Of a stretch of DNA of 36,070 nt, positions 1 to 36,070 are shown piece after piece. Source of the DNA: an uncultured Clostridia bacterium (GTDB lineage Bacteria > Bacillota > Clostridia > Christensenellales > UBA1242); the NCBI GenBank assembly GCA_944383375.1, contig CALWPG010000010.1, positions 1 through 36,070 on the forward strand, in the 5' to 3' direction. The position numbers and the translations under genes were made by a program. The notes beneath the pieces are model-generated. The model worked only from the letters and a program-made list of their open reading frames with translations, had not been told where the DNA came from and ran no database searches. Each line of letters opens with the position of its first letter. Position 1 is the stretch's first letter.

Positions 1-2
1 AA

Positions 3-77
3 CAATGCATGAAGTCCGAGCACAAGAAGAGCGGCATGATGCGCCAGCGATTTCTTCTTGAACAGGGGGCAAAATAG
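3..77 (+). CDS. possible C-terminal tail of an upstream gene (partial)
   Basis: An open frame enters the window from the left edge and ends at TAG 75-77, giving about 24 residues rich in Lys, Arg, Met and Gln (ends FLLEQGAK). No family can be recognised from so short a piece. In related genomes the gene before rpsL is often rpoC or a small ribosomal L7Ae-like protein, but the tail does not let me choose. A second frame (2-58) is also open for 18 codons, so the coding call is weak. Confidence 0.25.
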   Translation, partial: QCMKSEHKKSGMMRQRFLLEQGAK

Positions 78-130
78 TTATAGGCAAAAAATGTGGGCAA
101 AAACTGCGTTGTCATTGAGTAATGCCACCG

Positions 131-194
131 TGTCATTCCGAGGAGTAGAACGACGAGGAATCTCTGAGATTTCTCGCTATCGCTCGAAATGACA
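131..194. repeat. palindromic intergenic repeat
   Basis: The ends are inverted: TGTCATTCCGAG at the left and CTCGAAATGACA at the right, with GAGGAATCTC and GAGATTTCTC-like arms inside, so the 64 bases can fold into one long imperfect hairpin. A degenerate piece (GAGATTTCTC ... GAAATGACA) recurs at 1583-1631. Elements of this look are dispersed in many gut Bacillota chromosomes; whether this one is mobile (MITE-like) cannot be told from one window. Confidence 0.6.
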
Positions 195-224
195 AAGAAT
201 TAGTGAATTTTTATATAAATGTTG

Positions 225-253
225 TTGACAAACGTGGCAAAGTTTGGTATCCT
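225..253 (+). promoter_or_regulatory. sigma-A-type promoter of the rpsL operon
   Basis: A perfect -35 TTGACA (225-230) is followed after 17 bp by TATCCT (248-253, 4 of 6 consensus). Transcription would start near 260, about 205 nt before the rpsL start codon, which leaves a long leader. Confidence 0.6.
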
Positions 254-259
254 TTGTAA

Positions 260-430
260 GGTTTTTTATTAAACTCAAGTCCTAATTTATATTAGGCCAA
301 CATTAACAAACAGCAGGTAACAAACTTTCCATAGTTTACCGAATAGTGCTTTTGCACTTTGCATGTTGTGTTAAATTCTTTTAGCATGACAACTGGCAAA
401 TATGGGTTTGTTCCGTATTTGCCTTTTTTG
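260..430 (+). promoter_or_regulatory. structured leader of rpsL ending in an intrinsic terminator
   Basis: Successive hairpins are visible: CCTAAT/ATTAGG (281-296), GGTA..AAACT/AGTTTACC (315-340, with a small bulge), AGTGC/GCACT (345-358), then an 11-bp stem 395-405 with 413-423 (one G-U pair) followed by six T residues (424-429). The last is a textbook intrinsic terminator placed 37 nt before the rpsL start. It lies downstream of the promoter at 225-253, so it would act as an attenuator. It could instead terminate the upstream transcription unit. I do not recognise it as a named ribosomal-protein leader. Confidence 0.5.
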
Positions 431-466
431 TTTATATGTTGAAAATCTTAAAAAAGGAGGAACAAA

Positions 467-844
467 ATGCCTACAATCAATCAGTTAGTTCGTAAAGGTA
501 GAAAGACTTTTGACAAAAAAAGTAAATCCCCACTTCTTGAAAATAGTCCTCAAAAACGTGGTGTTTGCCTTTCTGTTAAAACCACTACACCTAAAAAACC
601 TAACTCAGCTCTTCGTAAGATCGCCAGAGTTAAACTCTCAAATGGTCAAGAAGGCACTTGCTACATTCCAGGCATTGGTCACAACCTTCAAGAGCACAGT
701 GTTGTTCTTGTTCGTGGTGGCAGAGTTAAGGACCTTCCTGGTGTGAGATATCACATAATCCGTGGAAGTCTTGACACAGCCGGTGTTGCAAAACGTATGC
801 AAAGCCGTTCAAAATACGGTGCAAAAAAACCAAAATCTAACTAA
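467..844 (+). CDS. rpsL: 30S ribosomal protein S12
   Basis: The 125-residue product is S12 of the small ribosomal subunit, a decoding-centre protein. Highly conserved blocks are complete: KRGVC near residue 31, [13 protein letters not shown] (about 39-51), [22 protein letters not shown] (70-92) and the basic C-terminus [10 protein letters not shown]. Lys43 and Lys88, the positions usually changed in streptomycin-resistant mutants, are the sensitive wild-type residues. AAGGAGG (454-460) lies 6 nt before the ATG. First gene of the rpsL-rpsG-fusA-tuf block and preceded by a structured leader. Confidence 0.98.
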
Positions 845-876
845 TCTATAACAAATTTATTAAAAGGAGAATCAAA

Positions 877-1350
877 ATGCCAAGAAGAAGTGGAGTGCCA
901 AAAAGAGATGTTTTGCCAGATCCAAAATTCCACAACAAACTTGTTACAAAATTCATTAACCAAGTTATGTATGATGGTAAAAAGGGTATTGCTCAACACA
1001 TAGTATATGGCGCTTTTGACATAATCAAAGACAAAACAGGTGGCGACCCAATTGATGTTTTCACACAAGCTGTTGAAAATGTAAAACCTGTTTTGGAAAC
1101 AAAGGGTAGACGTGTTGGTGGTGCAACATACCAAGTTCCTATGGAAATTCGACCAGAGCGCCGTCAAACCCTTGCTATTCGTTGGATTGTTCAGTTTGCA
1201 AGAAAACGCAATGGTGAACGCACAATGGAAGCAAAAGTTGCAGGCGAACTCATGGATGCTTACAACAACCAAGGCAGTGCCATCAAACGTAGAGATGAGA
1301 TGCACAGGATGGCTGAGGCTAACAAGGCTTTTGCTCACTATCGCTGGTAA
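877..1350 (+). CDS. rpsG: 30S ribosomal protein S7
   Basis: The 157-residue product is S7, the primary 16S rRNA 3'-domain binder that organises the 30S head. The family start [16 protein letters not shown], the [12 protein letters not shown] block, the [16 protein letters not shown] segment (about 101-116) and the C-terminal AHYRW are all present at the usual length. AAAGGAG lies just before the start, and the gene follows rpsL by 32 nt, so the two are co-transcribed. No lesions. Confidence 0.98.
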
Positions 1351-1632
1351 AACACAAAATTGTGGGCAAATACTTCGTTTCTGCCATGCCGTTCCACACA
1401 GTCATTTAGGTTAACTAAACTCCTGCGTGTCACGACATGTCGAGCCTCGTCTTTACCTCACAATTTTGTGTTTTACGGGAGAGATGGAGAGTCTTGCCTT
1501 TCTTGTAAAATTCCCAAAAAATTGAGATATTATCTCTGTCGCACAATTTTGCGTTTTCCACTTCGCCGAGGGTGAAAAGTTGAGAGATTTCTCACTTCGT
1601 TTGAAGTGACATGTGGATGTTTGAAATGACAA
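1349..1632. repeat. intergenic mosaic of palindromic repeats before fusA
   Basis: No gene is supported in this 386-base gap. It holds a 16-bp inverted repeat (AAAACACAAAATTGTG at 1349-1365, complement at 1459-1475), an internal hairpin (1394-1430, arms CACACAG...TTTAG and CTAAA..CTGCGTG), the word CATGTCGAGCCTCGTCTT (1436-1454), another CACAATTTTG-type arm near 1540, and a decayed copy of the GAGATTTCTC/GAAATGACA palindrome (1583-1631). The hairpin and the TGTCGAGCC word recur after fusA at 3851-3910, so the region is made of dispersed elements. Confidence 0.6.
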
Positions 1633-1736
1633 GATTGGCGAGCAAAATGCAAATATATTTTAATTGTAACAAAAACAAACTTATGTGTTTAAAAGTAAAA
1701 AAATAATAGAAAAATTTATAATAAAGGAGAAAATTA

Positions 1737-3812
1737 ATGGCAGAAGAGAGTTTGAAATTCACTCGTAACGTTGGTATCATGGCTCACATCGATGCCGGCA
1801 AAACGACAACAACAGAAAGAATTCTTTTCTACACTGGTATCAACCATAAAATTGGTGAAGTGCACGATGGTGCTGCAACAATGGACTGGATGGCACAAGA
1901 ACAAGAACGTGGTATAACCATAACTTCTGCTTGTACAACTTGCCATTGGAAAAATCACAAAATCAATATCATCGACACTCCGGGACACGTTGACTTCACA
2001 ATTGAAGTTTTGCGTTCATTAAAGGTTCTTGATGGTGCAGTTTTGGTGCTTAGTGCGCGTGATAAAGTTCAACCACAGACCGAAACAGTTTGGCGTCAAG
2101 CAAACGAATGCAAAGTTCCTGTAATCATCTTTGTAAACAAAATGGACAGAGATGATGCATATTTTGACAAATGCGTTGAATCAGTTAGAGATAGACTTCA
2201 CACAAAGCCATTGCCACTTCAAATGCCAATTGGTATGGCTGATACTTTCAAAGGTATAATTGATCTTTTAACAATGAAGGCATATATTCCAGAAGATGAT
2301 TTTGGAAAAATTGTTGATGAAGTTGAAATACCTGAGGAATACAAAGCAGAGGCACAAAAACGTCACGATGAGCTTATCGAAGCTATCGTTGAAACTGACG
2401 ATGCACTTTTGGAAAAATATTTTGGTGGTGAAGAGATTACTCTTGACGAACTGAAAAAAGCAATAAGAAAAGCAACCATCGCAAAACAAGTTACACCAAT
2501 GCTTTGTGGTTCTTCATACAAAAACAAAGGTGTTCAAAACCTTCTTGACGCAATGGTAGATTATCTACCTGCTCCAACTGATATTGAGTCCATAAAGGGC
2601 ATCAATCCAGAGACTGGAGAGGAAGAAGTTCGCCATCCAGACTTCAATGCACCACTTGCAGGCCTTGCATTCAAAATTGCAACTGACCCATATGTTGGAA
2701 CACTTACGTTCTTCCGTGTATACAGTGGTGTACTCAAAGCAGGATCATATGTTTACAATGCAAACACAGGTAAAACTGAACGTGTTGGTAGACTTATCCG
2801 TATGCACGCAAACAATCGTACTGAAATAAGCGAAGTAAAAGCAGGCGATATAGCCGCAATAGTAGGACTCAAAGACACCATCACAGGACACACTCTTTGC
2901 GATGAAGATCACCCAATCCAACTTGAAAGTATGAAGTTCCCAGAGCCAGTTATCCAACTTGCCATCGAACCTAAAACAAAGGATATGCAAGAAAAGATGG
3001 CTATTGCACTTGGAAAACTTTCAAGAGAAGATCCATCATTTAGAGTTCAAACCGATCAAGAAACTGGACAAACCTTGATTTCTGGTATGGGTGAGTTGCA
3101 CCTTGAAATCATCGTTGATAGACTTCTTCGCGAGTTTAAGGTTGAAGCCAATGTCGGCAAACCACAAGTTGCATACCGTGAGACAATCAGAAAAACTGTT
3201 GAGGCAGAAGGTAAATTTGTTCGTCAAAGCGGTGGTAAAGGTCAATACGGTCACTGCTGGGTTAAGTTTGAACCACTTGAGCCAGGTTCTGGCTATGAAT
3301 TTGTTGATAAGACTGTTGGTGGGTCAATTCCAAAAGAATTTATTCAACCTGTCAACAAAGGTATTGATGAAGCTAGAATGAACGGTGTTATCGCTGGTTA
3401 TGAGACAATTGACTTCAGAGCAACTGTTTTCGACGGATCATACCATGATGTCGACTCCAGTGAAATGGCGTTTAAGATCGCGGGATCACTTGCATTCAAA
3501 GAGGGTGCAGCCAAAGCAGATCCAGTGCTACTTGAGCCTATCATGAAAGTTGAAGTTGACGTTCCAGATGAATACCTTGGAACAGTCATGGGCAACCTCA
3601 CATCACGTCGTGGTATACTGCTTGGAAATGACTCAATTCCAGGATATCAACGTGTTCGTGCAGAAGTGCCACTAGCAGAAATGTTCGGTTATGCGACCGA
3701 TCTTCGTTCTCAAACCCAAGGACGTGGTACCTTCGTTATGGAACCACTTAAGTATCAAGAGGTGCCTAGGTCTATTACAGAGAAGATTGTTGGCGAACGC
3801 AAGAGAAATTGA
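1737..3812 (+). CDS. fusA: elongation factor G
   Basis: The 691-residue product is EF-G, the GTPase that drives tRNA-mRNA translocation on the ribosome. GTPase motifs are intact: AHIDAGKT (16-23), DTPGH (80-84), NKMD (134-137). Domains II to V follow with typical signatures, for example [20 protein letters not shown] and GRGTFVME near the C-terminus. Length is normal. AAAGGAG lies just before the ATG. The gene is separated from rpsG by a 386-nt repeat-rich gap, longer than usual for this operon. Confidence 0.98.
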
Positions 3813-3824
3813 CAATAAACTGCG

Positions 3825-4030
3825 AAATACTGCGTTTACTGTCAAGCGCGCCCACACAGTCATTTAGGCAACTAAACTCCTGCGTGGTCGCCCTTGTCGA
3901 GCCTTGTCTTTCTTGTTTCTTGCCAATTTCTTGCAAAAATACAAATTTGCCCTTATACTCTGACATGTCGAGCCTTGTCTTGCTTGCTTTTAGGTAATTT
4001 TATAGTTGCACATGCGAGCCTTGTGTTTTA
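3825..4030. repeat. intergenic mosaic of repeats after fusA
   Basis: This 372-base gap has no supported gene. A hairpin element at 3851-3887 (CACACAGTCATTTAGG ... CTAAACTCCTGCGTGG) matches the one at 1394-1430 upstream of fusA. The word TGTCGAGCCTTGTCTT occurs at 3895-3910 and 3966-3981, with a weaker version at 4011-4030. An 8-bp hairpin AAAGTCGT/ACGACTTT (4068-4091) follows but lacks a T tract. Confidence 0.55.
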
Positions 4031-4120
4031 ACTTAGGGCATGTAATGTTGTTGCTTGGAAAAGGCTAAAAGTCGTTTAAATATACGACTTTCAAATAAAA
4101 AAATATTTATTAAAAATGTT

Positions 4121-4148
4121 TTGCAAAAAACAAAAACTATGTTAAAAT
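4121..4148 (+). promoter_or_regulatory. promoter of tuf
   Basis: TTGCAA (4121-4126), a 16-bp spacer and TAAAAT (4143-4148) lie about 36 nt before the tuf start. This suggests tuf has its own promoter, in keeping with the long repeat-filled gap that separates it from fusA. Confidence 0.5.
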
Positions 4149-4184
4149 CATTACGACTAATTTAAAAAAGGAGATTATTTTAAA

Positions 4185-5387
4185 ATGGCTAAGGAAAAAT
4201 TCGATAGAAGTAAGACCCACGTAAACATTGGTACCATTGGACACGTTGACCATGGTAAAACAACTCTTACTTCTGCTATTTGCCAATATTGCGCACTTAA
4301 AGGCCTTGCTGAAAAGATGAAATATGAAGACATCGACAAGGCACCAGAAGAAAAAGCAAGAGGTATCACAATCAACACAGCGCATGTTGAGTACCAAACA
4401 GAAAAAAGGCACTATGCACACGTAGACTGCCCAGGACACGCAGACTATGTTAAGAACATGATTACAGGTGCCGCACAGATGGACGGAGCTATCCTTGTTG
4501 TTTCAGCAGCAGATGGTCCAATGCCACAGACAAGAGAGCACATCTTGCTTGCTCGTCAGGTTGGTGTTCCATACATCGTTGTATTCATGAACAAAATGGA
4601 TCAAGCTGATCCAGAGCTCGCTGACCTTGTTGAAATGGAAATCCGTGAACTTTTGACATCATATGATTTCCCAGGAGACACAACTCCTATCATCAAAGGT
4701 TCTGCACTCAAAGCATGTGAAGCATGTGAAGCTGGTGACATGAACAGCGAATGGTTAAAACCTATCCAAGAACTTCTTGACACCATCGACACATACATTC
4801 CAGACCCAGTTCGTGAAACAGACAAACCATTCTTGATGCCAGTTGAAGACGTATTCACAATCACAGGTCGTGGTACTGTTGCAACAGGTAGAGTTGAGAG
4901 AGGAACAATCAAACTCAACGACACAGTTGAAATCGTTGGTATGAAAGACAGTGGTAAACAAACAGTTGTTACCGGTGTTGAAATGTTCAGAAAACTTCTT
5001 GATGAAGCTCAAGCAGGAGACAACGTAGGACTTCTTCTTCGTGGTATCCAAAGAAATGAAATCGAAAGAGGACAAGTTCTTGCAAAACCTGGTTCAATCA
5101 AACCACACACAAAATTCAGTGCTCAAGTTTACGTACTCAAGAAAGAAGAAGGTGGCCGTCATACTCCATTCTTCAATGGTTATCGTCCACAATTCTATTT
5201 CAGAACAACTGACGTTACTGGTACAATCAAACTCCCAGAGGGCGTTGAAATGGTTATGCCTGGTGACAACGTTACAATGGAAATTGAGCTTATCACTCCT
5301 ATCGCTATTGAAGAAGGTTTGCGCTTCGCTATTCGTGAAGGTGGCAGAACAGTTGGTAGTGGTGTAGTTTCAAAAATTGAACAATAA
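4185..5387 (+). CDS. tuf: elongation factor Tu
   Basis: The 400-residue product is EF-Tu, the GTPase that delivers aminoacyl-tRNA to the ribosome. GHVDHGKT (19-26), DCPGH (81-85) and NKMD (136-139) form the nucleotide pocket; the switch segment RGITIN and the domain II/III blocks [14 protein letters not shown] and MPGDNV follow. The C-terminus is standard. AAAAAGGAG precedes the start. A strong terminator follows, so the translation block ends here. Confidence 0.98.
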
Positions 5388-5437
5388 TTTTTAACCCAGA
5401 CTATTTCGCAAAGATTAACCCAATTTGTGAATTTATA

Positions 5438-5477
5438 AAAAGATGCAATTCTAACCCAAGTTGCATCTTTTTTTTAT
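5438..5477 (+). terminator. intrinsic terminator of tuf
   Basis: Arms AAAAGATGCAA (5438-5448) and TTGCATCTTTT (5461-5471) form an 11-bp stem with a 12-nt loop, followed by a long T run to 5475. Confidence 0.9.
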
Positions 5478-5539
5478 TTTTTGTTCTAAATGCCAAAAAC
5501 TTGAAATACATTATAGCATATTGGAAATATGGAGGGATT

Positions 5540-7078
5540 ATGGCGAATAATAATTCATACGATAAGTTTTTTTCTGTAAAAAAGGTAAGGTTAAATGATG
5601 TCACCTCATCATTTGAATGTTCTGTGACTATTGATAGTACGGAGAACATAGCAAAAGTACTTGCCGTGAATGTGTCCAGTGGATTGCCACAAACTGAGGC
5701 ACTTAATGGTGAAGCAAATATTAGTGGTAATGCACTTGTCACCATTGTGTACGAAACTGAGAGTGGTCTTGTTGGCAATGCTCAATATTGCTCGCCATAT
5801 TCTTTAAAAGTGACGAGTAATGAAATAACTCCTCAATCTCATATATTAGCTAAAGTTCAAAATATTGACTCTAAAGTTACAGCATTAAATAACAATGTCG
5901 CATCTGTGGAATATGAAGTGACGCTTTGTGTTTATGCTGTTTCAGTAGTTGAGGTGCCATATCTTTCTGAAACTTCAGATGACGTTTGTACGACTATGGA
6001 GGATATGACATATCAGACACTTCTTGGCACTTGCAATTCAAATTGGATGGAAAATATAGAGGTAAGTGTTAAAGAGCCTGTTCGTAGTGTGATATCTACA
6101 ACAAGTGATGTACATCTAACCAGCGCTGAAAGCAATGACGGTTTTGTGACACTTTGTGCCACTTTGGTTAGCAAAATAACATATGTTACAGACACCGAAG
6201 AACCACAAATACGCACAGTTTATAATAAGACGGAAGTCAAACAAGAAGTTGAATGTTCATATTCTACAAAGGGTAGTTTGCTTGATGTCATGATAGATGA
6301 CAATAGTTGTGAGGTTAAAACAACTGTAAGCGAAAACTCAGAAGAAGTTAAACTCAGTATAACCATTCCTCTTGATGTACGCATTCTTGTTTACGGAGTC
6401 AATACTGTAACAATTCCTGCCGATCTTTTCAGTACGGAAAATGTTCTCACCACAACCACACAAAGTTTTGAAAATACCCTTACATGCGAGCCTATTGTGT
6501 TTGATAAAAAAATCGAAGGAAGCTTGCTTCTTTCTGATGATGAACCAAGAATAGATAAACTACTTGCCGTCAACTATTCGAAAGCAGTGATTACAAACGA
6601 ATACATTGATAGTGGAACATACAACCTTAGTGGAGTTTTGACAAGTAATCTTATCTACTTCAATGATGAGGAATCTAGACCTAATTCAATTGATGTTGAA
6701 ATACCATTTGTTGTAAGTTATCAAACTGAAATTGACGGTGATGTAATGTTTGATACCCATGTCACTGCTTGTGATGTCGATGTGATGGTTAAAAAGGGTA
6801 GAGATGTGTATGTTGATGCTGTGCTCCTTGTTCACTCAAATGTATGCAAAACAACTCAGGGTGCTGTTATTTCAGACATAGAAAAGACTGAACCTTTGCC
6901 AGAAAAAGATTGTGCAATTGAAATATATTTTGGAAAAGTAGGTGAAAAAATTTGGGACATTGCAAAAAAACTGTTTATTCGCCCAGAACTTATCTACAAG
7001 CAAAATCCAACACTCACAGAAGAAACCCTCCCTGAAGATATGCGACTGGCACTGTATTATCAAAAAAATTATAAATAA
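5540..7078 (+). CDS. sipL: SipL-like SPOCS/DUF3794 and LysM spore morphogenesis protein
   Basis: The 512-residue product contains repeated SPOCS (DUF3794) domains; the clearest, RIDKLLAVNYSKAVIT at about residue 340, matches the typical start of the fold. It ends in a LysM-like module with YFGKVGEKIWDIAKKLF and YKQNP. This order and length (about 520 residues) are those of Clostridium SipL, which binds the coat ATPase SpoIVA through its LysM end during coat assembly. I chose the ATG at 5540 because GGAGGG (5531-5536) lies just before it; an in-frame ATG at 5501 lacks a site. The identification rests on motif and architecture. Other SPOCS-LysM proteins exist, so the symbol is probable rather than certain. 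Confidence 0.7.
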   Translation: MANNNSYDKFFSVKKVRLNDVTSSFECSVTIDSTENIAKVLAVNVSSGLPQTEALNGEANISGNALVTIVYETESGLVGNAQYCSPYSLKVTSNEITPQSHILAKVQNIDSKVTALNNNVASVEYEVTLCVYAVSVVEVPYLSETSDDVCTTMEDMTYQTLLGTCNSNWMENIEVSVKEPVRSVISTTSDVHLTSAESNDGFVTLCATLVSKITYVTDTEEPQIRTVYNKTEVKQEVECSYSTKGSLLDVMIDDNSCEVKTTVSENSEEVKLSITIPLDVRILVYGVNTVTIPADLFSTENVLTTTTQSFENTLTCEPIVFDKKIEGSLLLSDDEPRIDKLLAVNYSKAVITNEYIDSGTYNLSGVLTSNLIYFNDEESRPNSIDVEIPFVVSYQTEIDGDVMFDTHVTACDVDVMVKKGRDVYVDAVLLVHSNVCKTTQGAVISDIEKTEPLPEKDCAIEIYFGKVGEKIWDIAKKLFIRPELIYKQNPTLTEETLPEDMRLALYYQKNYK

Positions 7079-7110
7079 AAAAGGGGTCATTCGTCTGATA
7101 GCTAGAAATT

Positions 7111-7148
7111 AAAAAACATCGCATGTATACATCCATGCGATGTTTTTA
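7111..7148. terminator. bidirectional terminator
   Basis: AAAAAACATCGCATG and CATGCGATGTTTTT form a 14-15-bp stem between the convergent sipL-like gene and the minus-strand gene, with A and T tracts on both sides, so it serves both. Confidence 0.9.
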
Positions 7149-7853
7149 TTTCGTCTTTTTCTTTTTTCTGCCTTTTATTCTCAAAATTATACTAAGAATT
7201 GCCAAGCAGGTTATAAGTGTTGAAATTGCCACAATGATTGACCAATTTATACCTGGTACATTTAAATTTGCCGTTTCAACATAATACATCAAAATTTCAT
7301 TATTTTCACCATAAAATGAAATGTATGTATATTGTTTATTTGTGTCATAGCCATCAAGCACTCTGACAGGTGTATCCTTATTTAGCACTATGCCCGTTTC
7401 GGTGTACTTGTCTTGGCTTACATCATATGAATAAACCATTGTGTTGTCATTTTTTATAGTTGCATTGTCATCAAGGGTTTTTTCTGGTGAGGATACTGAG
7501 CTGTCCAATGTGTGAGCCTTAAGGACATAGCCAGTTTCATTTTCTGTCACATTTTCAACAATGCCATATATTATGATTTTATAAAAAGTTGGATCAGTTT
7601 GTGCAGTAGATGTATCAAGTGTCAAAACTGTCCCCTCGCTTAGCATGATGTCTTTTGTCACCATTTCACCATTTTCTAGTGTTTGATAAGTATAAAACTC
7701 ACTTTTTATTGATGGTTGCTTGTATATTGGTGTTGGTAGAACAACAGTCACTTGCTTTACCGTGTCAGCAAAAGCCATGGTGTTGTAACTTGGTGAAACA
7801 AAAGTGACTAAAAGCAAAAAACAAATTAAAATTGGCATAAATATTTTTCTCAT
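7146..7853 (-). CDS. secreted, C-terminally membrane-anchored hypothetical protein
   Basis: The 235-residue product is not a family I can name. It starts with a clear signal peptide (MRKIFMPILICFLLLVTFVS, cleavage probably after the AFA near residue 28). Its extracytoplasmic part has two similar segments (about 30-105 and 115-190) built from short strands; phrases such as GTVLTLD and KDTPVRVLDGYD resemble bacterial SH3-like domains. A transmembrane helix (about 203-225) and a Lys/Arg-rich tail RIKGRKKKKTK anchor it with the C-terminus inside. The layout suggests a cell-wall-sensing or wall-binding envelope protein, which is inference. It converges on the sipL-like gene and diverges from prfB. 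Confidence 0.75.
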   Translation of the reverse strand: MRKIFMPILICFLLLVTFVSPSYNTMAFADTVKQVTVVLPTPIYKQPSIKSEFYTYQTLENGEMVTKDIMLSEGTVLTLDTSTAQTDPTFYKIIIYGIVENVTENETGYVLKAHTLDSSVSSPEKTLDDNATIKNDNTMVYSYDVSQDKYTETGIVLNKDTPVRVLDGYDTNKQYTYISFYGENNEILMYYVETANLNVPGINWSIIVAISTLITCLAILSIILRIKGRKKKKTK

Positions 7854-7894
7854 ACCGATATTTTAACTCATAATCAGCAATTTTGCAAGGTTAT

Positions 7895-7923
7895 TTGACG
7901 AAAGTGTTATTTAATGCTAAAAT
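7895..7923 (+). promoter_or_regulatory. promoter of prfB
   Basis: TTGACG (7895-7900), a 17-bp spacer and TAAAAT (7918-7923) with an extended TGC just before it. The start codon of prfB lies 23 nt further on. Confidence 0.7.
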
Positions 7924-7945
7924 CTTTGTGTTTTAGGAGTTTTTT

Positions 7946-9047
7946 ATGATTATAATTCAAAATGCGAAAGAACAACAACAAAAAAATAAACAAAATTTAC
8001 AAGTAATAAAGGAGTGTCTTTGACTTACCAAAATTAAATTCAAAAAAACAGGAACTTGAGCTTGAACAGCAAAACCCTGAAATTTTTAGCGATGCAAATA
8101 AAAATAAAAGAATTGGTCAAGAACTCAAAAGTGTTTCATCTAAATTGGATAAAGTAGCTTATCTTGAATCACTTCTTAGTGACATTGATACAATTATAGA
8201 ACTTTTGGAATTGGAAAGTGACCAGTCTTTGGAAAGTGATCTGGAAAATAAATTAAACCAGGCAGAAACACAACTAGAGAACTTTAAAATAGACACCTTG
8301 CTAAACGGCAAATATGATTCACTAAATGCAATTGTGACACTTCACGCAGGTGCTGGTGGCACCGAGGCTCAGGACTGGACAGAGATGTTGTTTAGAATGT
8401 ACTCCATGTATGCAGACAAAAAAGGTTATGATATAACTGTGCTTGATGAACTTGTCGGTGATGAAGCGGGGATAAAAAGCATTACTTTTTTAGTCAGTGG
8501 CGAAAATGCCTATGGATATTTAAAGTGCGAAAAGGGCGTGCATCGTCTTGTTCGGATATCTCCATTTGATGCAGGAGCCAGACGCCATACAAGTTTTGCC
8601 AGTGTCGAAGTTATGCCCGAAATTGAAAGTAGCCCAGAAATTCAAATAAGACCAGAGGACTTAAAAGTGGACACTTTCAGGTCAAGTGGGGCTGGTGGTC
8701 AGCATATCAACAAAACTGAAAGCGCAATAAGAATAACGCACATACCAACTGGTATTGTCGTAAGTTGCCAAACAGAAAGAAGTCAAATTCAAAACAGAGA
8801 GACGGCTATGAAGATGCTGTACAGCAAACTTGCTGAAAAACAAGAGGCAGAAGAGATGGAAAAACTTTCTGCCATCAAAGGCGAAATTAAAAAAATTGAA
8901 TGGGGAAGTCAGATACGAAGTTATGTTTTTTGTCCTTATACTTTGGTTAAAGATCATAGGACTGCCTATGAAACCTCAAATATTGATGATGTAATGAATG
9001 GGAACATTCAGCCCTTCATTAACGATTATCTTATAAAAAGTAATTGA
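7946..9047 (+). CDS. prfB: peptide chain release factor 2 with programmed +1 frameshift
   Basis: RF2 reads UGA and UAA stops. Translation starts at ATG 7946 after TTTTAGGAG, runs 25 codons to an in-frame TGA (8021-8023), then continues in the +1 frame to 9047. The product is 366 residues, the usual RF2 length. With this joining, the tripeptide anticodon SPF falls at 205-207 and the catalytic GGQ at 250-252, the same numbers as in E. coli RF2, which supports both start and shift. A TTG at 8145 gives a shorter 300-residue frame, but it would lose most of domain 1. The gene is followed 10 nt later by tsaD. Confidence 0.95.
8008..8024 (+). promoter_or_regulatory. prfB programmed frameshift site
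   Basis: AAAGGAG (8008-8014) acts as an internal Shine-Dalgarno three bases upstream of CTT TGA C (8018-8024). This is the known RF2 autoregulatory site: scarce RF2 leaves the UGA unread and favours +1 slippage on CUU. Spacing and the CTTTGAC heptamer match the established pattern. Confidence 0.93.
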
Positions 9048-9057
9048 TAAGGAATAA

Positions 9058-10113
9058 ATGATGGAAATATCAGAAGATTTATTGAACAAATTAAAGAGCA
9101 AAAAAAGTGTCAAAATTTTGGCAATTGAATCAAGCTGTGACGAAACAAGTGTAGCAGTGGTTGAAAATGGCAGGAATGTTTTGTCCAATGTAATTGCTTC
9201 ACAAATAGACATTCACACGCGTTTTGGCGGTGTTGTGCCAGAAATAGCATCAAGAAATCATATAACTGCTATATCGAATGTCACAAGACAGGCACTAGAC
9301 CAAGCAAATTGTACACTGGACGATATAGACGCATTTGCGGTCACCTATGGTGCAGGGCTTTTGGGGGCACTTTTGGTGGGTATAAGTTTTGCAAAGGGAC
9401 TTGCCTATATGAAAAATTTGCCACTCATCGCTGTAAGCCATATCAAAGGGCATATTGCCGCAAATTATTTGACACATGAAGATTTAAGACCACCATTTGT
9501 TTGTCTTCTTGTTAGTGGAGGACACACAGCAATACTTGATGTTGTTGACTATACTCACATAAAAGTTATAGGTACCACCATTGATGATGCTGTGGGCGAA
9601 GCATTCGACAAAGTTGCCAGAGTTATTGGACTTGGATACCCTGGTGGGCCAAAAATAGACAAAATTGCGAAGCAGGGAAATGCAAACATTGAATTTCGTC
9701 ACCATAACACAATGGCAAATTCCAATAACTTTAGTTTCAGTGGAATAAAGACCGCCGTTATAAACTATGTTCACAAATGTGAACAAAATAATGAAAAGAT
9801 AAAACAAGAGGATATAGCAGCTAGTTTTCAAAAAGTGGTTACAGATGAACTTGCAAACAAGGCAATAAAGGTTACAAAGAATTTACAAAGAAATCAACTT
9901 GTAATCGCTGGAGGTGTTGGTGCCAACAGTGAATTGCAAAACAAGTTAGGGGTTTTGTGTAAGGAGAACAACATAAAATTGTACTTCCCAAGTTTAAAGC
10001 TTTGTACTGACAATGCTGCAATGATAGGCTCCTATGCCTACTATCAACTCTTAGATAACGGCGAAGTTACAGATCTTGATCTGACAGCAAGCTCTGTTGT
10101 GCCACTAGAATAA
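9058..10113 (+). CDS. tsaD: tRNA N6-adenosine threonylcarbamoyltransferase TsaD
   Basis: The 351-residue product is the ASKHA-fold catalytic subunit that, with TsaB and TsaE, transfers threonylcarbamoyl to A37 of ANN-decoding tRNAs. It shows the nucleotide-binding start LAIESSCDETSVAVV (21-35), the metal ligands H128 and H132 (HIKGH), SGGHT near 155, the GEAFDKVAR segment and the C-terminal CTDNAAMI. AAGGA lies a few bases before the ATG. An N-terminal extension of about 18 residues precedes the family core. It probably shares the prfB transcript. Confidence 0.95.
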   Translation: MMEISEDLLNKLKSKKSVKILAIESSCDETSVAVVENGRNVLSNVIASQIDIHTRFGGVVPEIASRNHITAISNVTRQALDQANCTLDDIDAFAVTYGAGLLGALLVGISFAKGLAYMKNLPLIAVSHIKGHIAANYLTHEDLRPPFVCLLVSGGHTAILDVVDYTHIKVIGTTIDDAVGEAFDKVARVIGLGYPGGPKIDKIAKQGNANIEFRHHNTMANSNNFSFSGIKTAVINYVHKCEQNNEKIKQEDIAASFQKVVTDELANKAIKVTKNLQRNQLVIAGGVGANSELQNKLGVLCKENNIKLYFPSLKLCTDNAAMIGSYAYYQLLDNGEVTDLDLTASSVVPLE

Positions 10114-10117
10114 ACTT

Positions 10118-10447
10118 CTATCTATTAACAAATTTTTTGTATTTATTTCCAAATTCTGCCAGTGCGTCAATAATAGGACGCATTTTTTCACCAAGAGGAG
10201 TCAGTGAATATTCAACTCTCAAAGGAATTTCCGCAAAAATTTCTCTTTTCACCAGCCCATCGTTTTCCATCTGACGAAGGTTTTCAGTCAAGACTTTTGC
10301 ACTGATTCCTTCAATGCCATATTGAAGGTATTTGAATCTTTGCTGTCCCTTGATAAGTTCACGAAGTATAAGTGGCTTCCATTTATTTCCTATTAAGTTT
10401 ACAGTTGTTGCCACAGGACAAGGTGGCAATTCTTCTTTGCTTAACAT
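10118..10447 (-). CDS. HxlR-family winged-helix transcriptional regulator
   Basis: The 109-residue product has the HxlR signature: the N-terminal CPV (Cys10), IGNKWKPLILREL, the ISAKVLTENLRQMENDGLVKR recognition helix and wing, and YSLTPLGEKM. In relatives such as YodB and HypR the N-terminal Cys senses electrophiles or disulfide stress. AAAGGAG precedes the start. It is divergent from the MBL-like gene at 10591, its probable target. It ends only 4 nt past the convergent tsaD with no obvious terminator. Confidence 0.9.
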   Translation of the reverse strand: MLSKEELPPCPVATTVNLIGNKWKPLILRELIKGQQRFKYLQYGIEGISAKVLTENLRQMENDGLVKREIFAEIPLRVEYSLTPLGEKMRPIIDALAEFGNKYKKFVNR

Positions 10448-10470
10448 TGTTATCTCCTTTATTTTAATAT

Positions 10471-10505
10471 ACTTACCAAAAGTTAATTAGGTTACAAAAA
10501 AGTGC
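10471..10505. promoter_or_regulatory. candidate operator between hxlR and MBL-like gene
   Basis: Two related 13-base words, CTTACCAAAAGTT (10472-10484) and GTTACAAAAAAGT (10491-10503), stand in tandem in the divergent intergenic space. They lie upstream of a TATGATACTATAT segment that could hold the -10 of the plus-strand gene. No HxlR consensus can be proved here; the call rests on position and on the repeat. Confidence 0.3.
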
Positions 10506-10590
10506 CTATGCACAATTTATAAGCATTTATGATACTATATCTTAGGCAAACAAAAAAGTCAATAGTTTGCAATTAAAAGGAGATATAATT

Positions 10591-11391
10591 ATGAAAAAAA
10601 CAGATTGCAAAAAAATAAGGTTAAATAAAGGAGATATGGATGTCTACGACTTTGGTGAAATCACACTTCATGCGTATAAAACAAACGATCCACTTTCAGA
10701 TGAAGTTTTCATTGTTGAAAAAAATGGAAGTGGTGTTGTAATTGAGAGTCCATGCTTTTATGACAACATAACTGAACTAGAGGATTATATAAAAAACAAT
10801 AAGTTAAATATTGAGGGTGTTATGATTTCCTACCATGCATCTGGTGCAACATTTTTAAAGGATACAAAAAAGTATGCAACTAAACATGCAGACGATTATG
10901 GCCATAGTGGTGGTGGAAAAACACTGATAGACAATTTTACAAATACTTTTGGCGATATTTTTGATAACAGTATTCACACGACAACAGATTTTCTTGAAAA
11001 CGGTTCAATTAGCATTGCTGGAATTGATTTTGATATAGTTGACACCGATGAAGGCTTTGATATTATAATTCCACAAATAAACTCAATCTACACTCATATG
11101 CTAGGGCATGATTGCCATTCAATCGTGGCAGGAGAAAAACATGCTGACACCCTCATTTCAATTCTTGACGGTTACCTTACAAATAACTTCAATCTTATTC
11201 TAACTTCACATTACACTCCAGAAGATTTGAGCGATGTTAAAACAAAGATAGAATATTTAAAGACACTAAAACAAATACACAAAGAAAGCAAAAATGCCGA
11301 AGATTTCAAACAAAATGTGATAAATAAATTTCCAAATTATAGTGGACTAAATTATTTGGATATGACAACAAATTTCTTTTATATTAATTAA
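10591..11391 (+). CDS. metallo-beta-lactamase-fold protein lacking the usual metal motif
   Basis: The 266-residue product follows the MBL fold in outline: strands around DEVFIVEKNGSGVVIESPCF (about 38-57), a helix, then GVMISYHASGATFL where active members have THxHxDH. Further landmarks are an SIYTHMLGHDCHSI strand and the C-terminal NLILTSHYTPEDLSDV segment with a helix rich in ILDGYL. Only one His survives in the central motif, so two-metal hydrolase chemistry is doubtful. I start at ATG 10591 because AAAAGGAG lies 8-15 bases before it; an upstream TTG (10567) has none. Likely controlled by the divergent HxlR protein, perhaps in electrophile or flavin-linked stress (inference). Confidence 0.6.
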   Translation: MKKTDCKKIRLNKGDMDVYDFGEITLHAYKTNDPLSDEVFIVEKNGSGVVIESPCFYDNITELEDYIKNNKLNIEGVMISYHASGATFLKDTKKYATKHADDYGHSGGGKTLIDNFTNTFGDIFDNSIHTTTDFLENGSISIAGIDFDIVDTDEGFDIIIPQINSIYTHMLGHDCHSIVAGEKHADTLISILDGYLTNNFNLILTSHYTPEDLSDVKTKIEYLKTLKQIHKESKNAEDFKQNVINKFPNYSGLNYLDMTTNFFYIN

Positions 11392-11460
11392 TTGAAAATT
11401 ATTTTAAAAAATATCACCATTTTATTATTACAATTAAAAATAAATTTTTAGGTAAAAGAA

Positions 11461-12252
11461 ATGAAAAAACATGAAATATTAAATAAAATATTAAAAATAT
11501 TGTCAAATTATTTAAAAATAAATATTATTTTTGGAAATAATTATGAAAAAGATAGAATGTTATTAAGAGGAATTTTAAACCAGTGCCTAAATTTAAAAGG
11601 CATTAAAGAAGATTTTTATATTTTGCAAGATAAATTATTAAGATTGGAATTGAATGAAAAAACAATAATTTCAAAAAAAAATTTAAAATTTAAAAATAAC
11701 ATTGCACTATACTTTGGTGATATAACTTTAATTAAATCCGATGCAATTGTAAATGCTGCAAACGATGAATATTTGGGTTGTTTTATTCCATGTCATAATT
11801 CCATAGATAACATAATACAAACCTATGGTGGTTTTCAAATCAGGGATGAGCTTTTAACTTTAAAGTCCTTGCCCGATTATGAAAGACAGTTTGTTAAAGT
11901 AACGAAAGGTTACAATTTACCAAGTAAATATATCTTTCACGTTGCTGGGCCACACATCGTGGACAAAATAACAGAAAATGACAAAAATCATCTTGCAAGA
12001 TGCTACACAGAATGTTTAAACAAAGCAAAAGAAATGAATTTAAAAAGTATCGCGCTATGTTGTATCTCAACAGGTGTTTACAATTTTGATAATGCACTTG
12101 CGTGTGATATAGCAGTAGACACTGTTGAAAAATGGTTGAAAGATAATAAATATGATATAAAAATTATTTTTGATGTTTTTAAAGAGGAAGATTGTATTTT
12201 ATATGAAAGACGATTACAAACAAAGGCTTATAAAAGCAAAAAAATTGATTGA
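11461..12252 (+). CDS. zinc-type macrodomain ADP-ribose hydrolase
   Basis: The 263-residue product has an N-terminal helical part (1-80) and a macrodomain. NIALYFGDITLIKSDAIVNA (about 80-99) is the typical start; GCFIPCHNSIDN at about 107-118 corresponds to the zinc segment GCFxPxHxCIDN of Zn-macrodomains that reverse mono-ADP-ribosylation made by class M sirtuins; ISTGVYNFD matches the phosphate loop. Here the third zinc ligand position is Ser rather than Cys, although an extra Cys stands just before the His. The next gene is a class M sirtuin and overlaps it by 50 nt, so the two form a writer/eraser pair. The first 300 bases are very AT-rich. The ribosome site (AGGTAAAAG) is weak. Confidence 0.85.
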   Translation: MKKHEILNKILKILSNYLKINIIFGNNYEKDRMLLRGILNQCLNLKGIKEDFYILQDKLLRLELNEKTIISKKNLKFKNNIALYFGDITLIKSDAIVNAANDEYLGCFIPCHNSIDNIIQTYGGFQIRDELLTLKSLPDYERQFVKVTKGYNLPSKYIFHVAGPHIVDKITENDKNHLARCYTECLNKAKEMNLKSIALCCISTGVYNFDNALACDIAVDTVEKWLKDNKYDIKIIFDVFKEEDCILYERRLQTKAYKSKKID

Positions 12253-13050
12253 TGAAGCAGATTATATTTTGATCGGAGCAGGAGCGGGGCTGTCCACTGC
12301 TGCTGGCTTTGAATATGCCGGGAAAACTTTTGAAAAATATTTTTCAGACTTTGAGAAAAAGTATGGGTTTAAGGATATGTACTCGGGAGGCTTTTATCCC
12401 TTTGAAAGTTCACAAGAAAAATGGGCATATTGGTCAAGATTTATTATGTAAACAGATATTTGCATAAAACGGTCAACAAACTTTATTCTAAACTTTTTGA
12501 GCTTGTTAAAAATAAAAATTATTTTGTCATCACAATCAATGTCGATCATCAATTTCAACTTGCAGGATTTGACAAAAACAATCTTTTTTACATGCAAGGA
12601 GACTATGGTCTTTTTCAATGTGGCATTCCTTGTCATAGCAAAACCTATGATAACAAAGAAATTGTAATAAAGATGTTGCATCAGCAAAAGGATATGAAAA
12701 TTCCAAACAGTCTAATTCCCAAATGCCCAGTGTGCGGAAATGAAATGTCAATGAACTTACGTACAGATAGCACTTTTGTGGAAGACGAAGGGTGGCATTT
12801 GCAGGCCAAAGCATATTCAGACTTTATACAAAAATCTAAAGACAAAAAACTTTTACTCATAGATTTGGGAGTGGGTTACAACACCCCAGCGATAATAAGA
12901 TTTCCATTTGAAAAAATGACAGGCATGAACAAAAGCACTCATCTTATTCGCATAAATAAAGATTATGCTTTTTGTAGTGATAAAATTAAAGATAAAACAA
13001 TTTTGTTTTCTGAGGACATATCCGATGTTTTGGATGATCTTTTGAAATAG
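12203..13050 (+). pseudogene. class M sirtuin (SirTM-like), single frameshift
   Basis: The reading frame from ATG 12203 encodes GAGAGLSTAAGFEYAG (NAD-binding) and QEKWAYWSRFI, then hits TAA at 12449. The remainder continues in the next frame: YVNRYLHKT, ITINVDHQFQLAGFD, YMQGDYGLFQC, two Cys pairs (CGIPC and CPVC) and a Rossmann end. Restoring one base near 12443-12447 joins SRFI and YVNRYL as in intact relatives. Gln in YMQGDYGL occupies the place of the usual catalytic His, typical of SirTM enzymes that ADP-ribosylate lipoylated carrier proteins rather than deacylate. The lipoyl carrier and ligase genes usually seen in this operon are not in the window. A sequence error is possible. Confidence 0.85.
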
Positions 13051-13063
13051 TTAGGATAATCAT

Positions 13064-13092
13064 TTTGTGTGTAATTTAATTTATGCTAAAAT
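13064..13092 (+). promoter_or_regulatory. promoter of HAD hydrolase gene
   Basis: TTGTGT (13064-13069), a 17-bp spacer and TAAAAT (13087-13092) with an extended TGC. The start codon lies 20 nt downstream. Confidence 0.5.
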
Positions 13093-13111
13093 CACCGTTA
13101 AGGGAGCGATT

Positions 13112-13786
13112 ATGATAAAAGCAATATTATTTGATTTAGATAACACACTTCTTCCTATGGATGAAGAAAAATTTACCAAAGGATATTTTGGACTACTGGC
13201 TAAAAAACTTTTGCCTTTTGGATATGAAAGTGAAACGTTAATCAGCACAGTTTGGGCGGGAACAAAGGCTATGATTAAAAATGATGGAACAAAGACAAAT
13301 GAACAAGTTTTTTGGGAAGTTTTTGAAAAACAATATGGCGAAAAGAGCATAAAGGACAAAAAGATATTTGATGAATTTTATGAAAAGGACTTTCCTCAAA
13401 CAAAAATTTATTGTCAAGAAAACCCACATGCAAAAGATATTATAGAGTTGGTAAAAAGTAAAAATATAAAAGTTATTCTTTCTTCAAATCCTGTTTTCCC
13501 AAAAGTTGCAATGCTAACAAGGCTTTCATATGTTGGACTTAGGGAAAGCGATTTTGAATATATCACAAGTTATGAAAACTCATGTTACTGTAAACCAAAT
13601 CCGAAATATTTTGAAGAGATTTTGCAAAAAAACAATTTAAAACCAGACGAAGTCGTATTCTTTGGCAATAGCCAACAAGAGGATATTATTCCAGCCTCAT
13701 CTTGTGGAATTAAAGCTTATCTTGTTGACAAAAATCCACTGTCTTATGATGTTATGAAAGATGTCATAAATTCTTTAAAAATTTAA
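13112..13786 (+). CDS. HAD-superfamily hydrolase
   Basis: The 224-residue product is a soluble HAD phosphatase. Motif I is DLDNT with Asp8 and Asp10, motif II is LSSNP (about 126), motif III is CKPNP (about 160) and motif IV is FFGNSQQEDI. A helical cap (about 15-85) makes it a C1-type member, near phosphoglycolate-phosphatase-like or HAD-IA proteins; the substrate cannot be predicted. AAGGGAG lies before ATG 13112, which fits the family start MIKAILFDLD better than the in-frame ATG at 13067. It has its own promoter and terminator. Confidence 0.85.
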   Translation: MIKAILFDLDNTLLPMDEEKFTKGYFGLLAKKLLPFGYESETLISTVWAGTKAMIKNDGTKTNEQVFWEVFEKQYGEKSIKDKKIFDEFYEKDFPQTKIYCQENPHAKDIIELVKSKNIKVILSSNPVFPKVAMLTRLSYVGLRESDFEYITSYENSCYCKPNPKYFEEILQKNNLKPDEVVFFGNSQQEDIIPASSCGIKAYLVDKNPLSYDVMKDVINSLKI

Positions 13787-13813
13787 AAAAATCACTTTTA
13801 TTGTGATTTTTTT
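13785..13813 (+). terminator. intrinsic terminator of HAD gene
   Basis: AAAAAATCAC (13785-13794) pairs with GTGATTTTTT (from 13803), a 7-nt loop between them, ending in a T run. Confidence 0.85.
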
Positions 13814-13932
13814 ATTTAATATGTTATGTTAAGCTTAATCTCATGAACTCTGCTTGATTAAATTTATATAAAAGTGATATTCTAGATCTAAGTAGTGTTT
13901 TCTACCAAATGTAAATTAAATTCAACTAATGG

Positions 13933-13960
13933 TTGAGAACAAAATAACATTAAATATGAT
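13933..13960 (+). promoter_or_regulatory. promoter of the HTH-protease gene
   Basis: TTGAGA (13933-13938), 16 bp, then TATGAT (13955-13960). A TAGGAGGAG ribosome site begins 11 nt later, so the untranslated leader is short. Confidence 0.5.
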
Positions 13961-13983
13961 ATTATTTGCATAGGAGGAGTTCT

Positions 13984-16900
13984 TTGAAGCATTACGGAAA
14001 AGTAATTTCAAATTTAAGAAGAAAGTGCAATATGACGCAACAACAATTGGGAGAGAAATTAAATGTGTCATATCAGGCCGTTTCGAAATGGGAGAATGAT
14101 ATTTCAGAACCAGATCTTTCCACCATTGAAAAGATGGTGGAGATCTTTGATATTTCCATGTCTGATTTTTTTGAAATGGCAAAAGATCCAGAGCATTCAG
14201 ATGGCAAAACTTTACCAGAAGTTGTTGAATCTAAAAAAGTAAGTGACACTAAAAAAAGTTTGATACAATCCAAGCCTTGGTATTTAGCTATAGGTCTTGG
14301 TGTTTTAATCGTAATTTTTGCACTTTGTGCCTTTTTAATTCCGGTAAAATATTCAAGCAGTGAAATATATTCAATGGTCGATCCCTCTGTCTTTTGTATA
14401 ACAGCCGAAGGAAGTTTCGGACAGTCTGCAGGTTCGGGATTTTTTATAAACAACAAAGGTCTGGCTGTGACAAATTATCATGTGATAAAAAATTGCACCA
14501 GTGGCAAAGTACAACTAAGCAATGGTGAAACATATGACATACTTAAAATTGTTGGTTGTGATGAGGACAAAGACATAGCCATTATACAAATAGATATTGA
14601 AAGTTCAAAAAGTGCAAAGATTGGCGATAGCAACAAGATTAAAGTTGGTGATGTCGTGTATGCCATTGGTTATCCAGAATCATTTCAATTAGGAAGCGCA
14701 AATAGTACATTCACGCAAGGTATTATTTCAAAAGTTTCATATACATACGAAGACAACACCTACATCCAGACCACAGTGGATATGACTCGAGGCAACAGTG
14801 GAGGCGTGCTTTTAAACAGCCAAGGTGAGGTCATTGGGATAACGACAATGATGCTCACGGATGGCATTGTAGATTATATGAATATGGCCATTCCTATAAA
14901 TAGAGTTGATGAGGTGGAGCACGATTTAAACATGTCCTTATTGGACTATTATGAAAGGAACAAGGTCTTTTATTTTTACAGCGATGGTCAAGTTATTCAT
15001 AGTTTGAACTTCATAAGAGGAGACATGATCAAAAAAATAGATGATCCGACAAAATTGGGTTATATTTTTGAGGGCTGGTATGAGACTTCCGAGTATACAA
15101 AAGAATTTGATTTTGATTCCCCAGTTTATGATAAAACCCAATGTTTCGCAAAGTGGACTCCAATTTCTTATACTATTAAATTTAATGCCAATGGTGGTAC
15201 GGGAGAAATGTCCGATGTTGTCGCAACTTATGACCAAGCCCTTACTTTGCCATCGTTGACCTTCAGCAACCCTCATCATAACTTTGTAAAGTGGGAAAGA
15301 CAGGATAATAAACAAGCATATTCTAACAACCAAAGTATATTTAATTTAACAACTCAAGATAAAGCAATAATTATTCTAGATGCAATATGGGAGATTCAAA
15401 AATATACCATCATATTTGATGGAAACAATGCCCAAAGTGGAGAAATGAGCAATTTGGTTTTGGAGTACGACCAAGTCATAGATCTGCCAAAAAATCAATA
15501 TGAAAAACAAGGATACATTTTTGAGGGATGGACTTATGACGACAAGGTGTACCAAGACATGCAGGAAGTTTCAAAACTTTGTGAAACAGAGGGCACAATA
15601 ACGCTCACTGCCAAGTGGCAGCCTATTAGCTATGTGGTAAGATATGAGTTTGAGGGTCAGTCAAGCTATGAGCAAACTTTTTACTATGATCAACCACAAA
15701 GCCTTTTGCCTGCTACTTTTGAAAAACCATACCATACCTTTACATATTGGTATTGTGAATCAGAAAGACTGAAATTTGACGATCAAGTACAAATCTTTAA
15801 TTTGACATCAACTCAAGGAGAGGTTTTTATCTTTACAGCAAATTTTAGAGAAAACATTTACACCGTACGTTACAACCCATCAACTGAGGTGGATTTGAAC
15901 AATTGCGTGGAAGTACAATTAAAGTATTCGCAAGAGATTCAATCGCGGGCTTGTATGTTTACAAAACTGGGTTACAACTTTTCACATTGGGTGGATGAAT
16001 ATGGCAATATTTATGAACGTTCAATGCAATATATTGATGGTAAATATGTTGAGGTGGGAACACCAATAAGTAAACTCACGCCTGTAGATCAAGATGTTGT
16101 GGATTTCTTTGCAGTATGGGAAATGGTTACATATAAAGTGTTTTATAGATATAAGCTAAAAAGTGGAACAAAAGATGTCGAATTGGGGACATTTGCCTAT
16201 GAAGACGAAATTGTTTTGTTGCAGCCACAATATATTGATGATGGTTATGAATTTGAGTATTGGCTACTTCGGCCAAATTGGGAAACTGCAATGCCAGGTG
16301 ATGTAGTTTCTCGGTTATCAACCCAAAACACCTATGACGCATACATTGAGGCTGTGTACAAACCAAAGCTTTACACCATCAACTTTGATGGCAATGGTGC
16401 AACCAAAGGTGAAATGCAACCTGTTGAGGCAACATTTGACAGTGAGGTCACATTGCCACAAAATGAATTTATCAAAGATGGATACACATTCTATGGTTGG
16501 AAGTATGAAGATCAAATTTACACGACAAACAACATTGGAATACCAATTAGCACCTATGCCGAGAGTATAACACTCACAGCTGTTTGGCTAGACAATTTAA
16601 AAGGTGAGGGTACATTTTCAAATCCTTATACTATTTCTACAATTGAAGATATAAATCAATTCTTTAAACTCTCACAAATTCACCAATTCAAAAATAGTCA
16701 TGTCGTATTACAAAACGACATAGATTGCAGCTTTGCCAAACTACCTTCAACCAATTTTGCAGGTGTTTTTGATGGGAAGGGGCACAAACTCATAAACGTG
16801 GACTATCAGGATGGAACATTATTTCAGGAAAACAGTGGCGTTATTTTGAATTTTGGCATTGAAAATTTGAAAATTGATTTAGTCAATGAAAACGACAGTG

Positions 16901-18435
16901 TCTATGTATATGGGTTAGCCAAACTCAATAAAGGATATATCTCACGTTGTCATGTCAAAGGGGATATAACCGTGAGCAGTACGGGTAGTGTGTATATATA
17001 TGGATTTGTTGGAAGCAACGCATCAATAGGTGCTCAAAGACAAATTGAATATTGTTTTGCAAATTTGAGTGTGAATATTTCCTCAGATTCCGATATAGAC
17101 ACTTGTTTGGTCTATGGATTTGCTGGAGGGAGTAATTACAATGTGGATTATAATTACAGTGTACTATCCTTAACTGCAAATTTAAAAATTGTTAACAATC
17201 TTATCGTAAATGCCTATGGCTCAAAGAACGACCATAGTTTCGCAAAGGCAAATATTGATGTGAGTGTGGATAATGCCAATAATTATAATTTCTCGCAAAC
17301 TGCTACTTATTATTCAGATGATAGCTATATCAAGGTTTTGATTGGTGGGAAATCAGTTCCAAAACTTGTTGAAAAAGTCACGGCACTTTCAAATTTGACA
17401 AACAAACAATGGATGGAAGAAAACTTGTTTGATGTGTCGGGTGCATGGATTTATGATTCCATTAATTTTCCAATGCCAAGTTACACCTTCCAAAAGGTGA
17501 TTGAAACGCAAGAACAATTTATTTCTCTTAACAATGGAGTTTTAGTTGGTGACTATATATTAAATTGCGACATTGATCTAAGTGAAAATAACAATTTTAG
17601 GATTGCAGCAAACTATGGCTCATTTGATGGAAATGGACACGTGATTAAAAATTACTCTTTAACAGAAAATGACTATAAAAATAACTATGGTCTGTTTGAA
17701 AAAAATTTTGGCACAATTAAAAATTTGGGTGTAGACAATTTACTTTTTGATCTACATTTCAGAGATCTTGCTGTGAATGTGGCAGGACTTGTTGTTGAAA
17801 ACTGGGGCACTGTCAATGCTTGTTTTGTTAGAGGAGATATTGAGGCATTATCAATCGACAGCGACTGTATAGTGGGTGGAATTGTTGCCATTTCAAGATC
17901 AGGAGAAGTTTTGAACAGCTATTCAGACGTTTCGGTTTATGCAAGTGCAACATCTGGAGCATATTCCGATGTAAAGGCAAATGCATATTCAGGTGGAATA
18001 ATAGCGATTGGAGAGGGAGAAGTTGAAAATTGCTATAGTGTAAAAGACGTGGTCACATATGCTCATTATGCAAATGGAACATTGTTTTCCGCCTATGGAA
18101 TTTCAGGCGCAGATGGAATTGTGAAAAATAGTTTTGTCTTGTCCAATGTAGCAGTTTCAGAATATAATTCCAGTGGTAAATACCAAGCTGGTGGAATAAG
18201 CAAAGAGTTCGAAAATTCCTTCGCCTATGAATGGCAAACTGTGACGGTCATAGAAGAGGACCTGTCTTTTGGCGACAAGTCGTATGATGAATTTTGTTCT
18301 TTGGTATTCCTTGAAGCACTTGATTTTGAGCAGTTTGTCTCAAAGGAAAATTTATTGCAAAATGAAAATGCAGTTTGGGTGATAACTGAAACTGATTTGC
18401 CAAAATTATGGTTTGAAGAAGAGGGAAATTTATGA
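13984..18435 (+). CDS. XRE-HTH, membrane, trypsin-like protease, B-repeat and beta-helix fusion
   Basis: The 1483-residue product begins at TTG 13984 (AGGAGG 6 nt before). Order of parts: XRE helix-turn-helix (about 3-57, MTQQQLGEKLNVSYQAVSKWE); linker; one membrane helix (about 99-121); S1C/DegP-like serine protease with His166 (TNYHV), Asp197 (DKDIAII) and Ser272 (RGNSGG); about seven InlB-type B repeats (about 329-870, each ending in a W motif such as AKW or AVW, with GYxFxGW); then a GLUG-like right-handed beta-helix region (about 876-1483). No PDZ domain is evident. The HTH would sit in the cytoplasm and the protease and repeats outside. This could be a membrane-tethered transcription factor coupled to an envelope protease; that function is inference. 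The frame is free of lesions over 4.45 kb. It overlaps the next gene by 4 nt. Confidence 0.88.
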   Translation: MKHYGKVISNLRRKCNMTQQQLGEKLNVSYQAVSKWENDISEPDLSTIEKMVEIFDISMSDFFEMAKDPEHSDGKTLPEVVESKKVSDTKKSLIQSKPWYLAIGLGVLIVIFALCAFLIPVKYSSSEIYSMVDPSVFCITAEGSFGQSAGSGFFINNKGLAVTNYHVIKNCTSGKVQLSNGETYDILKIVGCDEDKDIAIIQIDIESSKSAKIGDSNKIKVGDVVYAIGYPESFQLGSANSTFTQGIISKVSYTYEDNTYIQTTVDMTRGNSGGVLLNSQGEVIGITTMMLTDGIVDYMNMAIPINRVDEVEHDLNMSLLDYYERNKVFYFYSDGQVIHSLNFIRGDMIKKIDDPTKLGYIFEGWYETSEYTKEFDFDSPVYDKTQCFAKWTPISYTIKFNANGGTGEMSDVVATYDQALTLPSLTFSNPHHNFVKWERQDNKQAYSNNQSIFNLTTQDKAIIILDAIWEIQKYTIIFDGNNAQSGEMSNLVLEYDQVIDLPKNQYEKQGYIFEGWTYDDKVYQDMQEVSKLCETEGTITLTAKWQPISYVVRYEFEGQSSYEQTFYYDQPQSLLPATFEKPYHTFTYWYCESERLKFDDQVQIFNLTSTQGEVFIFTANFRENIYTVRYNPSTEVDLNNCVEVQLKYSQEIQSRACMFTKLGYNFSHWVDEYGNIYERSMQYIDGKYVEVGTPISKLTPVDQDVVDFFAVWEMVTYKVFYRYKLKSGTKDVELGTFAYEDEIVLLQPQYIDDGYEFEYWLLRPNWETAMPGDVVSRLSTQNTYDAYIEAVYKPKLYTINFDGNGATKGEMQPVEATFDSEVTLPQNEFIKDGYTFYGWKYEDQIYTTNNIGIPISTYAESITLTAVWLDNLKGEGTFSNPYTISTIEDINQFFKLSQIHQFKNSHVVLQNDIDCSFAKLPSTNFAGVFDGKGHKLINVDYQDGTLFQENSGVILNFGIENLKIDLVNENDSVYVYGLAKLNKGYISRCHVKGDITVSSTGSVYIYGFVGSNASIGAQRQIEYCFANLSVNISSDSDIDTCLVYGFAGGSNYNVDYNYSVLSLTANLKIVNNLIVNAYGSKNDHSFAKANIDVSVDNANNYNFSQTATYYSDDSYIKVLIGGKSVPKLVEKVTALSNLTNKQWMEENLFDVSGAWIYDSINFPMPSYTFQKVIETQEQFISLNNGVLVGDYILNCDIDLSENNNFRIAANYGSFDGNGHVIKNYSLTENDYKNNYGLFEKNFGTIKNLGVDNLLFDLHFRDLAVNVAGLVVENWGTVNACFVRGDIEALSIDSDCIVGGIVAISRSGEVLNSYSDVSVYASATSGAYSDVKANAYSGGIIAIGEGEVENCYSVKDVVTYAHYANGTLFSAYGISGADGIVKNSFVLSNVAVSEYNSSGKYQAGGISKEFENSFAYEWQTVTVIEEDLSFGDKSYDEFCSLVFLEALDFEQFVSKENLLQNENAVWVITETDLPKLWFEEEGNL

Positions 18436-18899
18436 AAATTACTATCAACAATGAATTGACAAAAAACAAAGAACTGTATTTTGAGGAAGGTTTTTGGACG
18501 GGTAAAAGAACTGTCAAATATGATGGAGTTACTTTGCCAAAACAAAGAAAAAATTTATATCTTTACGACAACGGACAGACTACTGAATATTTTGAAATAA
18601 TTGGTAATCAATTGATTGGAATAAGCATAAAATTGTTTGGCAAAAATGTTGAAATATTACGGAAACTTGAATGGTACGAAATTGTTATGTCTCTTCTCGT
18701 TTTTTTGCCATGTATACTCTTTGGAGCAATTGGGGGTGTCTTTGGAGGTGCTTTGGGATTTACAAATTTGGTGATAATAAGGCAAGTTGATAAATTGTAT
18801 CTAAAAATAATTTTTTCAGTGGAATTTTTGGCACTTGCTATGCTAGCAAGTTATATCTTCGCCGTGCTAATTTTAAAAATTGTTTTTCCTTATTTGTAA
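18432..18899 (+). CDS. small integral membrane protein coupled to the HTH-protease
   Basis: The 155-residue product starts inside the stop of the preceding gene (ATGA overlap), a sign of translational coupling. Residues 1-75 are a soluble beta-rich head (FWTGKRTVKYDG, NLYLYDNG, a segment FEIIGNQLIGISIKLFG). Two hydrophobic hairpins follow (about 80-115, rich in Gly: GAIGGVFGGALGF; and about 122-153), suggesting three or four membrane passes. I do not recognise the family. Its fixed overlap with the giant protein suggests a membrane partner of it. Confidence 0.7.
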   Translation: MKITINNELTKNKELYFEEGFWTGKRTVKYDGVTLPKQRKNLYLYDNGQTTEYFEIIGNQLIGISIKLFGKNVEILRKLEWYEIVMSLLVFLPCILFGAIGGVFGGALGFTNLVIIRQVDKLYLKIIFSVEFLALAMLASYIFAVLILKIVFPYL

Positions 18900-18914
18900 T
18901 TACAAAATAGACTC

Positions 18915-18942
18915 TTGACATTTTTTGGTAATATGCTATAAT
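18915..18942 (+). promoter_or_regulatory. strong promoter of the exporter leader
   Basis: Consensus TTGACA (18915-18920), 16 bp, consensus TATAAT (18937-18942) with extended TGC. The best promoter in the window; it faces a leader that would be terminated twice by default. Confidence 0.85.
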
Positions 18943-18961
18943 TGGGCAAAGGAATAAAGAA

Positions 18962-18997
18962 ATGTACACTATTCAAGAAAGATTTAAGTTGATATGA
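18962..18997 (+). CDS. 11-residue leader peptide of the ABC exporter
   Basis: AAAGGA (18948-18953) lies 8 nt before ATG 18962, and the frame reads MYTIQERFKLI then TGA. It begins about 13 nt after the predicted transcription start. Its last codons (18981-18990) form one arm of a long-range helix, and its stop codon touches the first terminator stem, so translation of this peptide should control the downstream structures. Short peptides of this kind precede drug-responsive resistance and exporter genes in Bacillota. Confidence 0.65.
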   Translation: MYTIQERFKLI

Positions 18998-19038
18998 CAT
19001 CGTATAAAACTCAAGGCAAGTTTTATATGATGTTTTTT
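18997..19038 (+). terminator. terminator T1 of the exporter leader
   Basis: ACATCGTATAAAACT pairs with AGTTTTATATGATGT across a 7-nt loop, followed by TTTTT. It starts on the last base of the leader-peptide stop codon. Confidence 0.8.
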
Positions 19039-19082
19039 GCGTATATAAAACTTGTGGACTTAAATCGTATTTGATAATCAAT

Positions 19083-19115
19083 AAAGTTCACAGCTTCGTC
19101 TTGTGAACTTTTTTT
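19083..19115 (+). terminator. terminator T2 of the exporter leader
   Basis: AAAGTTCACA and TGTGAACTTT form a 10-bp stem with a 9-nt loop and a T run, 48 nt before the exporter start codon. Confidence 0.85.
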
Positions 19116-19163
19116 ATAAGTTTTATATATTTTTCTGCCTAAAAAAATTTAAAGGAGAAAAAT

Positions 19164-20849
19164 ATGTTTTTAAAAAGATACAAAAATTTATATAAATTCA
19201 AACCTTATTTTGCAAAGTACAAAAGTCAAACAATTTTACTTGTTATTTGCATGATAATCGCGAGCAGTATGGGTATGGTATTAGCGTACCTTATGAGTGA
19301 ACAATTATCGGCGATTTCCAACATCAATATTTCTAAGATGGTCAAATCTACCGTGTTTATTTTGGTTGCTGTGCTAGTCCATCATACAACTTGGTTCTTT
19401 TGGGATAAAATATCTGCAATTATTGGCAATAAAGTTGCGAATGATATACGTAATGATATTTTTTCAAATGCACTTAGCACACAATACCAAATAATTAAAA
19501 ATAACTCCACAGGCTATTACATTGAGAGACTAAACGATGACACCAATGAGATTTCATTTTTTGTTCAAAATGTTTATGGTACATTGGTGGATGTCGCAAC
19601 TAATTTTACTTTCTTGATAATTATTTTCTTTCTTAATTGGCAGTGTGGGTTGTTTTTTAGCATAGGCTTAATTGTGCTTTATTTTTTGGATGTGCTTAAA
19701 ATTAAAGTAGAGTTAAAGCATACAAAAAAGATAAAAGTGCTTAGTGAACGACTAAACAGCAAAATGACGGAAGCAATTCGGGGTATTAAAGATATAAAAG
19801 GGCTTGGCATCAAAAATGAAGTGTGCATGATCAACGGAGAGATCAGCAAACAACTCGCAGTTAAAAATACCAAAATGAAGGTTGACGTGACTTTGCTTGA
19901 AAGATTGAGGACATTTTGTCAATGGGCAATTGACTGTTCTCTTGTGTTTTTGTGCGCGTTTTGGCTTTTTCCTACGGGACAAATCGATGTATTGGTAATT
20001 TTAATAATTTTTAATTACAAAAGTTTGATGTATGACACGATAGGCTTTTTTTCAAAATTAAAGGGATACTATGTTCAGGGGGATTTCAAAGCACAAAGAA
20101 TACTTGAGGTATTAAATGACGACATAAAAGATGTGTTTGGAAACAATACAATTTCAAACAAGAAAAGTAGTATAAAAGTTAAAAATTTGTCATTTTCATA
20201 TGGCGATAAAAAAGTTTTAAAAAATATTTCGCTGAAACTGAAAGAGAATACGGCAACCTTACTGATTGGTGAAAGTGGGAGTGGGAAAAGTATATTTTTT
20301 AGTTTGTTAACAAAACTAAATCCAGTGAAAAATGGTAAAATTTTTATAGATGATGTTGATTTGAACAACCTTGGCGAAGAAGAGCTTACCAAACATATAA
20401 GCATAGTGAATCAAGAGCCATTTGTGTTTAATGATACTCTATATAACAATTTAAGAATAGTTAAACCCACTGCCACGAAGGATGAAATTTACACGGCATG
20501 TAAAAATGCCCATATCTATGATGAAGTAGTATCAATGAAAGATGGATTTAACACCATTTTGGCTGAAAATGGAAGCAACTTAAGTGGTGGACAAAAACAG
20601 AGATTGTAAATTGCACGCGCAATTTTAAAAAACACTCCAATTATTCTTTTTGATGAACCAACGAGTGCTCTTGATGGCGAAAATCAAAAGAAATTTTTAG
20701 CTACAATCAAACAATTAAAAAACGACAAAATTATTTTTGTGATAGCACACAACATACAAAATACATCTGTCTTTGACAAAGTTATCGAAATTTCAGATGG
20801 TAAAATCAAATCAACTTGTCATTTTGAGAAACGTCAACAACTTCATTGA
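19164..20849 (+). pseudogene. ABC exporter (membrane plus ATPase domains) with one in-frame stop
   Basis: The frame would encode about 560 residues: a six-helix exporter domain (about 1-320), then an ATPase with Walker A IGESGSGKS (near 368), signature LSGGQKQR (near 473), Walker B IILFDEPTSALD and the H-loop FVIAHN. A TAA at 20607-20609 falls right after LSGGQKQRL; the same frame then reads IARAILKNTPIILFDEP to the true end at 20849. An ordinary sense codon (Ser, Ala or Cys in relatives) has been replaced. Without Walker B the product could not hydrolyse ATP. AAAGGAG precedes the ATG. The leader before it suggests induction by a translation-affecting compound. Confidence 0.88.
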
Positions 20850-20880
20850 CAAAATTGCATTTTAATATTATTATAAAAAT

Positions 20881-21216
20881 GTGGTAGTTAAAGATTATTT
20901 AAATCAAGTGGTAAATGTCAAAATGGATAGACCACTTGGAAGCAAGCATCCAAAACATGGTTTTATTTATCCTGTAAACTATGGATACATTCCAAACACT
21001 GTTTCTGGTGATGGAGAGGAGCTTGATGCCTACGTTCTTGGAGAATTCACTCCACTTGAAAACTTTACTGGCAAAGTAATAGCAATAATTCATCGCGTGA
21101 ACGATAATGACGATAAATTGGTTGTAGTTAAAGATGGAAAATATTACACAGATGATCAAATTCGTGCACTTGTTGAATTCCAAGAGAGATTTTTTGAGTC
21201 AGTGATTTTAAGATAA
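20881..21216 (+). CDS. short inorganic-pyrophosphatase-like protein
   Basis: The 111-residue product (GTG start) resembles the OB-fold of family I pyrophosphatases: DRPLGSKHPKHGFIYPVNYGYIP (about 18-40) and SGDGEELDAYVLGEF. The signature DxDPxD is here DGEELD, with Glu in place of the middle Asp. It is shorter than the normal 170-plus residues but ends cleanly in FQERFFESVILR. No Shine-Dalgarno is visible before GTG 20881; TTGACA at 20846-20851 lies close upstream, so transcripts may be nearly leaderless. The HIT gene follows by 18 nt. Confidence 0.75.
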   Translation: MVVKDYLNQVVNVKMDRPLGSKHPKHGFIYPVNYGYIPNTVSGDGEELDAYVLGEFTPLENFTGKVIAIIHRVNDNDDKLVVVKDGKYYTDDQIRALVEFQERFFESVILR

Positions 21217-21234
21217 TCACAAAGGAAGAAATTT

Positions 21235-21732
21235 ATGGAAGAAAAAGATTTAATCAAGCTTTCTGCAAAAGAGTTGACTGATTTAGGAGTTTGTCCAACA
21301 TGCCTCAACAGAAAATACAACGGAGCAGTATTTGGAGATGACACAAATTTAAAATTGTATGAGGACGGCGACATAGAATGCTTATTTGTTGCCAATCCCC
21401 GTGCCGATGGCCATATGATGATTTCTACGCAAACCCATTATCACGATATGAGTGAAGCTCCTGATGAATTAAATTCAAAGATAATCAGGTTTGCAAAACA
21501 GTTTATGAAGATCATAAAACAGGTTTATGGTTGTGAACGTGTGTACCTTTGCACAATGAGTGACGGCCCTATGAACCATTATCATGTGCAACTCATTCCA
21601 AGATATGCCTTTGAAGAAAGGGGATCAAAAAACTTCGTCAAACCAAGAAAACAATATATTTTTGATGAAGAAAAGTTTAACAAAGTCAAGAATTTGATAG
21701 CAGAATATGCAAAAAATGCTGAGGATGCATAA
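21235..21732 (+). CDS. HIT-family nucleotide hydrolase or transferase
   Basis: The 165-residue product carries the histidine-triad motif HYHVQLIPRY (near 122-131; HxHxQ) and the conserved strand VANPRADGHMMISTQTHYHDM. An N-terminal CPTC pair (about 20-23) suggests a structural metal site, as in GalT-like members. HIT enzymes act on nucleoside phosphoramidates, dinucleoside polyphosphates or nucleotide sugars; the substrate here is unknown. AAAGGAAG precedes the start. It is probably in one operon with the pyrophosphatase-like gene and ends at a terminator. Confidence 0.85.
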   Translation: MEEKDLIKLSAKELTDLGVCPTCLNRKYNGAVFGDDTNLKLYEDGDIECLFVANPRADGHMMISTQTHYHDMSEAPDELNSKIIRFAKQFMKIIKQVYGCERVYLCTMSDGPMNHYHVQLIPRYAFEERGSKNFVKPRKQYIFDEEKFNKVKNLIAEYAKNAEDA

Positions 21733-21748
21733 AACATCTTAGTGACAC

Positions 21749-21786
21749 AAAAAAATGCAAGCAACTTTTAAGTGCCTGCATTTTTT
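21749..21786. terminator. bidirectional terminator
   Basis: AAAAAAATGCAAGCAACTT pairs with AGTGCCTGCATTTTTT (one mismatch region in the upper stem). It separates the HIT gene from the convergent membrane-protein gene. Confidence 0.8.
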
Positions 21787-21795
21787 ATGTAATTT

Positions 21796-22239
21796 TTATT
21801 CTTCTTTTTGAGCTTCTTCAACTTGTTCTTTAACTTCTTCTTTTGGTTGTTCACCAGTTGCAACAACTGCTTTTTTGGATTGATTGATCATCACCAAAGT
21901 TGCAATTGCAATGACAAGCTCAAGAATTGTAAATGCCCAGCCAACGGCTTGAACACTCTCAGTGGCGATAATAACGCATAATGCTATAATTAAAACAAAA
22001 GCTATATTAAAGCCAGCAAGTTTGGTGTTGATTTTTTGGCAAATGTTGTAAAGTTTTTCGTTTTTAATTACATTTAAGTCGCAAAGAAACTGTAAAGTAA
22101 AAAGCACAATTAAAGCGATTACGAACAATAAAAGCAATAATAAACATATACCCCATATAACATTTACGGCACCAGCACTGAACATACTGCCTAAAATGCC
22201 CACATAGAAAAAAGCACTTGCATTTCCAACCATTGGCAA
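21796..22239 (-). CDS. small membrane protein, 5' end apparently lost
   Basis: The product has up to 147 residues with three hydrophobic segments (about 20-50, 75-95, 98-118) and an acidic tail (EEVKEQVEEAQKEE). The family is not recognised. There is no ribosome binding site at TTG 22239 or ATG 22233. The frame stays open upstream as KIFFVLP directly before MVGNAS, up to a stop at 22272, which looks like genuine coding sequence missing its start. The break lies where the hydrolase remnant on the other strand begins, so the original 5' end was probably deleted. Confidence 0.55.
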   Translation of the reverse strand: MPMVGNASAFFYVGILGSMFSAGAVNVIWGICLLLLLLFVIALIVLFTLQFLCDLNVIKNEKLYNICQKINTKLAGFNIAFVLIIALCVIIATESVQAVGWAFTILELVIAIATLVMINQSKKAVVATGEQPKEEVKEQVEEAQKEE

Positions 22240-22263
22240 AACAAAGAAAATTTTAGTGCAGGT

Positions 22264-22887
22264 GTGGACTTTTTAGGACTTTTGGATTTTGTTGACAGAG
22301 AAAAGATAGGTGTAATTGGCATTTGTGGTTCTGGTGGCTTTGCACTATCCGCTGCTCAAGTTGATACAAGAATAAGAGCAGTTGTCACAGCAAGCATGTA
22401 TGACATGACAGTTGCGTCAAGGCTGGGCATGGATGAAAATACCATACAAAAAACAAAAGAAAATCTAAGCAACCAGCGCTGGATAGATGCAAAAAATGGC
22501 TATCCTGAATATATTCCATCTTTTCCAGAGCAGCCAATAGATGAAGTGCCACAAGGTTTAGGTGAGCCAAACGCCGAGTGGTTTAGGTTTTATGCACTAA
22601 AACGTGGGCATCATCCTGAGGCACGTGGAGGCTTCACAACCACAAGCAATATGGCTATGATGAATTTTAGGTTACTTGACTACATTCACGAGATTTCGCC
22701 AAGACCAATACTTTTTATTGTTGGTGATAGAGCACATTCGAAGTTTTTCAGCGAATAGGCATACGCAAAAGCAAAAATGCCAAAAGAGTTGTACGTTGTG
22801 AAAGATGCCGAACATATTGACCTTTATGATAAGGTTGATAGAATTCCTTTTGACAAGATTTGTGACTTTTTTGAGAAATCCATGTAG
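22264..22887 (+). pseudogene. alpha/beta hydrolase fragment with internal stop
   Basis: The frame encodes the C-terminal two thirds of a dienelactone-hydrolase/YuxL-type serine or cysteine hydrolase: LDFVDREKIGVIGICGSGGF (nucleophile elbow), the lid, PRPILFIVGDRAHS, and after a TAG (22756-22758) the remainder AYAKAKMPKELYVVKDAEHIDLYD with the catalytic His, ending at 22887. The N-terminal strands are absent: the frame begins abruptly at the junction with the truncated gene on the opposite strand. Two lesions, so not functional as it stands. Confidence 0.85.
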
Positions 22888-22906
22888 GTTCGAAGAATTA
22901 TATTAT

Positions 22907-22940
22907 AAAAAAAACTTGTAGCAAATGCTACAAGTTTTTT
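22907..22940. terminator. bidirectional terminator
   Basis: AAAAAACTTGTAGCA and TGCTACAAGTTTTTT form a perfect 15-bp stem with a 2-nt minimum loop (the top pairs will open). It ends both the hydrolase remnant and the minus-strand DUF11 gene. Confidence 0.9.
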
Positions 22941-25136
22941 AGAACCTAAAAAATCTTCTATTACAACGGCATCTACATCTTCTGTTACAACATCTTCTGT
23001 TAAAACAACATCTATTTCGACACTGATTGTTACATCCACACCTATTACATCTTCGCCTACAACAGCACCTTCTATTACAGCAGTTTGTATTATGACAACA
23101 CCTGTTGCATAAATTAGCATTGCAAGGTATGCCCCAAAACAATGTTCCGCATCTAATGCAACAACACAGATCTATTGGTATAGGTGGGTTTGGTGGAAAT
23201 GGAGTGTTGATTTGTGTTTGAACGGGGTTGCTCACAAAACTTGTAGGTGGCAATATTGAATTCTATGACGCCTGCGTCACACCATTAACCTTTACACTGC
23301 CAACTACAAATGTTGTACCTGTTGGTATTTGATCGGTAAAGGTTAGGTTGGTCTTCTCAAGTGTTCCTGTGTTGGTGATTGTGCTTGTGTAGTGCAGTGT
23401 ATCGCCTTTAAGTGCCACTTGTTTATCCACGGCTTTCACGATGGTGAGCCTATTGGATACAACAGCAAGTTCAATTGTATTGGTGTTTTCATTAAAGTTT
23501 GTGCCGCCTGCTGTGTACGCAAGTGTACCAAAGTTATTGAATGTGTTTTCTGTAAGTGGATTGTTGGCTTGAACTGTATAGTTTATAGTGGTCACGTCAT
23601 TAGGAGCCATATCATCAAGTGGGAAACCAGCCTCAATATCATATGTTGGCTGTGCCACACCGTTGACAATTACACTACCAATTACGTGGCTTGCACCACT
23701 GGACAATGTGTGACAACATTACTGTCTTTGTTTTCTGTCTGAGTAGAACCGTCGGGCAAGGTGTAAGAATATTCTACATTAGAAAAGTTTGTTATTTGCA
23801 TAATTTTCTCCTTAATTTACTTGAACTTGAAATGTTATTGTTATACTTTGCCCTAGTGCCAGTGTTCCCAAATTAAAACCCGTTTGTGGATTGTAGGTTG
23901 GGAAGTTTACTCCGTTTATGAACACGGAACCGTCAACAAAACTTGTTCCAGTAGGAATGTTGTCCGTAAACGTCACATTATTCAAAGTTAAACTCCCGGT
24001 GTTGGTGACAGTTGTGGTGTAAGTTAAAATATCGCCAACAATTGCCACAGCTTTATCAACGGACTTTACTACATCGATGTCGGGATTGGCACCATTTTCT
24101 ATCTGAATTGCAAGGCAGTTTGGTACATACAAATCTCCGCTTGAAGTAAAACGAATATACGCTGTAGTTGAAGTGGATTAATTATCCCAGTTAAATCTAC
24201 CGCAGTTATATCATAGCCTTGTCTGCATGCAGAGGTGTTTGTTCCTGATACGGGATTTGCGTTGCGTGTCCCAAATGTTCCACTTGTGTCAAGTGCGCCG
24301 TTTGAATCGTTGATTTGAGAACAAAAGAAGTTGTTTTGTGGGTTATTTGGCCCCGACAAGTTTGTGAAATTAATTCCATTTTCTCCAAACAACATTTGAT
24401 CACCGGTCAAAACGACATCGCCTTCTTGCGCAGAAACAAAAAGCTTTGCATTAGGTGTTGGTTCGTCAGGGGTTTGAAAGCCCGAAAGGTTTATTGTCGT
24501 TGTGCCCGAGCTAGGCGAAACAACTTCTCCACCCACCCATAAATTCAAACTTCTAAACTGCAGTGTTGGATTTGCATACACAACTGCAAGCGTCCAGCCG
24601 GCATGGTTTGTGTCATCCGTCCTGCTGTCAAGCGCCTCAATAAGTGCTGGAACAGCACCCACAGTGTAAGTTCCATTTCCTGAGCTTTGCAATATGCTTG
24701 TAACATTGGCCGACCTTGTGTAAAAACCCAAGGTAATGTTATTAACGTTTATATTAAAAGTTTGTGCAGTTACAGGATCGGGCGAAATACTTTGACTTCC
24801 ACTTGGTGTTGTGAAAGTGATATCGTTGTCTATCAAACCCGAAATATTATTTGCTGTGGATCTAAAAAGTCCACCCCAAACGAGCTCAGCATACAAAACT
24901 GTGCTTCCAACGGGAAGGTTAAGCTCTGCGCTAGAACTGTTTAATGCATAGTTGAGTGTTGTACCAAAAGGGAAATCATTTACTCTTTGAGATAAATCCA
25001 AAGTTGTAAAAGCACCAATAGAGCCTTGAAGTCCAGCCCTGTTTGCATCTCCGTCATCGAATTGATCAATGAAATTAGTATTTGTGTCACATATTTTAGG
25101 AATTATGCCAACAAATTTAATACTAAATATATTTTT
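22939..25136 (-). pseudogene. DUF11-repeat surface protein with Cys-rich tail, multiply broken
   Basis: Read on the minus strand. The N-terminal part (25136 to about 24174; contains AGLQGSIGAFTTLDLS and LPVGSTVLYAELVWGG) is a Bacillota surface-protein domain. Two DUF11 repeats follow: VVKSVDKAVAIVGDILTYTT (near 24060) and IVKAVDKQVALKGDTLHYTS (near 23430), each with the TVTNTG or TITNTG motif and IPTGTTFV-like end. Lesions: no start codon in the N-terminal frame before 25001; 1-nt loss near 24174; a further frame change near 23815, where a new ATG (23801, AAGGAG before it) restarts; 1-nt loss near 23708; TAG at 23263-23265. The last part is Pro-rich, then Cys/Arg/Asn-rich. Alternatively 23801-23263 was once a separate gene. 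Confidence 0.75.
22952..23098 (-). repeat. short tandem repeat coding a Cys-Asn-Arg tail
   Basis: Imperfect repeats of about 15-18 bases (minus-strand words such as TGTAACAGAAGATGT and TGTAATAGAAGA). In frame with the DUF11 gene they encode CNRRCC-type units with more than 20 Cys in about 65 residues. Another minus-strand frame is also open and gives Val/Asp/Glu-rich units (VVTEDVDAVVIEDF). The Cys frame is preferred because it is continuous with the upstream Pro-rich linker. Confidence 0.6.
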
Positions 25137-25239
25137 TTATGTTATACTCTGTGTTGGTTGACGGTTGGTGTCGCTTCGGACCAAAGGCGAAAAGTCTCAC
25201 CAAACCTTCTGTCATTTCGAAAAGTTTTAGGAGGATTTT

Positions 25240-26607
25240 ATGACGACAGCAGAAATTTTAAAAATGCAAAGAGAATATTTTTTGACAGGTGAAACCAAAG
25301 ATGTCAATTTCAGGAAAAAACAACTTGAAAAATTAAAGATAGCCATTTTAGCCAATGAACAAAAGATTTATGAGGCTTTAAAGGCAGATCTTGGAAAATG
25401 TGAGATAGAAAGTTACATGTGCGAAGTGGCACTTGTTGTAAATGAAATAAAATACATGGCAAAACACCTAAGAGGATTTGCAAGAAAAAAACGAGTGCAC
25501 ACCGGAATTGCGAATTTCCCAGCGAAATCTTATACAATTGCATCTCCAAAAGGCAATGTGCTCATCATGAGTCCGTGGAATTATCCTTTTATGTTGACAC
25601 TTGAGCCACTTGTTGATGCCTTGGCTGCTGGCAACACTGCCATAGTAAAGCCATCAGCATATTCTCCAGCAACAAGTAAATTAATTTATGATATGCTCTC
25701 AGAGATTTTTGAGCCAAAATATGTGGCAGTGGTGCTTGGTGGCAGAGAGGCAAATGTTGATCTTTTGACTTTAAAATTTGACCATATTTTTTTCACAGGA
25801 AGCAAGGCCGTTGGGCATGAGGTTTTAAAAAGTGCAGAAAAAAATATGACTACTGTCACTTTGGAACTTGGTGGAAAAAGCCCATGCATTGTTGACAAAA
25901 GTGCCAAAATTGCACTTTCGGCAAAAAGGATTGTTTTTGGTAAGTTTATGAATGTTGGACAAACTTGCGTTGCGCCAGACTATATTTTTGTCCATGTTAG
26001 TGTAAAAGAACAACTTCTTAGCGAACTTGTGGCACAAATTAAAGAGCAATACGGAGAAGATCCGATATCTGATCAACTTTATGGCAAAATTATTTCAGAA
26101 AAACATTTTGACGGTGTTTCAAAATTGCTTGAAAATCAAAAAATATATTATGGCGGAAAAACAAATAGACAGGCTTTAAAAATTGAGCCTACAATCGTAG
26201 TTGACCCAGACTTGGATTCACCAATAATGACGCAAGAGATATTTGGACCAATTCTTCCAGTTATCTCATACCAAACAGATGAAGAGGCGCTTGAGATAAT
26301 TAGGCACAATGACACTCCACTTGCGATGTATGTATTTGCTCAGGACAAACATGCTATAAACTTTTTTGAAAATAATGTTCAATTTGGAGGGGGATGCATC
26401 AATGATACAATAATGCACCTTACAACTCCACTTTTGGCATTTGGTGGCGTTGGACAAAGTGGAATGGGTGCATACCACGGCAAGCGTGGTTTTGACACCT
26501 TTTCACACCATAAAAGTATAATAAAAAAATCTACAAAAATGGATGTGCCACTAAGATATCGCCCTCACACAAAATTTAAAAAGAAAATGATTAAAACATT
26601 TTTTTGA
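25240..26607 (+). CDS. NAD(P)-dependent aldehyde dehydrogenase, class 3 type
   Basis: The 455-residue product oxidises aldehydes, probably long-chain or aromatic, by analogy with class 3 and fatty aldehyde dehydrogenases. Landmarks: SPWNYPF (111-117), FTGS (185-188), catalytic Glu209 in LELGGKSP, catalytic Cys243 in GQTCVAPDY, and EIFGPILPV. The C-terminal stretch RYRPHTKFKKKMIKTFF has a basic end but no clear membrane helix. AGGAGG lies 5-10 nt before the ATG. No lesions. It is a single-gene unit flanked by broken genes. Confidence 0.93.
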   Translation: MTTAEILKMQREYFLTGETKDVNFRKKQLEKLKIAILANEQKIYEALKADLGKCEIESYMCEVALVVNEIKYMAKHLRGFARKKRVHTGIANFPAKSYTIASPKGNVLIMSPWNYPFMLTLEPLVDALAAGNTAIVKPSAYSPATSKLIYDMLSEIFEPKYVAVVLGGREANVDLLTLKFDHIFFTGSKAVGHEVLKSAEKNMTTVTLELGGKSPCIVDKSAKIALSAKRIVFGKFMNVGQTCVAPDYIFVHVSVKEQLLSELVAQIKEQYGEDPISDQLYGKIISEKHFDGVSKLLENQKIYYGGKTNRQALKIEPTIVVDPDLDSPIMTQEIFGPILPVISYQTDEEALEIIRHNDTPLAMYVFAQDKHAINFFENNVQFGGGCINDTIMHLTTPLLAFGGVGQSGMGAYHGKRGFDTFSHHKSIIKKSTKMDVPLRYRPHTKFKKKMIKTFF

Positions 26608-26671
26608 AAACTTTAGCCACGATTTTCCAGCCTTCGCTGTCCTTTATCAAATAGTGTCTGAATTGGTCTTG
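26591..26671 (-). pseudogene. possible remnant of an NTF2/SnoaL-like protein
   Basis: A 26-codon minus-strand frame reads QDQFRHYLIKDSEGWKIVAK and ends shortly after in a TAA, overlapping the end of the aldehyde dehydrogenase gene. The phrase resembles the last strand pair of NTF2-like proteins (Y-L-x-K...GWKI). Upstream the frame stops within three codons, so only the tail is left. Short, so tentative. Confidence 0.35.
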
Positions 26672-26698
26672 ACAACAACATTATAATTTATGTACAAT
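26669..26698 (+). promoter_or_regulatory. promoter of the Nudix/CYTH pair
   Basis: TTGACA (26669-26674), 18 bp, TACAAT (26693-26698). About 105 nt of leader precede the Nudix start codon; no clear structure is seen in it. Confidence 0.5.
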
Positions 26699-26806
26699 TA
26701 ATGCATCAATTACGACAACAATTTTAAAAATAGGTTTTTATAGAACGGCATTTACTTGGAAAAGTAAAAAGTTTAAAAAATAGGGCAGAGGATTGAGTTT
26801 AAATTT

Positions 26807-27259
26807 ATGGAAAATTATGAAATTCTTTCAGACAATTGTAAAATTCGTTGGATAGATAACTTTAAACTGAATGGAGAAAAATATACCCAAGTTAGCGCGT
26901 ATGTATTCAATGAAAAAAATCAACTTTTGATTGTAAAGGTAGGCAAATTTTGGACCGTTCCAGGTGGACATCCAGAAAAAGGCGAAACTCCAAAACAAAC
27001 TCTTGAAAGAGAAATTTTTGAGGAAGCCTGTGTGACAATAAAAGATGCAAGATACATTGGTGCAGTTGAAGTGGTTGAAAATGGCGAAACATATTATCAA
27101 TTGAGATATACTGCCAAAGTTGCAGACCTCTTGCCATTTAAAAAACAATGGGAAAGTGATGAGAGATTATTCGTAGATTTGAAAGATTTAAATAATTACA
27201 TAAAATGGAGCGAGGGTATTACATTTAAAAAGCAAATCGAAGCTTGTAAAAACGTTTAA
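26807..27259 (+). CDS. Nudix hydrolase
   Basis: The 150-residue product has the Nudix box GGHPEKGETPKQTLEREIFEE (about 53-73) with all metal-binding Glu residues of the REUxEE core. It hydrolyses a nucleoside diphosphate linked to some other moiety; the substrate is not predictable. An AGAGGATTGAGTT stretch gives only a weak ribosome site before ATG 26807. A CYTH-domain gene follows by 13 nt, probably in the same operon. Confidence 0.85.
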   Translation: MENYEILSDNCKIRWIDNFKLNGEKYTQVSAYVFNEKNQLLIVKVGKFWTVPGGHPEKGETPKQTLEREIFEEACVTIKDARYIGAVEVVENGETYYQLRYTAKVADLLPFKKQWESDERLFVDLKDLNNYIKWSEGITFKKQIEACKNV

Positions 27260-27272
27260 CCTTGGAGGATAA

Positions 27273-27749
27273 ATGAGTAAAGAATACGAATATACTTTTC
27301 AAGTAAAAGATTTAAAGCCATATTTTAATTTTTGCGAAAATAATGGATTTAAGCTAAAGAGTAAATTTAAACAAACGAGAACAATTTACAGAAACCCCAA
27401 CAAAACCATGGCAAGGATCACCATCAACCAAGAAAATGATGGAAAAAAGAAATTTTTGGATTTCAAAGAGGACAATTTGGTAAAAGGAGCTGTTTTAAAA
27501 GAACTAAACGAGTCATTGCCAATTGAATTTACCGATGATAATGCCGTAAATTCAATACTAGAATTTTTGGGCTATACCAAAGATAATACCATGGAAAGAA
27601 CAAGAACTGTGTATGTTGGTGACGGTGTCACATTTGAGATCGACGAATACATATTGCCAACGCCAGCCAAAGTGGTAGCTGTTGAAGGCGAAAAGCAAGT
27701 AGTTGACAAGATTTATCAGGAAATAAAAGATTTAAGCAGATTGCAATGA
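27273..27749 (+). CDS. CYTH-domain protein (class IV adenylate cyclase/triphosphatase fold)
   Basis: The 158-residue product begins EYEYTFQVKD, the place of the ExExK signature, and ends with the conserved FEIDEYILPTPAKVVAVEGE. The tunnel-type fold binds triphosphates. Cyclase, triphosphatase or another activity cannot be distinguished; the last Lys of ExExK is not in the usual place, so activity may be reduced. TTGGAGGA precedes the start. A related gene on the other strand at 29386-29921 is broken. Confidence 0.75.
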   Translation: MSKEYEYTFQVKDLKPYFNFCENNGFKLKSKFKQTRTIYRNPNKTMARITINQENDGKKKFLDFKEDNLVKGAVLKELNESLPIEFTDDNAVNSILEFLGYTKDNTMERTRTVYVGDGVTFEIDEYILPTPAKVVAVEGEKQVVDKIYQEIKDLSRLQ

Positions 27750-27781
27750 GGAGTTTATGAATTATTTCTTGAACATGTTAA

Positions 27782-28450
27782 TCATATAAAATTAATATTT
27801 ATATTTCCATTATTGCAATCGGCTATAAGCATTTTGGTGCCACCATCTTTATATGTAGGCAAATTACAATTGCCTTTCTTTATCTTGCATGATATTGAAA
27901 AGTCGGACCAATCACCTTTAATTGTACCAGTTATGCTTCCATTTTTCGCGATTAAATTAATTTGTTTACCAACAAAAATGTTATCGAATTCCACATTTCC
28001 ACCATTTGTATTTAGTGCAATGCTTTCTGTAAATGAAACGTTATTTAATTTTATATCTTCATTTGTAGTGGTTATTTGTATGCTGTTTAAGAGATTATTC
28101 GGAACTTGTAAATGTATCTTTCGGTAATTTTCATTTGGCTTTTTGCCAATGTAGTCTAGCCAACTTTTATTATAAGCAATGCTAATTATAAACTCATTGC
28201 TATCATTAATAGAAAGGTTATAAAATTCTTTTTCGCTTTCATAATATTCCACATGGATGTTATCATCCACGGATTGGCTAATTTCAACTTCTCTATCTTC
28301 TACATCTATAACAATAGCATATATTTCTTTTTCATTTGATGTGTAATTTTTGTAAATAAATTTGTCATTGCTGGTAAGGCTAGCAACAATAAAAACAATA
28401 CCAATTATTGATGCTATTAAAACTAATGATATAATACAAAACTTTTTCAT
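27782..28450 (-). CDS. DUF4097-like membrane-anchored beta-helix protein
   Basis: The 222-residue product starts with a membrane anchor or signal (MKKFCIISLVLIASIIGIVF) and continues as short repeated strands (IQITTTNEDIKLNNV, ALNTNGGNVEFDNI, IAKNGSITGTIKGD), the DUF4097 pattern of a small extracytoplasmic beta-helix. AGGAGG (28453-28458) fixes the start at 28450 rather than the in-frame ATG at 28525. It is divergent from a merR gene and driven by a 19-bp-spaced promoter holding a MerR-type dyad, so it is likely the regulated target. Function unknown; envelope stress is a guess. Confidence 0.75.
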   Translation of the reverse strand: MKKFCIISLVLIASIIGIVFIVASLTSNDKFIYKNYTSNEKEIYAIVIDVEDREVEISQSVDDNIHVEYYESEKEFYNLSINDSNEFIISIAYNKSWLDYIGKKPNENYRKIHLQVPNNLLNSIQITTTNEDIKLNNVSFTESIALNTNGGNVEFDNIFVGKQINLIAKNGSITGTIKGDWSDFSISCKIKKGNCNLPTYKDGGTKMLIADCNNGNININFI

Positions 28451-28471
28451 AATCCTCCTTTTGTCATACAG

Positions 28472-28532
28472 TTGACAAGATAAATTGTCAATGGTACAGT
28501 AAATGTAAACCTTTGTGTTACACAAAAGTCAA
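28472..28532. promoter_or_regulatory. divergent merR/DUF4097 promoter with MerR-type operator
   Basis: Minus strand: -35 TTGACT (28532-28527), spacer of exactly 19 bp (28526-28508), -10 TACATT (28507-28502). The spacer holds a near-perfect dyad, ACTTTTGTG and CACAAAGGT. A 19-bp spacer with a central dyad is the hallmark of promoters that MerR proteins activate by untwisting. Plus strand: TTGACA (28472-28477), 17 bp, TACAGT (28495-28500) for merR itself, with the same dyad just downstream, suited to autorepression. TTGACAA and TTGTCAA (28472-28491) form a second palindrome. Confidence 0.75.
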
Positions 28533-28549
28533 GAGGATAAAACAAAATA

Positions 28550-29332
28550 ATGGAAAAATTATTTTCAATAAGCGAAGCAGCAAAAGTAGTAAACTTGACA
28601 GCTGAAACTTTGCGACATTATGATCGCATTGGTGTATGTCATCCATGCAAAGTTGATAAATGGACAGGATATCGATATTATTCTGCGCAGGAGATTGTCA
28701 AATTAAATACAATAAGTGCAATAAAAAGTATGGATTTATCATTGGAAGAAATACAAAAGATATTAGATTTTAATGACATTGATGAAATAATAGATTTTTT
28801 AAATAAAGCAGAAAAAATTGCAAATGAAAAAATTGCAAATTTAAAAAAAATAAAAACGCGAATAAATCGCGCCAAATCGTTTTATGAGATAAAATCAGCA
28901 ATTAATGATAAATCCAATAACTTTTTTATCCTCCAACTACCTGAGCGAGTTATTATGCTCGCCGATGAATTGGTTACACCAACGACAAGCAATTTATGGG
29001 ATTATCATCGTCATTTTTATAGTCAAATTGATGATAATCATAAAAATGATTACACTTTTGAAGATTTGGCGGGAATAATAGAAAAGAACGGTAAAACCAA
29101 TATGTTTGCAGTTTGTAAAAAATATGGCAAATACTCAGATTTACAAACTTTACCAGCTGGTAAATATTTATGCGCGAATTGTACGGAATAAAATCGCGAA
29201 AAAACATTAAATAAATTATTAAATATAGTTAAAAGTGAGTATAGTATAGTTCCAGAATTCACTATTCAAATTGTGGTTTTGACGGGAATTTTGAAATGGA
29301 ACTATCAAGTGCAGGTCTTTATATCAAAGTAA
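28550..29332 (+). pseudogene. MerR-family regulator with premature stop
   Basis: The frame gives an N-terminal winged helix (FSISEAAKVVNLTAETLRHY, residues 5-24; KWTGYRYYSAQEI), a coiled coil (about 78-110) and a C-terminal GyrI/BmrR-like ligand domain. A TAA at 29189-29191 ends it at 213 residues, but the same frame continues NREKTLNKLLNIVKSEYSIV to 29332, restoring the 259-residue length typical of BmrR-type regulators. The last ligand-domain strands are therefore lost. The DNA-binding and dimer parts are intact, so a truncated protein might still bind the operator beside it. Confidence 0.85.
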
Positions 29333-29385
29333 CGCATCTTATTTTCAACAAACATTTTTTTGAAATTCCATTTAGATAATGTAAT

Positions 29386-29921
29386 TTATTTAAGTTTTAA
29401 TTCTTTAATTTTTAAAATGTCTATATTGTAAACATTTTTATAAATATCAGTGACATCCATAGTTGTGCACTCTTCATAATTTAGTCCAAGATCAGCACAA
29501 ACTTCTTTGATTATTTCTTCATTTTCTCCTTCAATTTCTACATATGTTGGAATTTGTGGCCATGTATCAATATCGATTTCGGTGTTTTTATACTTATATT
29601 GAATTCTTTTATTTTCTTGATATTTATTTGATTTCAGTCCAATTTTTGTTAAAATCGTATCCATTTCATCAAAATCATCTACGACTACTTCCGCTTCCTT
29701 TGTTCCATCAATTTTTGCAGAATTAATTTCTTTCACTGTCAAAGTCGTCGTTTCGCCATTTGTTCTTAATCTAAGCTAACTATTTTTTTGCGGAGGAATC
29801 AAATCATATGTCTTTCGTATTTGAACCAATCTCTAACTTTGGTTGCGCCAACACTATTCAATTTTTCAATTAATTCATCTTTATCTATTTCAAGAAATCT
29901 GAATTCATACTCTGTTTTCAT
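29386..29921 (-). pseudogene. CYTH-domain protein with frameshift and stop
   Basis: From ATG 29921 (GGAG before it) the frame reads MKTEYEFRFLEIDKDELIEK, the start of a class IV cyclase-like CYTH domain, to a stop after ERHMI. One base is missing near 29805; the next frame gives YDLIPPQKNS, a TAG where relatives have Trp, then LRLRTNGETTTLTVKEI and the rest of the domain with DIDTWPQIPTYVEIEGE to 29386. Two lesions in an otherwise well-preserved gene point to recent loss. The intact downstream piece (118 codons from 29742) has no proper start. Confidence 0.85.
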
Positions 29922-29978
29922 TTGTATCTCCTTATTAAAGATTATTAACCATTATGCCGCTTTTTGTCAAGAAACGGT

Positions 29979-30006
29979 TGACTGATGCTTATTTTTTTAA
30001 TATCTT
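29979..30006 (+). promoter_or_regulatory. promoter of second Nudix gene
   Basis: TTGACT (29979-29984), 16 bp, TATCTT (30001-30006), then AGGAGG and ATG 30024. Confidence 0.4.
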
Positions 30007-30023
30007 AAGTTCAGGAGGAACAT

Positions 30024-30500
30024 ATGGCCAGAGATGTTAAATTTTGGAAGGAGGATGGCTCTTTTAAACTTAGAGTTTGTGGAGTTGTTCAGGTCAAGGA
30101 TAAGATTTTAATTGACAATTGCGACAACGCACCTTTTTGGAGTTATCCAGGTGGCCATGTTGAATTGGGAGAGGACACAAGAAAAGCAGTGTTACGCGAA
30201 GTAAAGGAAGAAGTGAACATAGATGCTCAAATAATTAAAAATCTAGCCACAATACAATTATTCTTTACCCGTGATGACAATATGCCTTTTCATGAAATTG
30301 GATTTTATTATCTGCTCAAAGCAAATATAGAGCCTAAAGATTTTGTAATTGAAGAAGACAGGGGAAGATTGAGAAAACACCAATTTAAATGGATAACAAA
30401 AGAACAACTAAAAAGTCTTGATGTTAGGCCAACTGCATTAAAAAATGTAATTCTTAACGATCTAGAGAATCAAGAAATTATTTCATATGTAAAAGATTAA
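30024..30500 (+). CDS. Nudix hydrolase
   Basis: The 158-residue product has a complete Nudix box, GGHVELGEDTRKAVLREVKEE (about 48-68), preceded by ILIDNCDNAPFWSYP. It belongs with the MutT/NUDIX proteins of unknown substrate. A C-terminal helix and the phrase WITKEQLKSLDVRPTALKNV are common in this subgroup. TCAGGAGG precedes the ATG. It stands alone between a broken CYTH gene and the cyclophilin-like unit. Confidence 0.88.
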   Translation: MARDVKFWKEDGSFKLRVCGVVQVKDKILIDNCDNAPFWSYPGGHVELGEDTRKAVLREVKEEVNIDAQIIKNLATIQLFFTRDDNMPFHEIGFYYLLKANIEPKDFVIEEDRGRLRKHQFKWITKEQLKSLDVRPTALKNVILNDLENQEIISYVKD

Positions 30501-30552
30501 ATTTGTCATTCTAATAATTTTTGCCATGCAAGAAAATTTCATATCAAAATAG

Positions 30553-30583
30553 TTGACTTAAACTGAACTCCAAGTTTTATAAT
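30553..30583 (+). promoter_or_regulatory. 19-bp-spaced MerR-type promoter of the cyclophilin/flavodoxin unit
   Basis: TTGACT (30553-30558), spacer of 19 bp, TATAAT (30578-30583). The spacer carries CTTAAACTGAACTCCAAG, an imperfect dyad like the NmlR/AdhR operators (CTTAGAGTxAACTCTAAG). Those MerR proteins answer electrophiles and aldehydes. The cognate regulator is not adjacent. Confidence 0.6.
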
Positions 30584-30638
30584 TTTAAAAATAATTTGAC
30601 CATAGACTGTGTCAAAGCATCAAATAAAGGAGTAAATT

Positions 30639-30973
30639 ATGCAAATAACAATTGGGAACACAACACTAAGTGCAACGCTTGTTGACAACTCTTCAACAAA
30701 GGCACTAAAAGAACTTTTAAAACAAGGGTCCATTATAGTTCACATGAGAGACTTTGCAAATTTATTGGCAGAACATTGCCACGCAATGACGAGTTTTTTA
30801 CAACGCAAGCAGGTGATCTGATTTTATATCAAGGCAATCAATTTGTGATTTATTATGATACCAATTCGTATAGTTTTACAAGGCTTGGCAAAATACAAAA
30901 CATATCCCAAGAAGAATTGAAAAGCATACTTGGGAAAGGTGGCGTGACGGTCGAATTATCACTTGAAAAATAA
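30639..30973 (+). pseudogene. cyclophilin-like fold protein with single frameshift
   Basis: The first frame reads MQITIGNTTLSATLVDNSST and on to HMRDFANL; the rest lies one frame over: LPRNDEFFTTQAGDLILYQG, VIYYDTNSYSFTRLGKI, ending LSLEK. Restoring one T near 30762-30766 gives DFANLFGRTLPRNDE, as expected for the bacterial cyclophilin-like family of about 111 residues. These small proteins often stand next to flavodoxin-like reductases, as here. AAAGGAG precedes the ATG. A sequence error remains possible. Confidence 0.85.
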
Positions 30974-30991
30974 AAAAACAAAGGAGAAGTT

Positions 30992-31528
30992 ATGAAAATA
31001 GTTGTTTTAATTGGAAGTCCAAATAAAAACGGATCAACAAACTTAATTGCAAGAGAATTTGAAAAAGGCGCAATTGAAGCGGGGCATCAGGTTGTCATGC
31101 TTGATGTCGCACACGCAAATGTTGGAGTTTGTGGTGGTTGTGTTGCCTGTGGCTACAACGGTCCTTGCGTTAAAAAAGATGATATGGAAAATATAAAGAA
31201 AGAAATTTTAAGCGCAGATATGCTTGTTTTTGCCACACCACTTTATTATTATGGTATGTCCGCGCAACTCAAAACAGTGGTGGACAGATTTTGCTCATTT
31301 AATAGTTCACTGCAAATCAAGCACCTAAAATCTGCACTTCTTGCCGTTGCATGGAACAGTGACGATTGGACATTTGAAGCGCTAGTCAGTCATTATAAAA
31401 CCCTTGTTCGCTATTTAAATCTTAGTGATCAGGGAATGATTTTAGGGCGTGGATGTGGCACTTTGGGCATGACCTCCCGTTCTGTTTATATGAATAAAGC
31501 CTATGAACTAGGTAAAAGTTTAAGATAG
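30992..31528 (+). CDS. NADPH-dependent FMN reductase/iron-sulfur flavoprotein-like
   Basis: The 178-residue product is a flavodoxin-fold oxidoreductase: IGSPNKNGSTNLIAREF (FMN phosphate loop, residues 7-23) and ATPLYYYGMSAQLK (FMN ring contact). Cys47, Cys50, Cys53 and Cys59 form CX2CX2CX5C, the compact motif that binds a 4Fe-4S cluster in Isf-type proteins; in many relatives a cluster has not been shown. Its place behind an NmlR-like promoter suggests a role in quinone or electrophile detoxification (inference). AAAGGAGAAG precedes the ATG, 18 nt after the cyclophilin-like gene. Confidence 0.88.
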   Translation: MKIVVLIGSPNKNGSTNLIAREFEKGAIEAGHQVVMLDVAHANVGVCGGCVACGYNGPCVKKDDMENIKKEILSADMLVFATPLYYYGMSAQLKTVVDRFCSFNSSLQIKHLKSALLAVAWNSDDWTFEALVSHYKTLVRYLNLSDQGMILGRGCGTLGMTSRSVYMNKAYELGKSLR

Positions 31529-31544
31529 GAGTGGATTTAGTTTT

Positions 31545-31584
31545 AAAAAACATCGGCGAGCGAGAGCGCGTCCGATGTTTTTTT
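31545..31584. terminator. bidirectional terminator
   Basis: AAAAAACATCGG and CCGATGTTTTTTT close a 12-bp stem, with a GC-rich loop CGAGCGAGAGCGCG. It ends both the reductase gene and the convergent RHS gene. Confidence 0.9.
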
Positions 31585-31589
31585 CTATT

Positions 31590-32576
31590 TCACGAAATAA
31601 ACCTTCCAGTTTCTGGGTCATAATATTTTGAATGAAAGTAATATAGTCCAGTTTCTTCATCAAAGTAATATGACCTATAGCGGAATGGATTAAGTAGGGC
31701 GATAGTCATATGAGCAAGCCCACTTTCTGTGTAAGTGGTTTGATTTGCTATGTCGACAAACTTTCCATCATTCAAAACAAAAGTTTTGTGGTTACCCAAA
31801 GCATCATATACATATTTTATTATTTCTCGTTTGCTATTGTCATAAATGCCAATAATGTCATCAAAAACATTCTTTTTATAGACATATTTTGCACCATTGA
31901 AGTTAAAACCAGTAAGCCCGTCATCACCATAGTGGAAAAGTATTGTATCAATTATGGTATCTCCACTTTCTTCTATGGTTACTGTTTCTTGTGCAACTAT
32001 CTTGTCGCCATTAAGGTAAAACTTGGTTTCCTGGTTGTCAACTTTTTTGGATATTCTAATTCCATTTTCATTATATTTATATGTTGCAACATTGCCTATC
32101 TTTTCAAGATTTCCAAGACTATTCCATTTGAGATTTGTACCTCTGTAAATTGTTGGGTTGCCCAAATCGTCATACTCAAATTTTTCATTATCAAATGACA
32201 TTAGTAACTTTTTCAAATCACTGGCAGAGTACCCATATTTTGTTATAATAGATGGGTTTCTAAGAGTAAAACCATATTGGAATAAATCATTTGCAATATC
32301 TTTTTCTGTAACTGCTGTATATACAGTTTCTAACTTTTCAACAATATTTCCATCACTGTCATAAGAGTAGATAAAAGTTTTATTTAATTCTTTATTATCT
32401 TCTCGTTTGAGTCTAGAAAATTCGTCATAAGTATACTTAACTTTTTCAATTCCATTTTCAACAATTTTGGTAATATTACCTTTTTCATCAAAGATATATT
32501 TTGTAGTACCTTTAATAATTCCGTCTTCGTCATTTAATAACGACTCAAGATCTTCATCATCTGTTTTCTTAAACAT
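31590..32576 (-). CDS. RHS/YD-repeat protein fragment ending at the core boundary
   Basis: The 328-residue product is made of YD repeats (YIFDEKGNITKIVENG, YTYDEFSRLKRED, YSYDSDGNIVEKL, FEYDDLGNPTIYRG) and ends with the RHS core terminus NPFRYRSYYFDEETGLYYFH followed by SKYYDPETGRFIS and a stop. In full RHS proteins this boundary is followed by a variable toxin domain, and hundreds of repeats and a signal precede it. Here both are missing: no signal peptide, no toxin. It nonetheless has a good ribosome site (AAAGGAG) and ATG, so it may be expressed. It could be a displaced C-terminal cassette or an erosion product. Confidence 0.85.
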   Translation of the reverse strand: MFKKTDDEDLESLLNDEDGIIKGTTKYIFDEKGNITKIVENGIEKVKYTYDEFSRLKREDNKELNKTFIYSYDSDGNIVEKLETVYTAVTEKDIANDLFQYGFTLRNPSIITKYGYSASDLKKLLMSFDNEKFEYDDLGNPTIYRGTNLKWNSLGNLEKIGNVATYKYNENGIRISKKVDNQETKFYLNGDKIVAQETVTIEESGDTIIDTILFHYGDDGLTGFNFNGAKYVYKKNVFDDIIGIYDNSKREIIKYVYDALGNHKTFVLNDGKFVDIANQTTYTESGLAHMTIALLNPFRYRSYYFDEETGLYYFHSKYYDPETGRFIS

Positions 32577-32633
32577 TTATTTATTCTCCTTTTATTTAGC
32601 GAATTAGATTATAAATGTCTAAGAAATTTTAAT

Positions 32634-32661
32634 TACTATAACCTACTATAATTTACTATAA
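32634..32661 (-). repeat. three direct repeats at 10-bp spacing
   Basis: TTATAGTA occurs three times on the minus strand (plus-strand TACTATAA at 32634, 32644 and 32654), exactly one helical turn apart. They overlap the end of the DUF1492-like gene and lie about 60-85 bp upstream of the RHS gene start. A regulator site or overlapping -10 elements are both possible. Confidence 0.45.
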
Positions 32662-33069
32662 TGATTTGTCATCGTTGTAATCTGAGTTACTACTAATAAA
32701 AAATTTTTTACCGTATATTTCAACTGCTTCTCTATGTAATTGAAAAATTCTTGCTGTTGAATAATTCGTCATAAATGCAATGTTATCATAAGATTTTCCG
32801 TCTATATAACGCAAAAATAATATATTTTTATATGGTTGGTCTATTTTGTTCACTTTAAGTTTGACATTGTTGACTATTTGTTCGCTTTCTTCTATTAACT
32901 TTTCTAAAATATCAATTTGCTTGTTAATTTTCATGTATCTATCTGTATGAGATAATTTTTTGTCTTTTAAATTGAATAAATCTTCAAAAAGGTTGTATAA
33001 TTCATCTTTTAGTATTTTTTGATATTTTATTTCGTGTAAACAATTTTGTAATTCTTCTTTTGTACTCAT
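32656..33069 (-). CDS. DUF1492-like (sigma-70 region 4-like) regulator
   Basis: The 137-residue product has a long N-terminal coiled coil (about 1-80) and a C-terminal sigma region 4-like helix-turn-helix (about 83-120: YKNILFLRYIDGKSYDNIAF, then YSTARIFQLHREAVE). This is the layout of small phage-type regulators such as DUF1492. AAGGA precedes the ATG, 12 nt after the protease gene, so they share a transcript. Confidence 0.7.
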   Translation of the reverse strand: MSTKEELQNCLHEIKYQKILKDELYNLFEDLFNLKDKKLSHTDRYMKINKQIDILEKLIEESEQIVNNVKLKVNKIDQPYKNILFLRYIDGKSYDNIAFMTNYSTARIFQLHREAVEIYGKKFFISSNSDYNDDKSL

Positions 33070-33081
33070 GTCTCTTCCTTA

Positions 33082-33900
33082 TTAGTAAATTGTTATTGCG
33101 TAAGCTTCATTTATAACATTTATGTCATTAATTAATAAATAACCATAAGTTCCATTGCCAAACGAAACAATATAATATTTGTCAGTTCTTGTTAGTTGGT
33201 TGTTCTCATAATATCTAAACTCGTTATATCCATATGCCACAACAACATGATTACTTGATGATTTCGTACCATGCATTAGAACTTGATCGTCTTGAAACAC
33301 TAGCCCAGCAATAGTGTAATATTCAAAAGAATCTAGAAATAAGACAACTGGCGTTTCGTTTTGGAAATAACTTCTTGCTGCAGCTACATTTCTGCCTATG
33401 GACTGGTATTGTATAGAATATCCTTGACCATTGACATATTCAGTCATACCACTTTTAAATTGAGATACACTGGTTCCAGGCCCTGATTGGTTGGTCCCCA
33501 TTAAATCGTATAAGTGCTCCTTTAAATTCATACTAGTGGTAGAGTTGCCTAAAAAACGATACTGACCATTGTAGGTAAATCCAGGTTCAAAATTTGGAAT
33601 TAAATTAGTTAATGTCACATCATAATACGCAATAACAATGGTTGCCGCCATAGGTGCACAAGAATTTTCTTGAGTGATGGTATCATAGCTTGGGCAGGTG
33701 ATGTCTATTAATTCTCTTGTATATTCATACTCATCAAAATAAATTGTTTGATATATATCCTCCGTTTGCCCGGATCCATTATACCACGCACCATAATAAT
33801 TTTCTGTGCTAGGCGAAGAGTTTGGTATGCTATATGTAAAGCCACACCCCGTAAGCATCATTAAAAATGCAAAACTTGAAAATAAAAATTTCTTCATCAT
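33082..33900 (-). CDS. secreted C39-like cysteine protease lipoprotein
   Basis: The 272-residue product has a lipoprotein signal with lipobox LTGC (Cys19). The body has a papain-like C39 layout: QENSCAPMAA with catalytic Cys81 and a Gln before it, NHVVVAYGYNE with His218, and the third catalytic position probably Asn248 in VSFGNGTYGY. It would be anchored outside the membrane and could cut a secreted peptide or an envelope protein. The Shine-Dalgarno GGAGG lies inside a terminator-like hairpin directly before the start. The neighbouring sigma and anti-sigma genes suggest the protease acts in that signalling path (inference). Confidence 0.8.
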   Translation of the reverse strand: MMKKFLFSSFAFLMMLTGCGFTYSIPNSSPSTENYYGAWYNGSGQTEDIYQTIYFDEYEYTRELIDITCPSYDTITQENSCAPMAATIVIAYYDVTLTNLIPNFEPGFTYNGQYRFLGNSTTSMNLKEHLYDLMGTNQSGPGTSVSQFKSGMTEYVNGQGYSIQYQSIGRNVAAARSYFQNETPVVLFLDSFEYYTIAGLVFQDDQVLMHGTKSSSNHVVVAYGYNEFRYYENNQLTRTDKYYIVSFGNGTYGYLLINDINVINEAYAITIY

Positions 33901-33935
33901 AAAAAACCTCCGCTATATATATGTCAGCAGAGGTT
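33901..33935 (-). promoter_or_regulatory. terminator hairpin that contains the protease Shine-Dalgarno
   Basis: On the minus strand AACCTCTGCT (33935-33926) pairs with AGCGGAGGTT (33914-33905), a 10-bp stem with one U-G pair and an 11-nt AT-rich loop, followed directly by a T run (33904-33901) and the ATG (33900). GGAGG in the right arm is the only ribosome site for the protease. One structure can thus stop transcription after the anti-sigma gene or block translation of the protease. Confidence 0.75.
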
Positions 33936-33950
33936 AAAAATGGTTCAAAT

Positions 33951-34598
33951 TTATAAAAATTTATTTAATAATTCTTCATCGTTTACACTAAATCTTAAAT
34001 ATAAATCGTAGTTTTCATAGTCTAATAAAGCATACAATATCTGATTTTGAAAGCCATCTATAACTTTTTTATATAATAGATATTCGTCATTTTGTGTGAC
34101 TTCTGCACCAACGATATAGTCATCTTTGTCAGGATAGTCAATATCTTGATTCATTATTAAAGTAAATTCAAGATACGTGAAAGGTATATTATTATTTGTT
34201 CCTTCCAATTCCAAAATATATAGATCATCTTCAGCATATTGTCCGTAATGCGATATAATGTTACAGTCATCAAATATAAAAGCATATTTAGGGTAATTTT
34301 CGTTTATATATTCTTGGCAATAATCCAAAGTAAGATCATGTCTTATCAAATCGGAATACGTGTATAACTCTTCTGGTCTTAGCGCAAAGGGTAGAATAAC
34401 ACATAAAGCAACTATGCAACATAATGCTGTTGCACCATATGCAAATTTTAACCAAAAACTTTTTTTATTTGATTTATTTTCAATGACCCTATTTTTTAAT
34501 TTATTTATTCTGTTAGGCTCAAGTTCGGAAAAATCGTCAGTAAAATATTCTTTTGCCATACTATTAAGTTTTTCATCTTCAACAATCTTCTTTTTCAT
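33951..34598 (-). CDS. membrane anti-sigma factor-like protein
   Basis: The 215-residue product has a short cytoplasmic part (1-48, highly charged), one membrane helix (about 49-70, KFAYGATALCCIVALCVILP) and an extracytoplasmic domain (about 75-215) rich in acidic and aromatic residues. No zinc HxxxCxxC motif is seen. It overlaps the ECF sigma gene by 20 nt and is read directly after it, the usual order for a cognate anti-sigma. AAAGGAG lies 7-13 nt before the ATG. Confidence 0.7.
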   Translation of the reverse strand: MKKKIVEDEKLNSMAKEYFTDDFSELEPNRINKLKNRVIENKSNKKSFWLKFAYGATALCCIVALCVILPFALRPEELYTYSDLIRHDLTLDYCQEYINENYPKYAFIFDDCNIISHYGQYAEDDLYILELEGTNNNIPFTYLEFTLIMNQDIDYPDKDDYIVGAEVTQNDEYLLYKKVIDGFQNQILYALLDYENYDLYLRFSVNDEELLNKFL

Positions 34599-35112
34599 TA
34601 AAATGCTCCTTTAATAAAGTGTTGAGTTCGGATATTCTTCGTTTTATTGTAGACATAGAAAATTTTGTCATTTTAGCAATTTCTTTTATAGTATAATTAT
34701 TATTATATCTTAAATAAAATATCAACTTCAAATCTTTTGGAAATGCATCAATAATAAAAGATAAAGAAATATTAGAGAAAGTATCAACTGTTCCTAATAA
34801 TGCTATATTTATATTATCCAATTTGACTTCGGGCTTTATTTTTCTATTTACATTAAACATTTGGTATTTTGCAATTTTATATATCCATGAATAGCAGTTT
34901 TGATAAAATAATAAATCTTTAGATTTTTCAATTACTATCATAAATGTATTTTCGATTACATCTTTTATATCTTCTATATCATAGGTATATTTTCTTAAAA
35001 AATAAAATAATTCCTTGTAGATTAGTTTATAAAGTTCTTCAAAAGCCCCGTCATTACCTTTGCCAATTTCTTTAACCAAAAAATTTACTTTTGTCTTCTT
35101 CTCAGTATCCAT
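34579..35112 (-). CDS. ECF-type sigma-70 factor
   Basis: The 177-residue product has sigma region 2 (about 20-85: AFEELYKLIYKELFYFLRKY and YSWIYKIAKYQMFNVNR) and region 4 (about 120-170: FPKDLKLIFYLRYNNNYTIK, EIAKMTKFSMSTIKRRISEL). It would direct RNA polymerase to its own regulon when released from the membrane protein encoded next. The ribosome site is weak (GGAAAACA). Codon and base use is markedly AT-rich, as in the whole 31.6-35.7 kb block. Confidence 0.85.
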   Translation of the reverse strand: MDTEKKTKVNFLVKEIGKGNDGAFEELYKLIYKELFYFLRKYTYDIEDIKDVIENTFMIVIEKSKDLLFYQNCYSWIYKIAKYQMFNVNRKIKPEVKLDNINIALLGTVDTFSNISLSFIIDAFPKDLKLIFYLRYNNNYTIKEIAKMTKFSMSTIKRRISELNTLLKEHFNEKEDC

Positions 35113-35167
35113 TGTTTTCCATTTGTATTTTCATTTGTAATTTTTTAATTTAGAGATTTTAAAGTCT

Positions 35168-35196
35168 ATTTTAATAGAAATAATAAGTTAAGTCAA
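35168..35196 (-). promoter_or_regulatory. promoter of the sigma/anti-sigma operon
   Basis: TTGACT (35196-35191), 17 bp, TAAAAT (35173-35168) on the minus strand. This looks like a housekeeping promoter rather than an ECF type, so the operon may be expressed without its own sigma factor. Confidence 0.6.
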
Positions 35197-35216
35197 AAAA
35201 ATAGTTAAAAACTATA
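35195..35216 (-). terminator. small terminator after the double-XRE gene
   Basis: ATAGTTTTTAACTAT on the minus strand forms a 6-bp stem followed by a T run that abuts the next promoter. Weak stem, good T tract. Confidence 0.45.
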
Positions 35217-35227
35217 AATCAACGGTC

Positions 35228-35662
35228 CTACTGTTTATTTCTACCAATTAAATAATCAATACTAGCACCAAAATAATTTGCTAGTTTTGTTAACACGGCA
35301 AGTGATGGTGTTGTTCCTGCACGCCATTTGCGAGATATATTTATATTCAAGCCAAGATTTTTAGTTACCTTATAATGAGTAACTTTATTTATTTTCAGAA
35401 GTTCTTCATATCTAGATAAAAATAAATTATCCATATCAGTGTAATTGCCATATTCTTCACAATCAGACAAACCTACAAGATAGTTAATACTACAATGAAA
35501 ATAATTGGCAATTTTAATAGCGGTGTTTAAACCAGACAGATATTTACCATTAATATAATTAGAAATAGTCTTATATGCAATACCAAGTTCCACGGATAGC
35601 TTTGTCAATGTGAGATTGTGATTGGACATAAGTTCTTCCAGATTTTCTTTGACTGAATACAT
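35228..35662 (-). CDS. regulator with two tandem XRE helix-turn-helix domains
   Basis: The 144-residue product has two copies of the XRE fold: residues 3-65 (LTLTKLSVELGIAYKTISNY, HCSINYLVGLSD) and 82-144 (THYKVTKNLGLNINISRKWR, GASIDYLIGRNK). Each ends in the same xxSIDYLxG phrase, so this is an internal duplication. Such proteins occur next to integrated elements as repressors. No clear Shine-Dalgarno is seen; the start is preceded by AGTATACT. It reads toward the sigma operon. Confidence 0.85.
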   Translation of the reverse strand: MYSVKENLEELMSNHNLTLTKLSVELGIAYKTISNYINGKYLSGLNTAIKIANYFHCSINYLVGLSDCEEYGNYTDMDNLFLSRYEELLKINKVTHYKVTKNLGLNINISRKWRAGTTPSLAVLTKLANYFGASIDYLIGRNKQ

Positions 35663-35738
35663 AGTATACTCTCTGACTTTAATATTATTTTAAATTTTTT
35701 ATATTTTGTTAATTTTGAAAGTGAGATATACTACTTTT
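35663..35738. promoter_or_regulatory. candidate XRE operator pair
   Basis: AGTATACTCTC (35664-35674) and GAGATATACTAC (35723-35734) are inverted copies of the word GTATA(C/T)(T)CTC about 55 bp apart, flanking the AT-rich region upstream of the XRE gene. This fits paired operators for a dimeric repressor, unproven. Confidence 0.3.
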
Positions 35739-35793
35739 GTTTCAAAAAATTTTTATCCTCGCCCGTGAAAATAAATTTTCAATGCTCAATATA

Positions 35794-35821
35794 TAAAAAA
35801 AGAATTGCTAACGGCAATTCT
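35794..35821 (-). terminator. terminator after first tRNA-end remnant
   Basis: AGAATTGC and GCAATTCT form a perfect 8-bp stem; on the minus strand seven T residues follow. Confidence 0.65.
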
Positions 35822-35828
35822 GCATTTT

Positions 35829-35852
35829 TGGTTGGAATGAGTGTTGACCGAC
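35829..35852 (-). pseudogene. degenerate remnant of tRNA-Ile 3' end
   Basis: The 15 bases TGGTTGGAATGAGTG (35829-35843) are identical to the 3' end of the copy 101 bp to the right: encoded CCA, discriminator, acceptor strand and part of the T stem. The following bases read as the variable-loop end with the T loop deleted. Its own terminator lies directly behind it. Confidence 0.5.
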
Positions 35853-35896
35853 AAAATTACTTATATTCGCTTATGCTCATTTAAGGTGGGGAAAAT

Positions 35897-35923
35897 AAAA
35901 AAAAGAATGGCAATTTGCCACTC
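35897..35923 (-). terminator. terminator after second tRNA-end remnant
   Basis: GAGTGGCA and TGCCATTC pair (one G-U), loop AAT, then a run of eight T residues on the minus strand. Confidence 0.65.
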
Positions 35924-35929
35924 ATTTAT

Positions 35930-35974
35930 TGGTTGGAATGAGTGGACTCGAACCACCGACCCCCACCTTATCAG
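35930..35974 (-). pseudogene. 3' half of tRNA-Ile(GAT), probable attachment site scar
   Basis: Read on the minus strand: anticodon loop CTGATAA (35974-35968), 3' anticodon stem GGTGG, variable GGGTC, T arm GGTGG-TTCGAGT-CCACT, acceptor CATTCCA, discriminator A and encoded CCA (35932-35930). The 5' half is missing: bases before the loop are CTTTT, which cannot pair with GGTGG, and no D arm exists up to the window edge. Integrases of mobile elements often cut at exactly this anticodon-loop position and leave the displaced 3' end at the far side of the insert. Confidence 0.75.
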
Positions 35975-36070
35975 AAAAGTGTATGTTTTTATAATGGTGT
36001 GAAAGTTGATTTATATAAGCATTATAAATAAAGAGATTTAGACACTTTAAAAACAAAATTGATGTCAAAC

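Follow-up and report, generated by a model that had tools for sequence, protein, structure and literature searches.

Membrane-tethered transcription regulators are common, and their inputs are mostly unknown. In transmembrane transcription regulators such as ToxR, CadC and TcpP, a DNA-binding domain, a membrane helix and an external domain share one chain, as set out in PMC10269533. In co-component systems (VtrA/VtrC, ToxR/ToxS), an overlapping gene for a small membrane protein follows that of the tethered regulator, and VtrC-type partners are periplasmic lipocalin-like sensors, according to passages of PMC9214523. Two groups of proteases also bear comparison: DegS and HtrA (S1C), with a membrane-anchored protease domain carrying a catalytic triad, and M26 IgA1 protease, with a beta-helix region whose fold is also that of B. 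ovatus 3n6z.

The protein analysed here resembles each of these in part. It is encoded in a window, the whole 36,070-nucleotide stretch of DNA that we examined, from a 0.99-Mb genome (995 kb, 18 contigs, stated completeness 99%). As in transmembrane transcription regulators, its DNA-binding domain and membrane helix lie in one polypeptide, an arrangement shared by all 21 homologues (the window protein included). Unlike them, it belongs to an uncultured Clostridia bacterium, has an XRE-type helix-turn-helix (HTH) and carries an exterior ~1360 residues long that comprises an S1C protease domain plus surface repeats; in a word search, 'peptidase', 'trypsin' and 'XRE' were absent from the main text of PMC10269533. 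As in co-component systems, an overlapping gene for a small membrane protein, P0002, comes next, but unlike in VtrC its beta-domain precedes the helices, is probably cytoplasmic and is FAIM-like at best. Unlike DegS and HtrA, the chain carries an HTH, B-repeats and a beta-helix, has no PDZ domain (no Pfam match at E ≤ 1 in the window protein) and has lost the triad in a third of homologues. The last ~310 residues share the M26 beta-helix fold, whereas no M26 metalloprotease domain was matched in the window protein (Pfam, E ≤ 1). A limited search of open-licence PMC literature found no published description of an HTH–membrane helix–protease chain. Functionally, transmembrane transcription regulators and co-component cassettes, as those sources portray them, are the closest; the locus appears to be a variant with an XRE HTH, a protease-derived and adhesin-like exterior and its own promoter as the only target. 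On comparative sequence grounds, and with a probability of about 0.62, we read the protein as a membrane-tethered one-component regulator that doubles as a long surface protein and acts chiefly on its own two-gene operon.

Table 1. Coordinates of the regulator gene, its partner and their control elements in the window.
Feature	Position	Strand	Basis
Upstream operator half-site TTCTAC (consensus TTCAAC)	13900..13905	+	Conserved in homologues
Operator palindrome TTCAAC-TAATG-GTTGAG	13921..13937	+	0 mismatches to TTCAAC-N5-GTTGAG
Alternative promoter, TTGAGA and TATGAT, spacing 16	13933-13938, 13955-13960	+	Promoter consensus match
Proposed extended -10, TGA-TATTAT	13957..13965	+	Sequence reading; starts 22 nt after palindrome
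Shine–Dalgarno AGGAGGAG, eight bases, strong	13972..13979	+	Sequence inspection
HTH-TM-protease-B-repeat-beta-helix protein, 1483 aa, TTG start	13984..18435	+	ORF, domain and structure-by-sequence searches
XRE/Cro HTH, residues 10-62	14011..14169	+	Pfam HTH_3, E 4.8e-14
Single transmembrane helix, residues ~101-121	14284..14346	+	Hydrophobicity and charge balance, 21 homologues
HtrA/Trypsin_2 protease domain, residues 146-315	14419..14928	+	Pfam, NCBIfam, structure-by-sequence, alignment
His166	14479-14481	+	Triad residue, by alignment
Asp197	14572-14574	+	Triad residue, by alignment
Ser272	14797-14799	+	Triad residue, by alignment
Listeria-Bacteroides (B) repeats, six by Pfam, about seven	14974..16623	+	PF09479/Flg_new, 6 stretches
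Two beta-helix domains, residues 881-1483	16624..18432	+	AlphaFold2 pLDDT 89.4, pTM 0.84
P0002, 155-aa partner, ATG start	18432..18899	+	ORF; AlphaFold2 pLDDT 87.5
Terminator-like hairpin after the two-gene operon	18996..19034	+	Consensus match only

The gene is a single intact frame with zero internal stops in the ORF list and its translation, as the earlier note had read it. The listed ORF spans TTG 13966-18435; TTG 13984 is preferred as the start, with AGGAGGAG ahead, and a Shine–Dalgarno-like sequence also precedes the equivalent start in homologues. Both the HTH and the membrane helix that the earlier note had placed on one chain were recovered there. HTH residues Ser29, Gln31, Ala32, Ser34, Lys35, Trp36 and Glu37 are invariant across the 21 homologues. 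Charge balance favours an inside N-terminus in 17/21 homologues (3 ties, 1 against), and the protease is therefore predicted to lie outside rather than in the cytoplasm; with the domain searches, this supports an HTH inside and a protease with repeats outside on the same chain.

The protease domain is of the S1C type, a chymotrypsin-fold domain with His/Asp/Ser present, so the claimed S1C protease with a full triad stands, albeit without a PDZ domain. Trypsin_2 matches residues 150-286 (Pfam, E 6.7e-29), and the best NCBIfam match is TIGR02037 (degP_htrA_DO; residues 146-315, E 5.8e-40), whose score of 137.5 bits lies far under the whole-protein cut-off of 416.2 because the match covers the protease part alone. 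DegQ, HtrA1 and DegP are the nearest solved structures by sequence. The B-repeats start at residue 331 (Pfam, E 3.7e-39); the claimed number of about seven is reached by counting a degenerate copy, whereas Pfam gives six. Further out, the 'GLUG-like' beta-helix of the earlier note holds as a fold, with two beta-helices predicted by AlphaFold2, but the window protein has no Pfam match to Glug at E ≤ 1; among the eight homologues scanned, Glug matches the equivalent region of G222, G150, G294 and G329, and BspA-type leucine-rich repeats form the C-terminal ends of G230 and G028. The second beta-helix resembles PDB 3n6z (Foldseek E 1.1e-7; Z 30.9, rmsd 2.3, 267 aligned) and also the IgA1-protease beta-helices (Z 21-24). 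Some homologues weakly match Peptidase_M26_N.

At a cut-off of E ≤ 1e-40, homologues occur in 21/309 genomes and 11/42 genera of the window's taxonomic family, always as a single frame that spans HTH, helix and protease. This family is probably a reduced-genome lineage of Clostridia. The gene is complete in 19 of the 21 genomes (806-1537 residues); in G011 and G108 the contig ends inside it. This recurrence answers the question of a conserved order and rules out an accidental fusion or a pseudogene. We also sampled 396 genomes at the order level and 391 at the class level, some of which belong to the family. HTH-bearing matches numbered 3/29 in the former, all within the family, and 1/11 in the latter, the window itself; neither sample held an HTH-bearing homologue outside the family, and the remaining protease frames had an HTH in 0/26 and 0/10 cases. 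Several of these HTH-free frames bear zinc-ribbon, SLH-like or other surface parts, as judged by sequence reading. Separate HTH and protease genes are thus not the norm within the family; beyond it, HTH-less protease domains are found. A contig scan found both domains in one frame in 4 of the 80 loci listed, all labelled uncultured Clostridia.

The downstream membrane protein overlaps the stop of the long gene by 4 nt (ATGA, 18432) and has 155 residues, as had been claimed. A P0002 homologue lies directly downstream in 16/19 complete loci (none beside the G028, G222 and G150 genes), which marks it as a real partner. Its model comprises an N-terminal eight-strand domain followed by helices 81-95, 98-118 and 122-151. 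Compared with a lipocalin-like sensor, this predicted domain has FAIM as its best, weak fold match (Foldseek E 0.023, probability 0.99; Z 5.6), and the Pfam E value against FAIM1 is 0.18. Because the domain stands at the very N-terminus and has many Lys and Arg residues, we infer that it lies inside the cell, probably on the cytoplasmic face of the membrane.

Flanking genes other than P0002 are common to few loci or to close pairs only (G140/G177, G028/G108), so the long gene and P0002 behave like a cassette that occurs at many sites or is often lost. The gene neighbours reveal no input for the regulator, and more distant P0002 homologues stand mostly in unrelated surroundings. In G127, an HTH fragment is joined to a P0002 fragment; this decayed copy (L097 7350-8150) lies beside groEL-like genes, and its operator and promoter look intact, the HTH frame is broken and the central part is missing. 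G299 and G310 retain the C-terminal 379 residues ahead of P0002. In G310 (L083 1-410), a TetM/TetW-type ribosomal protection gene abuts the truncated homologue with its C-terminal end, and the G299 contig (L082) ends ~120 nt 5' of the frame truncated in the same way. G177 also encodes a different XRE-TM protein (L093 700-3232; 685 aa) with a P0002 paralogue 19 nt downstream and its own operator, TTCTAC-N5-GTAGAG, with a -10 counted by eye 33 nt further on; its exterior has no Pfam match. The pairing of XRE-TM proteins with P0002 may be a wider system.

Mobility on plasmids or named phages was considered and rejected: no record among 72,556 from plasmids and 50,697 from phages matches as much as 80% of the N-terminal 330 residues. 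In the IMG/VR record G1044 (L257, L297, L298), a convergent replication module of phage-like type (DNA polymerase, primase/helicase, Erf) lies ~110 nt from the end of the cassette, and the opposite flank looks host-like; with phage-like genes on one side only, the record is at most a candidate for phage carriage. On the same record, L297 8033-10882 encodes in one frame Exo_endo_phos and then a group II intron reverse transcriptase/maturase; an exonuclease gene may here contain an in-frame intron. An empty-site comparison via the upstream HAD gene matched 4/17 genus genomes, the window's own included; the HAD gene is nearly full length in one other genome, G014, where the right flank is not clear on the contig.

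Other window genes were noted in passing. A macro-domain ADP-ribose hydrolase-like gene (11461-12252; PRK04143, E 5.6e-66) and a gene with a weak SIR2 match (12421-13050; E 0.005) lie just upstream and form a possible macro/sirtuin pair. Ahead of the ABC transporter at 19164, positions 18915-19111 hold a perfect TTGACA-16-TATAAT promoter with TG and then two terminator-like hairpins; this arrangement resembles an attenuated leader and has no Rfam match. That transporter frame (19164-20609, 481 aa) stops within its ATPase domain (profile 1-117 of 137) and is perhaps a frameshifted gene.

The evidence for regulation comes from the DNA ahead of the gene. The palindrome TTCAAC-N5-GTTGAG occurs within 2 mismatches upstream of 20/21 homologues, whereas shuffled upstreams average 0.1 such cases and reach 2 at most, in a test that counts related upstreams as separate. 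An extra half-site with ≤1 mismatch is found in 21/21; its distance 5' of the palindrome is 21 bp in the window and 20 bp in the other 20. In 19 rows, with the near-duplicates G177 and G108 excluded, mean information is 1.33 bits for the palindrome, 1.44 for the extra half-site and 0.20 for the rest. An independent 22nd homologue, L257, which played no part in deriving the motif, has a perfect palindrome and, by sequence reading, the same extra half-site and the same spacing from palindrome to -10. The operator also follows the recognition helix: the 13 proteins with Tyr at residue 30 have a total of 2 operator mismatches, and the eight with Phe, Ser or Ala have 15 (Mann-Whitney p 4.5e-5, with kinship ignored and the close pairs G140/G177 and G028/G108 counted). 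Both palindrome arms have changed jointly in G140 and G177 (TTCTAC...GTAGAG). Rfam gave no match. This conservation and covariation support, at the level of sequence comparison, binding of a specific operator by the HTH from the membrane, and autoregulation. A link between the three half-sites and an HtrA trimer was considered and is not supported, as other XRE promoters share the extra half-site; the search pattern for those promoters itself requires it and is no independent test of the trimer idea.

The direction of control is suggested by promoter geometry. In 20/20 other homologues, a TG-N stands ahead of the -10, which begins 31-33 nt downstream of the palindrome, and -35 matches are poor (≥3 mismatches) in 14/21. 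Activation is likelier than repression, because in most homologues the operator stands just upstream of the -35 and a poor -35 accompanies an extended -10. Counting against activation, the window promoter is atypical: its operator either precedes the proposed -10 by 22 nt, roughly a helical turn less than in other homologues, or overlaps the alternative TTGAGA-16-TATGAT, an overlap that repression would fit. One could then suppose simple negative autoregulation, in which the HTH merely caps the amount of an ordinary adhesin and no external signal is involved. An operator found at the own promoter only, and possibly overlapping a -35 in the window, agrees with this; we consider it unlikely, as the operator lies upstream of the -35 position in 20/21 and mere repression would be simpler with a soluble protein than with a membrane-bound one.

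The search for further targets returned the gene itself. With ≤1 mismatch and a constrained spacer, the single match in the 995-kb genome is the own promoter; the plain palindrome at 0 mismatches has one additional match there, inside an ORF. Across 11 genomes checked, the gene's own site is present in 11/11, and none has a second promoter copy at ≤1 mismatch. A wider regulon was discarded as a candidate: the 8 further sites, from looser matching, fall inside ORFs (7) or at the 3' end of a gene (1). A long motif that includes the extra half-site gave 26 matches over 309 genomes (control 0/309). This gene accounts for 16 of them and the decayed G127 copy for 1; another 5 fall within ORFs, and the last 4 immediately precede other XRE genes, two of them for XRE-multi-helix and two for XRE-pentapeptide proteins. 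The motif missed the gene in 5/21 gene-bearing genomes (G000, G058, G028, G108 and G329). Nine of the 10 off-gene matches were placed by script, and the one in G205 was assigned through its near-identity to the G198 and G221 matches. Since the long motif also precedes other XRE genes, this type of operator typifies the own promoters of such XRE proteins. Taken together, the matches suggest that the protein switches mainly its own gene; weaker sites may also let it act on others. The same type of palindrome was observed at the own promoters of XRE-multi-helix and XRE-pentapeptide genes in L316, L319, L322, L323 and L004, the last being the XRE-multi-helix gene of the window's own genome, with CTCTACTCACAGTAGA 37 nt ahead of its start; the background figure is 31/956 windows, the loci's own operators included.

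The earlier note had proposed that the protein senses the surface by ligand binding or by self-cleavage that releases the HTH, and the fate of the triad bears on the second route. All three catalytic residues are kept by alignment in 14/21 homologues, including the window protein, and the triad is lost in seven (G040, G058, G153, G322, G222, G150 and G329), where His is substituted, as is Ser unless it falls in a shortened, gapped stretch; the aligned residue in G150 reads Ser, yet within such a stretch. L257, which lacks the His, is an eighth homologue with a broken triad. The triad-less rows sit on one side of one branch (support 99/97), so one loss may explain them all. They keep the HTH and operator. 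HTH identity between triad-bearing and triad-less groups is 62%, equal to the within-group level, and protease identity is 39% between the groups against 44% within the triad-less group; the HTH has thus been held while catalysis has not. Self-cleavage therefore cannot be the family's general mechanism.

As an account of the window protein, a relay in which the external protease cuts its own or another chain near the membrane, after which an intramembrane protease frees the HTH as a soluble regulator, seems improbable to us. A second protease would be needed because one outside cannot reach the cytosolic linker, and no linked one was recognised. Passages of PMC5359297 describe a Gram-positive HtrA that loses its N-terminal membrane anchor through substrate-induced, intermolecular self-processing; by analogy, this keeps a catalytic variant alive for the triad-bearing members. 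A quality-control or secretion-stress protease, or a DegS-like sensor whose HtrA domain detects misfolded protein and whose HTH raises its own synthesis, would suit the DegP/DegS-type domain and own-operon control but is poorly probable too, given the missing PDZ, two other HtrA-like proteases in the same genome, the 7/21 homologues without catalytic residues and the patchy distribution (21/309 genomes).

The best reading makes the protease domain a receptor or stalk module of an autoregulating transmembrane transcription regulator. The HTH would bind the three half-sites inside the cell while the chain sits in the membrane. Outside, the membrane-proximal protease domain would serve as a receptor or substrate-binding module, followed by the B-repeat stalk and a variable beta-helix or leucine-rich tip. 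Receptor occupancy or oligomeric state would set HTH pairing, and operator binding would activate the own promoter in a positive feedback. P0002, with its probably cytoplasmic beta-domain, may help or tune the HTH. In triad-bearing members, the protease may also cut substrates, although the family's record is best explained if cutting is not needed for regulation.

More tentatively, the regulator may be a self-contained, cassette-like surface switch that combines an own-promoter-only regulator tail, positive feedback, a cytoplasmic FAIM-like partner, an external (pseudo)protease receptor and exchangeable tips; we hold this combination possible but doubtful. If true, each cell would decide by arm contact whether to keep displaying the protein, its receptor would be an enzyme-derived (pseudo)protease, and tips of the GLUG-type beta-helix or BspA leucine-rich kind would be swapped from species to species around a constant HTH, operator and partner.

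The locus packs a regulator together with its operator, its partner and a putative external sensor of very large size, in genomes of ~1 Mb. The operator is an immediately testable target, and the natural triad-bearing and triad-less versions separate the catalytic from the signalling role of the protease. An HtrA enzyme turned into a probable signalling pseudoprotease and joined to DNA control would be unusual, and through it a gut bacterium cell may control a surface protein by means of that surface protein itself.

Follow-up and report, generated by a model that had tools for sequence, protein, structure and literature searches.

The window analysed here, a 36,070-nucleotide stretch, corresponds to contig 10 of a genome of 0.99 Mb, which is 99% complete and comprises 18 contigs. 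Its leader region lies between an ORF ending at 18899 and a gene for an ABC exporter starting at 19164 (Table 1). The preliminary description of this DNA, which was made from the sequence without database searches, had proposed a near-consensus promoter, a ribosome-binding site and an 11-codon reading frame (MYTIQERFKLI), followed by two terminators with interlocked antiterminators. The ribosome-binding site and the frame were both found where they had been placed, and the promoter, of which a similar version is also present in relatives of this leader, was in fact shown to match the full consensus. The Shine-Dalgarno (SD) sequence of the leader ORF is located at or near the extreme 5' end of the predicted transcript. 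Rfam riboswitch and leader models returned no matches in the window.

Table 1. Coordinates of the leader elements and of the exporter gene in the window
Feature	Position	Strand	Remarks
Promoter TTGACA-16-TATAAT, TG before the -10 box	18915-18942	+	12/12 consensus matches
SD sequence of leader ORF (AAAGGA)	18948-18953	+	From sequence
Leader ORF, MYTIQERFKLI (stop)	18962-18997	+	R-F-K (Arg/Lys-X-Arg/Lys) at 18980-18988
Strand L (leader codons)	18981-18990	+	Pairs with D, 19057-19066; duplex z -5.2, 0/300 shuffles
Strand a (T1 5' arm)	18998-19011	+
Strand b (T1 3' arm, alternative partner of c)	19019-19032	+	Both pairings kept in relatives
U-tract of T1	19033-19038	+	Window only, by comparison with relatives
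Strand c (T1 antiterminator when paired with b)	19042-19053	+	Also complementary to h
Strand d (T2 antiterminator with e, 19084-19092)	19053-19061	+	Overlaps D; duplex z -4.1
Strand D (partner of leader codons)	19057-19066	+
Intrinsic terminator T2, then U	19083-19111	+	Arms 19083-19093 and 19101-19111
Strand h (after T2, complement of c)	19117-19130	+	Duplex -12.2 kcal/mol, z -6.4
Exporter SD sequence	19152-19157	+	Within predicted hairpin
Type IV ABC exporter ORF (ABC_membrane + ABC_tran)	19164-20609	+	Early TAA at 20607-20609; frame continues to 20849

The RNA spanning positions 18949-19118 was predicted to fold with a minimum free energy (MFE) of -40.6 kcal/mol (z = -4.17), a value that no shuffled sequence equalled. 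The MFE structure includes T1, T2 and the long helix 18981-18990/19057-19066, which had been proposed to link the peptide codons to the second switch. A terminator scan recovered both T1 and T2 at the positions described and identified five terminators in 4 kb, compared with 1.7 +/- 1.4 in shuffled sequences. The two antiterminators were also found to pair as described (AT1, 19019-19028/19043-19052; AT2, 19053-19061/19084-19092), and the L:D helix and the d:e duplex were each better than all 300 dinucleotide shuffles. Since L:D encloses or overlaps strand d, the L:D and d:e pairings are mutually exclusive, except as a pseudoknot.

A DNA similarity search with the leader returned only short AT-rich chance matches, and relatives were therefore identified through the exporter protein. 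When the exporter protein was searched against 309 family genomes (E <= 1e-80), orthologs were detected in 18 genomes, including that of the window, with a patchy spread over 7 of 42 genera and with 45-84% identity to L003. Among 398 genomes across the phylum, no close homolog of the exporter was found besides the window's own; the order contained one distant homolog, which is not preceded by a leader of the window type, and plasmids carried no close homolog (best 27-31%). When the upstream regions of all 18 orthologs were read, each was shown to carry, ahead of the exporter gene, both a short ORF and an intrinsic terminator. The strand order of the window, with its alternative pairing and covariation, was observed in 14 of the 17 other exporter genomes and in one genome with other genes downstream. 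In two genomes of different genera (G099 and G158), the leader and its upstream flank are nearly identical (L076 and L077), indicative of either recent transfer or a mis-binned contig.

On an alignment of 14 leaders, stems a:b and b:c kept 92 and 95% of their pairs, respectively, with four pairs changed on both sides in a:b (reached by 6 of 500 shuffles) and three in b:c (reached by 22 of 500); sliding the partner strands by one to three columns lowered pairing to 63% or less. Judged from this alignment, strand b has two conserved partners, a and c. The d:e duplex likewise kept 95% of its pairs, but its changes are mostly one-sided, so that covariation lends d:e no support of its own. The covariation anticipated in the leaders of relatives was thus borne out for a:b and b:c and hardly for d:e. 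In one leader (L005), T2 and its antiterminator have both been replaced (GCACCCA/TGGGTGC with TGGTGG/CCACCA), representing a concerted change. Seventeen leaders were also tested singly with 300 shuffles each; the L:D helix outperformed at least 95% of the shuffles in 11 of them and at least 90% in 13.

The comparison also showed which part of the design is local. A U-tract directly after strand b was observed in the window only; relatives retain the a:b and b:c pairings without a terminator at that position. Adjacent tandem intrinsic terminators are present in the window, as had been claimed, but the function that is conserved does not reside in the pair of terminators, which represents a local elaboration. 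The conserved parts, as the comparison indicates, are the second switch (leader codons paired with D versus d:e versus T2) and strands a, b and c.

Two terminator-like hairpins between two genes might also be plain terminators, of which one or both would either end transcription of the gene upstream (18432-18899) or insulate the exporter, with the short ORF being fortuitous. This is very improbable, as a full-consensus promoter is positioned between the upstream gene and T1, while 15 other genomes, in which the neighbouring genes differ, likewise have the ORF with its motif and register, the strands and T2, and genes other than the exporter can follow the leader.

All 18 exporter loci, as well as the additional genome with other downstream genes (G222), were found to carry a short ORF with its own SD sequence, although in L006 and L007 this SD sequence is weak and the ORF was assigned by alignment. 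The conserved leader peptide that had been expected in relatives was recovered as an Arg/Lys-X-Arg/Lys (+X+) motif, present in all 18 exporter leader peptides as KLR, KLK, RFK, RFR or KIK. Besides that of the window, the peptides are MCIIMKLRTK, MCTIMKLRTK (two), MCTILKLRTE, MIVILKLRNK, MCIILKLRTK, MFTILKLRTK (two), MIILKLRIK, MIILKLKIN, MFTIFKLRIM, MICCILKLRNK (two) and MFCLERFRINK, together with MCTILKLRKITLNANMLYLY, MCTILKLKKYSLNANVFYLD and MCPNILANKIKATAAE (L081, L082 and L079, respectively), the last three belonging to leaders with a simpler or different architecture. The first residues vary freely and single-amino-acid runs are absent. The RFK of the window occupies the same register as the KLR of its relatives, though adjacent residues differ, and the chance of a +X+ motif at one given register is approximately 0.018 at the base composition of the window. 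X is followed by exactly three codons in 14 of 15 leaders that share the window architecture, by which the edge of a ribosome arrested with X in its P site would meet the base of stem a:b.

Motifs of this type are found in the leaders of macrolide resistance genes, including ErmDL, MefEL, MsrCL (MTASMKLRFELLNNN) and the tlrB leader MIIQFIRYR (PMC8298421, PMC4335068, PMC6851288). In ErmDL (PMC8298421) and the tlrB leader (PMC6851288), the ribosome stalls with its P site at X and its A site at the second basic residue; toeprints were taken as 15-16 nt downstream in the tlrB work (PMC6851288). The preliminary description had left the inducing signal open, whereas the conserved motif now predicts a macrolide or ketolide-like inducer. 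The motif does not single out one drug, because only some +X+ motifs lead to ribosome stalling with erythromycin (PMC6851288).

The effect of a stalled ribosome was modelled on transcripts that stop before the 3' arm of T2, because the equilibrium of the full transcript nearly always favours T2; the resulting probabilities are equilibrium values on shortened transcripts and not co-transcriptional ones. When the window transcript was folded as far as the T2 loop without a ribosome, the probability was 0.96 for L:D and 0.03 for d:e. A ribosome placed at F8 raised the latter to 0.97, and placement at any of codons 5-11 gave values of 0.91-0.98. The basal pairs of T1 retained a probability of 0.62 with a ribosome at codon 8 and were fully lost from codon 9, while in the transcript ending at 19060 the b:c helix was dominant (0.97-0.99) from codon 8 onwards. 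The earlier proposal that one stalled ribosome defeats both terminators consequently applies to T2 for codons 5-11, but to T1 only from codon 8, the predicted stall codon, at which it is borderline. Averaged over 15 relatives (14 exporter leaders and that of G222), placing the ribosome at X increased d:e from 0.06 to 0.70, compared with 0.34 to 0.47 in a control with region D shuffled. L076 and L077 switched weakly in the folding model and L080 did not switch.

Taken with the elements, their conservation and covariation, and the motif register, this predicted change of fold suggests that the region is probably a ribosome-mediated transcription attenuator that senses a drug acting on the ribosome, with the macrolide/ketolide type being the most likely. 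In the absence of drug, the ribosome would clear the 11-codon leader, L would pair with D and sequester d, T2 (and, in the window, T1) would form and transcription would stop before the exporter gene. In the presence of drug, the ribosome is expected to stall within R-F-K with the Phe codon in the P site; by covering L it would prevent L:D pairing, leaving d to pair with the 5' arm of T2 and allowing the polymerase to read through. In the window, the front edge of the stalled ribosome would additionally reach the base of T1 and favour the b:c helix. Macrolides would in this way relieve termination in cells, and the exporter would then presumably remove the drug.

The same attenuator could instead respond to another cause of stalling, such as generally slow translation, a different 50S drug or a shortage of charged Arg, Lys or Leu tRNA, and would then not be specific for macrolides. 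On the RNA side, a stall at +X+ is not itself needed, because a ribosome held anywhere on codons 5-11 frees d:e in the window, and lincomycin, erythromycin and chloramphenicol all elicit a response of BmrCD (PMC4191407). Codon starvation, however, would not require the register of the motif to be kept while its residues change (RFK, KLR, KLK), and the peptides display neither single-amino-acid runs nor constraint on their first residues. We consider such a broader signal unlikely.

A further step may act at translation. Strand h forms the 5' side of the region hiding the exporter SD sequence, and the hairpin covering this sequence is shared among relatives (mean MFE z of -2.1 over 19 leaders), suggesting that it may add a translational step to attenuation. 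As a stalled ribosome did not open the SD hairpin in the equilibrium folding model, this tier stays a proposal.

Leaders with a +X+ motif and transcriptional attenuation are represented by ermK/ermD, mef(E) and tlrB, the last with an SD hairpin, and a +X+ leader also precedes msr(C) (PMC4335068, PMC6851288). Judged by anatomy, the present system combines traits of these attenuators, of the ermK tandem terminators and of BmrCD, and resembles the ermK/mefE/tlrB kind. The leader of tlrB (yxjB) of Bacillus subtilis is short (nine codons, RYR), is followed by a terminator and an SD-sequestering hairpin, and stalls the ribosome with X in the P site, as is proposed here; in contrast to the window, it controls a 23S rRNA methyltransferase and its RYR is situated at the extreme C terminus (PMC6851288). 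Bacillus ermK/ermD share the +X+ leader (MRLR) and transcriptional attenuation (PMC4335068, PMC8298421), and ermK also has two adjacent Rho-independent terminators (PMC4335068), but both control rRNA methylases and the 5' region of ermK comprises 354 bases, compared with ~215 here. In mef(E)/mel (msrD), a +X+ leader (MTASMRLR) controls drug efflux by transcriptional attenuation (PMC4335068, PMC10314930), though with a different strand plan and for an efflux facilitator, Mef, and an ABC-F protein.

Regulation of an exporter of the same type is known from bmrB-bmrCD of B. subtilis, where leader-peptide attenuation employing a terminator, an antiterminator and an anti-antiterminator governs a multidrug ABC exporter, BmrCD, of type IV (PMC4191407). 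There, however, the terminator lies within the coding sequence of a long leader, the 162-bp bmrB (PMC4191407), several 50S drugs act as inducers, and two genes, bmrC and bmrD, take the place of a single half-transporter gene. The patAB genes of Streptococcus pneumoniae, which encode an ABC exporter, are similarly preceded by a predicted terminator, antiterminator and anti-antiterminator, but no leader peptide is reported and the inducers are fluoroquinolones and DNA damage (PMC4319486). That a leader-peptide attenuator precedes a type IV ABC exporter is supported by conserved peptide features, conserved and covarying strands and a codon-linked helix, whereas the view that its design is unusual needs qualifying, as each element has a precedent (the exporter in BmrCD, two terminators in ermK, and a terminator, SD hairpin and RYR leader in tlrB).

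The exporter matches type IV exporters, although it meets no NCBIfam cut-off, and the libraries searched gave no resistance annotation for these exporters. In the window, the in-frame TAA splits the protein between LSGGQKQRL and IARA, after the signature motif and before Walker B; beyond it the frame continues as IARAILKNTPIILFDEP and is open for 79 more codons. The product would consequently lack Walker B and everything thereafter. The ortholog in one relative (L081, G255) also contains two internal TAA codons.

A single 23S rRNA was found in the window's genome. It contains GACGGAGAGACC (L084 ~3582-3600; G000 contig 3, 78242-78263) and, by numbering from the conserved motif, has a G at E. 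coli position 2059, a macrolide-resistance position. A DNA query combined with a pattern located this 23S stretch in 24 genomes of the family, of which 20 have A2058/A2059, three have G2059 (the other two being G143 and G154) and one has T2058 (G060). An unbroken exporter frame and a readable 23S sequence coincide in three genomes (G062, G100 and G297), all of which are of the wild type at both positions. An unbroken exporter was accordingly found in 0 of 4 non-wild-type and 3 of 20 wild-type genomes, numbers too small to claim an association.

Together, G2059 and the premature stop imply that the switch in the window's genome may be idle or decaying, and the combination of a broken exporter and a variant 23S rRNA fits relaxed selection. 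It is quite possible, though we lean against it, that the switch persists here as a relic controlling no working exporter, which would be compatible with drug-sensing attenuation in relatives. The stop before Walker B, the two stops in L081 and the wild-type 23S sequences of the three genomes with unbroken frames all agree with such a relic; on the other hand, leader, strands and terminators are still intact in the window, four 23S sequences are too few to judge by, and the consensus of a metagenome-assembled genome may hold a base error.

To return to drug-sensing attenuation, the genes under its presumed control extend beyond the exporter. A covariance model of the leader (R1) matched 16 of the 309 family genomes, namely 15 exporter loci and G222. 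In G222 (L095/L131), the leader MYSVMKLRTK directly precedes a 228-aa P-loop kinase-like gene, with weak likeness to AAA_18/shikimate kinases, followed by a GNAT gene, whereas in G117 (L137) the order is leader, exporter, kinase and GNAT. Alignment of the two revealed the same cassette at 87-89% identity, with the exporter absent in G222. Such an arrangement suggests that the leader is able to govern an operon combining efflux with possible modifying enzymes, and it is plausible that exporter, P-loop kinase and GNAT protein confer resistance to the inducer. More speculatively, and only tentatively, the leader may be able to move as a drug-sensing cassette that acts at both transcription and translation; the resistance operon it drives (type IV exporter, P-loop kinase and GNAT acetyltransferase) would be an undescribed one in an uncultured family, in which 2059-resistant lineages would then lose the exporter.

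With these observations, the genes subject to leader-peptide attenuation through a macrolide arrest motif would come to include that of a type IV ABC exporter, together with its partners in the operon, here in an uncultured lineage and with the inducer predicted from sequence alone. If correct, they point to inducible resistance in bacteria known here only from genome assemblies. The strand plan was shown to be sufficiently conserved to act as a search model, as R1 illustrates. Elsewhere in the window, positions 13966-18435 contain a 1489-aa ORF that combines an HTH_3 domain, a trypsin-like protease domain and Listeria-Bacteroides repeats.
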